Source of the DNA: Actinomyces respiraculi | GTDB taxonomy: Bacteria > Actinomycetota > Actinomycetes > Actinomycetales > Actinomycetaceae | Assembly: GCF_014595995.2 (NCBI RefSeq) | Contig: NZ_CP063989.1 | Span: forward strand, 1,364,001 to 1,428,000 | DNA length: 64,000 bases | Reading direction: 5' to 3' | Shown: piece after piece, positions 1 through 64,000 of the stretch | Position numbering within the stretch: the stretch's first letter is position 1 | How the letters are laid out: each line of letters begins with the position of its first letter | The notes under the pieces: generated by a model | The model's input: the letters and a program-made list of their open reading frames with translations, nothing else | Database searches by the model: none | Told to the model about the DNA's origin: nothing | Translations under genes and position numbers: made by a program

Positions 1-49
1 CCAGGCACAGTCCGACGGCGGCGGCGCGCCTGAGGCGGGAGGTCCGCAT
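1..49 (-). CDS. 5' end of a secreted or lipoprotein-like protein (partial)
   Basis: Only the first 16 codons are in the window; the gene runs off the left edge. The reading begins MRTSRLRRAAAVGLCL: three to four basic residues followed by a hydrophobic Ala/Val/Leu stretch, as at the start of a Sec signal peptide. The ATG (47-49) is preceded by AAGGAG with a 7-nt spacer, a good ribosome binding site, which is why I accept so short a fragment. An AT-rich run (TATATATA near 101-108), unusual here, lies upstream and may belong to its promoter. The function cannot be told. Confidence 0.5.
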   Translation of the reverse strand, partial: MRTSRLRRAAAVGLCL

Positions 50-150
50 GAGGGGGCTCCTTATGTCGGGAATACCCACACACTATCCGCCGGAAGTCAT
101 ATATATACACTCCGGTGGGGTTCTCGACCCCGTTGTGAGGGCTTTCACGC

Positions 151-167
151 GCCTGCCGACGGCAGGC
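151..167 (-). terminator. hairpin downstream of glnA
   Basis: GCCTGCC and GGCAGGC form a perfect 7-bp stem around a 3-nt loop, 39 nt past the glnA stop codon. There is no T-tract, as is usual for high-GC actinobacterial terminators. It probably ends glnA transcription before the next minus-strand gene. Confidence 0.5.
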
Positions 168-205
168 AGCCGGTCCGGGTCACGAGGGCCCGCACCGGCC
201 GAGGC

Positions 206-1630
206 TCACAGGTCGTAGTACAGCTCGAACTCGTAGGGGTGCGGGCGCTGACGGATCGGCGCCAGCTCGTTCTCACGCTTGTACCGGACCCAGGTCTCAA
301 GGAGGTCCGGCGTGAATACGTCACCCTCGGCGAGGTAGTCGTTGTCCGCCTCCAGGGCCTCCAGGGCCTCATCGAGGCTGCCGGGCAGCTTCTCGATGTC
401 GTGGTACTCCTCGGGCGCGAGCTCGTAGAGGTCCTTGTCGATGGGCTCGCGGGGCTCGATCCGGTTGCGGATGCCGTCGATGCCCGCCATGAGCACCGCG
501 GCGAAGGCCAGGTAGGGGTTGCTTGAGGGGTCCGGCACCCGGTACTCCACCCGCTTGGCCGTGGCGGAGGAGCCGGTGACCGGGATGCGGATGCAGGCCG
601 AGCGGTTGCGAGCCGAGTAGACGAGGTTGACCGGCGCCTCGAAGCCCGGAACCAGGCGGCGGTAGGAGTTGACCGACGGGTTGGTGAAGGCCAGCAGGCT
701 CGGGGCGTGCGTGAGGATACCGCCGATGTACCACCGCGCGAGGTCGGAGAGCTGGCCGTAGCCGCGCTCGTCGAAGAACAGGGGCTCCCCGTTCTTCCAC
801 AGCGAGTGGTGCGTGTGCATACCCGAGCCCGCCTCACCGAAGACAGGCTTGGGCATGAAGGTTGCCGTCTTGCCAGCCTGGTAGGCGACGTTCTTGATGA
901 CGTACTTGAACGTCATCATGTCGTCACCGGCCGCCAGCAGGGAGTTGAAACGGTAGTTGATCTCCTGCTGGCCCGCGGCGCCGACCTCGTGGTGGGCGCG
1001 CTCGACCGCCAGCCCGACCTCCTGGCACACGCGCACCATCTCGTCGCGCAGGTCCGCGTTCTGGTCCGTGGGGCCGACGGGGAAGTATCCGCCCTGGAAC
1101 GCGGTCTTGTAGCCCTTGTTGCCGCCCTCCTCGACGCGGTCGGTGTTCCACGAGGCCTCGTCGGAGTCGATCTCGTAGAAGGATCCGCGCGGGCTGGAGG
1201 CGAAGCGCACGGAGTCCATGAGGTAGAACTCCGCCTCCGCCCCGATGTAGCAGGTGTCCGCGATCCCGGTCGAGCGCAGGTGGGCCTCGGCCTTGGCGGC
1301 GATGGAGCGTGGGTCGCGCGAGAAGACCTGGTCCGTGAAGGGATCGACGATGGAGGCCGTGACCACCAGGGTCTTCATCGTGCGGAAGGGGTCGATGAAG
1401 GCCGTGGTGACGTCCGGGATGAGCTTCATGTCGGACTCGTGGATCTCGGTGAAGCCCCGGATGGAGGAGCCGTCGAACATGAGCCCCTCGGTCAAGGCCT
1501 CGGGGTTGAAGGCCTCGGCCGGGATCGTGAAGTGCTGCATGACCCCGGGCAAGTCGCAGAAGCGGACGTCGAGGATCCGCACGTCCTCCTTCTCGATGTA
1601 TGCCTGAGCCTCTGCTGCATCCTGGAACAT
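206..1630 (-). CDS. glnA: Glutamine synthetase, type I
   Basis: Makes glutamine from glutamate, ammonia and ATP in the cytoplasm; the main ammonium-assimilation enzyme. The 474-residue product has the normal GSI length. Visible signatures include [10 protein letters not shown] near residue 51 (N-terminal beta-grasp region), the GAEAEFYL catalytic strand near 130, the ATP-binding stretch around [16 protein letters not shown] (261-276) and an Arg-rich substrate loop near 340-350. Tyr402 in LYELAPEE matches the adenylylation site of the GSI-beta subfamily, so activity is probably controlled by GlnE. The start at 1630 was chosen because GGAGGA lies just before it; an in-frame upstream ATG at 1696 has no such site. 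Four GlnR-like boxes lie upstream. Gene order glnA - DUF4191 - lipA - lipB matches other actinobacteria. Confidence 0.97.
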
Positions 1631-1711
1631 GGGTCCTCCGTGTCGGGTGGTCGGCGGGCAGGGTAAGCCGCTCGGGCTCGGCACCGCATGGCGCAACCGT
1701 AGGGCAGGGCG

Positions 1712-1749
1712 GTGTCACCAACGTGCCGCGCATGTGTCCTGAGTGTTTC
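1712..1749 (-). promoter_or_regulatory. candidate GlnR operator of glnA with a -10 box
   Basis: On the minus strand four pentamers GAAAC, GACAC, GGCAC and GACAC occur with exactly 6 nt between each, an 11-bp period. GlnR boxes in actinobacteria follow GTnAC-n6-GAAAC repeats, so the invariant G..AC pattern and spacing fit. A TACGGT -10-like hexamer follows at 1701-1696, about 30 nt from the array centre, consistent with activator geometry. The spacing and match are seen; the regulator is inferred. Confidence 0.5.
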
Positions 1750-1782
1750 GTGCGTGTCGTCGCCGGCCTGCCGGCGGACACG

Positions 1783-1818
1783 AGGAGGGCCACCGCCCCT
1801 CGGGGTGGTGGCCCTCCT
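1783..1818 (-). terminator. strong hairpin terminator after the DUF4191 gene
   Basis: A 17-bp stem (1783-1799 with 1802-1818, one G-U pair) with a 2-nt loop, located 32 nt past the stop codon at 1851. It separates the lipB-lipA-DUF4191 transcript from the glnA promoter region. The rest of 1631-1850 holds the glnA leader, the GlnR-like array and a small CGCCGG hairpin at 1761-1776. Confidence 0.75.
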
Positions 1819-1850
1819 GCTCGTATGGGAGCCGGACGCTCCGTGTCCCA

Positions 1851-2573
1851 TCAGTGCCCGCGCATCGCGCGCCGGTCCGGGCGCGCACGCAGCGGGTCGA
1901 TGCCCTTGGGGATCGGCAGCCCCTTCGCGCTGAGCGAGGTCAGTCGCTTGGCGACCTGGGAGATCTCGGCGTCGGTGAGCTTGACCGGCTTGGTGGGTAG
2001 ACGGCGCAGCGTGCGCTGCAGGTCAATGAGACGGGTCTGGCCCTCCTGCGTGCCGACGTTGATGACGTGCACGGGCACTGTGGACAGGATGCGCTGGAGG
2101 GTACGGGTCTCCTCGGCGACCATCTTCCGAGTCCGGTCCTTGGGGCCCTCGACGACGAGGACGACGCCGGGGCGGCCGACCATGCGCCACACGACGTCCT
2201 GCGTGCTCGGGTTGACGGCCACAGGCGTCGACTCGATGTACCAGCCGCGCCCCACCTGGTCGAGGATCGCCTTGGCGGCTCCGGGCATGCCCTCGATCTG
2301 GGTGTAGGAGGCGCGCCGGGTCAAGAAGCTGAGCAGGAGCAGGTCCAGCATGAGGGCGGTCATCAGCCCCATGATGATCCAGTAGATGAAGGACTGGCTC
2401 GTCAGGATGGCCAGCAGCACCGACAGGCCCAGGCCGACGACGAGGACGCCGACCAGTGCCCAGCCGACCCAGGGGAAGGTCCGGCGGGAGATCGTGTAGG
2501 AGTCCTTGAGGTTCTGGACGTACTGCCCGAAGCGGCGCTTCTTGGCGGCGGCGGGGCTGTGGGTGCTGCTCAC
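1851..2573 (-). CDS. DUF4191 family membrane protein
   Basis: 240 residues. A basic N-terminus is followed by two hydrophobic segments at about residues 36-58 and 62-80, then a soluble alpha/beta C-terminal half containing a GRPGVVLVVEGP strand. This layout and its position directly after lipA are those of the actinobacterial DUF4191 family (Rv2219-like), whose function is unknown. A GTG at 2573 was chosen because the protein then begins MSSTHSPAAAKK and a weak GGTGG lies upstream; the longer ATG reading from 2606 adds an unlikely Cys/Trp-rich leader. Probably cotranscribed with lipB and lipA. Confidence 0.8.
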   Translation of the reverse strand: MSSTHSPAAAKKRRFGQYVQNLKDSYTISRRTFPWVGWALVGVLVVGLGLSVLLAILTSQSFIYWIIMGLMTALMLDLLLLSFLTRRASYTQIEGMPGAAKAILDQVGRGWYIESTPVAVNPSTQDVVWRMVGRPGVVLVVEGPKDRTRKMVAEETRTLQRILSTVPVHVINVGTQEGQTRLIDLQRTLRRLPTKPVKLTDAEISQVAKRLTSLSAKGLPIPKGIDPLRARPDRRAMRGH

Positions 2574-2618
2574 GATGGTCCACCATAGCCGACACGCGGC
2601 GCACAACCACGACCTCTG

Positions 2619-2648
2619 TGGCCCTCGCAGGGGTGCAGCCCCGAGGGG
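2619..2648 (-). terminator. possible bulged hairpin between lipA and the DUF4191 gene
   Basis: CCCTCG and CGAGGG enclose an inner GGG/CCC stem in the 79-nt gap between lipA and the downstream gene. It could attenuate read-through or protect lipA mRNA. There is no T-tract, so it is weakly supported as a terminator. Confidence 0.3.
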
Positions 2649-2652
2649 CGGC

Positions 2653-3702
2653 TCAGGCGCTTGCCGCGACCGCCTCGGGCTCGTGGCCGGTCAGGCCCCT
2701 GGCCACGAGGGAGGCCGCCTCCTGACGGGCGGTGCCCTCCTGGGCCAGGGCCGCCATCTCAGCCGGGATGGGGCGGCCCTTGGCCTTCATGGCGCGGCTC
2801 CACAACATGCCGGAGCGGTAGGAGGAGCGCACCATCGGACCGCTCATGACGGCCGGGATCCCCGCCTGCTCCGCGAACTCGGCGAGCTCGAGGAACTCCT
2901 GCGGCTTGACCCACCGGTCGATGGGGTGGTGAAGCTTGGAGGGGCGCATGTACTGCGTGATGGTGAGGATGTCGACCTTGTGGTCGACGAGGGCACGGAT
3001 CGCGTCCTCGGTCTCCTGACGGGTCTCACCCATCCCGAGGATGAGGTTCGACTTCGTCAGCAGGCCGGCGTCGGAGGCCTGCTCGAGGACGGACAGGGAG
3101 CGTTCGTAGGAGAAGGCCGGCCGGATGCGGTGGAAGATGCGGGGCACGGTCTCGAGGTTGTGGGCGAAGACCTCAGGCTGTGAGGAGAAGACCTCTTCGA
3201 GGGCCTCACGGTTGCCCCTGAAGTCCGGCACGAGCAGCTCGACGCCGCAGCCGGGCAGCTGGGTGTGGATCTGCCGGGCGACCTCGGCGTAGAGCCAGGC
3301 GCCGCCGTCGGGACGGTCGTCGCGGGCGACTCCGGTGACGGTGGCGTAACGCAGCTGCATCTCGGCGACGGAGGCGGCCACGCGCCGGGGCTCGTCCTCG
3401 TCGTAGGCGGTGGGGCGCCCGGTGGCGATGTCGCAGAAGTCGCACCGGCGCGTGCAGATCTCGCCGCCGATGAGGAAGGAGGCCTCGCGGTCGTTCCAGC
3501 ACTCGTAGACGTTGGGGCAGTTCGCCTCCGCGCACACGGTGTGGAGCTTCTTCTCCTTCACCATGCTCCGGACCTCCTGGTAGGTCTCGGAGACGACGGC
3601 CTTGGTGCGCAGCCACTGGGGCTTGCGCTCGATGGGGGTCTGCGCGTTGCGTGCCTCCACACGCAGGAGCCGGCGGCCCTCGGGCGCGATCGTGCTCGTC
3701 AC
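2653..3702 (-). CDS. lipA: Lipoyl synthase
   Basis: Radical SAM enzyme that inserts two sulfurs into octanoyl groups on lipoyl domains. Two cysteine sets are visible: C57-x4-C62-x5-C68 (auxiliary 4Fe-4S cluster) and C83-x3-C87-x2-C90 ([11 protein letters not shown] cluster). The C-terminal RSSYRSG stretch carries the conserved serine that ligates the auxiliary cluster. The 349-residue length is normal for actinobacterial LipA. The GTG at 3702 was chosen because GAGGAGAGCACC precedes it; the longer frame to 3768 adds a non-conserved leader. lipB lies 88 nt upstream on the same strand. A natural substrate, the two-lipoyl-domain E2, is encoded 3 kb away. Confidence 0.96.
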
Positions 3703-3790
3703 GGTGCTCTCCTCGTCTCGGCGAACTTCCCCGATCCTATGCCTCACGAACCGGGATATAGGACTCACGACCTACGCCCTGGGCGTGGGC

Positions 3791-4483
3791 TCACGTGGCG
3801 TCCGCCACGAGCGGGGACAGATGGCGCTCGAGCGCCGCCACGACCTCGTCCGCCAGGTCCGCGGCTTGCAGACGGGTGCCCGTCTCCACTGCGAGGGAGG
3901 TGACTCCGGCGTCGTCGATCCCGCAGGGCACGATCCGATCCAGAGCGAAGGCCGCCAGGTCCGGGCTGACATTGAGGCCGATACCGTGCATCGTCACCCC
4001 GCGGGCCACGCGCACGCCCAGGGCGCAGACCTTGCGCTCGGCGCGTTGGCAAGCGTCCCGCGCCTCACGCTCGCCCGGAACCCACACGCCCGAGCGGCCC
4101 TCCACCCGCACCGCCTCGACGCCGCGGTCCGCGCAGACCTCGATGACGGCCTGCTCCAGCGCGCGGACGTAGCGGATGACGTCAATGGGGCTGGTGAGCC
4201 GGAGAACCGGGTAGACGGTGAGCTGACCGGGACCGTGCCAGGTGGTCTTGCCGCCCCGGTCGACGTCGATGACAGGGACATGACCGGGCTCGACGAAGGC
4301 GCTGGCGGGCCGCTCCCAGGAGTGGGTGCGCCGACCGACGGTGTAGACGGCCTCGTGCTCCAGGACGATGACCGAGGACGGCCGCTCACCCGCCACGACC
4401 GCGGCGTGGACCTGGCGTTGCAGGGCCCAGCCCTCCTCGTAGGGGACCAGGCGGGAGCCGAGGTCGACGTCGATGCGCTGCAC
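3791..4483 (-). CDS. lipB: Octanoyltransferase
   Basis: Transfers octanoate from acyl carrier protein to the lipoyl-domain lysine, the step before LipA. The 230-residue protein shows the conserved GGKTTWHGPGQLTVYP motif, the catalytic Lys in ERKVCALGVRV and the active-site Cys in RIVPCGI. The GTG at 4483 was chosen: it has GGTGGGGG upstream and starts next to the conserved IDVDLG strand, whereas the longer frame (to 4615) adds a Pro/Arg-rich tail unlike the family. Probably forms an operon with lipA and the DUF4191 gene. Confidence 0.94.
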   Translation of the reverse strand: MQRIDVDLGSRLVPYEEGWALQRQVHAAVVAGERPSSVIVLEHEAVYTVGRRTHSWERPASAFVEPGHVPVIDVDRGGKTTWHGPGQLTVYPVLRLTSPIDVIRYVRALEQAVIEVCADRGVEAVRVEGRSGVWVPGEREARDACQRAERKVCALGVRVARGVTMHGIGLNVSPDLAAFALDRIVPCGIDDAGVTSLAVETGTRLQAADLADEVVAALERHLSPLVADAT

Positions 4484-4560
4484 GCCCCCACCATAGGCCG
4501 CTCGCCCGGGCGCCCGGACCAGGGGCGCGGCTCGGGACCTGGGGGACAGGCGGAGGGGAG

Positions 4561-4569
4561 TTATCCACA
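4561..4569. promoter_or_regulatory. perfect DnaA-box consensus in the lipB/pseudokinase gap
   Basis: TTATCCACA, the classical high-affinity DnaA box, lies in the divergent promoter gap 4484-4620. No second clear box was noticed next to it, so it is not an origin. It could be a DnaA-responsive site or chance, although it is AT-rich in a GC-rich gap. Confidence 0.35.
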
Positions 4570-4620
4570 GGGGAGCCGGGTCCACTGGCCCCGGAGCACC
4601 GCCTGCGCAGAGCATGGGGC

Positions 4621-6171
4621 ATGAGCGCAGCAGAGCCCACCGCCCACCCCGCCTCCCGGCTCACCTCGGGCGGCTCCCGCAGCTCCCGCCGGGCCGCCTC
4701 CCGGGGCACCCGCCGGGCCACGAGCCGAGGTGGGGTGGGTGCGGGCCTACGCCGTCGGCCACCCCAGATCGGCACCAGGTCCGACGACGACCACCCCTCG
4801 GGACTCGACGCCCCCACCCGCCACGCCCTGGCGAGTGCCGGCATCGACGTCGGCGCACCGCTGGGCCCGGCCCTGGCCGGCGGCGCGCTGCGTGCCGTGG
4901 ACGCACGCGGCCACCACATCGTCCTGCGCGTGGTCAACCTGCCGCCGGGACGTGTCGGCACCCGCCTGCTTGCCCGTCTGGCGGATCTGCGCGAGCTGCG
5001 CCACCCAGCGCTCGCTGCGGTCCGCGAGGTCATCGCCCTGCCAGGGGATCGCGCAGCGGTGACGAGCGAGCTCATCGAGGGCGCTGACCTCGCCGTCGTC
5101 CTCGGGGCGCGCGGCAGCCTCACCCGCTCTGAGGGGGCCCGGGTGCTTCAGGACGTGGGCTCGGCCCTCGCCTGCCTGCACGGGGCCGGGCTGGCCCACG
5201 GGGACCTGTCGGCCTCGAACGTCATGGTGAGCACCGGGGGAGGGGCAGTGCTCATCGACCTCGTGAGCGAGCTGACCCAGAGCGGGACGCCTCCCTGGGC
5301 TGCGCCCGAGCGCGAGTCGGGAGGGCCGGCGACGCCCGCCTCCGACGTCTACTCACTTGGCATGCTGCTGCGCTCGTGCGCTGAGGGCGGGGCGCTGCTG
5401 GGGCAGGCGCTCGAGCGGGTGCTCGGCGATGTGCTCGTCACCGACCCCGAGGCCAGGCCCCGTGCGAGGACGTTGGCGGCGCGTGCGCCGGAGATCGCCC
5501 GGCCCGGCGTCATCGAGCTGCCCGACGGTGCTCGACTCGCCGCTGGCGCGCTCAGAGCGGCGGCAGCGACTCCGACCCGCACGCTCACCAGCCGCAGTGC
5601 CCACCAGCGTGCGCGCGTGGGCCGGGCAGGCAGGCCTGCGGCTCTGTCTCGGCGGGTTGCCGCCAGGATGCTGGCCGCGGTGCTGCTGCTTGCCGTGGGC
5701 CTGGCCGGTGCGTGGGCTCTGCATGTCACCGCTGCGCGTGAGGGGCCTGTCTCCGGTCCGCAGGCGTCGGTCGCGGAGGCGGTGGGGGCCGACGAGCTCA
5801 CGAGGATCGTCGTCGGGCTTGTCCGGGCGCGTGATGAGGCGATCGAGGCCGGCGACGCCCAGGCGCTGGCGGCGACGAGTGTCCAGGGCTCCAGCGCCGC
5901 GCAGGCCGATGCCGCGATCCTGGCCGCCCTTCAGGCCTCAGGTGAGCACGTCGAGGGGCTCGAGACCCGGGTGAGTGACATTGTCAGCGTTGATGCGCAG
6001 GACCTTCCCGACGGCGCTGTGGCGGTGGCGCTCATCCGTACCCAGTCAGCAAGCGTGCGGGTGGGGGCGGACGGGAACCGCCGGACGGTCCCGGCGCAGC
6101 AGCCCCAGCGGGTCGTGCTTGTTCTCCTGCCGGATCCGTGGCGGGTACTGGAGGTCCGCCAGGCCGGGTGA
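4621..6171 (+). CDS. Membrane-anchored protein-kinase-like protein (probable pseudokinase)
   Basis: 516 residues. An Arg/Ser-rich, probably disordered N-terminus (1-60) leads into a Hanks-type kinase fold (about 75-290), then a linker, one transmembrane helix (about 351-370) and an extracytoplasmic domain. The kinase landmarks are degraded: the beta3 Lys position reads VLRVV (Arg103), HRD reads HGD (193-195), and DFG reads DLV (213-215). The catalytic-loop Asn200, APE (228-230) and DVYSLG (242-247) remain. I read this as a pseudokinase or very weak kinase sensing something outside the cell. The lipoate cluster is divergent and sucB convergent, so the gene looks monocistronic. The ATG at 4621 has no strong Shine-Dalgarno. 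Confidence 0.72.
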   Translation: MSAAEPTAHPASRLTSGGSRSSRRAASRGTRRATSRGGVGAGLRRRPPQIGTRSDDDHPSGLDAPTRHALASAGIDVGAPLGPALAGGALRAVDARGHHIVLRVVNLPPGRVGTRLLARLADLRELRHPALAAVREVIALPGDRAAVTSELIEGADLAVVLGARGSLTRSEGARVLQDVGSALACLHGAGLAHGDLSASNVMVSTGGGAVLIDLVSELTQSGTPPWAAPERESGGPATPASDVYSLGMLLRSCAEGGALLGQALERVLGDVLVTDPEARPRARTLAARAPEIARPGVIELPDGARLAAGALRAAAATPTRTLTSRSAHQRARVGRAGRPAALSRRVAARMLAAVLLLAVGLAGAWALHVTAAREGPVSGPQASVAEAVGADELTRIVVGLVRARDEAIEAGDAQALAATSVQGSSAAQADAAILAALQASGEHVEGLETRVSDIVSVDAQDLPDGAVAVALIRTQSASVRVGADGNRRTVPAQQPQRVVLVLLPDPWRVLEVRQAG

Positions 6172-6205
6172 GACGGCCGACGGGCGCAACCCGCCGGGTA
6201 CGCGA

Positions 6206-6247
6206 GCGGGCCGGGGCGCACCCGCAAAGGGTGCTGTCCCGGCCCGC
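6206..6247. terminator. bidirectional terminator between the pseudokinase and sucB
   Basis: GCGGGCCGGG pairs perfectly with CCCGGCCCGC (10 bp), with an inner CACCC/GGGTG stem and a GCAAA loop, followed by CTTT. It sits between convergent stop codons, so it can serve both genes. Confidence 0.8.
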
Positions 6248-6268
6248 TTTCGCGCCGTCAGCGACTCG

Positions 6269-7942
6269 TCACAGGCCGAGCTCGCCGGCGAAGTCGCCCT
6301 CCTCGAGACGCTTCTTGACCGTCATGAGGTAACGCGAGGCGTCGGCACCGTCCACCAGGCGGTGGTCGTAGGAGATCGCCAGGTAGCACACGGAGCGGAT
6401 GGCGATGACCTCGTTGCCCTCGGCGTCCTTGATGACGCGCGGCTGGCGCTGGATGGCACCCAGGCCGAGGATCGCGACCTCCGGCTGGTTGATGATGGGC
6501 GTGTCGAAGAGCGCGCCACCAGAGCCGGTGTTCGTGATCGTGAAGGTCGAGCCGGACAGCTCGTCCGGGTTGACCTTGTTGTCACGGGTGCGGCCGGCCA
6601 GGTCGTTGATGCGCTTGGCCAGGCCGGGGATGTTGAGGTCGCCCGCGTTCTTGACGACGGGGACGAGCAGGCCGCGAGGCGTGTCGACGGCGATGCCGAT
6701 GTGCTCGACGTCGTGGTAGGTGACCTCTTTGCCGTTGATCGAGGCGTTGAGCTTCGGGTGGGCCTTGAGGGCCTCCGTGGCGGCCTGGACGAAGAAGGGC
6801 AGGAAGGTGAGCTTCGTGCCGTTCTTGGCAAGGAAGTCGTTCTTCGCACGCGCGCGCAGGGCGGCGATACGGGTGACGTCCACCTCGACCACCGTGGTGA
6901 GCTGGGCGGAGGTCTGCAGCGAGTCGATCATGCGCTCGGAGATGACCTGACGCAGGCGGCTCATCTTCTGGGTCGTGCCGCGCAGCGTCGTGTCGACCAC
7001 GGGCTTTGAGGCGGCGGGAGCGGCGGTAGCCGCAGCGGGGGCAGCGGCAGCCGGCGTCGCCGCAGCAGCAGCCTTGGCAGCCTCGAGGGCCTCGGCGGCC
7101 TTTTCGACGTCCTGCTTGCGGATGCGACCACCAACGCCCGTGCCGGTGACCGTTGTCAGGTCCACGCCCTTGTCACGGGCGAGCTTGCGCACGATGGGCG
7201 TGACGTAGGCGGCGGAGGCGACAGCGGCGGCAGAGGGAGCGGCAGGCTCGGCGGGTGCAGTGGGTGTCGGCTCGGCGGCGGCCGGGGCGGCGGGCTCGGG
7301 CTCCGCGGCGGGAGCCGGAGCGGCCGGGGCAGCGCCGGTGGAGGCCTCAGAGGGGTCTCCGATGACGGCCAGGACGGTGCCGACCTCGACGGTCTCGTCC
7401 TCGGCGACACGGATCTCGAGGATCGTGCCGGACACGGGGGCGGGGACCTCGGTGTCGACCTTGTCGGTGGCGACCTCGAGCAGTGGCTCGTCGGCCTCGA
7501 CGGTGTCACCCACGGCCTTGAGCCAGGAGGAGACGGTTCCCTCAGCGACGGACTCGCCCAGAGCGGGCATCGTCACCTTAGTGCCCGAGGCGCTGCCGGA
7601 CGGGGCAGCGGCGGGCGCGGGCTCCGCGGCGGCGGCCGGGGCGGCGGGCTCGGGCTCCGCGGCGGGAGCCGGAGCGGCCGGGGCAGCGCCGGTGGAGGCC
7701 TCAGAGGGGTCTCCGATGACGGCCAGGACGGTGCCGACCTCGACGGTCTCGTCCTCGGCGACACGGATCTCGAGGATCGTGCCGGACACGGGGGCGGGGA
7801 CCTCGGTGTCGACCTTGTCGGTGGCGACCTCGAGCAGTGGCTCGTCGGCCTCGACGGTGTCACCCACGGCCTTGAGCCAGGAGGAGACGGTTCCCTCAGT
7901 GACGGACTCGCCCAGAGCGGGCATCTTCACGGATTCGGACAT
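6269..7942 (-). CDS. sucB: 2-oxoacid dehydrogenase E2 (dihydrolipoamide acyltransferase), two lipoyl domains
   Basis: Core acyltransferase of a pyruvate/2-oxoglutarate dehydrogenase complex. 557 residues: lipoyl domain 1 (about 4-78, lipoyl Lys43 in ATDKVD), Ala/Pro linker, lipoyl domain 2 (about 122-196, Lys161), a second linker, a peripheral-subunit-binding domain ([14 protein letters not shown]...GGRIRKQDV) and the catalytic domain ending with the [12 protein letters not shown] active site. The two lipoyl domains plus linker are nearly identical even in DNA (7273-7570 and 7627-7924). The start at 7942 leaves GAGGA 9-10 nt upstream; the ATG at 7951 lies too close to that site. lpd is 26 nt upstream in the same operon. 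Whether the acyl group is succinyl or acetyl cannot be told; actinobacterial E2 is often shared. Confidence 0.93.
7273..7570. repeat. 298-bp direct repeat, copy A (lipoyl domain and linker in sucB)
   Basis: By eye it matches 7627-7924 with a single mismatch (C/T in the Ala/Thr codon of the GES[V]xEG stretch), offset 354 bp = 118 codons. It encodes most of lipoyl domain 2 and the following linker. Near identity at silent sites implies a very recent duplication or ongoing gene conversion. Confidence 0.95.
7627..7924. repeat. 298-bp direct repeat, copy B (lipoyl domain and linker in sucB)
   Basis: Partner of 7273-7570; encodes lipoyl domain 1 and its Ala/Pro linker. The copies lie in frame (354 = 3 x 118), so recombination between them would add or remove exactly one lipoyl domain without breaking the gene. 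Confidence 0.95.
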
Positions 7943-7968
7943 TGGAGTCATTCCTCTTCTGCGGTTGC

Positions 7969-9342
7969 TCAGCCGTGGTTGTGCAGAGCCTTGCCGGCCA
8001 GGACCATGGCGGCCTCACCGATGGTCTCATTCTGCGTGGGGTGTGCGTGGACAAGTGCGGCGAGGTCGTCGGCGTCGGCCTCCCAGTTGACGATGAGCTG
8101 GCCCTCTCCGACCTGCTCGCCCATACGGGCGCCGATGGCGTGGAAGCCGACGATCGGCCCGCCCTTGACCGAGACCAGCTTGACGAAGCCCTGGGTGCCC
8201 AGGATCTGGCTCTTGGCGTTGCCCGCGACCTTGAACTCGGCAGTGGTGACGTTCTCCGCGCCGTGGATCTCCTTGGCCTTCGCCTCGGTCAGACCGACGG
8301 AGGCGATCTCCGGCTCGCAGAAGGTGACCTTGGGGACCTTGACGTCGTCGACCGGCTCGGGGGCCAGGCCCGCGATCTTCTCGGCCACGACGATGCCTTG
8401 GGCGAAGCCGCGGTGGGCGAGCTGGACGCCGGGGACGATGTCGCCCACGGCCCACACGCCCTCGATGTTGGTGCGCCCGTACTCGTCGGCCAGGACGAAA
8501 CCGCGGTCCATGGCGACGCCGACCTCCTCGTAGCCGAGGTTGGCGGTGGCCGGGCCACGTCCGACGGCGATGAGCATGACCTCGGCGTCGTAGGAGGCGC
8601 CGTCCTCGGTGTGGACGCGTACGCCCGCCTCGGTGCGGTCCACCGAGGCGAACATCGTCTTGGTCTTGAACGTGATCTTGCGCTTGCGGAAGGAGCGCTC
8701 AAGCATCTTGGAGATCGCCTCGTCCTCGTTGGGCACGAGGCGGGGCAGGCCCTCGATGATCGTCACCTGGCAGCCGAGCGAGGCCCAGGCGGAGGCGAAC
8801 TCGACACCGATGACACCACCACCGAGGATGACGGCGGAGGCCGGCACGTGGTCCATCTGCAGGGCGCCCTCGGAGGTGAGGACCTTGTCGTCGACCTGCT
8901 GACCGATGGTCTTGGAGTAGGAGCCGGAGGCGAGAATGATGTTGCGGCCCCGGATGACGCGGCCGTCCACTTCGACGGCGTCCTTGGCCACGAGCTTGCC
9001 CCAGCCCTGGACGAGCTCGATGCCGCGCGAGGAGACCAGGCCCTGCAGGCCCTTGTACATCCTCGTGATGACACCGTCCTTGTAGTCGTTGACGGTGTTC
9101 ATGTCGATGCCCTCGAGGTGGGCGCGGATGCCCAGGGCTCCGGCCTCGCGCACGGCATCGGCGGTCTCGGCGGCGTGCAGGATCGCCTTGGTGGGCACAC
9201 AGCCACGGTGCAGGCAGGTGCCCCCGACCTTGTCGGCCTCGATGAGGGCCACGCTCAGGCCCAGCTGTGCCCCGCGCAGGGCAGCGGCGTAGCCACCCGA
9301 GCCGGCGCCCAAGACGACCATGTCGTAGACGGTGTCAGTCAC
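7969..9342 (-). CDS. lpdA: Dihydrolipoamide dehydrogenase (E3)
   Basis: FAD/NAD flavoprotein that reoxidises dihydrolipoamide on the E2 next door. 457 residues. The N-terminal FAD fingerprint is [13 protein letters not shown], the redox disulfide is in [13 protein letters not shown], the NAD fold is [10 protein letters not shown], the second FAD motif is WAVGDIVPG, and the C-terminal His-Glu dyad is in [10 protein letters not shown]. The GTG at 9342 is preceded by GAGGAG with a 7-nt spacer, so the longer frame (to 9393) was rejected. First gene of a two-gene operon with sucB. Confidence 0.96.
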
Positions 9343-9505
9343 GAATTCACTCCTCGTTGATGTCCTTCGCCCTCGTGGCGGGCGTGTCGGCACGCGGACA
9401 TTCTTTCACTGGTGACGGCCTCCCACCCCCGGAAGTGACGATCGGGCAGGGACTAGAGTCCCCCGTGGGGCGTGAGACTGCTCACGTTACGAGCGGTGCC
9501 CCGCG

Positions 9506-9547
9506 CGGGGATCCGGCGAGGACCCGGCGGGGATCCGGCGAGGACCC
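9506..9547. repeat. 22-bp tandem repeat in the lpd/pepA gap
   Basis: CGGGGATCCGGCGAGGACCC occurs at 9506-9525 and 9528-9547, giving a 22-bp period, just after the pepA stop codon. The rest of the 216-nt gap (9343-9558) holds the lpd leader and a GGGACT/AGTCCC hairpin at 9449-9462. Confidence 0.85.
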
Positions 9548-9558
9548 GCGCTGTCCCC

Positions 9559-11127
9559 TCAGCCCTCGTAGCCGCGCAGCAGCTCCAGCAGCGTCGCCAC
9601 CCCGGCACCGGTGCCGCCCTTGGGCACACCCGCCCACGGCTCGCCGTCGTTGAAGGCCGGGCCGGCCACGTCCAGGTGCGCCCACGGCACCGAGCCGGTG
9701 AACTCGCGCAGGAAGAGCCCCGCCGTGAGCATGCCCCCGCCGCGCGAACCCATCACCGCGTTGCGCAGGGCCGCGTAGGGGCTGTCGAGCCGCGAGCGCA
9801 GGTGCTCGGGCAGAGGCATCGGCCAGAAGGCCTCGCCCGCCGCGACCGCGGCGCCCACCACGGCATCGCGCAGGGCCGGCGTGCCCATGACGCCGGCAAT
9901 GCGCTCACCCAGCGCCACGATCTGGGCGCCGGTGAGTGTGGCCACGTCCAGCAGGGCGTCAGGCTGCTCCTCGGCCGCCCGGGCCAGGGCGTCCGCCATG
10001 ACGAGGCGGCCCTCCGCGTCCGTGTTCGTGATCTCGACCGTCGTGCCCCCGTACATCGTGACGATGTCGCTGGGGCGCTGGGCGTCGGCCGCGGGCAGGT
10101 TCTCCGCCAGCGCGAGCCAGGCCTCCACGCGCACCCCCAGCCCCTGGCGCGCGGCCGCCAGGACCGTACCGAGGACCGCTGCGGCCCCGGCCATGTCCGA
10201 CTTCATCTCCGGCATCGAGGCCGCCGGCTTGAGGGACAGGCCGCCGGAGTCAAAGGTGATGCCCTTGCCGACCAGCGCCACGCTGCGCCGCGCGCCCTCG
10301 GGCGCCCAGGTCAGGTGCACCAGACGCGGCGGGTGGACAGAGCCCTGCCCGACGCTGAGGATCCCGCCGAAGCCCTGCTCGGCCAGCACTGCCTCATCCA
10401 GGACCTCAACCTCCAGGCCGACCGAGCTCGCCGCGGCGCGGGCGACCCGGGCGAAGACCTCCGGCGTCAGCCGGTTCGGCGGCTCGTTGACCAGGTCGCG
10501 GGTCAGCGCGACGCCCTCAGCGAGCGCAAGCACCGCTGCCGCCTCGGGCTCGGCCACCCCCGCGGGCAGCAGCACGACCACCCGACCCAACGGTGCCGTC
10601 GGAGCCGGCACCCGACCAGCCCAGGCGTACGCCCCGGTGAGAGCACCCTGGGCCACCCGCAGAACCCCGGCCTCATCGTCGGCACACAGGGCGAAGCAGG
10701 CCGAACCGGTGCCGGCCAGGGCGCGGGCGGCGCGCGCGGCGGCCCGCTCGAGCACCGAGGCGCGCGTGACCCCGAGGGCCCCACTGTCCCGGGCGGGGTC
10801 GGCGCTGCGGGCCAGCTCCTCGCCGGTGCCGACGATGAGCAGCACGTCCGCCCCCGCCCGGGAGCCGGGCAGCGCTGCGGCCGGGACCCGTACGACCTCG
10901 TCCAGGGCGCCCGTGAATCCGAGCGTGGCGAGCAGCGCCTCAAGGGCCGGCAGGTCCAGGCCGTCCAGGCCTGCGCCGTCGGCCAGCAGCTGCGGGCCGT
11001 TCTCGTGCCCCTCAGGAGTGCGGGCCGCAAGGACGAGCACGTCGGCGCCCGCCTCGGCGGCGGGGCCGCCGGCGAAGGACAGTGAGGGCAGGGTGGTCAG
11101 GGACACGGGGGCATCGAAGGTCGTCAT
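9559..11127 (-). CDS. pepA: Leucyl aminopeptidase (M17)
   Basis: Two-metal cytosolic aminopeptidase that releases N-terminal residues during peptide turnover. 522 residues: a variable N-terminal domain (1-170) and the M17 catalytic domain. Motifs include VGKGITFDSGGLSLKP (metal-binding Lys and Asp), MKSDMAGAAAVLG, NTDAEGRLVMADAL (catalytic Arg and metal Asp/Glu) and the GTGAGVATLLELL end. The ATG at 11127 has no clear ribosome site, but a TACCAT -10-like box ends 7 nt before it, suggesting a leaderless mRNA. Confidence 0.94.
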   Translation of the reverse strand: MTTFDAPVSLTTLPSLSFAGGPAAEAGADVLVLAARTPEGHENGPQLLADGAGLDGLDLPALEALLATLGFTGALDEVVRVPAAALPGSRAGADVLLIVGTGEELARSADPARDSGALGVTRASVLERAAARAARALAGTGSACFALCADDEAGVLRVAQGALTGAYAWAGRVPAPTAPLGRVVVLLPAGVAEPEAAAVLALAEGVALTRDLVNEPPNRLTPEVFARVARAAASSVGLEVEVLDEAVLAEQGFGGILSVGQGSVHPPRLVHLTWAPEGARRSVALVGKGITFDSGGLSLKPAASMPEMKSDMAGAAAVLGTVLAAARQGLGVRVEAWLALAENLPAADAQRPSDIVTMYGGTTVEITNTDAEGRLVMADALARAAEEQPDALLDVATLTGAQIVALGERIAGVMGTPALRDAVVGAAVAAGEAFWPMPLPEHLRSRLDSPYAALRNAVMGSRGGGMLTAGLFLREFTGSVPWAHLDVAGPAFNDGEPWAGVPKGGTGAGVATLLELLRGYEG

Positions 11128-11134
11128 GGGTCGG

Positions 11135-11140
11135 ATGGTA
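11135..11140 (-). promoter_or_regulatory. -10 box for a leaderless pepA transcript
   Basis: TACCAT on the minus strand fits the TAnnnT actinobacterial -10 and ends 7 nt before the pepA ATG, the spacing expected when transcription starts at the start codon. No Shine-Dalgarno is present. Confidence 0.4.
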
Positions 11141-11212
11141 GTGTCCGAGCGTCTGTCGGGGCGTAAGCCGCCGCGACCCCCGATGCAGCGTGACGCCCAG
11201 GAGGGACGACTC

Positions 11213-11752
11213 ATGACCACGCACGAGCACGCCCAACAAGAGTTGGTGGTCAGGGGGGTGGAGGACCGCCGACGGCCCGCTCGCGGTCTGAGCCGACTCC
11301 TCGTCCTCGTACTGGCCGTCTTCGGCCTCGTGCTGCTGAGCCCCAGCACCGTCAGCCTTATCCGCGACCCCATGAGCGCGCCCGTCCTGGGCAGCCTCAA
11401 CGTCGTGGCCGGCCTGCTGTACCTGCTCCTGGCGGTGTGCGTGGCCCACAACGGCCGCAGGATGCGCATCATCGGCTGGATGACCCTGGCGACCCTGCTC
11501 ACCGGCGCCGTGCTCTTCGGCCTGCTGACCTGGACCGGTACGGCGATGGAGCTCAGTGCCTCAGTGTGGGCCGACGGCGGCCGCAAGCACCTCTACCTGC
11601 CTCTGCTCCTGCCCCTCGTGGCGGGTGTGTGGATGTGGTTCTCGGACCCCCGGCGCATCGTGGTGACGGCCGAGCGCATGGAGGGGCTGGGGCAGTCGAT
11701 CAGCGGGAGGCGGGCTGAGCGCCCGCGTCCGGGCCGCCGCCCCGGCGAGTGA
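11213..11752 (+). CDS. Hypothetical four-helix membrane protein
   Basis: 179 residues with four predicted transmembrane segments (about 27-50, 57-78, 86-108 and 126-144) and an Arg/Pro-rich cytoplasmic tail. I recognise no family. The start at 11213 has AGGAGG 8 nt upstream. Divergent from pepA; its last 53 bp overlap the 3' end of the convergent ClC gene (11700-11752), which is unusual and places the low-complexity Arg/Pro tails of both proteins over each other. The long in-frame extension upstream of 11213 is a shadow of pepA. Confidence 0.7.
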   Translation: MTTHEHAQQELVVRGVEDRRRPARGLSRLLVLVLAVFGLVLLSPSTVSLIRDPMSAPVLGSLNVVAGLLYLLLAVCVAHNGRRMRIIGWMTLATLLTGAVLFGLLTWTGTAMELSASVWADGGRKHLYLPLLLPLVAGVWMWFSDPRRIVVTAERMEGLGQSISGRRAERPRPGRRPGE

Positions 11753-13598
11753 CGCCCCGGCGCCACCAGCCCTGGACCCGGGCACCGAAGGAGGTGCGCG
11801 CCTGGGCCGCCTCGTAGGCGTCCCGTTGGTGGCGGTAGAGCCGCCTGACCATGTCCTGCTGCGAGACCCAGCCGACCAGCGCATCGCCCCGGGCAGTGGG
11901 CTCGACCACCGGCAGGCCGTCCGCCTGCCCGCGCGTGAGGCGCTCAAGGGCCATGGTGGCGCTGTCGGAGGCGGGCACCCGCTCCTGCGCGAGGTCCAGG
12001 TCGGCGACCGTCCTGGCGGCGGCGCCTGCCGCCAGTGAGGCCTCCGCCACCTGCAGCGCGCTCACGCAGCCCAGGAGGTAGCCGAAGGCCCCCGGACGGC
12101 CGTGGTCGGGGCCGACCACCGGCAGGACGCTCGAGCCCGAGTCGCGCAGCTCTCGGGCGGCCTCGGCCAGTGTCGTGTCGGCCTCGAGCACGCCCGGGGG
12201 AGAGGTCATCACCTCGCGGGCCAGGGCCCGCCCGATGAGGGTCGTGCCGAGCGGGTCCTCGACGTCGTCGCCCCGGCGGCGCAGCTCCTCGGTGTAGATC
12301 GTCGTGCGGGTGAGGAAGCGGCTCATGAAGGTGGCCAGGACGCTGGCGAGCATGAGGGGCAGCAGGAGGGAGTACTGGCCCGTCATCTCGATGATGAGCA
12401 CGACGGCGGTGATGGGGGCGCGCGCCGCACCCGTGAACACCGCCCCCATGCCGATAACGCCGAAGACGGCGGCGGCCGACGGCTGGCCGGGCACCAGCGC
12501 GGTGCCGAAGGCGGCACCCAGTGCCGCCCCGATGAACAGGGAGGGGGCGAAGACCCCGCCGGTAAAGCCGACGGCGAGGGTGAGGCAGGTGGCGATCACC
12601 TTGACCAGGACGAGCAGGAGCAGGACCCCGGCACCGTACCCGCCGTCGAGGACGTGGTCGAGCACGGCCTCGCTCTCGCCGTAGGTCTGCGGGAAGGCCA
12701 GCAGCATGGCCCCGATTGCCAGGCCGCCCAGTGCCGGGCGGGCCCAGACGGGTACCCGTAGGCGGTCGAGCAGGCTCCGGGCGGCGTCGGCCATGAGGTA
12801 GCGGCAGCGTGAGAAGCCGACTCCGACGGCGCCGCCGACCAGGCCGAGGACCGCGACCCAGCCGAGCCGGGTGTCCCCGGCGAGGTCGAGCACTGGCAGG
12901 GAGGTCGCCAGCGCCTCGCCCAGGACGTGGTGGGACAGCACGGTGGCTGAGACGGAGGCCAGCACGACGAAGGCGAAGGCGTCGAGGGTGAAGTCGAGGA
13001 GGATGACCTCCATCGCGAAGAAGGCCGCCGCGAGCGGGGCGTTGAAGGCCGCCGCGATGCCGGCGGCGGTCCCGGCTGCGGCCAGCAGGCGCACGGAGCG
13101 GGTCGGCAGCCCCAGGCGCCGCCCGAAGAGCGTGGCTGCGCTGGCCCCGAGCTCGGCGATGGGGCCCTCCGGGCCGACCGAGCCGCCGCCGCCGATGGTC
13201 AGGCAGGCGCTGGCCGTCGAGGCGACCGCGGGAGCGGGGGCCATGGCGCCGTCGGAGCGCCGGGCGGCCCAGATGACGCCGGAGACGCCGTGGCCGGTGG
13301 TGGTGCGTCCCGCCAGGGCCATGAGGGGGCCGACGAGGGCGCCGGAGAGCACGGGGGTGGCCAGGACGAACCAGGGTCCTAACGGCGCCAGCAGCCCGGT
13401 GCTCACACCGCCCGCGTACTCCGGGGACCCGGTCATGAGCTGGGTCCAGGCGTCGATTCCCAGGCGGAAGGCGATGGCACCCAGGCCCGCGATGAGCCCG
13501 ACGAGCAGCGCCAGGGTGTACAGGCCAGTGCGGTGGTGGCGCAGCAGGCGCAGAACGGCCTGCGTGCCGGTACGACGGCGTGCGCGCGGGCCGTTCAC
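11700..13598 (-). CDS. ClC-family chloride channel/antiporter with C-terminal CBS domains
   Basis: 632 residues. The ClC membrane domain (about 25-440) carries GHGVSGVIWA at the Ser-region, the GSVGPEGPIAELG filter with the gating Glu, and GGVFAPSLFIGAALGA (GxFxP filter). A CBS pair follows (about 460-590: AREVMTSPPGVLEADTTLAEA... and the part ending GDALVGWVSQQDMV). It moves Cl- or other anions, perhaps coupled to H+; the gating Glu suggests an exchanger, but the subtype cannot be assigned by eye. The GTG at 13598 has AGGAGGA about 9 nt upstream. The S9 peptidase gene lies 37 nt upstream on the same strand. Confidence 0.9.
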   Translation of the reverse strand: MNGPRARRRTGTQAVLRLLRHHRTGLYTLALLVGLIAGLGAIAFRLGIDAWTQLMTGSPEYAGGVSTGLLAPLGPWFVLATPVLSGALVGPLMALAGRTTTGHGVSGVIWAARRSDGAMAPAPAVASTASACLTIGGGGSVGPEGPIAELGASAATLFGRRLGLPTRSVRLLAAAGTAAGIAAAFNAPLAAAFFAMEVILLDFTLDAFAFVVLASVSATVLSHHVLGEALATSLPVLDLAGDTRLGWVAVLGLVGGAVGVGFSRCRYLMADAARSLLDRLRVPVWARPALGGLAIGAMLLAFPQTYGESEAVLDHVLDGGYGAGVLLLLVLVKVIATCLTLAVGFTGGVFAPSLFIGAALGAAFGTALVPGQPSAAAVFGVIGMGAVFTGAARAPITAVVLIIEMTGQYSLLLPLMLASVLATFMSRFLTRTTIYTEELRRRGDDVEDPLGTTLIGRALAREVMTSPPGVLEADTTLAEAARELRDSGSSVLPVVGPDHGRPGAFGYLLGCVSALQVAEASLAAGAAARTVADLDLAQERVPASDSATMALERLTRGQADGLPVVEPTARGDALVGWVSQQDMVRRLYRHQRDAYEAAQARTSFGARVQGWWRRGVTRRGGGPDAGAQPASR

Positions 13599-13635
13599 GC
13601 TGGGTCTTCCTCCTGGGCCTTGTGGGTTCCCGGGC

Positions 13636-15639
13636 TCAGCGGGCGAGGTTCTCCACGGCGACGGGTTCGGCGTCGTCGTCCTGGGCCATGCCCCACACCT
13701 GGGTGTAGAAGCTGAGCTCGGCGGTCAAGGCCCGGTGGATGTTGGAGGCGATGCGGAAGCCGTGGCCCTCACCGTGGAAGACCTCCAGGGCCACGGGCAG
13801 GCCCTTGTCCGCCACCGCACGGTGCAGGACGGTGGCCTGCTCGGCGGGCACGATCGGGTCCTCGCTGCCCTGCAGCAGCAGCAGCGGGGCGTGGATCTCA
13901 TCGACGTGGTGGATCGGTGAGCGCTCGGCGTAGACCGGGTCACTCAGGTCCTCAGCGCCGACGAGGCTCTGGATGTAGTGCGACTCGAACTTGTGGGTGG
14001 TGTGAGCCATCCGCACCAGGTCGGTGACGCCGAAGACGCTGGTGGCGGCGGAGAACACCGTGGAGCGGCGGATCGCGGACAGGACGGTGAAGCCACCGGA
14101 TGAGGCGCCGTGCACGGCGATGCGGGCGGGGTCGACGCGCCCGGTGTCGATGAGGTGCTGCGCACCCGAGATGACGTCGTCGGCGTCGCGCACGCCCCAG
14201 TGGCCGTTGAGGGCCTTGCGGTAGCCGGAGGAGTAGCCCGACGAGCCCCGGTAGTTGACGTCGAGGTAGGCGAAGCCGCGGCTGGTCCAGTACTGCACGG
14301 GCAGCGAGTAGCCGGGGGCGGCGGCGGCGGTCGGTCCACCGTGGACGGAGACGATGAGTGGGGGCAGCTCATCGGCGGGGCCCTCGTAGCTGGCAGAGGC
14401 CGGCGGGTAGAAGAAGCCGTAGGCGGTGGCGTCGTCGGTGGTGGGCCAGGACACGGGCTCGGCGACGGACACGCCGACCGACACCGGGTCGAAGTCGCCG
14501 GAGTCGCGTAGGACGACGACGCCTCTGTGACGCACCTCGACGATGGAGCGCAGGCGCGACTCGTTGGAGGCGAGCATGACGACGCGCCCGCCGCTGGAGG
14601 CGACGTTGCCGAAGGGCTGCCACCCGACGTTCCACTCCTCGAGCTCTCCGTTGGCGAGCTTGATGGTGCCCAGGTGCCACACGCCTTCCTGCGCCCAGGA
14701 GGCGATGAGGTGCTCGGAGTCGAGGATGTCGTAGTGGTGGGGGCCCAGCTGCCAGGCGGGCGCGGTGAAGGTGGCCTGCTTGGGGTGCAGGGGGCGGGTG
14801 CGCAGGGCGGTGGTCCAGCCCTCGCGGTGGGTGCCGCGCCTGGGGAAGCCCTCGGTGCGGTAGAGGTTCCAGAAGCCCGAGCCGTTGGCGAGGTGGACGA
14901 GCTCGCACTGCTCGGTCCAGCGAGGCTCGGAGACGGAGTAGCCGTTGCCGCCGTCGATGACGACCTGGTCGCGCGCGGTGCCGTCGGGGGCGAGGTCGCC
15001 CGCGTGCAGGGTGGCCTCGTCCCAGGGCATGGAGGGGTGGTTCCAGGTGATCCAGGCCAGGTGCTCGCCGTCGGGAGACAGGGTGGGGGAGGTGACGAAG
15101 TCGGTGCCCTCGACGACGGTGCGCACGGGGGAGTCGTCGCGGGCTGCGGAGCCGTCCAGGGGGATGGCGACGAGGCTGCTGACCGGCTCGCCGCCCTGGC
15201 GGTGGTCCTCGCGCACGGCATAGACCAGGCCGCGGGCGGTGTCGATCTCGAGGTCGCCGTGGCGCACGTCCCCATAGATGGTCAGCGGCACGAGGCCACG
15301 CAGGCGGTGGTTGACGTCGTAGCGGTACAGGCGCCCGTCGCCGGCGTGGGAGACGACGATGATGCCGGAGTCGACGGCGTAGGCGCGCCCGCCGTACTCG
15401 TGCACGCGGGTGCGCACGTCGACGAGCTCGTCGAAGGGCGTCAGCGGCAGGATCTCACCGGTCTGACCGGAGCCGTCGCGGCGCAGGAGGACCTGGCGGC
15501 CGGCCTGGGAGGCACGCTGCTCGATCCAGTAGGTGTCGGCGCCGTCGACGCGCACCTGGGCCAGGCCGACGGTGCGGGTCGTGATGGTGCCGGGCGTGAT
15601 GGGGGAGGGCCAGGTGCCGTACGGGGCCGTGGTGCTCAT
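13636..15639 (-). CDS. Prolyl oligopeptidase family (S9) serine peptidase
   Basis: 667 residues, no signal peptide. An N-terminal beta-propeller-like half (about 15-400, with SPDGEHLAWITW-type blades) precedes an alpha/beta-hydrolase domain. The nucleophile Ser is in GASSGGF, the Asp in QGSEDPIVP and the His in GEGHGFR. VSVHGGPT supplies the oxyanion region. Family members cleave short peptides such as acyl- or dipeptidyl-peptides; the substrate here is unknown. The start at 15639 has CAGGAG upstream. Followed by the ClC gene in the same direction. Confidence 0.9.
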   Translation of the reverse strand: MSTTAPYGTWPSPITPGTITTRTVGLAQVRVDGADTYWIEQRASQAGRQVLLRRDGSGQTGEILPLTPFDELVDVRTRVHEYGGRAYAVDSGIIVVSHAGDGRLYRYDVNHRLRGLVPLTIYGDVRHGDLEIDTARGLVYAVREDHRQGGEPVSSLVAIPLDGSAARDDSPVRTVVEGTDFVTSPTLSPDGEHLAWITWNHPSMPWDEATLHAGDLAPDGTARDQVVIDGGNGYSVSEPRWTEQCELVHLANGSGFWNLYRTEGFPRRGTHREGWTTALRTRPLHPKQATFTAPAWQLGPHHYDILDSEHLIASWAQEGVWHLGTIKLANGELEEWNVGWQPFGNVASSGGRVVMLASNESRLRSIVEVRHRGVVVLRDSGDFDPVSVGVSVAEPVSWPTTDDATAYGFFYPPASASYEGPADELPPLIVSVHGGPTAAAAPGYSLPVQYWTSRGFAYLDVNYRGSSGYSSGYRKALNGHWGVRDADDVISGAQHLIDTGRVDPARIAVHGASSGGFTVLSAIRRSTVFSAATSVFGVTDLVRMAHTTHKFESHYIQSLVGAEDLSDPVYAERSPIHHVDEIHAPLLLLQGSEDPIVPAEQATVLHRAVADKGLPVALEVFHGEGHGFRIASNIHRALTAELSFYTQVWGMAQDDDAEPVAVENLAR

Positions 15640-15752
15640 GGGTGCTCCTGATCGCTCGTGCTGTGCCCGCGCGCGGGCGTCGCGGCCCCGCGCCGTGGTG
15701 CCACCACCCTACGTGGTCGGTGACACAGGTCCGTACTCAGTCCGTAGACCGT

Positions 15753-15774
15753 CTGTACTCGGGCTGTACTCGGG
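15753..15774. repeat. tandem 11-bp repeat upstream of pflB
   Basis: CTGTACTCGGG is directly repeated twice, with a related CCGTACTCAG at 15731-15740. It lies in the divergent gap 15640-16101, which otherwise holds only promoter material for the S9 peptidase and pflB. It may be regulatory or simple slippage. Confidence 0.6.
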
Positions 15775-15946
15775 TCCTACGGGGTCGGGGCCGGGTCGGT
15801 GGGCCCGAGCGCCCCTGGGACCGGGGTCCCAGCAGCGGATGGTGCCTCGGACGGGCGGGTGCGGTCCGCCCCACCGGCGACGGCGGGGCTTGGCGGACGC
15901 GCGACTGGCGCCATGGCGGTCCCGTGGGGGCTGGCGACGGCGCCCG

Positions 15947-16011
15947 TGTGAGTGATCCCACCGGAACGCCGCGCGGGACTATTCCGCAACCCGGGCCGGT
16001 AGTCCTAGGCT
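15947..16011 (+). promoter_or_regulatory. candidate pflB promoter with a weak CRP/FNR-like site
   Basis: TGTGA-n6-CCACC (15947-15962) matches eight of ten conserved positions of the CRP/FNR-family palindrome. TAGGCT (16006-16011) is a plausible -10, with TTCCGC 18 nt upstream as a poor -35. The site would centre about 63 nt before the start point. Oxygen or cAMP control would suit pflB, but the match is weak. Confidence 0.25.
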
Positions 16012-16101
16012 GGGTTCAGCGGCGCGACGACGTGCCGCCCCGCCTCACGAGGGCGACGACATACGGGTGGCTGGAGGTCACCCACCAACAGGAGGACACG
16101 G

Positions 16102-18213
16102 ATGACCACTGAGGTCACAGCTTCTGCCACCGCTGAGAACGGCGCTACTCGCGACGCTTGGGAGGGCTTCGAGAAGGGCTCCTGGTCGGAGGGCATTGAC
16201 GTCCGCGACTTCATCCAGCGCAACTACACCCCCTACGCCGGCGACGCCTCCTTCCTCGCCGGCGCCACCGACAAGACGCTGCGCCTGTGGGACCACCTCG
16301 AGGAGAACTACCTCAAGGAGGAGCGCAAGGTTCGCATCCTCGATGTCGACACCGACACCCCCTCGGACATTGACGCCTTCCCGGCCGGCTACATCTCCGA
16401 GGACGACGACGTCATCGTCGGTCTCCAGACCGACTCCCCCCTCAAGCGCGCCATGATGCCCAACGGCGGCTGGCGCATGGTCGCCCAGGCGATCAAGGAG
16501 GCGGGCAAGGAGGTCAACCCCGACGTCGAGAAGATCTTCACCCACTACCGCAAGACCCACAACGACGCCGTCTTCGACATCTACACCCCGCGTATCCGCG
16601 CGGCCCGCTCCTCCCACATCATCACCGGCCTGCCGGACGCCTACGGCCGCGGCCGCATCATCGGCGACTACCGTCGCGTCGCCCTCTACGGCGTTGACTA
16701 CCTCATCGAGGAGAAGCTCAAGGCCAAGGACGCCGTGGCGGACAAGCCCTTCTCCGAGCACTGGGCCCGCTACCGCGAGGAGCACTCCGAGCAGATCAAG
16801 GCCCTCAAGAAGCTCAAGAACATGGCCCAGTCCTACGGCTTCGACATCTCGGGCCCGGCCACGAACGCCCACGAGGCCGTCCAGTGGACCTACTTCGCCT
16901 ACCTGGCCTCGGTCAAGTCCCAGGACGGCGCCGCCATGTCGATCGGCCGCCTGTCGGCCTTCCTCGACATCTACTTCGAGCGTGACCTCAAGGCCGGCCT
17001 CATCGACGAAACCCGCGCCCAGGAGCTCATCGACAACATGGTGATGAAGCTGCGCATCACCCGCTTCCTGCGCACGACTGACTACGACCAGATCTTCTCC
17101 GGCGACCCGTACTGGGCCACCTGGTCCGACGCCGGCTTCGGTGAGGACGGCCGCTCCCTGGTCACCAAGACCTCCTTCCGCCTGCTCCAGACGCTGCGCA
17201 ACCTCGGCCCCGCCCCGGAGCCGAACATCACGATCTTCTGGGACGAGCGCCTGCCGCAGGGCTACAAGGACTTCTGCGCCCTGATCTCGATCACGACCTC
17301 CTCCATCCAGTACGAGGCCGACGAGCAGATCCGTGACCACTGGGGCGACGACGCCGCCATCGCCTGCTGCGTGTCCCCGATGCGCGTGGGCAAGCAGATG
17401 CAGTTCTTCGGTGCCCGTGTCAACTCCGCCAAGGCCCTGCTGTACGCCATCAACGGTGGCCGTGATGAGATGAGCGGCAAGCAGATCGTCACCGGCCTGC
17501 CCGGCATCGAGGGCGACGGCCCGCTCGACTTCGACGAGGTCTGGGACAAGTACGAGAAGATGCTCGACTGGGTCGTGGGCACCTACGTCGAGGCCCTCAA
17601 CATCATCCACTACTGCCACGACCGCTACGCCTACGAGGCCATCGAGATGGCGCTGCACGACTCTGAGATCGTGCGCACCATGGGCTGCGGCATCGCCGGC
17701 CTGTCCATCGTCGCCGACTCCCTGAGCGCCATCAAGTACGCCAAGGTCACCCCGGTGCGCGACGAGACCGGCCTCGTGGTCGACTACGTCACCGAGGGCG
17801 ACTTCCCGATCTACGGCAACGACGACGACCGCGCCGACGACATCGCCGCCACCGTGGTCCACACGATCATGGCGAAGATCAAGGCGCAGCCCTTCTACCG
17901 CGACGCCATCCCGACGCAGTCCGTCCTGACGATCACCTCGAACGTCGTCTACGGCCGCGCCACCGGCTCCTTCCCCTCCGGCCACCAGAAGGGCACCCCC
18001 TTCTCGCCTGGCGCCAACCCGGAGAACGGCATGGACACGCACGGCATGGTTGCCTCCATGCTCTCCGTGGGCAAGCTCGACTACAACGACGCCCTGGACG
18101 GCATCTCGCTGACCAACACCATCACGCCCCAGGGCCTGGGCCGCACGCTCGACGAGCGTGTTTCCAACCTCGTCGGCATCCTCGATGCGGGCTTCGTCCC
18201 CGAGGAGGACTGA
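16102..18213 (+). CDS. pflB: Pyruvate formate-lyase, catalytic subunit lacking the glycyl-radical domain
   Basis: Splits pyruvate with CoA into acetyl-CoA and formate in anaerobic metabolism. 703 residues, with the PFL barrel present throughout (WEGFEKGSW start) and the catalytic pair Cys422-Cys423 in IACCVSPMRVGKQ. The protein ends after NLVGILDAGFVPEED, exactly where E. coli PFL (760 residues) would continue into its C-terminal radical domain. The RVSGYAV glycyl loop is absent here and is encoded by the next gene. AGGAGG stands 6 nt before the ATG. Cysteines and upstream core look intact, so this is not simple truncation. It should need the small partner and the PflA activase encoded downstream. 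Confidence 0.95.
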   Translation: MTTEVTASATAENGATRDAWEGFEKGSWSEGIDVRDFIQRNYTPYAGDASFLAGATDKTLRLWDHLEENYLKEERKVRILDVDTDTPSDIDAFPAGYISEDDDVIVGLQTDSPLKRAMMPNGGWRMVAQAIKEAGKEVNPDVEKIFTHYRKTHNDAVFDIYTPRIRAARSSHIITGLPDAYGRGRIIGDYRRVALYGVDYLIEEKLKAKDAVADKPFSEHWARYREEHSEQIKALKKLKNMAQSYGFDISGPATNAHEAVQWTYFAYLASVKSQDGAAMSIGRLSAFLDIYFERDLKAGLIDETRAQELIDNMVMKLRITRFLRTTDYDQIFSGDPYWATWSDAGFGEDGRSLVTKTSFRLLQTLRNLGPAPEPNITIFWDERLPQGYKDFCALISITTSSIQYEADEQIRDHWGDDAAIACCVSPMRVGKQMQFFGARVNSAKALLYAINGGRDEMSGKQIVTGLPGIEGDGPLDFDEVWDKYEKMLDWVVGTYVEALNIIHYCHDRYAYEAIEMALHDSEIVRTMGCGIAGLSIVADSLSAIKYAKVTPVRDETGLVVDYVTEGDFPIYGNDDDRADDIAATVVHTIMAKIKAQPFYRDAIPTQSVLTITSNVVYGRATGSFPSGHQKGTPFSPGANPENGMDTHGMVASMLSVGKLDYNDALDGISLTNTITPQGLGRTLDERVSNLVGILDAGFVPEED

Positions 18214-18258
18214 CCCTCTGCGCCGCTCACCCGACGGCGCCCGCAGCGCACCTGCCGG

Positions 18259-18280
18259 GTGCCAACGGGGAGTGGCACCA
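18259..18280 (+). other. intercistronic hairpin between pflB and the glycyl-radical gene
   Basis: GGTGCCA (18259-18265) pairs perfectly with TGGCACC (18274-18280) around an 8-nt loop, in the 113-nt spacer. It is too weak to be a sure terminator. It could protect or process the mRNA so that the small subunit is made at a different level from pflB. Confidence 0.5.
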
Positions 18281-18326
18281 CCGACTCTCTGTCGAACACT
18301 CAACACCAATGTGAAAGGGGCCAATC

Positions 18327-18572
18327 ATGGCCACGTACGAAGAGCGCCTCGCCTCGATGAAGGCGCAGCGCGAGGACAATGGCGGCGTTAAGGGCCTGTA
18401 CCACGCCAACATCAACGTCCTGGACCGCAACACCCTCGAGGACGCGATGGAGCACCCGGAGAACTACCCGAACCTCACGGTTCGCGTCTCCGGCTACGCC
18501 GTCAACTTCGTCAAGCTCACGCGCGAGCAGCAGCTGGACGTCCTCAACCGCACCTTCCACGCCGGCGCCTGA
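18327..18572 (+). CDS. grcA: Stand-alone glycyl-radical subunit of pyruvate formate-lyase (GrcA/YfiD-like)
   Basis: 81 residues matching the C-terminal domain of [26 protein letters not shown] followed by RVSGYAVNF with the radical Gly56, then [15 protein letters not shown]. It starts with its own AAGGGG site and ATG, and has about 22 residues of charged leader not present in fused PFL. E. coli GrcA (YfiD) is a spare part that rescues damaged PFL; here the adjacent PFL has no radical domain of its own, so this protein is predicted to be obligatory. pflA follows after 24 nt. Confidence 0.93.
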
Positions 18573-18596
18573 GCCGGCACGGGGTGAAGGAGCCAG

Positions 18597-19475
18597 ATGA
18601 CTGACACCATCACCTCCGCGACACGGGGCGGCCGGGACCAGGACTTCCTGGCCCCGGCCGCCCGCCTGCGCGGGGCGGGAATCGGCGGGCTCGAGGAGCT
18701 GACCGACCTCCAGCGGTCGGAGCGCCTGGCCCGCATGCGTGAGGGGTCTCTCGGGTCCATCCACTCCTGGGAGCTCGTCACCGCCGTCGACGGTCCGGGC
18801 ACCCGGATGACGATCTTCTTCAACGGCTGCCCGCTGCGCTGCCTGTACTGCCACAACCCGGACACCTTCCTCATGAAGGACGGCGAGCCGGTCGAGGCGC
18901 AGGAGCTGTTGCGCCGGATGAGGCGCTACCGCGGCGTCTTCCGCGCCTCCGGCGGCGGCATCACCCTGTCCGGCGGCGAGGTCCTCATGCAGCCGGCCTT
19001 TGCGCGCACGCTGCTGCGCGGCGCCAAGGAGATGGGCATCCACACCTGCATCGACACCTCCGGATTCCTCGGGGCCAATGCGAGCGACGAGTTTCTTGAG
19101 GACGTCGACCTTGTGCTCCTGGACGTCAAGAGCGGTGATGAGGAGACCTACAAGAAGGTCACGGGCCGCGCCCTCGCGCCGACCATCGAGTTCGGCGACA
19201 GGCTCGCCGCCAAGGGCGTGTCCATCTGGGCGCGCTTCGTGCTCGTGCCCGGACTCACCTCGGACCCGCGTAACGTCGAGAACGTCGCCCGGATCATCGA
19301 GCGGTGGGGTGAGGCGGTCGAGCGCGTCGAGGTCCTTCCCTTCCACCAGATGGGTACGGACAAGTGGGACGCACTCGGGCTGGACTACCAGCTGCGCGAC
19401 ACCCGGCCTCCCGAGCCCGAGCTGGTCGAGGCCACTCGCGAGATCTTCCGCTCCCACGGCTTCGTGGTCCACTAA
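18597..19475 (+). CDS. pflA: Pyruvate formate-lyase activating enzyme
   Basis: Radical SAM enzyme that abstracts H from the glycyl residue, here presumably Gly56 of the separate small subunit. 292 residues; the cluster motif is C78-x3-C82-x2-C85 in FNGCPLRCLYCHNPDT, followed by SGGGITLSGGEVLMQP. It is about 45 residues longer at the N-terminus than the 246-residue E. coli enzyme; the extension (1-50) is charged and may help dock a split substrate (inference). GGAG lies 4 nt before the ATG. Third gene of the pfl operon. Confidence 0.96.
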   Translation: MTDTITSATRGGRDQDFLAPAARLRGAGIGGLEELTDLQRSERLARMREGSLGSIHSWELVTAVDGPGTRMTIFFNGCPLRCLYCHNPDTFLMKDGEPVEAQELLRRMRRYRGVFRASGGGITLSGGEVLMQPAFARTLLRGAKEMGIHTCIDTSGFLGANASDEFLEDVDLVLLDVKSGDEETYKKVTGRALAPTIEFGDRLAAKGVSIWARFVLVPGLTSDPRNVENVARIIERWGEAVERVEVLPFHQMGTDKWDALGLDYQLRDTRPPEPELVEATREIFRSHGFVVH

Positions 19476-19490
19476 GCCTGACTGAGCCTG

Positions 19491-19512
19491 GCTGAGCCCG
19501 CCCGGGCTCAGC
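19491..19512 (+). terminator. terminator of the pfl operon
   Basis: GCTGAGCCCG and CGGGCTCAGC form a perfect 10-bp inverted repeat separated by CC, 15 nt past the pflA stop. No T-tract. Confidence 0.7.
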
Positions 19513-19575
19513 GGAGTCGACGTCGGCTCGGCCCCGGCCGCCCCTCACGGGCGGGGGTCTCGATTTCCTCTCGTG

Positions 19576-19594
19576 ATACCCCTGGGGGTATGAT
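19576..19594 (+). promoter_or_regulatory. CsoR/CstR-type operator overlapping a -10 box
   Basis: ATACCCC-TG-GGGGTAT (19576-19591) is a 7-bp perfect inverted repeat identical in style to operators of the CsoR/CstR repressor family. Its right arm overlaps TATGAT (19589-19594), an excellent -10 hexamer, so bound repressor would block transcription. Position before an SQR-like gene argues for a persulfide-sensing CstR rather than a copper sensor (inference). The repressor gene is not in the window. Confidence 0.7.
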
Positions 19595-19648
19595 CGGCCG
19601 AGGCGGGCGATGAGGCCCCCCACGAGTCAACAATGAGGTGAGCTCAAC

Positions 19649-21106
19649 ATGGCCAGAGTGGTCGTTCTGGGCGCGGGAGTCTCCGGTCACACGGCCGCGC
19701 AGCACCTGCGTCGCCTGCTTCCGCGTGAGCATGAGGTGGTTGTCATCAGCCCCAATTCCCACTGGAACTGGATCCCGTCCAACATCTGGGTGGGAACGGG
19801 GCGCATGCGTGAGGAGCAGGTCGTTTTCCCACTCGCGCCCATCTACAAGCGCAAGGGCATCACCTTCCATCAGGCCAAGGCCGTGGCGCTCCACCCGGAG
19901 GGCACCGCGACCGACGAGCGGCCCCAGGTGGAACTCGTCTTCACGGAGCCCGGTCGCGAGGGCGAGACCCGCCGCCTTGCCTACGACTACCTCATCAACT
20001 CCACCGGTCCGAAGCTGAACTTCGACGCCACCCCGGGGCTGGGGCCCGAGGGCGGCAACAGCCTGTCGGTGTGCACGGCGTCCCACGCCGTCCAGACGGC
20101 CGCAGAGCTGCGCAAGGTCATCGAGGCGGCTCGCGCCGGCGAGCGCCAGCGCCTCGTCATCGGCACGGGTAACGGCACCTGCACCTGCCAGGGCGCCGCT
20201 TTCGAGTACACCTTCAATGTCGACTTCGAGCTGCGTGAGGCCGGGGTCCGCGACATGTGCGAGGTCGTCTACCTCACCAACGAGGTCGAACTGGGCGACT
20301 TCGGCGTGGGCGGCATGCGCTTCCGCCAGGAGGGTTACCAGACCACCTCCCAGTTGTGGACGGAGTCGCTCTTCCGCGAGCGCGGCGTCAAGGCGATCTC
20401 CGGGGCGGCCGTCAAGCGCGTCGAGGAGGGCTCCCTGGTCTACGAGTCGCTCGACGGCAAGACCCACCGCCTCGACTTCGACTTCGCGATGCTCCTGCCC
20501 CCCTTCTCCGGCCACCCCATCAAGGCCTACAACCGTGCCGACGAGGACATCACCTCGACCGTCTTCGCGCCGAGCGGCTTCATGAAGGTCGACGCCGACT
20601 ACACCCCGCGTCCGTACGAGGAGTGGAGCGCCGACGACTGGCCGCGCACCTACCAGAACCCGACCTACCCCGAGCTGTTCGCCGCGGGCATCGCCTTCGC
20701 CCCGCCGCACGCCATCTCCAAGCCGTGCAAGACGCCCAACGGCACGCTCATCGCGCCCGCCCCGCCTCGCACCGGCCAGCCCTCGGGCACGATCGGCCGC
20801 GCCTGCGCCGAGTCGATCGCAGACATGGTGCTCGGTCGCGACAGGCCGCTGCACCACGCCTCGATGGCGGAGATGGGCGCCTCCTGTGTGGCCTCGACGG
20901 GTGCGAACCTGCTGACCGGCTCGGCCGCGGCGATGATCATGTACCCCGTCGTGCCCGATGAGCGGAAGTACCCGGAGACCGGCCGCCACCCCTACCACAC
21001 GCGTGGCGAGATCGGCCTCTTCGGCCACTGGATCAAGTACATGCTCCACCACCTGTTCATCTACAAGGCCAAGTCCCGGCTGGGCTGGTCCCTTCTCCCG
21101 GAGTGA
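19649..21106 (+). CDS. Sulfide:quinone oxidoreductase-like FAD flavoprotein
   Basis: 485 residues. FAD-binding start VVLGAGVSGHTAAQHL, an IGTGNGTCTCQGAAFE stretch mid-protein, and an amphipathic C-terminus (WIKYMLHHLFIYKAKSRLGWSLL) as used by SQR to sit on the membrane. Cysteines at 142, 178/180 and 360 are placed like the SQR redox cysteines. Predicted role: oxidise sulfide to polysulfide and pass electrons to quinone, for detoxification or energy. A related flavocytochrome or FCC-like dehydrogenase cannot be excluded. GAGGTGA stands before the ATG. A CsoR/CstR-like operator lies 58 nt upstream, and a small gene follows after 5 nt. Confidence 0.8.
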   Translation: MARVVVLGAGVSGHTAAQHLRRLLPREHEVVVISPNSHWNWIPSNIWVGTGRMREEQVVFPLAPIYKRKGITFHQAKAVALHPEGTATDERPQVELVFTEPGREGETRRLAYDYLINSTGPKLNFDATPGLGPEGGNSLSVCTASHAVQTAAELRKVIEAARAGERQRLVIGTGNGTCTCQGAAFEYTFNVDFELREAGVRDMCEVVYLTNEVELGDFGVGGMRFRQEGYQTTSQLWTESLFRERGVKAISGAAVKRVEEGSLVYESLDGKTHRLDFDFAMLLPPFSGHPIKAYNRADEDITSTVFAPSGFMKVDADYTPRPYEEWSADDWPRTYQNPTYPELFAAGIAFAPPHAISKPCKTPNGTLIAPAPPRTGQPSGTIGRACAESIADMVLGRDRPLHHASMAEMGASCVASTGANLLTGSAAAMIMYPVVPDERKYPETGRHPYHTRGEIGLFGHWIKYMLHHLFIYKAKSRLGWSLLPE

Positions 21107-21111
21107 TCGAC

Positions 21112-21351
21112 ATGACTGCAACCCCCAAGAGCACCGACGACGCCTCCACCGCGGCCGAGGAGCAGCCGACGGTTGGCCTCCTCGTCGAGGAGCTGGACCC
21201 GGTTCAGGCCGAGCGCATCCGCCGGGCCCCGCTGCCCACGAAGCAGACGCTGCGCCGACGCCGGTTCCTGCCGGTCCAGGCCGGCAAGTTCGTCGTGACG
21301 AACCTGCGCATCCTCGACATCGTGATCCGCGAGAAGCTCGCCGGACACTGA
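21112..21351 (+). CDS. Small hypothetical protein coupled to the SQR-like gene
   Basis: 79 residues, soluble. An acidic, Thr/Ala-rich N-terminus is followed by a basic stretch (RRAPLPTKQTLRRRRF) and a hydrophobic amphipathic end (FVVTNLRILDIVIREKL). No family is recognised. The ATG at 21112 has GGAG 8 nt upstream, inside the SQR stop region; a GTG at 21103 overlapping the SQR stop is possible but less well placed. It shares the SQR operator and is followed by a strong terminator, so it likely works with the flavoprotein. Confidence 0.72.
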   Translation: MTATPKSTDDASTAAEEQPTVGLLVEELDPVQAERIRRAPLPTKQTLRRRRFLPVQAGKFVVTNLRILDIVIREKLAGH

Positions 21352-21397
21352 GACGACCGTGACACGCCCCTGACACGGCGGTCGGTCACACCACACG

Positions 21398-21433
21398 GTG
21401 GGCGCCCCGACTCCATCGAGCCGGGGCGCCCAC
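21398..21433. terminator. terminator between the SQR operon and rnd
   Basis: GTGGGCGCCCCG (21398-21409) pairs perfectly with CGGGGCGCCCAC (21422-21433), with an outer ACAC/GTGT extension. It lies between convergent genes and can act in both directions. Confidence 0.85.
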
Positions 21434-21478
21434 GTCGTGTGCTGTGAGCCCGGCCGGTGCGTGGTAGGCGCCCGGCGG

Positions 21479-22762
21479 TCAGGCGAGGGCGTCGGACAGG
21501 GCCTGAGCGGACTGCTCGACCTGCCAGGGGCGCGCCCCCAGACCGGCGAGGATCTCGCTGAGGGCACGCACGCTCACGTCCGGCACCCCGCCGTCGGCCT
21601 CCTGCTCACCGATCTGCCAGGCCAGACGACGCTGGACCTCCGGACTGAGCAGCAGCTCCTGGGGCAGGCGCAGAACCTCGGCGCGCTCACGCACGGCGGA
21701 GCGCACCTCCTCCAGGGCCGTCGCCGCCTCAGCGTGCCGACGCGCCCACGACCGCGGCTGCGGAAGCTCGCCCTCACCCAGGGGGGCGTGCACTGCCGGC
21801 AGCTCCGACTCGTCCATCTGCAGAGCACGGTCGATGGCCTGCCACCACAGCTCCTGGTGCTGGCGGGCCTGACGGGAGGAGAACTCCCTGAGCGCCTGCA
21901 TCTTCCTGCGCGAGGTGGGACGCGCCACCGCTGCGGCCACGAGCGCCTGATGCGACAGGACCTTCGACGGCGTGCGGTCAAGCTCGCGCGCCACGTCCTC
22001 CCGGGCGGTCCACAGCTCGCGCAGCACCGCCAGGGACCGCGGCGAGCGCACGGCGCGCCCAGCCCTCGGCGTCTTGCGCCACGGGTCCACCTTCGCCGGC
22101 CGCGGCGGGCGGGTCCGCTCGTACTCGAACTCCTGGGCCGCCCACTCCGCCTTGCCCGCCGCCTCGAGCTCGGCGGCCAGGGCGTCGCGCAGGTCGATGA
22201 GGTGCTCGACGTCGAGCGCCGCGTAGATGAGCCACGTGCGGGGCAGGGGACGGGTCGACCAGTCGGCGGCCGCATGATCCTTAGCCAGACGCAGCCCCAG
22301 GGTCTCCTCAACCACCGCGCCGAGCCCCACGTGCTCGCGTCCCAGGAGTCGAGCGGCCAGCTCGGTGTCGAACAGGCGGGCGGGCCGCAGCCCGAGGTCC
22401 GCGAGGCACGGCAGGTCCTGGTCGGCGGCGTGCAGGATCCACTCCGGCCCGTCGAGCGCCGCGGCCAGCTCGTGCGTCTGACCGCAGGAGACCGGGTCGA
22501 CCAGGACGGTGCCCGCGCCGGCGCGACGCAGTTGGACGAGGTAGGCGTCCTGGCCGTAGCGGAACCCGGAGGCCCGCTCCGCGTCGACGGCGACCGGACC
22601 CGTGCCGGACACCAGTGCGGCCGTGGCCGCCGCCAGAGCTGCAGGCGTGTCGGACACCTCCGGCAACCCGTCACGTGGCCTGGTGTAGTCCACCACCTCT
22701 TCCTCAAGGACCGGGTGGGCGGTGGTGCCGGGCACGCTCACGGGCCGGGGCGCGGGCGTCAT
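21479..22762 (-). CDS. RNase D-like 3'-5' exoribonuclease with HRDC domain
   Basis: 427 residues. DEDDy exonuclease: VAVDAERASGFRY (DxE, Exo I), LHAADQDLPCLADLGL (Exo II region) and LIYAALDVEHLIDL (Tyr-x3-Asp, Exo III), followed by an HRDC-like domain (about 230-320). It probably trims structured RNA such as tRNA 3' ends. The start at 22762 overlaps the stop of the upstream DUF3000 gene (ATGA), so the two are translationally coupled; the same pairing is common in actinobacteria. Confidence 0.88.
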   Translation of the reverse strand: MTPAPRPVSVPGTTAHPVLEEEVVDYTRPRDGLPEVSDTPAALAAATAALVSGTGPVAVDAERASGFRYGQDAYLVQLRRAGAGTVLVDPVSCGQTHELAAALDGPEWILHAADQDLPCLADLGLRPARLFDTELAARLLGREHVGLGAVVEETLGLRLAKDHAAADWSTRPLPRTWLIYAALDVEHLIDLRDALAAELEAAGKAEWAAQEFEYERTRPPRPAKVDPWRKTPRAGRAVRSPRSLAVLRELWTAREDVARELDRTPSKVLSHQALVAAAVARPTSRRKMQALREFSSRQARQHQELWWQAIDRALQMDESELPAVHAPLGEGELPQPRSWARRHAEAATALEEVRSAVRERAEVLRLPQELLLSPEVQRRLAWQIGEQEADGGVPDVSVRALSEILAGLGARPWQVEQSAQALSDALA

Positions 22763-23358
22763 CGAGACAGTCCCGTCAGCAAAAGGGCGGTCGCCTGCTC
22801 GGGCTCATGCCCGGCGGCGACATGGAGGAGCTCGTACCAGGCGGCCAGGTGCGGGCCCAGGTCGGGTGAGATGGGGGACCAGGAGGCACGCACCTCGGCG
22901 TGAGCACAGGCGTCGGTCAGCTCCAGACCGCCGAAGGTCTCGGACAGGACCCGCGTGACGGTCCCGACCAGTGCACGGTGCCCCGCCCCCTGGTGGTCAA
23001 GGGCCTCGGAGAGCCAGGACCAGGCGGCGGCCCCCAGGACGGGGTCCGTGCCGACCTCGGCGTCGACCCTGGCCCGGGCCATGATGACAAGACGGAAGTC
23101 GCCGTCCCAGGCCGCCTGGCCGCCGGGGTCGTGCAGGACGACGAAGCGCCCGGAGGCCAGTGGTGTGCCCGCCTGGGTCTCGGTGGTCTCGGCGGTCAGC
23201 GCGGCCGCGAAGGGCGCAAGCCCGCGAGGAGCCGGCACCTCGTCCAGGACAAGCCCACGGGGTCGGGCAGCGGCCCTGAGGCTGAGTAATGCCTCCTCGA
23301 AGCGCGCGGGGAGGTCCGCCCCCGCCCGGTCTGGTGTACGTGCACGGCTGTCGGTCAC
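22759..23358 (-). CDS. DUF3000 family protein
   Basis: 199-residue soluble protein with the features of the actinobacterial DUF3000 family: a FEEALLSLRAAARPRGLVLDEVPAPRGLAPFA start, WDGDFRLV and a Trp-rich middle, and a C-terminal LGPHLAAWYELLHVAAGHEPE. Function unknown. The GTG at 23358 was taken as start; the protein begins MTDSRARTP. It is coupled by a 4-bp overlap to the RNase D-like gene, which hints at a role in RNA metabolism (guilt by association only). Confidence 0.8.
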   Translation of the reverse strand: MTDSRARTPDRAGADLPARFEEALLSLRAAARPRGLVLDEVPAPRGLAPFAAALTAETTETQAGTPLASGRFVVLHDPGGQAAWDGDFRLVIMARARVDAEVGTDPVLGAAAWSWLSEALDHQGAGHRALVGTVTRVLSETFGGLELTDACAHAEVRASWSPISPDLGPHLAAWYELLHVAAGHEPEQATALLLTGLSR

Positions 23359-23480
23359 CGGCCCAGGCTACCGACGCCGCCGGTCTCCCACGCCGGACAC
23401 GCGCAGGCACGAGGTCGGGGAGACATCGAGCGTTACCAAGGCGCGCACGGTGAACGTGGCCTGTGACACGCAAGGCTGAC

Positions 23481-23510
23481 TTGGCGCCCGGGTGAGTGCT
23501 CTGCTAACTT
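23481..23510 (+). promoter_or_regulatory. promoter of the tRNA pair
   Basis: TTGGCG (23481-23486) and TAACTT (23505-23510) are separated by 18 nt, and the start point would fall some 20-25 nt before tRNA-Gly. The local TAACTTTCTTCT run is strikingly AT-rich for this DNA. Confidence 0.5.
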
Positions 23511-23538
23511 TCTTCTCGCGCCGCTCATGGGCGGCCAC

Positions 23539-23611
23539 GCGGATGTGGCTCAGTTGGTAGAGCATCACCTTGCCAAGGTGAGGGTCGCGGGTTCGAGTCC
23601 CGTCATCCGCT
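23539..23611 (+). tRNA. tRNA-Gly (GCC)
   Basis: 73 nt. Acceptor GCGGATG pairs with CATCCGC, discriminator T. The anticodon loop in CACCTTGCCAAGGTG holds GCC, and the T arm is GCGGGTTCGAGTCCCGT. It reads GGC/GGU glycine codons. CCA is not encoded. Confidence 0.97.
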
Positions 23612-23612
23612 C

Positions 23613-23684
23613 GGGCGATTGGCGCAGCGGGAGCGCGCTTCCCTGACACGGAAGAGGTCACTGGTTCGATCCCAGTATCGCCCA
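23613..23684 (+). tRNA. tRNA-Val (GAC)
   Basis: 72 nt. Acceptor GGGCGAT pairs with ATCGCCC, discriminator A. The anticodon arm CTTCC-CTGACAC-GGAAG gives GAC, and the T arm is ACTGGTTCGATCCCAGT. It begins one base after tRNA-Gly, so both come from one precursor. Confidence 0.97.
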
Positions 23685-23697
23685 CGGCAGGGGTTCG

Positions 23698-23711
23698 GAG
23701 CCGCACGGCTC
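23698..23711 (+). terminator. possible hairpin after the tRNA pair
   Basis: GAGCCG-CA-CGGCTC forms a 6-bp stem 13 nt past tRNA-Val. It is short; it may end or process the tRNA transcript before the ATP-grasp gene at 23793. Confidence 0.4.
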
Positions 23712-23792
23712 TGGGCCCCTTGTGCGTGTCCGTCGCCCGTCCTCGCGATCGGGCAGGGCGCCGCAACCGCCACATGACCACTGGGAGGACAC

Positions 23793-25031
23793 ATGCGCCC
23801 CGACGTGCTGCCCGTCATCGTCTCCGGCGAGCAGAGCGCCTACGCGCTCGCCCGCCTCATGCATGAGGCCACGGGCTCGCGCGTGCTGTGTGTGAGCCCC
23901 CAGCCGATCGAGGCGATCACCCGCTCGTCCTTCATCGATGTTCACCGCGTGCCGCTCCGCCAGGACGACGACGCCCTGTGTGCGACCCTGGAGGAGATCC
24001 GCGACGCCCACGTGGGCCGGACCCTCGTCGTCATGGCCAACCACGACAACTTCGCCCGCTTCGCCGCCGTTCACCGCGAGCGCCTGGGTGAGCGCGTCAT
24101 CATGCCCTACCCAAGCCTCGACGTCTTCGACGCCGTCCAGGACAAGGGTCGGTTCTCCGAGATCTGCCGTGCGCAGGGCATCCCCACCCCGCCGGACACC
24201 GTCGTCGACCTGGCCGACCCGCAGGAAGGCGAGTGGACCGCCCCCCAGGTCGACCTGCGCTTCCCCGTCGTCGCCAAGGCCATCGACGCCCTCGACTACG
24301 CCCGCGTGTCCTTCGAGGGCAAGGCAAAGGTCTTCTTCGTCGACAGCCAGGACGAGCTCGACGCCCTGTGGGCACCCATGCGGGCCGCCGGATTCACCGG
24401 GCGCTTCCTCGTCCAGGAGCGCATCCCCGGGGATGACACGTGCGGCGTCTCCCTGACCTCCTACGTCGACTCGCACGGCAGGGTCACACTGCGCTCCTCC
24501 GCCCGCGTCCTCGTCGAGGACCACGATCCCACCGCCATCGGCAACCCGATCGCCATGCTCGTCGAGGACTACCCGCAGATGCACGAGCAGATCGAGTCCT
24601 TCTTCCGGGCCGTGGGCTACACGGGCTTCGCCAACGTCGACGTCAAGGTGGACCCGCGCGACGGCGCCCACTACTTCTTCGAGATCAACCCCCGCATGGG
24701 CCGCAACTGCTATTACGTGCGCGCCGGCGGGATCAACCTCATGGAGCCCATGCTCGCCGACCTCGTGGACGGGCGCAGCCTCGAGCCGCGCCGGGCCGCC
24801 GCCCCTGCCGTCTACAGCCTCATCCCGCGTCGCCTCATCTATCGTTACCTCAGGGAGCCGGGCCTCGCCTCACGGGTGCGCGCCGTCATCCGCCGCTCAG
24901 GCGTGCACGACCCCATGCTCAACCCTGAGGAGAAGAACGTCAGACGCGCGGTCGTTGTCCACCTCCAGCGCCTCAACTACTACCGCAAGCTCAACCGCTT
25001 CTACCCGCGTCCCGAGGGGCTCTACTGCTGA
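23793..25031 (+). CDS. ATP-grasp carboxylate-amine ligase, probable cell-wall amino-acid ligase
   Basis: 412 residues. An N-terminal Rossmann-like part (1-110) precedes an ATP-grasp domain (about 115-330) with the Mg-binding FFEINPRMGRNCYYV (Glu and Asn ligands) near 290-305. It resembles carboxylate-amine ligases of the D-aspartate ligase (Asl) type, which attach a D-amino acid to the stem-peptide side chain. Two FemAB-family genes follow at once, and Actinomyces-type walls use Lys/Orn bridges with acidic D-amino acids, so a role in making the peptidoglycan cross-bridge is likely (inference). GGGAGGA precedes the ATG. Biosynthetic ligases of other peptides are an alternative. Confidence 0.75.
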   Translation: MRPDVLPVIVSGEQSAYALARLMHEATGSRVLCVSPQPIEAITRSSFIDVHRVPLRQDDDALCATLEEIRDAHVGRTLVVMANHDNFARFAAVHRERLGERVIMPYPSLDVFDAVQDKGRFSEICRAQGIPTPPDTVVDLADPQEGEWTAPQVDLRFPVVAKAIDALDYARVSFEGKAKVFFVDSQDELDALWAPMRAAGFTGRFLVQERIPGDDTCGVSLTSYVDSHGRVTLRSSARVLVEDHDPTAIGNPIAMLVEDYPQMHEQIESFFRAVGYTGFANVDVKVDPRDGAHYFFEINPRMGRNCYYVRAGGINLMEPMLADLVDGRSLEPRRAAAPAVYSLIPRRLIYRYLREPGLASRVRAVIRRSGVHDPMLNPEEKNVRRAVVVHLQRLNYYRKLNRFYPRPEGLYC

Positions 25032-25070
25032 GCCGTGGGCCCGGGACGACGAGGAAGGGACCAGTTGCCC

Positions 25071-26087
25071 ATGCCCCAGACCTTCCGACCAGTCACTGAC
25101 GAGGACTACGCGCGGCTCATCGCCGGCAGCGCCTACCCGCACCGTGCCTCCGTCGAGTGGGACGACTACGCCGCCCTCCTGCCCGAGCGCGCCATCTGGC
25201 GAGGCTCCAGGCTCGCCTACCTGCCCGACGGCGCCACCCGCCCGCGCGCTGTCATCACCTTGCGCCAGTTCCACATCCACGCCATGCCCTTCCTGTGGGC
25301 CGAGGGCGGCCCCGTGTGGGTGGGGGCCGAGCCCAGCGCCGAGGAGGAGACGGCCCTCGCCGCAGCCCTGGGCAACCTCGTGCGCTCCGAGGACAGCGCT
25401 CAGGCCTTCGTGCGCCTCGACGTCCTGCACCACGAGGACGTCACCGGCACAGTCCCTGCCTGCCAGGACCTGTACGCGCACGACACCACGGTTGTCATCG
25501 ACACGACGGGAACTGAGGAGGACCTGCGCGCCCGCATGAAGAAGCGGGGTCGGCGCGACGTCAACAAGGCCCAGCGTGAGTGCCCCGCCACCATCGCCGA
25601 GGAGACGACGACGATCGATCGTGCCGGCTTCGACGAGCTCATCGCCGTCATGACGGTCACGAGCGAGCGCCAGGGGTTCAACGCCCACGACGCCGACTAC
25701 TACTGGACCTTCTTCACGACTTTCCGCGACAAGGGCATGGCGCGGCTCTTCGTCGGCCGCCAGGACGGCCGCCCGGTCAACTGGGGCATGTTCATCGTCC
25801 GAGATGACTTCGCCACCTATGAGGTGGCCGCCTCGACCGAGGAGGCGCGGCGCACGGGGGCACCGGACCTCACGCTCTACAACGGCCTGCTCGCCCTGCA
25901 GGCCGATGGCGTTCGGGCCGTGGACCTCGTCGCCGTCGGCTCCGACTACAACCCCGCCCTCAACACGCTCAACCGCTTCAAGACGAAGTGGACGTCGGAG
26001 ACGACGCGTGTGCCCGCGCCCGTGGAGGTCGTCCTCAAGCCCCTGCGCTACCGCGTCCTGAACTGGATTGCCGCTCGGCGCCCCTGA
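25071..26087 (+). CDS. FemAB-family aminoacyltransferase (copy 1)
   Basis: 338 residues with the double-GNAT layout of Fem transferases, which move an amino acid from aminoacyl-tRNA to the peptidoglycan stem or bridge. Typical stretches: a Trp-rich FLWAEGGPVWVG near 80-95, KKRGRRDVNKAQRE near 160 (basic substrate loop) and LVAVGSDYNPALNTLNRFKTKW near the end. The start was set at ATG 25071, 10 nt past GGAAGGGA; a TTG six nt upstream is also possible. 39 nt after the ATP-grasp gene, so one operon. The amino acid used cannot be told. Confidence 0.82.
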   Translation: MPQTFRPVTDEDYARLIAGSAYPHRASVEWDDYAALLPERAIWRGSRLAYLPDGATRPRAVITLRQFHIHAMPFLWAEGGPVWVGAEPSAEEETALAAALGNLVRSEDSAQAFVRLDVLHHEDVTGTVPACQDLYAHDTTVVIDTTGTEEDLRARMKKRGRRDVNKAQRECPATIAEETTTIDRAGFDELIAVMTVTSERQGFNAHDADYYWTFFTTFRDKGMARLFVGRQDGRPVNWGMFIVRDDFATYEVAASTEEARRTGAPDLTLYNGLLALQADGVRAVDLVAVGSDYNPALNTLNRFKTKWTSETTRVPAPVEVVLKPLRYRVLNWIAARRP

Positions 26088-26228
26088 GCGCCTCGCCCCG
26101 GCCCCGAGCACACCGATGGGCACCTCACTGCCAAGGATGAGGCGCAGGCAGAACCCGGGTGGTTAGGCTCGGACCACCGATAACGAAGCGCAACATGGTG
26201 CGCGCCCGACAGATGTAGGAGAGAGCAG

Positions 26229-27287
26229 ATGAGCCCAGCCGCCACCGAGACCTCGACGAACGGTGAGCCGACCGCCATCCTGCGTCCCGTCAACGCCCGG
26301 GACGCGCGCATCGCGGTGGGCTGCACCCCCTGCCCGCTTGAGCAGCATGAGGTCTGGCAGGCCTTCGAGACCAGCCAGGGCCACGAGCTCTTCGGGCGCT
26401 TCCTCTACGAGTGCGAGGGCAAGCCCACCGCCGTCATCAGCCTCTACCGCTACACCATCGGCGGACAGCCCTTCCTGTGGGCCAAGCACGGCCCCGTCTG
26501 GCTCAAGGAGCAGACCCCCGAGCGTGAGGCCGACCTTCGCCGCAGGCTCGTGGCCGCCGTGCGCGCCCGCGACCCGCGCATCGTCTTCATCCGCATGCAC
26601 GCCCGCTTCCAGGCCCCCGACACCCACGAGCTCATCTCCACCATCACCTACGACCGCACCTACGTCATCGACCTGCGCCCGGGCACCCCCGAGGCGATCA
26701 GCGCGGCAATGCCCAAGGACGGGCGCCGCGGTGTGCGCCGCGCCGAGCGCACCGCCCGCGAGGCCGGATGCACCATCGCGGAGGAGACCGGCCTGGACCG
26801 CGCCGCCTTCGAGGAGCTCTACGCCGTCCTGGAGGAGACCGCCCGGCGCGACGGCTTCAGTCCCCACCCCAGCCAGGTCTACTGGGACATGCTCACCGCC
26901 CTGGGCCCCGAGCACGCCCGCGTCTTCGTCCTGCGCAAGGACGGCATCCCTCACTGCTGGGACCTCGTGACAGTCTCCGGCACGATGGCCACCGCCTACT
27001 ACGGCGCCTCCTCCAACGCCTCACGCGGCTTCCGCGGCGCCGAGGCCCTGGACTGGTTCGTCGCCTGCGCCATGGCCGACGAGGGCCGCACCGGCCTGGA
27101 CCTCATGGGCGCCGAGTCCACCCGGGTGCCCGAGCTGTACTCCGTGGGCCGGTACAAGCGACGCTTCGCCCAGCACCCCACCGAGGTCGACGGCGCCTGG
27201 GACGTGCTCGTGCGCCCCGTGGTCTACCGCGCCATGGTGCAGGCGCGTCGCGCGCGTCACGCCCTGCGCCGCCACCGGGGAGCCTGA
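26229..27287 (+). CDS. FemAB-family aminoacyltransferase (copy 2)
   Basis: 352 residues, paralogous to the gene 141 nt upstream: FLWAKHGPVWLK, PKDGRRGVRRAERTAREAGC and LMGAESTRVPELYSVGRYKRRF occupy corresponding places. It presumably adds a different bridge residue or acts at another position. AGGAGAG precedes the ATG. The 141-nt gap with a TTAGGCT stretch may hold its own promoter. Cytoplasmic, on lipid-linked precursors. Confidence 0.82.
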   Translation: MSPAATETSTNGEPTAILRPVNARDARIAVGCTPCPLEQHEVWQAFETSQGHELFGRFLYECEGKPTAVISLYRYTIGGQPFLWAKHGPVWLKEQTPEREADLRRRLVAAVRARDPRIVFIRMHARFQAPDTHELISTITYDRTYVIDLRPGTPEAISAAMPKDGRRGVRRAERTAREAGCTIAEETGLDRAAFEELYAVLEETARRDGFSPHPSQVYWDMLTALGPEHARVFVLRKDGIPHCWDLVTVSGTMATAYYGASSNASRGFRGAEALDWFVACAMADEGRTGLDLMGAESTRVPELYSVGRYKRRFAQHPTEVDGAWDVLVRPVVYRAMVQARRARHALRRHRGA

Positions 27288-27304
27288 GCCCACCGCGCGG
27301 TCGG

Positions 27305-27310
27305 TATGAT
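27305..27310 (+). promoter_or_regulatory. -10 box of the thrS operon
   Basis: TATGAT, one mismatch from TATAAT and rare here, lies 59 nt before the thrS start in the 82-nt gap after the FemAB gene. No convincing -35 is seen. It would drive thrS and the coupled lipid genes. Confidence 0.45.
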
Positions 27311-27369
27311 CCGGCACAAGCGGGCGCACCCGTACAGCGTCCGCCGTCCCCCACGTCAGGAGCACCCTC

Positions 27370-29412
27370 GTGTCAACTCGGCCCAGCATCGACATCACCC
27401 TTGACGGCGTTTCGCGCAGCATCGAGGAGGGCACCACCGGCACGATGCTCCTGGCCGACGCCGACGGCGTCGTCGCCATGAGGGTCGACGGCGAGCCCTG
27501 GGACCTCGAGCGCATCGTGCCCGCCGGTGCCGCCGTCGAGGCCATCACCCTCGACAGCGAGGACGGCCTCAACATCCTGCGCCACTCCGCCACCCACGTC
27601 ATGGCCCAGGCCGTCCAGGAGCTCTTCCCCGACGTCAACCTGGGCATCGGCCCCTTCATCACCGACGGCTTCTACTACGACTTCGGAGGCATCGACGCCG
27701 TCACCCCCGAGCTCCTCAAGGAGATCGAGAAGCGGATGAAGCGCATCGTCAAGGAGGGCCAGGCCTTCCGACGTCGCGACATCACCGAGGAGCAGGGCCG
27801 CGCCGAGCTGGCCGACCAGCCCTACAAGCTCGAGCTCATCACCACCAAGGGCCAGGGCGCGGAGGCCACCGCGAGCGTCGAGGTCGGCGCCGGCGGCCTG
27901 ACCATGTACGACAACGTCCGCCGCGACGGCGAGGTCGCCTGGACCGACCTGTGCCGCGGCCCGCACCTGCCCTCCACCCGTCTCATCGGCCAGGGCTTCG
28001 CCCTCACCCGCTCCTCAGCCGCCTACTGGAAGGGCGACCAGAACGGCGACTCCCTCCAGCGCATCTACGGCACCGCCTGGGCCTCCAAGGAGGACCTCAA
28101 GGCCCATCAGGAGCGCATGGCCGAGGCCGCCCGCCGCGACCACCGCAAGATCGGTGCCGAGCTGGACCTGTACTCCTTCCCCGAGGAGATCGGCCCGGGC
28201 CTGGTCGTCTTCCACCCCAAGGGAGGCATGCTGCGCCACCAGATCGAGCAGTACGTCATCCGGCGTCACGAGGAGGCCGGCTTCGACTTCGTCCACACGC
28301 CGGAGATCTCCAAGGGCGGGCTGTTCCACACCTCCGGGCACCTGCCGTACTACGCGGACACGATGTTCCCGCCCATGCTCGCGGACGAGGAGACCGATGC
28401 CGAGGGCACGGTGACCAGGGCCGGCCAGGAGTACTACCTCAAGGCCATGAACTGCCCGATGCACAACCTCATCTTCCGCTCGCGTGGACGCTCCTACCGT
28501 GAGCTGCCGCTGCGCCTGTTCGAGATGGGGCACGACTACCGCTACGAGAAGTCCGGCGTTGTCCACGGCCTGACCCGCATGCGCGGCTTCACCCAGGACG
28601 ACTCGCACACCTACTGCACCCGTGAGCAGGCGCCCGCCGAGATCCGCACCCAGATCGAGTTCTTCATCTCGATCCTCACCGCCTTTGGCCTGAGCGACTT
28701 CTACCTTGAGCTGTCCACCCGCGATGAGGACGGTGCCAAGAAGGACAAGTTCATCGGCTCGGACGAGGACTGGCAGGCCGCCACCCGCACCCTTGAGGAG
28801 GTCTGTGCCTCCACCGGCCTCGACCTCGTCCCGGACCCGGGCGGCGCCGCCTTCTACGGCCCGAAGGTCTCCGTCCAGGTCAAGGACGCCATCGGCCGCA
28901 CCTGGCAGATGTCGACCATCCAGTACGACTTCAACCAGCCCGAGCGCTTCGACCTGCAGTACACCGCTCCCGACGGCACCCACCAGCGCCCGATCATGCT
29001 GCACTCGGCCAAGCTCGGCAGCGTCGAGCGCTTCATCGGCGTGCTCACCGAGCACTACGCCGGGGCCTTCCCCGCGTGGCTCGCCCCCATCCAGGTGCGC
29101 CTGGTGCCCGTCGCCGAGGCCTTCGACGACTATGTCAGCGAGGTCGCCGCCCGCCTGCGCGAGCGCGGCGTGCGCGTCGAGACCGACCTGTCCGACGACC
29201 GCTTCGGCAAGAAGATCCGCAACGCCTCCAAGGAGAGGGTCCCCTTCATCCTCATTGCAGGCGGTGATGACGCCGAGGCGGGCGCCGTGTCCTTCCGCTT
29301 CCGCGACGGCTCCCAGACCAACGGTGTGCCCGTGTCCGAGGCGATCGAGCACATCGTGCGGGTCATCGCCGAGCGGGTCAACGACCCGGCGGGGGAGAAG
29401 ATCGAGCGATGA
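27370..29412 (+). CDS. thrS: Threonyl-tRNA synthetase
   Basis: Charges tRNA-Thr. 680 residues: TGS domain (1-65), the editing domain with HSATHVMAQ, the class II core with motif 2 ([13 protein letters not shown]), the zinc-binding Cys in AMNCPMHN, and the [17 protein letters not shown] motif 3 region, then the anticodon-binding domain ([17 protein letters not shown]). The start is GTG at 27370, 7 nt after AGGAG. Its stop overlaps the HIT gene start (ATGA), so it heads a long coupled operon, as Rv2614c does in mycobacteria. Confidence 0.97.
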
Positions 29413-30065
29413 CGGGCCAGCCCGAGCAGGCGCCCGGTGCCGCGCCCGGTTCCCTCGACGAGCTCGAGGGAAGCGTCCTCGCCGGGCCGCTCGGGCCCGT
29501 CACCGTTGAGCAGCCCTTCCAGTTCCCGGACCTGCCTGAGCCCTTCGGGCGCCTGTGGACGCCGCACCGCATGGTCTACATCGGTGGCCAGGACAAGCCG
29601 ACGGACTCCACCGAGGCCCAGTGCCCCTTCTGTGCGGCCCCCGCCCGCGAGGACGAGGCGGCGCTCATTGTGCACCGGGGCGAGCACGCCTACGTGCTCA
29701 TGAACCTCTACCCCTACAACACCGGTCACCTGCTCGTGTGCCCCTACCGCCACGTCTCCGACTGGACCGAGGCCGACGACGCCGAACGCGTCGAGATCGG
29801 ACGCCTGACGGCGCGCGCCATGGAGGTCCTGCGCCACGTGTCCCACCCGCACGGCTTCAACCTGGGCATGAACCAGGGCGAGGTTGCCGGTGCGGGCATC
29901 GCCGCCCACCTGCACCAGCACATCGTGCCGCGGTGGACGGGTGACGCCAACTTCATGCCGATCATCGGCAAGACCAAGCCCGTGCCTCAGCTCCTGGGCG
30001 AGCAGCGCGACATGCTCGCCGCCGCCTGGCTCGCCGCCCCGACCACGGCGGGCCCGCAGCACTGA
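29409..30065 (+). CDS. HIT-family protein (Ap4A phosphorylase-like)
   Basis: 218 residues. HIT signature [10 protein letters not shown] (HxHxH) near 165-175 with the preceding [15 protein letters not shown]; a CPFCAAP pair near 70 may bind zinc. By position and sequence it corresponds to mycobacterial Rv2613c, an Ap4A phosphorylase. Dinucleotide polyphosphates are by-products of aminoacyl-tRNA synthetases, so its coupling to thrS is sensible. ATGA overlap with thrS; pgsA follows after 45 nt. Confidence 0.88.
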
Positions 30066-30110
30066 CCTGCTGCCACTCGACACGACCCGCCACGACCACA
30101 CGAGGACACC

Positions 30111-30755
30111 ATGCTCGGACAGCACGGACGCGGCCTGACCAAGGCCCTGTTCACCCGGCCGGCGCTTGCGCTCGCCCGCGTCGGCGTCACGCCCAACGCA
30201 CTGACCGTCACCGGCACGCTTCTGACCATCCTCGTCGCCGTCACCACCCTGCCGCAGGGGCGCTTCCTGCTCGGCGTGGCCCTGCTGATCCTTGTCGTCA
30301 TCGGTGACTCCTTCGACGGCATCCTCGCGCGCGCCACCGGCACCACCTCCGTCTTCGGCGCCTTCCTCGACTCCACCATGGACCGCCTTGCCGACGGCGC
30401 CATCTTCGGCTCCCTGGTCGCCTGGGCGGCGCTGCGCCTGGAGGCCGGCGCCCTGCGCACGACGACCATCGCCGTGGGCCTGGCCGTCGTCGTCCTCGCC
30501 GAGGTCGTGTCCTACACGCGTGCCAAGGCCGAGTCCGTGGGCACCAGCGCCAGCGTGGGCATCGCCGAGCGCAGCGACCGCCTCGTTGTCGCCGGGGTCG
30601 GCGCCGTCGCCGTGGGCCTGGGCGCCCCGCAGTGGGTGCTCACCGCCGCCCTGGGGCTCATCGCCGTCGGCTCCCTCATCACGGTGCTCCAGCGGGTCCT
30701 GACCGTGCGCACCCAGCTGAGCCGGCGCGAGCAGGGCGAGGACGCGACGCCGTGA
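30111..30755 (+). CDS. pgsA: Phosphatidylinositol phosphate synthase (CDP-alcohol phosphotransferase)
   Basis: 214-residue integral membrane enzyme with about six helices and the CDP-alcohol motif D-xx-DG-xx-AR-x8-G-xxx-D-xxx-D spelled out in DSFDGILARATGTTSVFGAFLDSTMDRLAD (near 63-92). It couples inositol phosphate to CDP-diacylglycerol, giving phosphatidylinositol phosphate, the first lipid of the PIM pathway. Assignment to inositol rather than glycerol rests on the pimA/patA-like neighbours. GAGG lies 5 nt before the ATG. Confidence 0.9.
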   Translation: MLGQHGRGLTKALFTRPALALARVGVTPNALTVTGTLLTILVAVTTLPQGRFLLGVALLILVVIGDSFDGILARATGTTSVFGAFLDSTMDRLADGAIFGSLVAWAALRLEAGALRTTTIAVGLAVVVLAEVVSYTRAKAESVGTSASVGIAERSDRLVVAGVGAVAVGLGAPQWVLTAALGLIAVGSLITVLQRVLTVRTQLSRREQGEDATP

Positions 30756-31765
30756 GCCCCGCCGTCGAGGACCTCTACCGCTTCGCCTGGCGGTACGCCC
30801 ACCGTCTTCCGCCGCGCCTGGGCTACGCGATGTGCCACCTGGGCGCCGACGCCGCCTGGCTCCTGCACACGCTCCAGGGCAGGCGCACCGGCGTCGGCCA
30901 GCTCAGGCGCAACCTCGCCCGCCTACTGCCAGAGGCCAGCCCGGTCGGGCTGCGGCGCGCCACCAGGCAGGGCATGCGCTCCTACATGCGCTACTTCTAC
31001 GAGGCCTTCGCCCTGCCCGGTACCAGCCCCGCCCAGCGCCTGGCCCGCGTGCGCCCCGACATCGACCCCCGGGCCTACGAGGACCTGGCGTCCGGATCGA
31101 TCGTCGTCGCCCTGCCCCACATGGGCAACTGGGACCTCGTGGGCGCCTGGGCCTCGTCCGAGCTCGCGCAGGTCCTCACCGTTGCCGAGCACCTGGAGCC
31201 CGACGACCTCTTCCAGCAGTTCGTGGCCTTCCGTGAGGGCCTGGGCATGCGTGTCATCGGCCAGCGGCGCGGCCAGAGGGTCTTCGACCGCCTCCTTGCC
31301 GCCGCCCAGGAGGGCCACCACGCCATCGCCCTGCTCGCCGACCGCGACCTGTCCTCCGCCGGGGTCCAGGCCGAGCTCAGCGGACACGCCATGAGGGCGG
31401 CGGCCGGGCCGGCCGCGCTTGCCGTGCGCCTGGACCTGCCCCTGTACTACGCCAGCATCTTTTACGAGCGCCTGACGGGCGAGCGCCGCCGAGACGCCGC
31501 CGGCCCCTGGGGCGTCACCTTGCGCCTGCGCAAGGTTGAGGAGCCCGCGCCCGCCGGGGCGAGCGAGCGCGAGCGCGTCGAGGCCTGGACCCGGGCCTGG
31601 GTCAGCGCCCTGGCCCCCGAGCTCGCAGCCCACGCCACCGACTGGCATATGCTCCAGCCCGTCTTCGACGAGGACCTGGATCCCGAGCGCCTTGCGCGCG
31701 CCCACGCCCGTGAGAAGAACCAGAGCCCGCCCGACGCCGCGACGACGGGGGAGGAGCGATCATGA
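30752..31765 (+). CDS. patA: Phosphatidylinositol mannoside acyltransferase, PatA-like
   Basis: 337 residues of the LpxL/HtrB acyltransferase superfamily with the catalytic HxxxxD in PHMGNWDLVG near 124-130. In the mycobacterial locus the gene in this place (Rv2611c) acylates the mannose of PIM1/PIM2. A GTG start overlaps the pgsA stop (GTGA), and its stop overlaps pimA (ATGA). Acts at the inner membrane face. Confidence 0.9.
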   Translation: MSPAVEDLYRFAWRYAHRLPPRLGYAMCHLGADAAWLLHTLQGRRTGVGQLRRNLARLLPEASPVGLRRATRQGMRSYMRYFYEAFALPGTSPAQRLARVRPDIDPRAYEDLASGSIVVALPHMGNWDLVGAWASSELAQVLTVAEHLEPDDLFQQFVAFREGLGMRVIGQRRGQRVFDRLLAAAQEGHHAIALLADRDLSSAGVQAELSGHAMRAAAGPAALAVRLDLPLYYASIFYERLTGERRRDAAGPWGVTLRLRKVEEPAPAGASERERVEAWTRAWVSALAPELAAHATDWHMLQPVFDEDLDPERLARAHAREKNQSPPDAATTGEERS

Positions 31766-32952
31766 GAGTCGGCCTTGTCTGCCCCTACTCCCTCGACGCC
31801 CACGGCGGCGTGCAGGTCCACGTGCTCGACCTCGCCGCCGAGCTCAGACGCCGGGGCCATGAGGTCGGCATCCTCGCCCCCGCCTCTGAGGACACCGAGC
31901 TGCCCGAGGGCGTGACCAGCGCGGGGGACAGCGTCGCCATCCCCTACAACGGCTCAGTGGCCCGGCTCAACTTCGGCCCGGTCGTCGCCCGGCGCGCCCG
32001 CCGCTGGCTCGATGAGGGTCAGTACGACCTGCTGCACATCCACGAGCCGATCACCCCGAGCGTCGGCATGCTCGTCCTGCAGGCCGCGCAGGCGCCGGTC
32101 GTGGCGACCTTCCACGCCGCCTTGGACCGCTCCCGGGCCCGTGAGATCCTCTCGCCGGCCACCGTCCCGCTCATCGAGCGCATCGCCGCGCGCATCGCCG
32201 TCTCAGAGGAGGCCCGCCGTACCCTTGTGCACTTCCACGGGGGTGACGCCGTTGTCATCCCCAACGGCGTCAACGTCGCCCCATTCGCCGAAGCCCCCAG
32301 CGACGACCCCCGCTTCGCGGGCACCGACCAGGCGCCCACGATCGCCTTCCTGGGACGCCTGGACGAGCCCCGCAAGGGCCTGCAGGTGCTCGCCGGAGCC
32401 ATCGGCCCCGTCCTCGCGGCCGTCCCCGGCGCCCGCTTCCTCATCGCCGGGCGCGGCGAGGCCGAGGAGCAGCGCCAGGCCCTGGCGCGCTACGGCGAGC
32501 ACGTGCAGTTCCTCGGCGGTGTGAGCGACGAGGACAAGGCCGCGATGCTCGCCTCCGCCACCTGCTACGTGGCCCCGCAGACCGGGGGAGAGTCCTTCGG
32601 CATCGTGCTCGTCGAGGCCATGGCCGCCGGCAGCCGGGTCATCGCCTCGGACCTGACGGCCTTCTCCGACGTCCTGGGGGCCGGACAGTACGGCGCCCTC
32701 TTCAGCAATGGGGACAGTGACGACCTGGCCCGGGTCATCATTGACACGCTCACCCACCCCGAGGCCGCCGAGCAGCGGCGCCAGGCCGCACGGGAGGTGG
32801 TTGGACGCTACGACTGGGCCACGGTGACCGACGCCGTCCTCGACGTCTACGACATGGCCCTGTCCACCGCCCATACGCGCGTCGGCCCCGCTCGTGGGGC
32901 ACGCACCATGGTCGCGCGCCTGCGCGGTGTCCTTGACGGGGGTGAGCGGTGA
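31762..32952 (+). CDS. pimA: Phosphatidylinositol alpha-mannosyltransferase
   Basis: GT4 retaining glycosyltransferase that adds the first mannose from GDP-Man to phosphatidylinositol. 396 residues: N-terminal VCPYSLDAHGGVQVHVLDLA with the GGVQ acceptor loop, HIHEPITPS, and the C-terminal donor site with GRLDEPRKGLQVL and GGESFGIVLVEAMAAG (Glu of the EX7E element). Sits between patA and a small membrane gene with 4-bp overlaps on both sides, implying a fixed stoichiometry. Its presence predicts PIMs and perhaps a lipoglycan in the envelope. Confidence 0.93.
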   Translation: MRVGLVCPYSLDAHGGVQVHVLDLAAELRRRGHEVGILAPASEDTELPEGVTSAGDSVAIPYNGSVARLNFGPVVARRARRWLDEGQYDLLHIHEPITPSVGMLVLQAAQAPVVATFHAALDRSRAREILSPATVPLIERIAARIAVSEEARRTLVHFHGGDAVVIPNGVNVAPFAEAPSDDPRFAGTDQAPTIAFLGRLDEPRKGLQVLAGAIGPVLAAVPGARFLIAGRGEAEEQRQALARYGEHVQFLGGVSDEDKAAMLASATCYVAPQTGGESFGIVLVEAMAAGSRVIASDLTAFSDVLGAGQYGALFSNGDSDDLARVIIDTLTHPEAAEQRRQAAREVVGRYDWATVTDAVLDVYDMALSTAHTRVGPARGARTMVARLRGVLDGGER

Positions 32953-33581
32953 ACGCAGGCTGGGACGCTCTCCTGGCCGGTGTCCTGCTGCTCCTGGTGG
33001 CGGTGGCCACCGGCTGGGCCCTGTACGCCCAGGCGCTGAGAGTGGACCGCCTGCACCGCCAAGTGCTCGGCTCGCGCGCCACCCTGGAGACCCAGCTCGT
33101 CCACCGTGCCCAGGCCGCGGCCGAGCTCGCCGCCTCCGGCTGCCTCGACGCCGACTCCTCCCACCTGCTCTCGCGCGCCGCGCACGATGCCCTCGAGTGC
33201 GAGGCCCCCCTCGTCGAGGACGGGCTCGATCCCTCCTCCGTCGCCCCTGACCCGGACGTGCACATGCGTACCCGCGCCGCGGTCGAGTCGGATCTGTCGC
33301 GCGTGAGTCGCGCGGTCCTGGATCCGCAGACCCGCTGCGAGCTCATGGGGGACCCCCTGGCCGCCCAGTGCCTGTCGCGGCTCGACCGGGCCGGATACCG
33401 GCTGGTGCTCGCCCGTCGCTTCCACGACACTCATGTCTCGGAGACCAGGCGTCTGCGCCGCAGCTGGGTCGTGCGCCTGTTTCGGCTTGCCGGTCGCGCG
33501 CCGCTGCCGGGTACCTTCGACATGGACGACGACCTCGGCCCCGAGCATCCACCCGCCCGACACGACGAGGAGCGCGCATGA
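32949..33581 (+). CDS. Membrane-anchored hypothetical protein of the PIM operon
   Basis: 210 residues. One N-terminal transmembrane helix (about 8-28), then a long helical, probably coiled-coil region (30-155) rich in Arg, Ala and Leu, and an acidic C-terminal tail. The topology recalls LemA-type proteins, but I do not see a clear family motif. A GTG start overlaps the pimA stop and its stop overlaps the PrsW-like gene (ATGA). Possibly a scaffold for the lipid enzymes (inference). Confidence 0.7.
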   Translation: MNAGWDALLAGVLLLLVAVATGWALYAQALRVDRLHRQVLGSRATLETQLVHRAQAAAELAASGCLDADSSHLLSRAAHDALECEAPLVEDGLDPSSVAPDPDVHMRTRAAVESDLSRVSRAVLDPQTRCELMGDPLAAQCLSRLDRAGYRLVLARRFHDTHVSETRRLRRSWVVRLFRLAGRAPLPGTFDMDDDLGPEHPPARHDEERA

Positions 33582-34795
33582 CCCAGCACCCGTACAGCGG
33601 CTGGAGCCCGCGTAGCGGCTACCACCGCAGTACCTACCCTCCGGCCGGCAGCCTGCCGCCCGTCCGCGCAGCCGTGACATCACCCGTCGCAGCGGGCGGG
33701 TGGGCCCAGCCACCCGCGATCCGGCGGCGCCGCGCCGGTGACATCGCCACCTACGTGCTCGCGCTGCTCGGTGGGCTCGGCCTCGCCGTCGTCCTCTTCG
33801 TCGTCTACACCGAGGCGGGCCGGGCCGGTGCCCTCATCCTGCCCTTCCTGCTCGCCCTCGTTCCGCTCGGCATCGTCCTGGTCTCCGTGCGCTGGCTCGA
33901 CAGGTGGGAGCCGGAGCCTCTGGGCCCGCTTGTCGCCGCCTTCCTGTGGGGCGCGGGCGTGGCCACCGTCGTGTCGATGATCGTCAACACCTCCGCCTCC
34001 CTGCTGGTGATGGCGACGACGGGCGACGTGGACGGGGCCGAGCTCTTCTCCGCCGTCGTGACCGCCCCCGTGGTTGAGGAGGGCACCAAGGGCCTGGGGG
34101 TCCTGCTCGTCTTCCTCATCCGGCGCCGGTCCTTCAGCGGGCCCGTGGACGGCATCGTGTACGCCGCCGTCATCGCCGCCGGCTTCGCCTTCGCCGAGAA
34201 CATCCTGTACTTCGCACGCTTCTCCGACCAGATCCTCGGGGTCTTCGTCATGCGTGGGCTCGCCTCGCCCTTCGCCCACGTGACCTTCACGGCCTGCACC
34301 GGTCTGGCCGTGGGGCTCAGCGCCCGCCGCCGCTCACGCTGGGCCTGGGTGTGGATGACACCCATCGGGCTGGCCGGCGCGATCGCCCTGCACGCCTTCT
34401 GGAACGGCGTGGTCTCCGTGCGCCTGGAGATGTACCTGCTCACCGAGGTCCCCTTCTTCCTCGCCTGCATCGGCATCGTCATTGCCCTGCGGGCAAGCGA
34501 GCGGCGCACCCTGAGCAACCGCCTGACGGACTACGCGCGCTCCGGCTGGTATGCCCCCACCGAGGTCACGATGCTCACCACCGCCGCTGGGCGTGCGACC
34601 GCGCGCCGCTGGGCCAAGGCTCACGGGCCTGCGGTCGAGCTGGCAATGAGGGACTTCCTATCCGCCTCGCTGCAGCTGGCCTCGCTGCGTCAGCAGGCGC
34701 TGAGCGGCCATGCCGATGCCGACTACGCCGCGAGGGAGACCCAGCTGCTGGGCGTGGTACGCCGTTGCAAGCAGGTCTTCCTGGGGCGCCCATGA
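33578..34795 (+). CDS. PrsW-family intramembrane metalloprotease-like protein
   Basis: 405 residues with about eight transmembrane helices after a Pro/Ser/Tyr-rich cytoplasmic N-terminus (1-50). PrsW landmarks are in order: VVEEGTKGLGV (EE motif), FAFAENILYF (Glu-Asn), HVTFTACTGLAVG and a later HAFWNG. Bacillus PrsW cleaves an anti-sigma factor; no such substrate lies nearby. The C-terminal 90 residues form a soluble extension. ATGA overlaps with both neighbours tie it to the PIM operon. The in-frame extension upstream to 33368 is a shadow of the previous gene. Confidence 0.87.
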   Translation: MTQHPYSGWSPRSGYHRSTYPPAGSLPPVRAAVTSPVAAGGWAQPPAIRRRRAGDIATYVLALLGGLGLAVVLFVVYTEAGRAGALILPFLLALVPLGIVLVSVRWLDRWEPEPLGPLVAAFLWGAGVATVVSMIVNTSASLLVMATTGDVDGAELFSAVVTAPVVEEGTKGLGVLLVFLIRRRSFSGPVDGIVYAAVIAAGFAFAENILYFARFSDQILGVFVMRGLASPFAHVTFTACTGLAVGLSARRRSRWAWVWMTPIGLAGAIALHAFWNGVVSVRLEMYLLTEVPFFLACIGIVIALRASERRTLSNRLTDYARSGWYAPTEVTMLTTAAGRATARRWAKAHGPAVELAMRDFLSASLQLASLRQQALSGHADADYAARETQLLGVVRRCKQVFLGRP

Positions 34796-35409
34796 GCGCG
34801 GGCGAGGATCGGCCCCGGCTCGCGCCCGATGGCCGCGACCCGGCCCAGGTCCCGGAGAACTGGACCGAGCTGCTCGACCCGACCGAGTGGCGGCTCAACG
34901 CGGAGGGGCTGCCGGCCCGGCGCGCCGCCCGCGTCGTGGCCCTGCGTCACAGCCCTCGCCCCGAGATCCTGCTCGTCGTGGGCCACGACTTCACCGACGC
35001 CGCGCACTCGTGGGCCTTCACCCCCGGCGGTGGGATTCTCGACGGCGAGGACGCCCGCACGGGCGCACGGCGTGAGCTCGCCGAGGAGACCGGGATTGTC
35101 CTTGAGGATGCCGACCTCGTCGGGCCGGTGGTCCGGCGCAGCTCCCGCTTCATGTTCAACCTCGTCACCTGCCGGCAGGAGGAGGAGATGTTCCTCGCAT
35201 ATCCCGCCGCGTCAGGGCCGATTGACCGCTCCGGCTGGACGGATCTCGAAAGGGAGGTCCTGGACTCCCTGCGCTGGTGGGGCCTGGACGAGCTCGATGC
35301 CGCGGTGGAGGCCGGGATGACCGTCTATCCCCATGTGCTTCCCCGGCTGGCGCGCGAGCTGCTGGCCGGATGGGACGGGGCGACCCGCTACATCAACGAG
35401 GAGGACTGA
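34792..35409 (+). CDS. NUDIX hydrolase
   Basis: 205 residues. A full Nudix box, G-x5-E-x7-RE-U-x-EE-x-G-U, is present in GGILDGEDARTGARRELAEETGI (about 80-102), so an active Mg-dependent nucleoside-diphosphate-X hydrolase is expected; the substrate is unknown. Last gene of the coupled series; ATGA overlap with the PrsW-like gene. A hairpin follows 30 nt after the stop. Confidence 0.9.
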   Translation: MSAGEDRPRLAPDGRDPAQVPENWTELLDPTEWRLNAEGLPARRAARVVALRHSPRPEILLVVGHDFTDAAHSWAFTPGGGILDGEDARTGARRELAEETGIVLEDADLVGPVVRRSSRFMFNLVTCRQEEEMFLAYPAASGPIDRSGWTDLEREVLDSLRWWGLDELDAAVEAGMTVYPHVLPRLARELLAGWDGATRYINEED

Positions 35410-35439
35410 GAGCAGGACTGAGCGTCGCGCGGGTCCGGC

Positions 35440-35460
35440 GGGCTCCGTGGGTACGGGCCC
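35440..35460 (+). terminator. hairpin ending the thrS-nudix operon
   Basis: GGGC-T-CCGT loops over GGGT to ACGG-GCCC: an 8-bp stem with one bulged T, 30 nt past the nudix stop. The remaining part of the 252-nt gap holds a TAGGCT -10-like box at 35542-35547 for yebC. Confidence 0.55.
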
Positions 35461-35661
35461 AGCCTGCGTGCCGTGATGATCGCCTCACGACTGACTGCGC
35501 GCGCAGCCGTATCCCTCCCGACGCCGCCGCGCGCACGGCGTTAGGCTTACACAGGTTTTCCGCGCTCCGTGGGCCGTGCCCGGCGGTGCGCGGGCTCTTC
35601 TCGCCACCACTGCCGGGCGTCGGCCCGGGCAGCGCGCCACCCTCGACTCCCAGGAGGACAC

Positions 35662-36429
35662 ATGTCGGGACACTCCAAGTGGGCCACCACCAAGCACAAG
35701 AAGGCGGCTATCGACGCCAAGCGCGGCAAGCTCTTCGCCCGCCTCATCAAGAACATCGAGGTCGCGGCCCGCACCGGCGGTGGTGACCCCGCCGGCAACC
35801 CGACCCTCTTCGACGCCATCCAGAAGGCCAAGCGCAACTCGGTGCCCGCCGACAACATCACCCGTGCCGTCAAGCGCGGCTCCGGTGAGGAGGCCGGCGG
35901 CGCCGACTGGCAGACGATCATGTACGAGGGCTACGGCCCGGCCGGCGTCGCCTTCCTCGTCGAGTGCCTCACCGACAACCGCAACCGCGCCGCCTCCGAC
36001 GTGCGCGTCGCCTTCAGCCGCACGGGCGGCAACCTCGCGGACCCCGGCTCCGTGGCCTACAACTTCTCGCGCAAGGGCGTCGTCGAGGTCGCCAAGGCCG
36101 ACGGCGTCGACGAGGACGCCATCCTCATGGCCGTGCTCGAGTCCGGCGCGGACGTCGAGGAGGTCGTTGAGGGCGCCGAGTCCTTCGAGATCATCTCCGA
36201 GCCGCATGCCCTCATCGCCGTGCGCGACGCCGTCACCGGTGCCGGCTGGGAGTACGAGTCCGCCGAGTCCCAGTTCGTGGCCGGCACCAAGGTCGAGGTG
36301 GACCTCGAGGGCGCCCGCAAGGTTATGCGCCTGATCGACGCGCTTGAGGACCTGGACGACGTCCAGAACGTCTTCACCTCCGTCGAGATCCCCGCCGACG
36401 TCGCCGCCCAGCTTGAGGACGAGGACTGA
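35662..36429 (+). CDS. yebC: YebC/PmpR-family protein
   Basis: 255 residues starting [28 protein letters not shown], the family hallmark, with the [21 protein letters not shown] stretch and acidic C-terminus. YebC proteins act as transcription regulators or ribosome-associated elongation helpers at difficult Pro stretches. AGGAGGA precedes the ATG. Placed before ruvCAB as in most actinobacteria. Its TGA overlaps the proposed CTG start of ruvC. Confidence 0.94.
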
Positions 36430-37100
36430 GCACCCGGCCCGCGGGCGCCGCCCGCTCGCGCAGCGCCGTCGTCGCCGAGCAGCGGGTCCTCGGGGTTGAC
36501 CCCGGGCTGACCCGCTGCGGCCTGGGCTGTGTGGATATCGACCCCCGCCGCCACGTACGTCTCGTGGAGGTGGGGGTCGTGCGCACACCCCCGTCACAGA
36601 GCCCCGAGCTGCGCCTGCTGGCCATCGCTGAGGCCCTGGACGACTGGATCGCCCGCCTGGGGCCCACAAGCGTGTCCGTCGAGCGCGTCTTCGCCCAGGA
36701 CAACCTGCGCTCCGTCATCGGGGTGGCTCAGGTCATGGGCGTGGCGATGCTCGCGGGAGCCCGCCACGGCCTCGAGGTCGCCCAGCACACCCCCAGCGAG
36801 GCCAAGGCCGCTGTCACCGGCTCCGGCACGGCGGACAAGCCGCAGGTGCAGGCCATGGTCGCGCGCATCCTCGGCCTGTCCGAGCCGCCCAGCCCCGCGG
36901 ACGCCGCCGACGCCCTCGCCCAGGCGATCTGCCACGGGTGGCGTGGCGGTGGCACCGGTGCGGACGGCGCCACCGACATGGTCTCGGCCGGGGGACAGGT
37001 GCGGACCAGCGCCCGCACGCCCGCCCAGCGCCAGTGGGCTGAGGCCCAGGCGGCCGCCCGCCGCACTGGCGCGGTCGACCCGCGCCGTCCAAGGCGCTGA
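36426..37100 (+). CDS. ruvC: Holliday junction endonuclease RuvC, probable CTG start
   Basis: 224 residues if started at CTG 36426. Resolves Holliday junctions with RuvAB. The catalytic acids are seen: Asp25 in [12 protein letters not shown], Glu in [10 protein letters not shown] and the [11 protein letters not shown]sp pair. The frame is open only from 36417 (TGA at 36414-36416), and between there and the GTG at 36531 it has no ATG, GTG or TTG. Starting at 36531 would delete the first catalytic Asp. The CTG at 36426 overlaps the yebC stop as CTGA, just like the ATGA/GTGA couplings nearby, with GAGG about 7 nt upstream. A sequence error is the main alternative. Confidence 0.85.
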
Positions 37101-37121
37101 CACCCGGCCACACCTGGTACG

Positions 37122-37139
37122 GTCTGTACAGACGTTCGA
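37122..37139 (+). promoter_or_regulatory. palindrome with a degenerate LexA-type SOS box before ruvA
   Basis: GTCTGTACAGAC (37122-37133) is a perfect palindrome, directly followed by GTTCGA. CTGTAC-n4-GTTCGA matches the actinobacterial SOS box TCGAAC-n4-GTTCGA at nine of twelve positions. The 77-nt ruvC-ruvA gap is unusual for this compact region, which supports a separate damage-inducible promoter. Confidence 0.35.
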
Positions 37140-37177
37140 CGGCGGGCGCCGTCACCCTCACCCTAGGAGAAGCCCCG

Positions 37178-37825
37178 ATGATCGCCTCCTTGCGCGGCAC
37201 CGTGCTCGAGACCTCACTGAGCGGCGCCACCATCGAGGTCGGCGGCGTCGGCATGACCTTCCAGGCGACGCCGGCCACCCTCGCCGGCCTGCGCCCGGGC
37301 CAGGAGGCCCTGGTCCACACCGAGCTCATCGTCCGCGAGGACTCCCTCACCCTCGTCGGTTTTGCCGACGCCGACGAGCGCCACTGCTTCAGGGTCCTCA
37401 TGGGTGCCAAGGGTGTGGGCGCCCGGCTCGCGCTGGCGGTGCTGAGCGTGCACACTCCCGACACCCTGCGCCGCGCCATCGCCGGTGCCGACGTCGCCGC
37501 CCTCACCCGGGTGCCCGGCCTGGGCCCCAAGGGCGCCCAGCGGGTCATCATCGACGTCGGCGACAAGCTCGGCCCCGTGACGGGCGAGGAGCCCGCCGAC
37601 GCCGGCACCGGGGCGGGCACCGCCTCGAGCACGGGCCCCGCCCCCTGCCCCGACGTCGTCGCCGCCCTCGTCCAGCTCGGCTGGAACGAGGCCGCGGCGG
37701 CGGAGGCTGTGAGCACCGTCGAGGCCGCCCACACAGCCGCCAACGGGGAGGGGGCCGCCCCCATGCCCGTGCCCGAGCTCCTGCGCGCCTCGCTCAGGTG
37801 GTTGGGAGGCGGCCACCGTGGCTGA
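37178..37825 (+). CDS. ruvA: Holliday junction DNA helicase subunit RuvA
   Basis: 215 residues. N-terminal OB fold ([11 protein letters not shown]...VGGVGMTFQ), tandem helix-hairpin-helix region with [15 protein letters not shown] and [15 protein letters not shown], an Ala/Gly/Thr linker, and the C-terminal RuvB-binding domain ([19 protein letters not shown]). Binds four-way junctions and loads RuvB. An AGGAG-like site (TAGGAGAAG) precedes the ATG. Overlaps ruvB by 8 nt. Confidence 0.95.
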
Positions 37826-38843
37826 GTACGACCGCGTCGTTGCCGACGGCGCCGACGAGACCGAGCGGGCCGCCGAGGCGGCACTGCGCCCCAAGCGGCT
37901 GGAGGACTTCGTCGGCCAGGAGGTCGTGCGCGGCCAGCTCTCCGTCGTCCTGCGTGCCGCCCTGGCCCGTGGCACCACCCCGGACCACGTCCTGCTCTCA
38001 GGCCCGCCCGGACTGGGCAAGACCACCCTCGCGATGATCATCGCCGCGGAGGTCGAGGGCTCCCTGCGCCTGACGAGCGGACCCGCCGTCCAGCACGCCG
38101 GAGACCTCGCCGCGATCCTGTCCTCGCTGGAGGAGGGCGACGTCCTCTTCATTGACGAGATCCACCGCCTGGCGCGCACCGCCGAGGAGATGCTCTACCT
38201 GGCGATGGAGGACTACCGGGTGGACGTCATCGTCGGCAAGGGGCCCGGGGCCACCTCGATCCCGCTGACGCTGCCGCCCTTCACCGTCGTCGGCGCCACC
38301 ACCCGCGCGGGCCTGCTGCCCGCCCCGCTGCGTGACCGCTTCGGTTTCACCGGGCACCTGGACTACTACGGGCCCGCCGAGCTGGGCCGCATCGTCGCCC
38401 GCTCCGCCGGACTGCTCGGCGTGCACCTGGACCCCGAGGCCGGCACCGAGCTCGCCCGCCGCTCGCGCGGCACCCCCCGTATCGCCAACCGGCTTCTGCG
38501 GCGTGTGCAGGACTGGGCCGAGGTTCACGGCACGCCCGGATGCCTCGACCTTGAGGCCGCTCGTGCCGCGCTGGAGGTCTTCGAGGTCGACGCCCTCGGC
38601 CTGGACCGGCTGGACCGCTCGGTCCTGCAGGCCCTGTGCACCCGCTTCGGCGGTGGTCCCGTGGGTCTGGCCACACTGGCCGTGAGCGTCGGGGAGGAGC
38701 CGGAGACCGTTGAGACGGTCGCAGAGCCCTACCTCGTGCGCGAGGGACTGATGGTGCGCACCCGCCAGGGCCGGGCCGCCACCCGGGCCGCCTACGCGCA
38801 CCTGGGCCTTGAGGTCCCCGCGGAGGGCACCCTCTTCGGGTGA
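37818..38843 (+). CDS. ruvB: Holliday junction branch-migration ATPase RuvB
   Basis: 341 residues. Walker [10 protein letters not shown], Walker [10 protein letters not shown], sensor 1 GATTRAG, the Arg finger in APLRDRFG and a C-terminal winged helix ([21 protein letters not shown]). Hexameric motor of the RuvAB complex. GTG start at 37818 with GGGAGG upstream, inside ruvA, so translation is coupled. Confidence 0.97.
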
Positions 38844-38927
38844 GCGGGCGCACCGTTGCGGACAAACCGGGGCGCGAGTCACACCGTCGAGTGACGTTGC
38901 TGGCGGCACGGAAGCCGAGCAGTGACC

Positions 38928-38933
38928 TAGACT
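38928..38933 (+). promoter_or_regulatory. -10-like box before yajC
   Basis: TAGACT sits 55 nt before the yajC start in the 145-nt gap after ruvB. No good -35. It suggests that yajC-secDF has its own promoter. Confidence 0.3.
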
Positions 38934-38988
38934 CGCGGAGGCTGCCCATGTCCTGGTGCGGCTGACGCGACCGAACGGAGACCCCTCC

Positions 38989-39363
38989 ATGCTCTGGATG
39001 ATCCTTGCCATGCTGCTGGCCTTCTTGGCCATGTCGCACTTCGCCGGCAAGCAGCAGAAGAAGCTCCAGGCCCAGCAGCAGGCGCGTACCGACGAGGCTC
39101 TGGCTGAGCCCGGCACGTGGGTGCGCACCCGCGCCGGCTTCTACGGCAGGGTCGTTGAGGTCGACGGCGAGGTCGTCACCCTGGCCACCCCGCTTGGCGA
39201 CGAGTCCCTGTGGGCCAAGAGCGCCATCGTCGGAGCCGAGGAGCCCCCCTTCGCCTCCGTCCAGGACGACGAGGACGTCACCGGGACCGAGATCCCGGCC
39301 GACCAGGATCCCGCCGTCGTCGAGGAGACCTCCGGCCCCGACGAGACCACCGGGCGGGCCTGA
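38989..39363 (+). CDS. yajC: Preprotein translocase accessory subunit YajC
   Basis: 124 residues: one N-terminal transmembrane helix (MLWMILAMLLAFLAMSHF), a basic QQKK stretch, then the conserved core with GTWVRTRAGFYGRVVEVDGEVVTL and an acidic tail. Part of the SecDF-YajC complex, whose two other subunits follow. The ATG at 38989 was chosen for CGGAG 8 nt upstream. Confidence 0.9.
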   Translation: MLWMILAMLLAFLAMSHFAGKQQKKLQAQQQARTDEALAEPGTWVRTRAGFYGRVVEVDGEVVTLATPLGDESLWAKSAIVGAEEPPFASVQDDEDVTGTEIPADQDPAVVEETSGPDETTGRA

Positions 39364-39459
39364 GGGCCCCACGAACCATCCCCAGATCGGCGCGCGGCGC
39401 ATCCTCGAGACCGCTTGTACCGCGCCCACACCACGACAACCCCCACGAGGAACAACCGC

Positions 39460-41436
39460 GTGTCCACCAAACAGCTCAGGCGCCCGGGGCGACAGCTCCT
39501 GGTGCTGCTCCTCCTCATCGCGCTCGGATTCGGCGCGCTCGCCGTCGGCGCCGCTACCGGACGGACGTCGATGACACCGGGCCTCGCCCTCGACCTCGAG
39601 GGCGGCACCCAGATCATCCTCACGCCGACCACCAGCGACGGCTCGGCCATCTCCGACGAGGACATCGAGCAGGCCATCGGGATCATCCGTCAGCGTGTGG
39701 ACGCCTCCGGCGTCTCCGAGGCCCAGATCTCCCGCCAGGGCGGCCAGAACATCGTCGTCTCCCTGCCCGGCACCCCCTCGGAGGAGACCCTCGCCCTCGT
39801 GCGCACCTCCGCCGTGCTGTACTTCCGCCCCGTCATCCGGACCATCCGGAGCTCCGCCGCTGCCCTGGCTGAGGCGCAGAACCAGTACGCCGCCCAGGCT
39901 CAGGCCTCCGCCTCGGCCGAGGCCTCCGCAGCGGCCGCCGCCGGCGGATCCGTCCAGAGCCCCTTCCTCCTCAAAAACGGGTTCCACCGGCTCATCACGG
40001 GCGGCACGCCGATCCAGACTACTGGCGCCCAGCCCACCGCGACGGCGGAAGACATCGCCCGGACCAACGCCGACGTCAACGGTGACGGCACCATCTCCTC
40101 CGACCCCCTGCCCTCGACCTCGGAGGACAACTCCTCCGACTCCTGGATCAGCGAGCAGCTGATCTACGACGCCTACATGACCGACTGCAAGGACCCGGCC
40201 AACCTCACCGGGACCGCCCAGGACCCGACCGTCGCCGTCATCTCCTGCGCCCGCGACGGCCAGGGCGCCACCTACATCCTGGGGCCCGCCGACATCGCCG
40301 GCACCGACATCGCCAAGGCGGACTCCTCCCTCGAGGTCACCAGCCAGGGCGTGACGACCAACAACTGGGTCGTCAACCTCGAGTTCAACAGCCAGGGCAC
40401 CCAGACCTTCTCCGAGGTCTCCTCGCGCCTCATCGGCTACCGAGACGCCGCGCCGGCCACCACCGGCACCTCCACCGGCGGGATCAACAGCCCGGCCAGC
40501 GTCAACTCGGCCAAGGCCCAGTTCGCCATCGTCCTCGACGGCCTGACCCTCATGGCCTCCGGCTTCAACAAGTCGGTCACCACCGGCATCACCGACGGCA
40601 AGGTGCAGATCTCGGGCGGCTTCACCCAGGAGAGCGCGAACACGCTCGCCAACCAGCTGTCCTTCGGCTCCCTGCCGCTGACCTTCACCGTCCAGTCCGA
40701 GCAGGCCGTCTCCGCCACCCTGGGCACCGAGCAGCTGCGCAACGGCCTGATCGCCGGACTGGTGGGCTTCCTGCTCATCATCGTCTACCTGACCTGGCAG
40801 TACCGCGGGCTGTCGGTCATCGCCGTCGCCTCGCTCCTGGTCGCCGCGGCCGTGACCTACCTGGCGATCACCCTGCTGTCCTGGGGTATGGGCTACCGCC
40901 TGTCCCTGGCGGGCGTGGCCGGACTCATCATCTCCATCGGTATCACGATGGACTCCTTCATCATCTACTTCGAGCGCGTGCGCGACGAGGTCCGTTCTGG
41001 GCGCACACTCGTCGCCGCCGTCAACGAGGGCTGGCTGCACGCCCGGCGCACCATCGTCGTCTCCGACGCCGTCAACCTCGTCGCCGCCGTCGTGCTCTAC
41101 TTCCTGGCCGTCGGCGGGGTCCAGGGCTTCGCCTTCACCCTGGGTGTCACCACCATCGTTGACCTCGGCGTCATCATCCTGTTCACCCACCCGATGATGG
41201 TGTGGATTCTGCGCCTGCCGTTCTTCGGTCAGGGGCACCGCCTGTCCGGGCTCGACCCCGAGCACCTGGGTGCCCGGTCCCAGTCCGTCTACGGCCGTGG
41301 ACGCCAGGCGCTGGCCGACGCCGCCGCCACCTCCCTGGCACGGCGCAAGGCCGCCCGCGCCGCCGAGAGTACCGGCGGGGGAGCCGACGCCGTCGCTGCA
41401 CCCGCCTCGAGCCGAAAGGAGGGCGAGGACAAGTGA
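39460..41436 (+). CDS. secD: Protein translocase subunit SecD
   Basis: 658 residues. One N-terminal helix, a large periplasm-side domain (P1) with DLEGGTQIIL and IIRQRVDASGVSEAQIS, a Ser/Thr/Ala-rich insert near 140-230 that is longer than in E. coli, then five C-terminal RND helices (ending YERVRDEVRSGRTLVAAV... SDAVNLVAAVVLYFLAVG). Uses the proton gradient to help export through SecYEG. GTG start with GAGGAA upstream. Its stop overlaps secF (GTGA). Confidence 0.95.
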   Translation: MSTKQLRRPGRQLLVLLLLIALGFGALAVGAATGRTSMTPGLALDLEGGTQIILTPTTSDGSAISDEDIEQAIGIIRQRVDASGVSEAQISRQGGQNIVVSLPGTPSEETLALVRTSAVLYFRPVIRTIRSSAAALAEAQNQYAAQAQASASAEASAAAAAGGSVQSPFLLKNGFHRLITGGTPIQTTGAQPTATAEDIARTNADVNGDGTISSDPLPSTSEDNSSDSWISEQLIYDAYMTDCKDPANLTGTAQDPTVAVISCARDGQGATYILGPADIAGTDIAKADSSLEVTSQGVTTNNWVVNLEFNSQGTQTFSEVSSRLIGYRDAAPATTGTSTGGINSPASVNSAKAQFAIVLDGLTLMASGFNKSVTTGITDGKVQISGGFTQESANTLANQLSFGSLPLTFTVQSEQAVSATLGTEQLRNGLIAGLVGFLLIIVYLTWQYRGLSVIAVASLLVAAAVTYLAITLLSWGMGYRLSLAGVAGLIISIGITMDSFIIYFERVRDEVRSGRTLVAAVNEGWLHARRTIVVSDAVNLVAAVVLYFLAVGGVQGFAFTLGVTTIVDLGVIILFTHPMMVWILRLPFFGQGHRLSGLDPEHLGARSQSVYGRGRQALADAAATSLARRKAARAAESTGGGADAVAAPASSRKEGEDK

Positions 41437-42536
41437 AGAACCTGGCCCAGCTCGGCAACGAGCTCTACTCCGGCAGGACCTCGATCCCCTTCATCGCCAA
41501 GCGCAAGGTCTGGTACGCGATCGCCCTGAGCGTCATCGCCATCGCCCTCATCCTGCTCGGCACCGTCGGGCTCAACCCGGGTATTGACTTCAAGGGCGGC
41601 ACCGAGGTCACCGTCACGGGCATCGAGTCCCCCGGCGAGGCGCCGGCCAACGCCGTCGTGACCGCCCAGGGACTGCCCGCCTCCACCGCTGTGACCACCA
41701 CGGGCGCCTCCTCCGTGCGCGTCCAGACCGCCGAGCTGACCTCCGACCAGAGCGACGCGCTGCGCACCGCCCTGGCCGAGGCCTACAACGTGGAGACCAC
41801 CAACGTTTCCGCCACGACCATCGGCCCCACCTGGTCCTCGGACGTCACCTCCAAGGCCCTGCGCGGCCTCATCCTGTTCTTCCTGCTCGTCGGAGCCCTC
41901 ATCTGGGCGTACTTCCGCACCTGGAAGATGGCAGTGGCCGCGTTGCTCGCCCTGTGCCACGACATCCTCGTGACCGTCGGCGTGTACGCCGCCACCGGCT
42001 TCGAGGTCACGCCCGCCACCATCATCGGTGTGCTGACGATCCTCGGGTACTCCCTGTACGACACGGTGGTCGTCTTCGACAAGATCCGTGAGAACACCGA
42101 CGCCTGGCAGGCCCAGACGCGCTCGACCTACCCCGAGCTGGCCAACCTCGCCGTCAACCAGACCTTCGTGCGCTCGGTCAACACCTCCGTCGTCGGCGTG
42201 CTGCCCGTAGCCTCCCTGCTCGTCGTCGGCGCCTTCATCCTCGGGGCCGGCACCCTGCGCGACATCGCCCTGACGCTGTTCATCGGCATGATCGCCGGAA
42301 CCCTGTCCTCCGTCTTCCTGGCGACCCCGCTGCTGGTGGACATGCGCCGCCGTGAGAAGGCCGTCGTCGAGCACACGCAGAAGGTGACTGAGGCCCGCGC
42401 CCAACGCCTGGCCGAGGCCGGTGACGACCCGCAGGCCGTGGCCTCCCTGGCCGCCGCCCCCGCAGCATCCCCCCTGATCCCGGGCCACCACCTGGGAGTC
42501 GCCGCCCAGCCCAAGAGGAAGAAGAAGCGGTCATGA
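41433..42536 (+). CDS. secF: Protein translocase subunit SecF
   Basis: 367 residues. First helix after KRKVWYAIALS, then NPGIDFKGGTEV (conserved P1 start), RND helices with GYSLYDTVVVFDKIREN and a basic C-terminus. Partner of SecD. The GTG at 41433 overlaps the secD stop, and AAGGAGG lies upstream; the frame's extension into secD is a shadow. Stop overlaps apt (ATGA). Confidence 0.95.
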   Translation: MKNLAQLGNELYSGRTSIPFIAKRKVWYAIALSVIAIALILLGTVGLNPGIDFKGGTEVTVTGIESPGEAPANAVVTAQGLPASTAVTTTGASSVRVQTAELTSDQSDALRTALAEAYNVETTNVSATTIGPTWSSDVTSKALRGLILFFLLVGALIWAYFRTWKMAVAALLALCHDILVTVGVYAATGFEVTPATIIGVLTILGYSLYDTVVVFDKIRENTDAWQAQTRSTYPELANLAVNQTFVRSVNTSVVGVLPVASLLVVGAFILGAGTLRDIALTLFIGMIAGTLSSVFLATPLLVDMRRREKAVVEHTQKVTEARAQRLAEAGDDPQAVASLAAAPAASPLIPGHHLGVAAQPKRKKKRS

Positions 42537-43087
42537 CATTCCCCAACTCCCTGCCCACCGAGCTCACCGGCCTCGTTCTGGACAACCTCCGCGAGGTGCC
42601 AGACTTCCCCGAGCCCGGCGTCCTGTTCCGCGACATCACCCCGCTGCTGGCCAACGGCGAGGCCTTCTCCACCTTCATCACCGGCCTCGCCGAGCACTAC
42701 CGGGGACACATCGACGCCGTCGCCGGCCTGGAGTCGCGTGGCTTCATCCTTGCCGCCCCGCTGGCCTACACCTTGGGCATCGGCATGCTCACCGTCCGCA
42801 AGGGCGGCAAGCTTCCCGGCCCCGTCCTCGGCGTGGACTACGACCTCGAGTACGGCTCCGCCCGCATGGAGTTGCGCCCCGAAACGGTCCAGGAGGGCCA
42901 GCGCGTGCTCGTCATCGACGACGTGCTCGCCACCGGCGGCACCGCGGCGGCCTCGATCGACCTGCTGGAGCGCTCCGGCGCCCAGGTCGTCGCCGTCTGC
43001 ATGCTGCTCGAGCTCGCTGGGCTCGGCGGACGCGAGCAGTTGCCCGGACGGCAGGTCGACTCCGTCGTCGTCTACCCCTCGTCCTGA
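42533..43087 (+). CDS. apt: Adenine phosphoribosyltransferase
   Basis: Salvages adenine to AMP with PRPP. 184 residues; PDFPEPGVLFRDITPLL start, GLESRGFILAAPLA, and the PRPP loop VLVIDDVLATGGTAAA. Coupled by ATGA to secF, as in the mycobacterial secDF-apt-rel block. Salvage feeds the purine pool that Rel draws on next door. Confidence 0.95.
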   Translation: MTFPNSLPTELTGLVLDNLREVPDFPEPGVLFRDITPLLANGEAFSTFITGLAEHYRGHIDAVAGLESRGFILAAPLAYTLGIGMLTVRKGGKLPGPVLGVDYDLEYGSARMELRPETVQEGQRVLVIDDVLATGGTAAASIDLLERSGAQVVAVCMLLELAGLGGREQLPGRQVDSVVVYPSS

Positions 43088-43111
43088 CACCGTTGGCGGC
43101 GCGCGTGGTCC

Positions 43112-43117
43112 TATGAT
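43112..43117 (+). promoter_or_regulatory. -10 box for a leaderless rel transcript
   Basis: TATGAT ends 6 nt before the rel ATG, and no Shine-Dalgarno lies between, so an mRNA starting at or near the ATG is expected. A 36-nt gap separates apt and rel. Confidence 0.45.
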
Positions 43118-43123
43118 CCGGCT

Positions 43124-45448
43124 ATGACGGACACGCGCAGCACCACCGACGCAGCCGACGACACCCTCGTCCCCGGCTCCCGGGTGCGCAGCCGGCTGGC
43201 CTGGTTCGGGTCCCGCGGACACTCCACGCCCGCCGCCATCGAGCCGCTGCTGCGCGCCCTGCGTGCCAACCACCCCAAGGCGGACACGAGTCTCATCGTG
43301 CGCGCCTACCAGGTGGCCGAGAAAGCCCATGAGGGCCAGAAGCGTAAGTCCGGCGAGCCGTATATCACCCACCCGGTGGCGGTGGCCACGATCCTCGGTG
43401 AGCTCGGCATGACCCCGCAGACCCTCGCGGCCGCCCTGCTGCATGACACCGTCGAGGACACCGACTACTCGCTCGAGCGCCTGCGGGCCGACTTCGGTGA
43501 CGAGATCGCCCTGCTCGTCGACGGCGTCACCAAGCTTGACAAGCTCCAGTACGGTGACGCCGCCCAGGCTGAGACGGTGCGCAAAATGATTGTCGCGATG
43601 TCCAAGGACATCCGCGTGCTGCTCATCAAGCTTGGGGACCGGCTGCACAACGCGCGCACGTGGAAGCACGTGTCCAAGGAGAACGCGGCGCGCAAGGCCA
43701 AGGAGACCCTGGAGATCTACGCCCCGCTGGCGCACCGCCTGGGCATGAACACGATCAAGTGGGAACTGGAGGACCGGTCCTTCAAGGCCCTCTATCCGGG
43801 CGTGTACGACGAGATCGAGCACATGGTCGCCGAGCGCGCGCCCGCCCGTGAGGAGTACCTGCGCCAGGTCCGCCTGCAGATCGAGGAGGACCTGCGGCTC
43901 AACAAGATCAAGGGCACCGTCACCGGGCGGCCGAAGCACTACTACTCGATCTACCAGAAGATGATCGTGAGGGGTAAGGACTTCGACGACATCTACGACC
44001 TCGTGGCTGTGCGCGTCATCGTCGACACCATCCAGGACTGTTACGCGGTCCTCGGCGCGCTGCACTCGCGCTGGACCCCGATGTCCGGACGTTTCAAGGA
44101 CTACATCGCAGTCCCCAAATTCAACCTCTACCAGTCCCTGCACACCACGGTGGTCGGTCCTGACGGCAAGCCCGTGGAGATCCAGATCCGCACCCATGAG
44201 ATGCACCGCATGGCGGAGTACGGTGTCGCGGCCCACTGGAAGTACAAGGAGGACCCCAACGCCTCCGGCCCGGCTCCGGTGCGGGGCAAGGGCGAGGAGG
44301 ACGCCGGTGAGATGGCGTGGCTGCGCCAGCTCGTCGACTGGCAGAAGGAGACGCAGGACCCCACCGAGTTCCTGGACTCGCTGCGCTACGAGATGGCCGG
44401 CACCCAGGTCTACGTCTTCACCCCCAAGGGTGACGTGCTGGCCCTGCCCAGCGGCTCGACGCCCGTGGACTTCGCCTACGCCGTGCACACGGAGGTCGGT
44501 CACCGCACGGTGGGCGCGAGGGTCAACGGGCGCCTGGTCCCGCTGGACACGCGCCTGGAGAACGGCGACAACGTCGAGGTCTTCACCTCCAAGGCGCAGG
44601 GCGCCGGGCCGAGCCGCGACTGGCTCAGCTTCATCGGCTCCAACCGGGCACGCAACAAGATCCGCTCCTGGTTCTCCAAGGAGCGGCGCGAGGAGGCCAT
44701 CGAGGAGGGCAAGTCCCTCATCGCGCGTGCCCTGCGCAAGAAGGATCTGCCGATCCAGCGGCTCATGAGCCACGAGTCCCTGACGGACGTTGCCAAGATC
44801 CTCGACAAGGGCGACATCGACGGCCTGTACGCGGCGGTCGGGGAGGGGCATGTCTCCGCCCAGCACGTCGTCGACACGTTGGTGGCGGCGCTGGGCGGCG
44901 AGGCGGGCACGGAGGAGACCCTGGCCGAGGGCGTCCTGCCGACGAAGGCCGCGCGCGCCCACCAGCGCCCTCGCTCCGACTCAGGCGTCATCGTCGAGGG
45001 CATGGACGAGGGGGACATCTACGTCAAGCTTGCGCGCTGCTGCACACCCATGCCCGGCGATCCCATCGTCGGCTTCATCACGCGCGGCTCCGGGATCTCC
45101 GTCCACCGGGCGGACTGCCAGAACGTCGACCATCTCCAGCGCGAGCCCGAGCGGATCGTGGCGGTGCGCTGGGCGGACCACGCGCAGTCCGCCTACCTCG
45201 TGCAGATCGACGTCGAGGCCCTGGACCGCGGCGGGCTGCTGGCCGACATCACGCGAGTGCTCGCGGACAACCACGTCAACCTCATGAGCGCGAATATCTC
45301 GACCAGCCGGGACCGGGTGGTGACGGCCCGCTTCGTCGTGGAGCTGGCCGCCCCCAGCCACCTGGACCACACCCTGTCCTCCCTGCGCCGTATCGACGGC
45401 GTGTTTGAGGCCCACCGCTCGACCTCCACCTCCCGCCGTCACGGCTGA
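43124..45448 (+). CDS. rel: Bifunctional (p)ppGpp synthetase/hydrolase
   Basis: 774 residues. Hydrolase domain with YITHPVAVATIL and LLHDTVEDTDYS (HD), synthetase domain with GRPKHYYSIYQKM and KFNLYQSLHTTVVG, then TGS (VYVFTPKGDVLALPSGSTPVDFAYAVHTEVG), a Cys-containing conserved domain (RCCTPMPGD) and a C-terminal ACT domain. Both active sites look intact, so one enzyme probably makes and degrades the alarmone. Upstream TATGAT suggests leaderless transcription. Its last 10 bp overlap the convergent gene at 45439. Confidence 0.96.
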   Translation: MTDTRSTTDAADDTLVPGSRVRSRLAWFGSRGHSTPAAIEPLLRALRANHPKADTSLIVRAYQVAEKAHEGQKRKSGEPYITHPVAVATILGELGMTPQTLAAALLHDTVEDTDYSLERLRADFGDEIALLVDGVTKLDKLQYGDAAQAETVRKMIVAMSKDIRVLLIKLGDRLHNARTWKHVSKENAARKAKETLEIYAPLAHRLGMNTIKWELEDRSFKALYPGVYDEIEHMVAERAPAREEYLRQVRLQIEEDLRLNKIKGTVTGRPKHYYSIYQKMIVRGKDFDDIYDLVAVRVIVDTIQDCYAVLGALHSRWTPMSGRFKDYIAVPKFNLYQSLHTTVVGPDGKPVEIQIRTHEMHRMAEYGVAAHWKYKEDPNASGPAPVRGKGEEDAGEMAWLRQLVDWQKETQDPTEFLDSLRYEMAGTQVYVFTPKGDVLALPSGSTPVDFAYAVHTEVGHRTVGARVNGRLVPLDTRLENGDNVEVFTSKAQGAGPSRDWLSFIGSNRARNKIRSWFSKERREEAIEEGKSLIARALRKKDLPIQRLMSHESLTDVAKILDKGDIDGLYAAVGEGHVSAQHVVDTLVAALGGEAGTEETLAEGVLPTKAARAHQRPRSDSGVIVEGMDEGDIYVKLARCCTPMPGDPIVGFITRGSGISVHRADCQNVDHLQREPERIVAVRWADHAQSAYLVQIDVEALDRGGLLADITRVLADNHVNLMSANISTSRDRVVTARFVVELAAPSHLDHTLSSLRRIDGVFEAHRSTSTSRRHG

Positions 45449-46083
45449 GCGGAAGGCACGAGCGCCTCGATGATCCTCCGGGCGCGCGGCCGGCCCCGGC
45501 AGGCGGCACCCCGGCAGCGGGTCAGTGCCAGGTGCAGTTCGGTGCTGTTCAGCCCGAGGGACCGGGCGGTCAGGACCACCTCGACGGCGCGGGCCGGAAC
45601 GGCCGTACGCGCGAGGTCCACTACCGCTCGCGCCAGGCCCAGGCACCGCAGGCCACCGAGTGTGACGACGTCGCAGGGCGGCACCGACCCGCGGTAGACG
45701 ACCGTGCCAGGGCCGCGGCCTTGGCGTGAGGGGATGATGAGGGCCAGGGATGAGGGTGCGCGCCCGCCGGTGTGCACCCACAGGGCGGCCTCGCCGCCGA
45801 CGACGGCGCCGCGGGGGACGAGAGCGGCCAGGGCGCGCGCCCGCTGGACAGGGGTGCGCAACAGGTCCGTGGGCACGGCTGTGCCGACGACGTCTGTGAG
45901 GATCCTGGCGTCGAGACGTGCGTCGCGCAGGACGGCGCGCTCGTAGGCTTCGAGTGCCCCGAGGGCGGGGCGTGTGGGGCGCAGGACTGGGGCGCGCAGA
46001 GCCGCCAGGGCCGTGGCGCGCGGGCCCGCGCTGGAGGCGGAGGCAGTGGGGGTGCCGGTGGGGGAGCCGAGGCGGTGCGTCAT
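45439..46083 (-). CDS. AbiEi-like/DUF559-associated protein lacking the nuclease domain
   Basis: 214 residues. A basic Ala-rich N-terminus; VVGGEAALWVHTGGRAPSSLALIIP, DVVTLGGLRCLGLARAVVDLARTAV and a C-terminal RCRGAACRGRPRARRIIEAL are the usual body of actinobacterial proteins with an AbiEi-like antitoxin fold. In many relatives an endonuclease-like DUF559 domain follows; here the protein stops where that would begin. No toxin partner is adjacent. Start uncertain: ATG 46083 or 46098, neither with a good ribosome site. Overlaps the rel stop by 10 bp, tail to tail. Confidence 0.6.
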   Translation of the reverse strand: MTHRLGSPTGTPTASASSAGPRATALAALRAPVLRPTRPALGALEAYERAVLRDARLDARILTDVVGTAVPTDLLRTPVQRARALAALVPRGAVVGGEAALWVHTGGRAPSSLALIIPSRQGRGPGTVVYRGSVPPCDVVTLGGLRCLGLARAVVDLARTAVPARAVEVVLTARSLGLNSTELHLALTRCRGAACRGRPRARRIIEALVPSAQP

Positions 46084-46240
46084 GAGCGCATCGTGCACCG
46101 CTGGGTGCTCTTAGCACGAGGCGTGAGCCGAGGCTGTGGACAGGTGGCGGCAGGCGGGCGGCCGGGTCTGTGAATTGACGGTGGGCCTGCATGTCTGTGG
46201 ACCGGTGGGACAGGCAAACCGGCCTGTGGACGGAGGAGGA

Positions 46241-46283
46241 CGTGGCGGGCCCCGCCACCCCGAGGGCGACGGGGCCCGCCACG
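46241..46283 (-). terminator. terminator of the DUF349 gene
   Basis: CGTGGCGGGCCCCG (46241-46254) pairs perfectly over 14 bp with 46270-46283, loop 15 nt, 33 nt past the DUF349 stop. The surrounding gap 46084-46316 shows nothing else but three copies of CTGTGGAC. Confidence 0.8.
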
Positions 46284-46316
46284 TTGGTCAGGAGCGTGGC
46301 TCCCGGCCGTGCGCGT

Positions 46317-47948
46317 TCAGGCGCGGCTGGACAGGCGCACCTGCTCCAGCCAGGCGCGCCGGGCGGTGAGAGCAGCCTCAGCCTCTGCGACCTTCTTCGT
46401 GTTGCCGGCGCTGCGGGCGGCCTCGAGGTCGCGCTCGAGCGCGGCGATGGAGTCCTCGAGCTGGCCGGCCAGCCCCTCAGCACGCGCCTTGGTCTCAGGG
46501 TCGCTGCGGCGCCATTCGGCGTTCTCCGCGTCGCGGATGGCGTCCTCGACGGCGCGCATACGGCCCTCGATGCGGCGCACGGCAGCCCTGGGCACGCGGC
46601 CGACCTCCTCCCAGGCGTCCTGGATCGGGCGCAGGGCCTTCTTGGCGACCTTGACGTCCTTGATCGGCAGCAGCGCCTCGGCCTTGGCGACGAGCGCCTC
46701 CTTGACCTTGAGGTTCTCGGCGTACTCGGTGTCGGTGGCCTCGTCCTTGGCGCGGCGAGCGTCGAAGAAGACCTGCTGGGCGGCGCGGAAGCGGGCCCAC
46801 AGGGCGTCGTCCTCCTTGCGGGAGGCGCGTCCGGCCTTCTTCCACTCCTCCATGAGGTCGCGGTACTTGGCGGAGGTGCCCGCCCAGTCCGTGGAGCCGG
46901 AGAGCTCCTCGGCGCGCTTGATGAGCGCCTCCTTGGCGGCCTTGACCGCGGACTGCTTGGCGTCGAGCTCGGAGAAGTACTGACGGCGGTGGCGGTCGAA
47001 GGTGGTGCGGGCGTGGCTGAAGCGCTTCCACAGGCCGTCCTCGGTGGGGCGGTCCAGGCGCGGGCCACGGCGCTGGGCACCCTTCCACTGCTCGAGCAGG
47101 TCGCGCAGCTCGGCGCCCGAGTTCTTCCACTGCGTGCGGCCCGGGTCCTGGTCGGCGATGGCCTCGGCGCGCTCGACGAGCGCGGTGCGGTCCTTGAGCG
47201 CCTGCTCACGGGCGGCGGCACGCTCGGCGTTGACCGCGGCACGCCGCTCAGAGGCGACGTCCTTGAGGGCCGCGAAGCGCGCACGCAGACCCTCGAGGTC
47301 GCCGACGGCGGCCGGCGCCTTGAGCGACTCCTCCAGGGAGGAGACCGTGGAGTCGATCTCACGCACTGAGAGCTGGGGCAGGCGCGTGGCGAAGAGGTCG
47401 ACGGTGGCCTTGAGGTCGAGGAACCGGCGCACGTAGAAGGCCAGGGCCTCGGCGATGGGGGCGTCGGGGAACTGACCGACCTCGCGCTCGGTGTCGGCGT
47501 CCTGGACATAGACACGGCCCTCGCCGTCGACGCGGCCCCACTTGGCGGCGTCCATGGCCTCCTGGGGGTCGACCTCAGGCTCGGCGGGCGCGGTGGGGGT
47601 GGGGACGGCGGCGGGTGACGCGGCGGGCTCAGAAGCAGCCTCGGACGTCTCGACAGGCACCTCAGCGGCCTCACTGGCCTCAGCGGGCGCCTCGCTCGCC
47701 TCGGCGGTGGCCTCAGGCACGTCGGTGTCGGCGGCCGGGGTGGCCTCACTGTCCTCAGTGGCCTCGGCCGCCTCGGGCTCCTCGTCGGTCTTCTCACTGG
47801 TCTTCTCGTCGGACATGCCGACGGCGGCGGACACGGCGGCGTCCTGCTCGGCGGGGGAGGTGGCGGCCTCGACGGCCGTCTGCTCAGTCGTGGCGGTGGG
47901 CTCGAGGTCCACGACGCCCTCGGTGTCCGGCTGGGTCTGCTCGGTCAC
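46317..47948 (-). CDS. DUF349 repeat protein with acidic disordered N-terminus
   Basis: 543 residues. The first 130 are Ala/Glu/Thr/Pro-rich, strongly acidic and surely disordered. The rest consists of helical DUF349 repeats, each with a Trp-centred pattern such as LLEQWKGAQRRGP, LMEEWKKAGRASRKED and AWEEVGRVPRAA. Long coiled helices are expected. Function is unknown; family members are conserved in actinobacteria. GTG at 47948 was chosen because AAGGAG stands 6 nt upstream; the ATG at 47963 is itself just before that site. Monocistronic. Confidence 0.85.
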   Translation of the reverse strand: MTEQTQPDTEGVVDLEPTATTEQTAVEAATSPAEQDAAVSAAVGMSDEKTSEKTDEEPEAAEATEDSEATPAADTDVPEATAEASEAPAEASEAAEVPVETSEAASEPAASPAAVPTPTAPAEPEVDPQEAMDAAKWGRVDGEGRVYVQDADTEREVGQFPDAPIAEALAFYVRRFLDLKATVDLFATRLPQLSVREIDSTVSSLEESLKAPAAVGDLEGLRARFAALKDVASERRAAVNAERAAAREQALKDRTALVERAEAIADQDPGRTQWKNSGAELRDLLEQWKGAQRRGPRLDRPTEDGLWKRFSHARTTFDRHRRQYFSELDAKQSAVKAAKEALIKRAEELSGSTDWAGTSAKYRDLMEEWKKAGRASRKEDDALWARFRAAQQVFFDARRAKDEATDTEYAENLKVKEALVAKAEALLPIKDVKVAKKALRPIQDAWEEVGRVPRAAVRRIEGRMRAVEDAIRDAENAEWRRSDPETKARAEGLAGQLEDSIAALERDLEAARSAGNTKKVAEAEAALTARRAWLEQVRLSSRA

Positions 47949-48123
47949 GGTGTGCTCCTTCATGGGTTGACGGGGTGGGACACGGTGGTCCGTTCCGTTC
48001 TCGCCCGGCGCGCGGCCGGATGATGGGTGCCGCCTCGGCAGGAGGCAGCACCCGAAAGTCTACGTGCTCACCGGTGTTCCGGCGCCATCGCGCGGCTGGA
48101 AACGGTCCTGGTAATCTCAGCCC

Positions 48124-48166
48124 GTGATCGTTTGAGCCCCTGCCCCTCCGGCCGAAACCGCCGGAG
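48124..48166 (+). promoter_or_regulatory. 5' leader of the ABC-F gene with mini-ORF and hairpin
   Basis: TAATCT (48112-48117) could be a -10, after which GTG ATC GTT TGA (48124-48135) would encode a three-residue leader right at the RNA start. CTCCGGC (48146-48152) and GCCGGAG (48160-48166) form a 7-bp hairpin behind it. Antibiotic-resistance ABC-F genes are often controlled by such attenuators, but this one is speculative. Confidence 0.25.
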
Positions 48167-48208
48167 CCGGGTCACGCCCCGCCCGTACCGCTGCGCCCAG
48201 GAGCCCTC

Positions 48209-49882
48209 ATGCCCGCGATCACTCTCATTGACCTCACCTTCTCCCACACTGCCGAGCCGCTGCTCGAGAGGGTCTCCTTCACCGTCGTCGACGGCGAACG
48301 CGCCTGTCTCGTGGGTCCGAATGGCTGCGGTAAGACCACCCTGCTCCAGCTCGTCACCGGAGCCCTCGCCCCCGACTCCGGCAGCGCCACCGTCACCGGC
48401 CTGGATGACTGGGGCTGTGGGCTGCGCCCGGCCCCGGACGTGCTCACCATGACGGGCAGCGTCGGGGACTACCTCGACGCCGCCACCGCGGCCCCGCGCG
48501 ACCTGCTCACCCGCTTCGACGAGGTCGCCGCCGCCCTCGCCTCCTCGCCGTCGGCGGCCGACGAGACCCGCCTGACCCGCGAGTACGACCACCTGCTGGC
48601 CGCCATGACCGCCGCCGACGTGTGGGGGCTGGAGGCGCGCATCGAGCAGACCCTCGCCGGTCTCGGCCTCGCGGCGCTCACCGGGCCCGAGGGCCGAGGA
48701 CGTGACCTCCTCACCCTCTCGCCGGGCCAGCGCGGACGCCTGGAGCTGGCCGCGACACTGCTGGCCTCGCCGTCGGCCCTCATCCTGGACGAACCCACCA
48801 ACCACCTGGACGACGAGGCCATCGCCTACCTCACCGCCTTCCTCATCGACTTCGGCGGGCCGGTGCTGCTCGCCAGCCATGACCGCGCCTTCCTCGACGA
48901 CGTCGCCACGGTCCTGCTCGACCTCGACACCGCGCCTTGGCAGGCGCTGGTGACCGCCGAGGGCGCCCCGGCTCTGCCGGGTGTGCAGCGCTGCGCCGGC
49001 ACCTACACGGACTACCTCGTGCGCAAGGCGGCTGCCCGGGCCGGCCATGCGGCCCTGCACACCGCCCAGCAGGAGGGCAAGAGGGACATCCGGGCCCACC
49101 GGCGCGCCAGCGAGGACATCGCCCGCGGTGGGGTGCGGCTGAAGGAGGCATCCGGCAAGCAGAAGAAGTTCTTCGCCGACCGGGCCTCGAAGACCTTCAC
49201 GCGCCGCGCCCACCACGACGACCGCAAGATGGAGGCCCTGACCGCCCGCGAGGTGCGCAAGCCCCGCGAGTACCGCCTTCACCTCGACCTGCCGCCGGTG
49301 GCCGCTGGAGCGGGCGTGGCCCTCGCCGCGCGCCAGGCCGCCGTCCCCGGACGTCTCGCCCCCGTGACCCTTGACCTCAGGGTCGGCGAGCACCTGCTGC
49401 TCACCGGCCCCAACGGCTGTGGCAAGAGCACCCTGCTGCGTTGGGCCGCCACCGGCCGTGCCCCGGCGGAGCAGGCCACGGGCACGCTCACCCTCGACGG
49501 AGCCCTCGCTGTCGTGCCCCAGCGGCTGCCGCGCCCCGGCGACAGGGGCCTGGACGAGGAGACCTGGGCCCGCGGCATCGGCGAGCGCGGCACCGGGGTC
49601 CTGCACCCCGCCTACTGGCACCGGTGCGTGGGCGAGCTGTCCGCGGGCAACCAGCGGCGTGTGCAGCTCGCCCTGGCGGCCGCGGCGGCCCCAGAGGTCC
49701 TGGTCATTGATGAGCCGACCAACTACCTCGACCTGGACACGATCGAGGCGCTGGAGCAGGCGCTGGCGGGGTGGAGCGGGACGCTGCTCGTTGCCAGCCA
49801 CGACCGTTGGCTGACCCGGCACTGGGTGGGTCGGCGCCTGGAGATGGAGCCCGCCCGGCCCGCCTCCGGCGCAGTGCGGTAG
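48209..49882 (+). CDS. ABC-F family ATPase
   Basis: 557 residues, two ATP-binding cassettes in one chain and no membrane segment: Walker A GPNGCGKTT (near 37) and GPNGCGKST, signatures LSPGQRGR and LSAGNQRR, Walker B ALILDEPTNHLD and VLVIDEPTNYLD, with a basic linker (GKRDIRAHRRASEDIARG... KQKKFFADRASKTFTRR) between them. ABC-F proteins bind the ribosomal E site; some protect against antibiotics and others aid translation. The short second half and deviant signatures resemble resistance-type members, but the class cannot be assigned by eye. CAGGAG precedes the ATG. Confidence 0.9.
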   Translation: MPAITLIDLTFSHTAEPLLERVSFTVVDGERACLVGPNGCGKTTLLQLVTGALAPDSGSATVTGLDDWGCGLRPAPDVLTMTGSVGDYLDAATAAPRDLLTRFDEVAAALASSPSAADETRLTREYDHLLAAMTAADVWGLEARIEQTLAGLGLAALTGPEGRGRDLLTLSPGQRGRLELAATLLASPSALILDEPTNHLDDEAIAYLTAFLIDFGGPVLLASHDRAFLDDVATVLLDLDTAPWQALVTAEGAPALPGVQRCAGTYTDYLVRKAAARAGHAALHTAQQEGKRDIRAHRRASEDIARGGVRLKEASGKQKKFFADRASKTFTRRAHHDDRKMEALTAREVRKPREYRLHLDLPPVAAGAGVALAARQAAVPGRLAPVTLDLRVGEHLLLTGPNGCGKSTLLRWAATGRAPAEQATGTLTLDGALAVVPQRLPRPGDRGLDEETWARGIGERGTGVLHPAYWHRCVGELSAGNQRRVQLALAAAAAPEVLVIDEPTNYLDLDTIEALEQALAGWSGTLLVASHDRWLTRHWVGRRLEMEPARPASGAVR

Positions 49883-49934
49883 CCCGAGCCCCGGCGGTGT
49901 CCCGGCAGCCGGACGGCGGTGTGACGATGGTCTG

Positions 49935-50323
49935 ATGGCAGTCGGCTCGGGCGTGGCAGCATGGGATACCGTGCCCAGCCCCACCACGCGACGCCTTGGT
50001 CTGCTTGTCAGCCCGGACCCATCGGCGCTCATCCCACTGGGCATCGTGGGGCAGTCCGTGGTGGGCGCGGTGGCGATATGCCCTTCACCCCTGGGTGGTT
50101 CGGCGCGACCTTCCCCATTGGCGCGCTGGCGCTGGGAGGGATCCTGCTGGGGCCTTCGACGGCGGCTCGGCCCGTGACCTGGATGGGGCAGACGGCGGCC
50201 GTGGTGCTTGTGGGTACGGTGTCGCCCGCCCTGGTCGGTGCGGTGGTGCGGCTTGCACGCTCACGCTTTTCGGCCTCTGTCGAAAACCGCAGGATTCCGC
50301 GGTTTTTGAGATCGGCGTGGTGA
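49935..50323 (+). pseudogene. remnant of a TDT/TehA-family transporter
   Basis: Two pieces in different frames look like the end of a tellurite-resistance/dicarboxylate (TDT) transporter. One frame has SALIPLGIVGQSVVGAVAI (about 50024-50083). Another begins at ATG 50080 with MPFTPGWFGATFPIGALALGG and runs through VVLVGTVSPALVGAVVRLARSR. In intact relatives, one or two helices lie between these parts and several precede them. So the region has an internal deletion/frameshift and a lost N-terminus. No ribosome site is evident. Recognition is from memory of the PFxxGWxxxTFPxG motif; a search would settle it. Confidence 0.55.
50283..50307 (+). terminator. classical T-tract terminator after the TDT remnant
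   Basis: AAAACCGC (50283-50290) and GCGGTTTT (50299-50306) flank an 8-nt loop and end in a run of five T. It is one of the few intrinsic terminators with a T-tract in this window and fits the end of the decayed gene. Confidence 0.75.
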
Positions 50324-50326
50324 AGA

Positions 50327-50377
50327 GCTTCGGCTCCCATGTGCAAGGGCACCCGCGATGCACATGGGAGCCGAGGC
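50327..50377. repeat. long inverted repeat (19-bp stem)
   Basis: Arms 50327-50345 and 50359-50377 pair over 19 positions with a single G-U, core CGGCTCCCATGTGCA, loop 13 nt. Too long for an ordinary terminator and only 20 nt from the previous one. It could be a bidirectional terminator, a small structured RNA or the scar of a mobile repeat. Nothing else is seen between 50378 and the MBL gene at 50513. Confidence 0.8.
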
Positions 50378-50512
50378 GACCCCCTCAAACCCCAGGACAA
50401 CCGTTAACAACTGTCACATGAGCGTGCAAGCCCCTCCCTGCGGGGTCGCGACTGAGTGCGTGACCGCGGGCTCGGCTCGGGACTGGGGCGTCGCCCCCGG
50501 TAGGCTGGGCGC

Positions 50513-51322
50513 ATGATCCTCGAGCGCACCCTCGCCGCCGTCTTCGGAGCCAACTGCTACGTCCTGGCGGCAGGGCCCGACCGGTCGGCCCTCGTCGTCG
50601 ACCCCGGGGCCGGGGCCACCCGGGGAGCCCTGGCGCTGCTGCGCTCGAACCGGCTCACGCTCGGCGCAGTTCTGCTCACCCACGCTCACGCCGACCACGT
50701 GTGGGATGCCCAGAGGCTCATCGATGCCGCCCACGCCGAGGGCCTGTTGTCATCGGACGACGCCGTCACGGTGCCGGTGTACGTGCCCGAACCGGACCGC
50801 TACCGCCTCGAGGACCCGGACGCGACGACGGGCATCCGGGCCAGCGGCATGGGCTTCGCCGAGATGGCGGGCAGCCCCTGGCTGGCGCCGACGGACCTGC
50901 GGGCCTTCCCGGCCGAGGGCTTCACCCGGGCCTTCGAGATCGTCCCCGGTGTTGGGCTGCAGGCGGTGGCCGCCCCCGGCCACTCGGAGGGCTCCTCGAT
51001 GTTCTTCCTCAACGCCCGCCTGGGCGACAACCAGCTCCTCTTCGAGGCGGAGGTCCTCGACGACCCCTCGGCGATCGAGGAGAGGGACTACCTCGTGGCC
51101 TTGTCCGGGGACGTCATCTTCAAGGGCAGCGTGGGGCGCACGGACCTGCCGGGCGGCGACCAGGTGCAGATGTGGGCGACGCTGCGCTTCCTGGCCTCCG
51201 CGATTGCCCCTGAGACGGTGCTGCTGCCCGGGCACGGCGCCGTCACCACGATGGAGCACGAGCACCACGGCAACCCGTACCTGGCCGAGGCCAGGATCAG
51301 AGGAGGGGACCGGCGGGCCTGA
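50513..51322 (+). CDS. Metallo-beta-lactamase-fold hydrolase (glyoxalase II-like)
   Basis: 269 residues. Metal motif THAHADHVWD (HxHxDH) near 58-67, a later GHSEGSS (third His) and a PGHGAVTTMEHEH end. Position between rel and hisS equals that of the glyoxalase II-like Rv2581c. It probably hydrolyses a thioester, but the substrate is unknown. It lacks a strong ribosome site. The last 31 codons lie inside a 112-bp tandem duplication. Confidence 0.88.
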   Translation: MILERTLAAVFGANCYVLAAGPDRSALVVDPGAGATRGALALLRSNRLTLGAVLLTHAHADHVWDAQRLIDAAHAEGLLSSDDAVTVPVYVPEPDRYRLEDPDATTGIRASGMGFAEMAGSPWLAPTDLRAFPAEGFTRAFEIVPGVGLQAVAAPGHSEGSSMFFLNARLGDNQLLFEAEVLDDPSAIEERDYLVALSGDVIFKGSVGRTDLPGGDQVQMWATLRFLASAIAPETVLLPGHGAVTTMEHEHHGNPYLAEARIRGGDRRA

Positions 51323-51453
51323 GCGGAGCGAGGGCCGGGGCGGGCACGGCGCCGTCACCACGATGGAGCACGAGCACCACGGCAACCCGTACCTGGCCGA
51401 GGCCAGGATCAGAGGAGGGGACCGGCGGGCCTGAGCGGAGCGAGGGCCGGGGC
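51230..51453. repeat. perfect 112-bp tandem duplication of the MBL gene 3' end
   Basis: 51230-51341 is repeated without a difference that I can see at 51342-51453. The unit holds the last 31 codons, the stop and a GC-rich hairpin segment. A third, 34-bp copy of its end (51311-51344) appears at 51472-51505. 112 is not a multiple of three, so copy 2 is outside the normal reading and non-coding. Confidence 0.97.
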
Positions 51454-51513
51454 GGGCACGGCGCACAACTACGGCGGGCCTGAGCGGAGCGAGGGCCGGG
51501 GCGGGCCTCATGA

Positions 51514-51519
51514 CACAAT
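51514..51519 (+). promoter_or_regulatory. possible -10 box for leaderless hisS
   Basis: CACAAT lies 6 nt before the hisS ATG, and there is no Shine-Dalgarno in the duplicated GC-rich sequence upstream. Match to TAnnnT is imperfect at the first base. Confidence 0.3.
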
Positions 51520-51525
51520 GCGCGC

Positions 51526-52941
51526 ATGTCATCAGCACAGGTACGTCCGGCGCAGTCCTCCCTCTCCGGGTTCCCCGAGTGGCTCCCCGCGGGCCGCGTC
51601 GTCGAGCAGGCCTTCATCGACCAGCTGCGCCGCACCTTCGAGCTGCACGGCTTCTGCGGGATCGAGACGCGCGCGGTCGAGCCGCTAGCCCAGCTGACGA
51701 AGAAGGGCGAGACCTCCAAGGAGGTCTACCTGCTCTCGCGCCTACAGGCGGACCCGCGGGACCGTGACTCCACCGACCCGTCCAAGCAGCTGGGCCTGCA
51801 CTTCGACCTCACCGTGCCCTTCACCCGCTACGTGGTGGACAACGCGGGTGTGCTCACCTTCCCCTTCAAGCGCTACCAGATCCAGAAGGTCTGGCGCGGT
51901 GAGCGCCCCCAGGAGGGCCGCTTCCGCGAGTTCTACCAGGTCGACATCGACGTCGTCGGGGACGGCGCCCTGCCCCTGCACTACGACGTCGAGGTCCCCC
52001 TCGTCATGAGCGAGGCCCTGGCGGCCCTGCCCATCCCGCCGGTGACGATCCACGTCTCCAACCGCAAGGTCGCTCAGGGCTTCTACCAGTCCGTCGGCAT
52101 CGGTGAGGACCAGCTCATCGAGGTGCTGCGCGTGGTGGACAAGCTCGACAAGATCGGTGCCCAGGCCGTGGCCGACGAGCTCGTCAGCACCGTCGGCACC
52201 ACCGCGCAGCAGGCCGCCGCGGCCCTGAGGCTGGCGACAATCACGGGACAGGAGCCCGAGGCCGTGCGCGAGGCCGTCCTGGCGGCCCTTGAGGGCGCCG
52301 CGCCGCACGAGCTGCTGCTCACCGGCCTGGACGAGCTCACCGCCCTGCTCGACGCCGCCCACCGCCGTCGCCCGGGTGCGATCATCGCGGACCTCAAGAT
52401 CGCCCGCGGCCTGGACTACTACACGGGCACGGTCTACGAGTCCTTCATGGCCGGTGCCGAGGACCTGGGCTCGGTGTGCTCCGGCGGACGATTCGACAAC
52501 CTCGCCACCAACGGCAAGCGCACCTTCCCGGGCGTGGGCATCTCCATCGGCCTGTCCCGGCTGCTGTCGCGCGTGCTCGCCGACGGCCTGGTCGAGGTCA
52601 GCCGGGCGGTGCCCACCGCGGTGCTCGTGGCCGTCACCGACGAGGAGCACCGCGCGGCCTCCGACACCGTCGCGGACACGCTGCGTCGCCGCGGCATCTC
52701 GGCGGACGTGGCCCCCACGGCCGCCAAGTTCGGCAAGCAGATCAAGTTCGCGGACAAGCGCGGCATCCCCTTCGTCTGGTTCCCGGGGGCCGACGGCGAG
52801 GGCGACTCCGTCAAGGACATCCGCTCGGGCGAGCAGAGCCCGGCTGAGGCTGAGACCTGGCGGCCCGCCGACGACGCCGACCTCACGCCGCAGCTTCAGC
52901 CCGTGGCGACGGCGGAGCCCGACACCGGCGGGCAGGGCTGA
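51526..52941 (+). CDS. hisS: Histidyl-tRNA synthetase
   Basis: Charges tRNA-His. 471 residues; class II motif 2 in QKVWRGERPQEGRFREFYQVDIDVVG, histidine loop ARGLDYYTGTVYE, motif 3 GVGISIGLSRLLSRV and a C-terminal anticodon domain, extended by a 40-residue acidic/Gly tail. Start at 51526 has no ribosome site, so leaderless translation is likely. The dynamin-like GTPase gene follows after 3 nt. Confidence 0.95.
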   Translation: MSSAQVRPAQSSLSGFPEWLPAGRVVEQAFIDQLRRTFELHGFCGIETRAVEPLAQLTKKGETSKEVYLLSRLQADPRDRDSTDPSKQLGLHFDLTVPFTRYVVDNAGVLTFPFKRYQIQKVWRGERPQEGRFREFYQVDIDVVGDGALPLHYDVEVPLVMSEALAALPIPPVTIHVSNRKVAQGFYQSVGIGEDQLIEVLRVVDKLDKIGAQAVADELVSTVGTTAQQAAAALRLATITGQEPEAVREAVLAALEGAAPHELLLTGLDELTALLDAAHRRRPGAIIADLKIARGLDYYTGTVYESFMAGAEDLGSVCSGGRFDNLATNGKRTFPGVGISIGLSRLLSRVLADGLVEVSRAVPTAVLVAVTDEEHRAASDTVADTLRRRGISADVAPTAAKFGKQIKFADKRGIPFVWFPGADGEGDSVKDIRSGEQSPAEAETWRPADDADLTPQLQPVATAEPDTGGQG

Positions 52942-52944
52942 GCG

Positions 52945-54711
52945 ATGGACAGAGGGGCGGGCAGCGCACACGGACCGGCCGCCGGCACCACCGTCACCGA
53001 GGCGGCTCTGCGCCAGCTCCAGGAGGACCTGTCCGGCCTCCACCTGCCCTACACGCTCGCGGGCGCGGACCGCGCTGTGGGCACCTCCCGCCTCCTGCGC
53101 GACCAGCTCGGCGACTACGTGCTGCCGCGCCTGTGGGCGATGGACGCGCCCCTGCTCGCCGTCGTCGGCGGCTCCACGGGCGCGGGCAAATCCACCCTCG
53201 TGTCCTCGCTCGTGCGCCGCCAGGTGAGCGTCTCCTCCGCCATCCGTCCGACGACGCGCCGGCCCCTGCTGTTACACGCCACCGGCGACGGGCCCTGGTT
53301 CGAGGACGGGCGTGTGCTCGGCTCACTCGCTCGCGTGCGTGTGGCTGAGGCGGCCCCACCCACCCCTGCGGGTGCCCACACGCCCCGAGAGGTTGAGGTG
53401 CGCGCCTGCTCCAGTCTGCCGCCGGGCCTGGCCCTGCTGGACGCGCCCGACGTCGACTCGGTCGTCGACGACAACCGCGCCCTGGCCGCCACCCTGCTGG
53501 CGGCCGCCGACCTGTGGATCTTCGTCACCACCGCCTCCCGCTACGCCGACGCCGTGCCCTGGGACCACCTGCGCGGGGCGGCCGCACGCGGGGTCGTGAC
53601 CGCCGTCGTCCTGGACCGCGTGCCCACGGACGCCACCGAGACGGTCACGGGTGACCTGCGCCGTCGGCTCGACGCCGCGGGCCTGGCAGGCGCACCCGTC
53701 TTCGTCGTCCCCGAGACCCCGCTTGAGGCCGATGGTTTCCTGCCGGACGCGTACGTGGCGCCGCTGCGCCACTGGCTGGGCACGCTGGCGGCTGACGCGA
53801 GCGCCCGAGGCGAGGTGGCCCGCCAGACCCTCACCGGTGCCCTCGGCTCAGTCCTGAGCCAGATGGACGGCCTCCTAGAGGCCGTGCGCGCCCAGGACGC
53901 CGAGCACGACCGCCTGGCCGCAGCCGCCGTCACCGCCCACGCCGAAGCGCTGGAGCGGATCACCATGGCGAGTGCGGACGGCTCCCTGCTGCGCGGCGAG
54001 GTGCTGGCCCGCTGGCAGGAGTTCGTCGGGACGGGCGAGCTCTGGCGCGGGCTCGAGTCGCAGGTCGGTCGCCTGCGCGACCGCGTGACCTCCACCATCC
54101 TGGGGCGCCCGGCCCCAGCCGACCGCGTCGAGGAGGCCATTGAGTCCTCCGTGGCGAACCTGCTCGTCGGCGAGACCCAGCGGGCCGCCCTGGAGACCGA
54201 GCGGGCCTGGCGACGGGCGGGCAGCGCCGCCTGGCCGCTGTCATCCGCCCTGTCCGCGCTGGCGACAACGGCTGAGCGCGCCCGGCAGGGCGAGGACCTG
54301 GTGCGCCACTGGCAGGGCGACATCCTCGACATGGTCCGGGCCGAGGGAGCGGGCAAGCGCCTGGGTGCACGCCTGCTGTCCCTGGGCGTCAACGGCGTCG
54401 GCGTCGCCCTCATGGTCGTCGTCTTCGCCCACACCGGTGGCCTGACCGGCGTGGAGGTGGGTGTCGCGGGCGGCACCGCGCTGGTCGCGCAGCGCCTGCT
54501 CGAGGCGGTCTTCGGGGACCAGGCGGTGCGCGACCTCACCCGACGCTCCCGCCTGGTCCTCGGCCAACGCGTGGCGGCGCTTTTGGACGAGCAGGAGTCC
54601 GTCTTCACCTCCGCCCTGCCCATACCGTCTCCCAGGCCCGAGGTCCTTGACGAGCACGCCCGTCAGGCCTCTGACGCCGTTGGGGCGCTCACGCGAGAGA
54701 TGACGCGATGA
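52945..54711 (+). CDS. Dynamin-like membrane GTPase (first of a pair)
   Basis: 588 residues. GTP-binding P-loop GGSTGAGKST (near 73), a Thr-rich switch I (IRPTTRRPLL) and DAPDVDS at the G3 position. Instead of NKxD the G4 region reads VLDRVP, so nucleotide specificity is unusual. A long helical stalk follows (250-450) and then two hydrophobic helices (about 470-510: GVNGVGVALMVVVFAHTGG, VGVAGGTALVAQRLLEAV). Layout resembles bacterial dynamin-like proteins, which tubulate or protect membranes. Overlaps its partner by ATGA. Confidence 0.75.
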   Translation: MDRGAGSAHGPAAGTTVTEAALRQLQEDLSGLHLPYTLAGADRAVGTSRLLRDQLGDYVLPRLWAMDAPLLAVVGGSTGAGKSTLVSSLVRRQVSVSSAIRPTTRRPLLLHATGDGPWFEDGRVLGSLARVRVAEAAPPTPAGAHTPREVEVRACSSLPPGLALLDAPDVDSVVDDNRALAATLLAAADLWIFVTTASRYADAVPWDHLRGAAARGVVTAVVLDRVPTDATETVTGDLRRRLDAAGLAGAPVFVVPETPLEADGFLPDAYVAPLRHWLGTLAADASARGEVARQTLTGALGSVLSQMDGLLEAVRAQDAEHDRLAAAAVTAHAEALERITMASADGSLLRGEVLARWQEFVGTGELWRGLESQVGRLRDRVTSTILGRPAPADRVEEAIESSVANLLVGETQRAALETERAWRRAGSAAWPLSSALSALATTAERARQGEDLVRHWQGDILDMVRAEGAGKRLGARLLSLGVNGVGVALMVVVFAHTGGLTGVEVGVAGGTALVAQRLLEAVFGDQAVRDLTRRSRLVLGQRVAALLDEQESVFTSALPIPSPRPEVLDEHARQASDAVGALTREMTR

Positions 54712-56387
54712 CAGCCACCAGCCCAGATACCGTGGGCGCCCGCAGCTCCCAGGACCCCCTCGCCCTGCTGGCGCGGCTGGTCGAGATCGGCGACGGCCTG
54801 CTGCCCGCTGAGGTGCTCGACCCTGCTCGCGACCTCATCGAGCGCGCCGGTCAGCGTCGGCTCATCGCCCCGGGCATCCAGGTGGTCGCCCTGCTGGGGG
54901 CGACCGGATCGGGCAAGTCGAGCCTCTTCAACGCGGTCTGTGGGGCAGACCTCGCGCCGACGGCCGTCACCCGGCCGACGACGACTCAGCCCCTGGCCGC
55001 CCTGCCCGCCCAGCCCTCGGCCGAGACCGTGGCCGGTGCCGCCCGGCTGCTGGACTGGCTCGAGGTCGATCAGCGCGTTCAGCTGCCCGAGACCCCGTCC
55101 TGGGGGCCCGCCGCTGTCGGCGTGGGGCGCAGCACCGTCCTGCTCGACCTGCCCGACATCGACTCCGACACCCGCCACCACCGTGTGGTGGCCGAGCGCC
55201 TGGCCTCCCTTGTCGATGTCCTCGTGTGGGTCCTGGACCCCGAGAAGTACGCCGACGCCGTCATCCACCATGACTTCATCGCCCCCATGGCCGAGCATGC
55301 CGCCGTCGCCGTCGTCGCCCTCAACCAGGTGGACCGCCTGGGCAGGGACGAGCGGCAGCAGGCCGTGCGTGACCTCACCCGCCTGCTCGCCCAGGAGGGT
55401 CTGGCGGACATCGACGTGGTGGAGGTCAGTGCCCGCACCGGGGAGGGGGTGCAGGAGCTGCGCGTGCGCATCCGTCAGGTCGCCGAGTCCGACGACGTCA
55501 CTGCCCGGCGTCTGGCGGCGGACGCCCGCACCCTGGCGGCTCGGGCGCGCGACAGCCTCAGGCAGCAGGCCTCGTACGCGCAGGCAGTCACTGGCGACGG
55601 CGGTCGTGAGGCGCTGGAGGAGGTTGCGCGGCGCGGCGCGGGCACTGAGCGCGTGGCGAAGGCCGTGGAGGCCTCGATGCGCCTGGAAGCGGCCCGCCGT
55701 GTCGGCTGGCTGCCGCTGCGCTGGCTGGTGCGCCTGCGTGTGGATCCGCTGCGCCGCCTGCACCTCGGGGACGCTGCGGCACGGCGGCCCCAGGCCGCGG
55801 GCGAGGAGGCCCCGGTGGCCCGGACCTCGGCTCCCGCGATGGGTGCGGCCGAGTCCTCGGCCCTGCGTGCTGCCGCTCACGCCTACGTGGTGGGCCGCTC
55901 ACGCGACCTGCACCCTGAGGCCCAGGACCGGGCCGTTGAGCGCTGCGGCACCGGGGTGGAGGAGCTGGCCGACCGGCTCGACGCCGCCGTCGCACGCACG
56001 GACCTGGAGCAGGGCAAGCTCCCGCGCTGGTGGACGCTCGCCAACGTCCTGCAGGTGCTCCTGGCACTGGTGGCACTGGTGGGCGGCGGGTGGCTTGTGG
56101 TCCTGCACGTCATGAGCCATGTCCTGCTGCTGACGGTGGACCCGCCGCGCTGGGGCATCGTGCCCTGGCCGACCCTCCTGCTGGTGGGCGGCCTGGCTGT
56201 GGGGCTCGTGCTCAGTTGGGTGGGCACGCTCCTGGCACGCGTGGGCGCCTCACGGCGCGGTGCGCGCGTGCGCCGACGTCTGAACCGGGCAGTGGCGCAG
56301 GTCGTGGGCGCCACGCTGGTCGAGCCGCTGGAGGAGGAGCTGGCCCGCCTTGAGGAGGTCAGCGCCCTGCTGGAGCGTTTGCGTTGA
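54708..56387 (+). CDS. Membrane-anchored GTPase (second of a pair)
   Basis: 559 residues. P-loop GATGSGKSSLFNAV (near 64), TRPTTTQPLAAL switch I, LLDLPDIDSDT G3, NQVDRLG G4 and VSARTGEGV G5, so a complete GTPase. A helical region follows, then two transmembrane helices (about 449-472 and 484-511) and a short basic/acidic tail. Related in plan to the upstream gene but closer to the Era/YfjP-like branch. The ATGA overlap implies a hetero-complex. Its last 29 bp overlap the convergent antiporter gene. Confidence 0.78.
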   Translation: MTATSPDTVGARSSQDPLALLARLVEIGDGLLPAEVLDPARDLIERAGQRRLIAPGIQVVALLGATGSGKSSLFNAVCGADLAPTAVTRPTTTQPLAALPAQPSAETVAGAARLLDWLEVDQRVQLPETPSWGPAAVGVGRSTVLLDLPDIDSDTRHHRVVAERLASLVDVLVWVLDPEKYADAVIHHDFIAPMAEHAAVAVVALNQVDRLGRDERQQAVRDLTRLLAQEGLADIDVVEVSARTGEGVQELRVRIRQVAESDDVTARRLAADARTLAARARDSLRQQASYAQAVTGDGGREALEEVARRGAGTERVAKAVEASMRLEAARRVGWLPLRWLVRLRVDPLRRLHLGDAAARRPQAAGEEAPVARTSAPAMGAAESSALRAAAHAYVVGRSRDLHPEAQDRAVERCGTGVEELADRLDAAVARTDLEQGKLPRWWTLANVLQVLLALVALVGGGWLVVLHVMSHVLLLTVDPPRWGIVPWPTLLLVGGLAVGLVLSWVGTLLARVGASRRGARVRRRLNRAVAQVVGATLVEPLEEELARLEEVSALLERLR

Positions 56388-57981
56388 CGGGCCCGCGCGG
56401 GACCGTGACGGCATCCGCCAGAGCGGTTCCGACGCCCTGGTAGACATTGATGACGGTGTCGACACCGCGCTCGTGCATCTCCAACGCCTCGTCGTCGAAA
56501 CGTGCGACGGCGACCACCTCGCCGGCGAAGCCGTGACGCTCGATCCAGTCCAGGACCCGCAGGTTCGCCCCCGGTTCCGGCATGGCCAGGACGGCGGTGC
56601 GCACCTCCCCAGCCCCCAGACGCAGCCAGAAGTCGGTGTCGGTGGCATCGCCCTCGATGACGTTGATCCCGAGGGCGGACAGGCCCTGGACCTTGTCGGT
56701 GTCCGAGTCGACGGCGAGGACGGGCAGGGGGGCGTTCTCGCCGTGGCGGGGGAGCTGGGAGACGAGCCGACGGTAGGTGCTGCGTCCCACACGCCCCATG
56801 CCGAAGACGACAACCTCCACACCTGTGAGGTCCACGGGCGCTTCCGTCGGGTGCAGGGCGTCGGGGGCGTGGTCGGGCAGGGCGTGGGAGAACAACCGCA
56901 CGAGGCGCCCGGGGCGCTTGTTGACGACGCTGGCGAGGATGAAGGAGCCGGCGACGGCCAGGGACAGGGCTTGGAGCCACTCGCTGCCGAGCATGCCCTG
57001 GGTGACGCCCACGCCTGCGACGACGAGCGCCAGCTCGGAGTAGGAGCCGACGGCCAGGCCGGTCAGGACGGCGCTGCGGTGGCGCAGGCGCATGGCCCAC
57101 AGCACGCCCGTGTAGACCGCCGAGCGCAGGGGCACGAGGGCCAGGAGGGCCAGGCCCATGATGAGGGCCCCCGGTCCGGGCAGGCCGGCTGTGCCGATGG
57201 AGACGAAGAAGGCGACGAGGAAGAGCTCCTGGACGGGGCGGAAGGACTCGGCCAGGTCGGTAGAGCTCGGGTGCGAGGCGAGCAGGGCGCCGACGACGAG
57301 GGAGCCGAGGGTGCCGGGCAGGCCGACGATCTCGAAGAGCTCGTAGCCGGGCAGCAGGGCGACCGCGATGCCGAACAGCGTGTACATCTCACGGTGGGAG
57401 ATGTGTGAGAGCACCCAGCCGGCGAGGTAGCGGGCGGGCCACAGCAGCACGAGGAGCAGCGCCCAGGGGCTGGGGGTCTGGCCGGAGATGAAGATGAGCA
57501 GGGCGATGGAGGCCGTGTCCTGCAAGATGGAGGTTCCGACGGCGATGCGCCCGTAGTGGGCGGAGCCGTCGTCGCGCTCCTCGAGGATCTTCATGATGAC
57601 GATGGTCGAGGAGGAGGCGAGGGCGAAGCCGACGACGAGGGCGGCGCCCCACCCGGCCATGTGGCCCACGCCGACCCCGACGACGAGGGCGAGGAAGCCG
57701 ACGACGAGGCTGGTCACGGCGATGAGGATGAGCATGGTGATGGCCGCGGTGCCGGAGACGACCCGCCGTGACAGGGCGCGGGGCTCGAGGTCCAGTCCGA
57801 TGGAGAACAGCAGGAGCGCCGCACCCAGGTCTCCGACGGTGCTGACCCAGGAGATCGTCGGCAGACCGGCCGCCCCGAGGACGAAGCCTGCGGCGATGTA
57901 GCCCACGAGCGGGGGAAGGCGCATGAGCGCGGCAGCGAAGCCGAGCAGGATCACGGTCAGGAGGTAGGCGGCGGCGGTCAT
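56359..57981 (-). CDS. CPA2 (Kef-type) cation/H+ antiporter with RCK-N domain (copy 2)
   Basis: 540 residues: about twelve helices (1-360) and a C-terminal Rossmann RCK/TrkA-N domain starting VVVFGMGRVGRSTYRRL, with DSDTDKV at the nucleotide-binding acidic position. Likely K+/H+ exchange gated by nucleotide. It starts inside the stop of the gene upstream (ATGA) and is its paralogue: both share PSPWALLLVLLWP-, REMxTLFGIAVALLPGY- and GMGR-type stretches. Confidence 0.87.
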   Translation of the reverse strand: MTAAAYLLTVILLGFAAALMRLPPLVGYIAAGFVLGAAGLPTISWVSTVGDLGAALLLFSIGLDLEPRALSRRVVSGTAAITMLILIAVTSLVVGFLALVVGVGVGHMAGWGAALVVGFALASSSTIVIMKILEERDDGSAHYGRIAVGTSILQDTASIALLIFISGQTPSPWALLLVLLWPARYLAGWVLSHISHREMYTLFGIAVALLPGYELFEIVGLPGTLGSLVVGALLASHPSSTDLAESFRPVQELFLVAFFVSIGTAGLPGPGALIMGLALLALVPLRSAVYTGVLWAMRLRHRSAVLTGLAVGSYSELALVVAGVGVTQGMLGSEWLQALSLAVAGSFILASVVNKRPGRLVRLFSHALPDHAPDALHPTEAPVDLTGVEVVVFGMGRVGRSTYRRLVSQLPRHGENAPLPVLAVDSDTDKVQGLSALGINVIEGDATDTDFWLRLGAGEVRTAVLAMPEPGANLRVLDWIERHGFAGEVVAVARFDDEALEMHERGVDTVINVYQGVGTALADAVTVPRGPVNANAPAGR

Positions 57982-59702
57982 GTGGTCCTTCCGAGAGGCT
58001 GGTGGCTGGGGCGCGCTCCGGGCGGCTCAGCCGGTGGCGGGCTCAGGGTGGGCGCTGACCCGGTGGCGGGCTCAGCGGCTGATTCAGTGGCGCTCTCGTG
58101 CGTCTGCGTGCACTCGGGCCCATGCCGGTCGCACGAGTCGGGATCGAGGGCCTCGACGGCCTCGGCGAGGGAGGCGCCCAGCCCGTCATAGACGTTGAGG
58201 ACGACGTCGACGCCCTTGGCGCACATCTGCTTGGCCTCGTCGTCGTAGCGGGCGATGGCGAGGATGCGGCCGGTGAAGCTCGAACGGCTCAGCCACTCGA
58301 TGACGTGGAGGTTGGCGCCCGGGTCCGGCATGGCGAGGACGGCCTTGGTGGCGTGCACGGCGTCCAGACGCTGCCAGAACTCCTGGTCGGTGGCGTCGGC
58401 CTCGAGGATGTTGTAGCCCTTGGCGGCGAGCTGCTCGACCTTGCTGGCGTCGTTGTCGATGCCGAGAACCCCGCGCGCGCCGTCGGCGTACAGGCGCGCG
58501 TAGGTGGCGCGGCCGATGCGGCCCATGCCGAAGATGACGGTCTGCACGCCGGTGAGGTCGAGGGGCCGCTCCTCTGGGTGCAGGGTGTTGGCGGGGCGGT
58601 GGGGGATGAGATGGGTGATCCAGGTGATGAGGGCGGCGGGGCGGCGGTTGACGACGGCCGAGAGCATGAAGGACAGGGCCAGGGCGAGCGAGACCGCGGC
58701 GGTCCACTCGCCCCCGAGGACGCCGTGCTCGACGGCGACGGCGACGACGATGAGCGCGAACTCGGAGTAGGCGGTCATCGCCAGGCCGGTGAGCGCGCTT
58801 GTGCGCCGTCGCATGCGCAGCACGCGCACGGTCACCGTGTACACCACGGCCCTGAGGGGGACCAGGACGAGCAGGACGCCGGCAAGGATGAAAGCACCGG
58901 TGCCGGGGACCCCGTCCATGCCGATGGACAGGAAGAAGCCGACGAGAAGCAGCTCCTTGATGGTGAACAGGGAGCTGGAGAGCTCCTTGGCGGCCGGGTG
59001 GGAGGCCATGAGGGCGCCCATGAGCAGGGCGCCGAGGTCGCCGTCGATGCCAAGGGCATCGAAGAGGAGGTAGCCGGGCAGCAGGGCGACTGCGATGCCG
59101 AACAGGGTGCGCATCTCACGGTGGTCGATGCGGTCGAGGACCAGGCCCAGAAGCTTCGCCCCGGGCCACAGCAGGACAAGCGCCAGTGCCCAGGGGCTCG
59201 GGGTGCGCCCGGAGGTGAAGGTCATGTACACGACGGCGGCGATGTCCTGGACGACGAGGACGCCGATGGCGATGCGCCCGTACAGCGAGCCGGTGTCATC
59301 GCGCTCCTCCAGGAGCTTGATGACGACGACGGTCGAGGAGAAGGACAGGGCGAAGCCGAGCAGCACCACTCCGGTGGGGGTGACGGTGTCCACCTGCAGG
59401 CCGAGCAGGAGCAATCCGCCGATGACGACAGCGCCGAGGCCGGTGAGCAGGACCATGGTGGCGACGGCGGTGCCGAAGACCTCCCGGCGCGTAAGGGTGC
59501 GAAGGTCGAGCTTGAGGCCGATCGTGAACAGCAGGATCGCGACGCCGACGTCGCCCATGACGTCGACGACCGGCAGGTTGGGCAGCCCCGAGGAGCCGAT
59601 GACGAATCCTGCGATGAGGAAGCCGACGAGGGGCGGCAGGTGCAGGAGGGTGGCGGCGAAGCCCAGAATGACGACGGCGAGAAGGTAGAGGGCTGGGGTC
59701 AC
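57978..59702 (-). CDS. CPA2 (Kef-type) cation/H+ antiporter with RCK-N domain (copy 1)
   Basis: 574 residues, same plan as the downstream gene: antiporter helices with SFSSTVVVIKLLEERDD, then VIFGMGRIGRATYARLYADG (RCK) and a Pro/Ser/Glu-rich tail of about 55 residues not found in its partner. GTG start at 59702 with GAGAGG upstream. Tandem, coupled paralogues suggest a heterodimeric antiporter or two specificities. Confidence 0.87.
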   Translation of the reverse strand: MTPALYLLAVVILGFAATLLHLPPLVGFLIAGFVIGSSGLPNLPVVDVMGDVGVAILLFTIGLKLDLRTLTRREVFGTAVATMVLLTGLGAVVIGGLLLLGLQVDTVTPTGVVLLGFALSFSSTVVVIKLLEERDDTGSLYGRIAIGVLVVQDIAAVVYMTFTSGRTPSPWALALVLLWPGAKLLGLVLDRIDHREMRTLFGIAVALLPGYLLFDALGIDGDLGALLMGALMASHPAAKELSSSLFTIKELLLVGFFLSIGMDGVPGTGAFILAGVLLVLVPLRAVVYTVTVRVLRMRRRTSALTGLAMTAYSEFALIVVAVAVEHGVLGGEWTAAVSLALALSFMLSAVVNRRPAALITWITHLIPHRPANTLHPEERPLDLTGVQTVIFGMGRIGRATYARLYADGARGVLGIDNDASKVEQLAAKGYNILEADATDQEFWQRLDAVHATKAVLAMPDPGANLHVIEWLSRSSFTGRILAIARYDDEAKQMCAKGVDVVLNVYDGLGASLAEAVEALDPDSCDRHGPECTQTHESATESAAEPATGSAPTLSPPPAEPPGARPSHQPLGRTT

Positions 59703-59853
59703 AGTCGTGCCTCTCGTGCCGGGCAGGTGTCAGTGGTGGTGTCTGGCCCGTGCAACACGAATGCTGCCGCTGTTATTCCCACGTGCGGCCGATTGCTCTC
59801 GCTGCTTGTCGTGTGGCCTGAGGTGCTCGGCTGGTGGACACGGGGCGGGTACG

Positions 59854-59889
59854 GGTGTGGGCCGACACCTTCCGGTACCGGCCCACACC
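59854..59889 (-). terminator. terminator of the DEAD-box gene
   Basis: GGTGTGGGCCG (59854-59864) pairs perfectly with CGGCCCACACC (59879-59889), 18 nt past the helicase stop on the minus strand. The 205-nt gap to the antiporter gene shows nothing else beyond that gene's leader. Confidence 0.75.
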
Positions 59890-59907
59890 TCTCAGCTCGC
59901 GCTCAGC

Positions 59908-62454
59908 TCACCAACGGTCGTTGTCACGGCGGAAGCCACCGCGCCCGCTGTCGCGCCCGCCGCGGAAGCCGCCACGGTCGTTGTCGCGGCGGAAGCCGCC
60001 ACGCTCATTGTCACGTCCGCCGCGGAAGCCGCCACGGTCGTTGTCGCGCCGGAAGCCGCCGCGCTCGCCGTCACGTCCGCCACGGAAGCCGCCACGCTCA
60101 TTGTCACGTCCGCCGCGGAAGCCACCACGGTCGTTGTCGCGGCGGAAGCCGCCACGCTCGCCGTCACGCCCACCGCGGAAACCACCGCGTCCGCCGCGGA
60201 AGCCACCACGGTCGTTGTCGCGCCGGAAGCCGCCACGCTCGCCGTCGCGATCAAAACGGGGACGCTCGGTGCGGCGCTGCTGGCTCTCAGAGGACGGGTT
60301 GTCGGAACCGTCCCAGCCGCGGCCCGGACCCTCGTCGGGGTGGATGCGCAGCTCGCGCCCACCGAAGGTCGCGTGGCTCATGGCCTCAAGCTGCTCCGCG
60401 GACAGGGGCGCGTGGATCTCCACAAGGGAGAAGGACTGGAGGATGTCAATCTTGCCGATGTCGGAGCCGGAGATCCCGCCCTCGTTGGCCAGCGCGCCGA
60501 CGATCGCGCCGGGCAGGACGCGGTCACGGTGACCGACCTCGACCCGGTAGACGGTGCCGGTGCCGTCCTCGTGCCTGCGGCGACCACCACGGGCGGCGCC
60601 GGGCTTGCCGTCGGGACGCTCACCGCGCCCACGGCGGTCATCACGGTCCCGGCCGCCCTCGAAGGAGGCGGACACGAAGGTGCCCTCGGAGTCCACGGTC
60701 TCCTCGCGGCGCACGCGCTGACGTGGCTCCTCCTTGCGCTCCTTCCAGGTGCGGGGGCCCTCGTCGCCCACGGCGAGGGCCATCAGGGTCGCGGCCAGGT
60801 CCTCGACCTCGATCTCGAGCTCGGCGGCCTTGGCGGTGACGAGCTCGGTGTACATCTCGAGGCGGCCACGCTCGAGCCTCGCAGCGGCCTTGCCCAGCAG
60901 TGTGCCCGCGCGGTGGCGTGAGACGTCGGCCGGCGAGGGCAGGGTGATCTCCTCCAGGCGGGTGCCGGTCAGCCGCTCGATCTGGCGGAGCTTGCCCTTC
61001 TCCTTGGGGGTGAGGAAGGTGACGGCCTCACCGTGGCGGCCGGCGCGGCCAGTGCGACCGATGCGGTGTACGTAGGCCCCGGCCTCACGGGGCACGTCGA
61101 AGTTGACGACGAGCCCGATGCGTTCGACATCGAGACCGCGGGCGGCCACGTCGGTGGCGACGAGGACGTCAAGCGTGCCCTGGCGCAGGCGCTCGACCAG
61201 GCGCTCACGCTCACGCTGGGGCACGTCACCGCTGATGGCGGCAGCCTGGATACCCCGGCCCGCGAGCTCGATGGCGACGTCCTCAGCCGTGGACTTGGTG
61301 CGCACGAAGACGATGGCGGCGGCGGCGTCGGTGACGGCCAGGACGCGTGAGACGGCCCCGATCTTGTGACGGAAGGGCACGACCGCGTAGGTCTGGTGGA
61401 CGGTGTCCACGGTGGAGGACTGGCGCGAGACCTCGATGCGCTGAGGGTCGGTCAGGTGCTGGCGGGCGACGGCCTGGATGGCCGGCGGCATCGTCGCCGA
61501 GAACAGGGCGGTGCGGCGCTCGGCGGGCAGGGAGGAGGCGATGGTCTCCACGTCCTCGGCGAAGCCCATGCGCAGCATCTCGTCGGCCTCGTCCAGGACG
61601 AAGAAGCGCACGTCCTCCAGGTGCAGGGCGCCCTTCTCGATGAGGTCGATGATGCGGCCGGGGGTGCCGACGACGACCTGCGCGCCGCCCTTGAGGGCGC
61701 CGATCTGCGGGCCATAGGGGGCGCCGCCGTAGACGGCGACGACGTCGAGGCCGCGCGAGCGCTGGGCCATGTCGGTGATGGCGTCGGTGCTCTGGATGGC
61801 GAGCTCGCGGGTGGGGGCCAGGACGAGTGCCTGGACCGTGCCGTCACGCGAGTCGACGGCGTCGAGCAGGGGCAGGCCGAAGGCGGCGGTCTTGCCGGTA
61901 CCGGTCTGGGCGACGCCGACGACGTCGCGCCCTCCGAGCAGCACGGGGATGGCCTCGCGCTGGATGGGGGTGGGGGTGGTAAAGCCCATGTCCGTCACGG
62001 CCTTGAGCAGGTCGGCGGGCAGGCCCAGGTCGCTGAAGGTGACCTCCTCGGGGGCCTTGTCCACCTGCTCCTCCTCGTCCTCGCCGTCGTCGACGAAGGG
62101 GGCGTGGCCGTCAACCTCGTCCTCGTCGAGGTCCTCGGCACCGTCGTCCTCGACCTCCGCCTCGTCGTCGGGGTCCTCGGGGTCGTTCTCCTCAAGGGCG
62201 AGGGCGGCGGCCGTGTCGACGTCGTCCTCCTCATCCTCGTGGTCGACGTCCTCCGGGTCCTCGGGGGAGTCGGAGGAGGCGGGGGTGTCGAAGGAGGAGG
62301 CGGACTCGAAGGAGTCGGCGCAGGCCGCCGACGTCGAGTCCGTGGGGGAGGCGACGGCGTCGCCGTCGGTGCGGTTGACCTCGGCCTTGAAGAGGGCGTC
62401 GAGGCTCAGGGGCCCGTCAGAGGGCGTAGTGCTGCCAGGGGTCATAGTGTTCAT
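59908..62454 (-). CDS. deaD: DEAD-box RNA helicase with RGG-rich tail (DeaD/CsdA-like)
   Basis: 848 residues. An acidic disordered N-terminus (1-140), Q motif FTTPTPIQREAIP, AQTGTGKT, PTRELAIQ, VLDEADEML, SAT and HRIGRTGRAGR helicase motifs, a linker, a DbpA-type RNA-binding domain (VYRVEVGHRDRVLPGAIVGALANEGG...), and about 110 residues of RGGFRRDNDRGGFRGGRD-type repeats. Unwinds RNA in ribosome assembly or decay, likely at low temperature. Start at 62454 (MNTMTPG) was chosen since the 96 residues further upstream are unlike the family; the Shine-Dalgarno is weak. Long leader with a 6-bp hairpin at 62474-62488. Confidence 0.93.
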   Translation of the reverse strand: MNTMTPGSTTPSDGPLSLDALFKAEVNRTDGDAVASPTDSTSAACADSFESASSFDTPASSDSPEDPEDVDHEDEEDDVDTAAALALEENDPEDPDDEAEVEDDGAEDLDEDEVDGHAPFVDDGEDEEEQVDKAPEEVTFSDLGLPADLLKAVTDMGFTTPTPIQREAIPVLLGGRDVVGVAQTGTGKTAAFGLPLLDAVDSRDGTVQALVLAPTRELAIQSTDAITDMAQRSRGLDVVAVYGGAPYGPQIGALKGGAQVVVGTPGRIIDLIEKGALHLEDVRFFVLDEADEMLRMGFAEDVETIASSLPAERRTALFSATMPPAIQAVARQHLTDPQRIEVSRQSSTVDTVHQTYAVVPFRHKIGAVSRVLAVTDAAAAIVFVRTKSTAEDVAIELAGRGIQAAAISGDVPQRERERLVERLRQGTLDVLVATDVAARGLDVERIGLVVNFDVPREAGAYVHRIGRTGRAGRHGEAVTFLTPKEKGKLRQIERLTGTRLEEITLPSPADVSRHRAGTLLGKAAARLERGRLEMYTELVTAKAAELEIEVEDLAATLMALAVGDEGPRTWKERKEEPRQRVRREETVDSEGTFVSASFEGGRDRDDRRGRGERPDGKPGAARGGRRRHEDGTGTVYRVEVGHRDRVLPGAIVGALANEGGISGSDIGKIDILQSFSLVEIHAPLSAEQLEAMSHATFGGRELRIHPDEGPGRGWDGSDNPSSESQQRRTERPRFDRDGERGGFRRDNDRGGFRGGRGGFRGGRDGERGGFRRDNDRGGFRGGRDNERGGFRGGRDGERGGFRRDNDRGGFRGGRDNERGGFRRDNDRGGFRGGRDSGRGGFRRDNDRW
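59915..60260. repeat. imperfect short tandem repeats encoding the RGG tail
   Basis: Units of 24-48 bp built around GGAAGCCGCCACGGTCGTTG occur about ten times. They encode alternating GGFRRDNDR and GGFRGGRD modules. Repeat number is likely to vary between strains. Confidence 0.9.
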
Positions 62455-62683
62455 TGGTGTTGTTCCCGTATCCGGTCCGGTGCGGACCTGTCGCGAAGCG
62501 TGGGGGAGGCTCGGTCGGCCCACCTCTTGCCGTACCGCACCCACCACACTCGCCCTGCACCTGGCTCGACACGATGGTCGACGATGGCTGATGGGCTTCA
62601 CGCACAGACTCACGGGAACTGCCTGGTCGCCAAGGGCGGCGCAGCCCCGAACGGGGTTCACAGCACGGATCGCTCCGGGCAGT

Positions 62684-62711
62684 ACTGTATCGGCCGTGCC
62701 GGGGTTTGACA
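62684..62711 (-). promoter_or_regulatory. candidate deaD promoter
   Basis: On the minus strand TGTCAA (62711-62706) and TACAGT (62689-62684) stand 16 nt apart, giving a leader of roughly 220 nt. The gap 62455-62891 between deaD and aspS holds this, the leader hairpins (GGTCCG/CGGACC; CCCCG/CGGGG) and the aspS promoter, but no gene. Confidence 0.35.
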
Positions 62712-62803
62712 GCGGTCGACCCGGCCCGAGGTCGCAGGTCACACGTGATTCCGCTCTCTTGGAGGGGCTCCGCTCGTGTGGAGGGACGTGGTGCGGGCAC
62801 GCG

Positions 62804-62809
62804 TACTAT
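62804..62809 (+). promoter_or_regulatory. -10 box of aspS
   Basis: TACTAT lies 82 nt before the aspS start, in a context of CACGCG...CGGCG. No clear -35. Confidence 0.4.
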
Positions 62810-62891
62810 CGGCGTCGGCGCCCGCCCGTCTCGCGGTGCGCCCCGCCGGGCGCCGGGACCACGCGCCCCCAACGGAAGGACCACAGCGCCC

Positions 62892-64000
62892 ATGCTGCGC
62901 ACCCGCCACGCAGGTTCCCTGCGCGTTGCCGACATCGGATCGACCGTCACCCTCACCGGCTGGGTTGATCGCCGCCGCGACCACGGAGGCGTCGCCTTCA
63001 TCGACCTGCGTGATGCCTCCGGCATCGCCCAGGTCGTCATCCGCGAGGATGTCGCCCACGACCTACGCTCGGAGTACGTGCTTCGTGTGACCGGCGAGGT
63101 CACCCGGCGCCCCGAGGGTAACGCCAACCCTCACCTGCCCACCGGCGAGGTCGAGGTCGTCGTCAACGACATCGAGATCCTCAACACGGCGGCCGCCCTG
63201 CCCTTCCAGGTCTCCGACCACGCCGAGGACGCGGGCCAGGTGGGCGAGGAGGCGCGTCTGCGCTACCGCTACCTCGACCTGCGCCGCTCGCCCATGCAGC
63301 ACGCCATCCGCCTGCGCTCGAAGGTCTCGCAGGCCGCGCGCGCCGTCCTGGCCCGCCACGACTTCGTCGAGATCGAGACCCCCACGCTCACCCGCTCGAC
63401 CCCGGAGGGGGCCCGCGACTTCCTCGTTCCGGCGCGCCTGGCCCCCGGCTCCTGGTACGCCCTGCCGCAGAGCCCCCAGCTCTTCAAGCAGCTGCTCATG
63501 GTTGCCGGCATGGAGCGCTACTACCAGATCGCGCGCTGCTACCGCGATGAGGACTTCCGGGCCGACCGCCAGCCCGAGTTCACCCAGCTCGACATCGAGA
63601 TGTCCTTCGTCGAGCAGGAGGACGTCATGCGTGTTGCGGAGGACGTCCTGAAGGAGGTGTGGGCCCTCATCGGCTACGACCTGACCACGCCTATCCCGCA
63701 CATGACGTACAAGGACGCCATGGAGCGCTACGGCACCGACAAGCCGGACCTGCGCTTCGGCCTCGAGCTCGTCGAGCTCACCGACTACTTCAAGGACACG
63801 ACCTTCCGGGTCTTCCACAGCGAGTACGTCGGTGCCGTCGTCATGCCCGGGGGCGCCTCGCAGTCGCGCCGCACTTTCGACGCCTGGCAGGACTGGGCCA
63901 AGCAGCGCGGCGCCAGGGGCCTGGCCTACGTCACCGTCTCCGAGACCGGTGAGCTCGGCGGCCCCGTCGCCAAGAACATCACCGAGGCCGAGCGTGCGGG
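62892..64000 (+). CDS. aspS: Aspartyl-tRNA synthetase (partial, 3' end outside the window)
   Basis: The first 369 residues are present. OB-fold anticodon domain ([16 protein letters not shown]...[19 protein letters not shown]), hinge, then the class II core with motif 2 ([30 protein letters not shown]) and the start of the bacterial insertion (GAD) domain. Whether it is discriminating cannot be told from this part. ATG at 62892 with GGAAGGA about 11 nt upstream. No frameshift is seen before the window ends. Confidence 0.95.

Follow-up and report, generated by a model that had tools for sequence, protein, structure and literature searches.

The locus described here raises the question of whether a pyruvate formate-lyase (PFL) can be built as an obligate pair of proteins, with the catalytic barrel and the glycyl radical encoded by separate genes. 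The locus lies in the window, a 64,000-nucleotide stretch of the Actinomyces respiraculi genome. Here, a large gene, a small gene and pflA run in one direction, all on the plus strand (Table 1). The original prediction had described a 703-residue PflB with a Cys-Cys active site that lacks the radical domain, as well as a separate 81-residue RVSGYAV gene with its own start and ribosome site. Both are borne out. The large protein has CC at 422-423 and covers positions 1-681 of 744 in the TIGR01255 model, while the small gene (18327-18572) carries GAAAGGGG upstream of its ATG and occupies a reading frame that differs from that of the large gene (offset 2). The motif RVxG[FWY] occurs a single time on the plus strand of the window, within the small gene. 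The pflA product matches TIGR02493 with 296.5 bits (cut-off 231.75). The gene after pflA (window 19649-21106) encodes a 485-residue FAD oxidoreductase, which is weakly similar, below the cut-off, to sulfide:quinone reductase.

Table 1. Features of the PFL locus, with positions counted from the first nucleotide of the window.
Feature	Position	Strand	Description
Large subunit (PFL catalytic barrel)	16102..18213	+	703 aa, Cys422-Cys423; C-terminus is NLVGILDAGFVPEED, where the radical domain should begin
Candidate contact site (codons 583-587, large subunit)	17848..17862	+	Ala583, Thr584 and His587 form a split-specific cluster
Spacer	18214..18326	+	113 nt; strong predicted hairpin and Shine-Dalgarno-like GAAAGGGG ahead of the small gene
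Small subunit (NCBI GrcA2 type)	18327..18572	+	81-aa glycyl-radical protein, Gly56 in RVSGYAV, N-terminal helix; NF008341
pflA	18597..19475	+	Radical-SAM PFL-activating enzyme, 292 aa; 24 nt downstream of the small gene

The large protein exceeds the cut-off of TIGR01255 (1004.5 bits against 994.2); a Corynebacterium large subunit falls under it with 977.8. The radical glycine is absent from the large chain, which stops at position 681 of this model, and is encoded by the small gene. The Pfam Gly_radical profile is divided between the two proteins: the large one matches its positions 1-65, and the small one 65-106. In the alignment to E. coli PFL, which had been proposed as a check, the large protein corresponds to residues 8-694 of 759 and the small protein to residues 696-756, placing the cut at about residue 695. 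The small protein matches NF008341 (GrcA2) with 167.2 bits, over the cut-off of 145, and scores 97.5 bits against NF038360 (GrcA3), under the cut-off of 158.

The split was read in 118 of 170 loci, from sets that were partly chosen to hold split and fused enzymes and in which some loci are one genome under two names. Because the same split recurs in this way, chance or sequencing error can be excluded. The 90 family loci that were read, out of 189, were picked to hold both kinds and comprise 70 split loci (30 from the same genus and 40 from other genera) and 20 fused ones. Among the best 80 of at least 585 matches, the named loci, 48 are split and 32 are fused. Split genera include Actinomyces, Schaalia, Trueperella, Arcanobacterium, Actinotignum, Varibaculum, Propionibacterium, Corynebacterium, Dermabacter, Brachybacterium and Helcobacillus, and fused genera include Bifidobacterium, Sanguibacter, Rarobacter, Cellulomonas, Tessaracoccus and Streptomyces. 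Two of 20 further loci from the class are split and 18 are fused. GrcA2 exceeds its cut-off in all 25 same-genus genomes and in 3 of 394 genomes from an even draw of the class, the window's own included, which means that the split is concentrated in certain groups. The closest named relative among the matches listed is Actinomyces sp. AC-20-1, with a large subunit 97.9% identical and a small subunit 100% identical. Two split species, G100 (76% complete, contig of 3.8 kb) and G114, belong to genera that have fused members, which suggests operon transfer or replacement. An Oscillospiraceae record with a fused PFL is placed inside the actinobacterial clade, reflecting transfer or contamination.

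The anatomy of the two subunits was compared in 94 split representatives. To arrive at the set for trees and counts, we had dropped 22 of the 30 loci from the same genus, 14 of the 20 from bifidobacteria, three partial loci and any barrels identical to another. All 94 retain the adjacent active-site cysteines. Their large subunits end 5-15 residues past the glycine of NLVG(I/V)(L/M)DxG without exception, and the residue next to it is Phe in 90 and Met in 4. Fused sisters continue without a break past the point where split large subunits stop. In the small subunit, the radical-domain part is preceded by about 22 N-terminal residues, as had been predicted, in which R7 (94/94), M11 (93/94) and R15 (93/94) are conserved and positions 3 and 4 are always T or S and Y or F, respectively. 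AlphaFold2 predicts a helix at residues 4-17 with low confidence (pLDDT about 50-62). In the isolated small subunit, residues 15-30, including the strand that is meant to enter the barrel, have a pLDDT below 50.

Five of 697 positions in the large subunit (S521, A583, T584, H587 and I603) are at least 90% conserved in split enzymes and at most 30% in both fused groups. Three of these fall within five residues (583-587), a clustering with P about 0.002 given 155 variable positions, although it was chosen post hoc. The N-terminus of the small subunit was also compared with TLDERVSNLVG, the tail helix of the large subunit. None of 300 column shuffles reached the observed score, the tail score was reached by 4 of 53,850 segments from long frames of the window (tail included), and the tail helix is not the best-scoring segment in 13 of 16 relatives scanned. 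These scores are only suggestive of an N-terminus that was copied from the tail helix. An N-terminal extension of PflA was rejected as a split-specific feature, since fused relatives carry it too. Linker-fused PFLs of 800-850 residues had been suspected from open-frame lengths, but this was an artefact: at the loci read, the long frame spanning the small gene belongs to a different reading frame.

The small protein could be an ordinary GrcA-type spare part for oxygen-cut PFL, with the large chain either completed in some other way or the product of a damaged gene. Its NCBIfam name, autonomous glycyl radical cofactor GrcA2, points in this direction, and its structural model is most like YfiD (6owr). 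However, there would be nothing to repair. The original prediction had singled out a second intact PFL as the finding that would refute an obligatory split, and the whole genome (G000; one contig of 2,912,106 bases, 100% complete) was searched with the PF02901 and PF01228 profiles. These gave one and two matches, respectively, all at the split locus, and revealed no other PFL or PFL-type radical domain. Among family genomes, 189 of 213 match the large protein at E 1e-100 or better, with exactly one match each. Because the genome has no full-length PFL to repair, the GrcA2 small protein is most likely an obligatory subunit. The score of 84.3 bits against the GrcA/YfiD model (TIGR04365) lies below its cut-off of 170, in 89 of 94 representatives pflA is found no more than 400 nt after the small gene, and all 94 large subunits share their end point. 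Genomic context argues against a role as a spare part, which we regard as very improbable.

Still less probable is a full-length PFL made from both ORFs through stop readthrough or frameshifting during translation. The genes do adjoin, and one Corynebacterium record (L188, see below) has both in one frame, but the spacers range from -4 to 227 nt (median 56, n=94) and fall into each of the three frames about equally often (33, 31 and 30 of 94, independent of the start chosen), which argues against readthrough. Moreover, the small gene has an ATG in 94/94, preceded by a Shine-Dalgarno-like site in 93/94 as compared to 1591/8709 for ATGs in these loci, under a rule for choosing starts that favours both, and all three stop codons are in use. 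The clean boundary and the separate start, which the original prediction had cited against a frameshift, exclude one together with the conservation across many genera. A recent truncation of the large gene, or an assembly error, has the missing domain itself in its favour and nothing else; with the same boundary in 118 loci of many genera and the CC pair kept in every representative, its probability is close to negligible. Judging from sequence, the PFL of the window very probably works only as two subunits, and the proposal of an obligatory split is well supported. The claim that the small protein differs in its role from GrcA/YfiD is upheld too, though NCBI already has a GrcA2 model, named as a spare part.

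In eight genomes of the same genus, a whole glycyl-radical domain is matched in addition to the split PFL, in frames of 884-958 residues in six of them, 314 in G053 and 125 in G012. Formate secretion, which bears only indirectly on the conversion of pyruvate to acetyl-CoA and formate, is recorded for strains including A. naeslundii DSM 43013; the sequenced A. naeslundii is NCTC 10301.

The spacer of the window forms a predicted hairpin (18205-18330) of -55.4 kcal/mol with a z-score of -3.57. As a general feature of spacers the hairpin was rejected, since z is -2 or lower in 21 of 77 spacers of at least 30 nt, mostly long ones, with a median of -0.52. In the window and in other long spacers, such hairpins perhaps lead to unequal expression. 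Among representatives whose locus includes pflA, the gene follows on the same strand at a distance of no more than 400 nt in 89 of 90 split and in 53 of 54 fused cases.

How often the split was reversed depends on the tree. In a quick tree of 149 barrel sequences, two changes are found, one split and one re-fusion. The latter is Corynebacterium sp. Marseille-P4321 (L188:1687-4092), in which the two genes share one frame, having lost the stop codon between them, so that translation runs through the spacer. This is a single record with a possible sequencing error. The ATG and Shine-Dalgarno-like site of its small gene are still present, and the strain may still make the free small subunit. Its fused protein retains A, T, H and S at 583, 584, 587 and 521 and is 55% identical to E. 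coli PflB (2pfl) over 731 structure-aligned residues. In its structural model the radical-domain blocks have a pLDDT of 43-71, and the input alignment set split large-subunit tails against the wrong helix. A more careful tree of 67 rows nests the fused Bifidobacterium and Sanguibacter-type clades among split ones, with four changes, and a careful 62-row tree recovers the same nesting. The split might hence be older than it appears, with Bifidobacterium, Sanguibacter and Rarobacter re-fused as L188 seems to have been. We regard this as possible but rather doubtful: the 149-row tree requires just one split and one re-fusion, the AU test does not reject a single split clade including L188 (p 0.25, or 0.405 when Bifidobacterium is removed), and the fused proteins of these three genera run from DAG through three residues to GLYHAN without an extra helix. 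The trees fit either one origin followed by several re-fusions or one origin followed by a single re-fusion.

A second split is marked by GrcA3 (NF038360). Of 396 genomes of the phylum, 21 score above its cut-off, in two families (f67 and f88) that do not belong to the class of the window. Each of the 21 has a PF02901 frame at the locus, which is the sole PF02901 match in 9. The remaining genomes have further PF02901 matches, some to full-length relatives, so that obligation is less clear for the GrcA3 type. The 19 GrcA3 loci fetched at full length are all split, and five other loci are also of this type. Here, the large subunit ends shortly past VPxxLGK with a tail of 17-53 residues, which carries at least two cysteines, as CC, CxC or CxxC, in 18 of 19. 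The small subunit opens with the tail helix (such as VAPDQVDNLVSMLDGYAEEGGHHLNVNV). A same-strand pflA is present at 16 of 19 loci, up to 1.7 kb away. The cysteine tail is reminiscent of ribonucleotide reductase, which has a redox tail. A common origin of the GrcA2-type and GrcA3-type splits is rejected (AU p 8e-6); by this test, the GrcA3-type split is independent of the Actinomyces-type split. The comparison suggests that the two-gene PFL is widespread and arose at least twice.

Two PDB entries named formate acetyltransferase resemble the large subunit of the window in being PFL chains without the radical domain. Chain A of 38lb (739 residues) aligns to GrcA3-type large subunits through the cysteine tail and is thus unlike the Actinomyces type; chain A of 38la (687 residues) ends at the same boundary. 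A matching small-subunit chain was not found in these entries, and neither entry is among the matches listed by Foldseek and VIA-align (structures to April 2026).

The split enzyme shares the barrel, the Cys-Cys pair and PflA with E. coli PflB (1h16). However, the latter is one 759-residue chain that includes the radical domain. GrcA/YfiD of E. coli is like the small protein in its radical loop and C-terminal helix, but has 127 residues with a disordered N-terminus of 60 residues and coexists with full-length PflB, whereas the small protein has a short conserved helix and is encoded within the pfl operon of a genome lacking full-length PFL. GrcA2, the small subunit of the window, and GrcA3, that of the independent split, both bear NCBI names that denote spare-part cofactors. 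In the GrcA3 type, the large subunit has no tail helix and in most cases terminates in a tail with cysteines. A radical on a separate subunit, used at a cysteine of the large subunit, is also found in class I ribonucleotide reductase, whose radical (tyrosyl, metal) and chemistry are unrelated to PFL.

We propose that the small subunit docks into the barrel and would provide in trans what full-length PFL contains in cis: the strand, the radical loop and the last helix. PflA would place the radical on Gly56, and for catalysis it would move from there to Cys422-Cys423 of the large subunit. With R7, M11 and R15 on one face, the N-terminal helix of the small subunit is a likely docking handle that would replace the lost covalent bond. 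It possibly meets the split-specific patch at 583-587, although this contact is a guess. Oxygen would cut the small subunit at its glycine, and just the 81-residue protein would then be remade, so that the repair reaction of E. coli would correspond to normal assembly here. We infer that the benefit of the split is the replacement of the radical part after oxygen damage.

According to published work, YfiD is activated by PflA and confers activity on PFL without a working radical domain (PMC8683613, PMC12338860). In one study, binding of YfiD to E. coli PFL 1-695, truncated where the natural split lies, was too weak to measure and radical uptake was 32-fold below that of the oxygen-cleaved form, with the activated fraction being fully active (PMC8683613). 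This result speaks against the proposal; the natural pair would have had to overcome this weak binding and activation.

In a broader scenario, to which we assign about even chances, PFL would at least twice have been made an obligate two-subunit enzyme by a cut at the same hinge, with the oxygen-labile radical as a replaceable protein cofactor in its normal state, not as a means of repair. In the Actinomyces type, a new docking helix, which may have originated as a copy of the large subunit's tail helix, would read the new patch at 583-587; in the GrcA3 type, the tail helix would have shifted to the small subunit, while the large subunit acquired a cysteine tail.

In the literature searched, which took in few subscription papers, we found no report of a split PFL. 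The family name of the small protein (GrcA2) and the recent PDB entry of a GrcA3-type large chain are already known, and with them the parts. Relative to that literature, the proposal that GrcA2 and GrcA3 pairs form obligate two-subunit PFLs, split twice, would be new. Arguments on how PFL is repaired after oxygen damage have relied on an engineered, poorly binding pair from E. coli (PFL 1-695 and YfiD). As many actinobacteria appear to use such a pair as their only PFL, docking, activation in trans and exchange after oxygen damage could be tested directly. The comparison further points to a role as subunits, not spare parts, for many of the proteins that now carry the names GrcA2 or GrcA3, and annotation that demands an intact radical domain could misjudge split PFLs as broken.

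Stand-alone relatives of the small protein are also encoded on three viral contigs (L254, L255 and L256). No ORF of PFL length was found in the 8.2 kb around L254 and L255. In PHROGs, two families of unknown function were matched.
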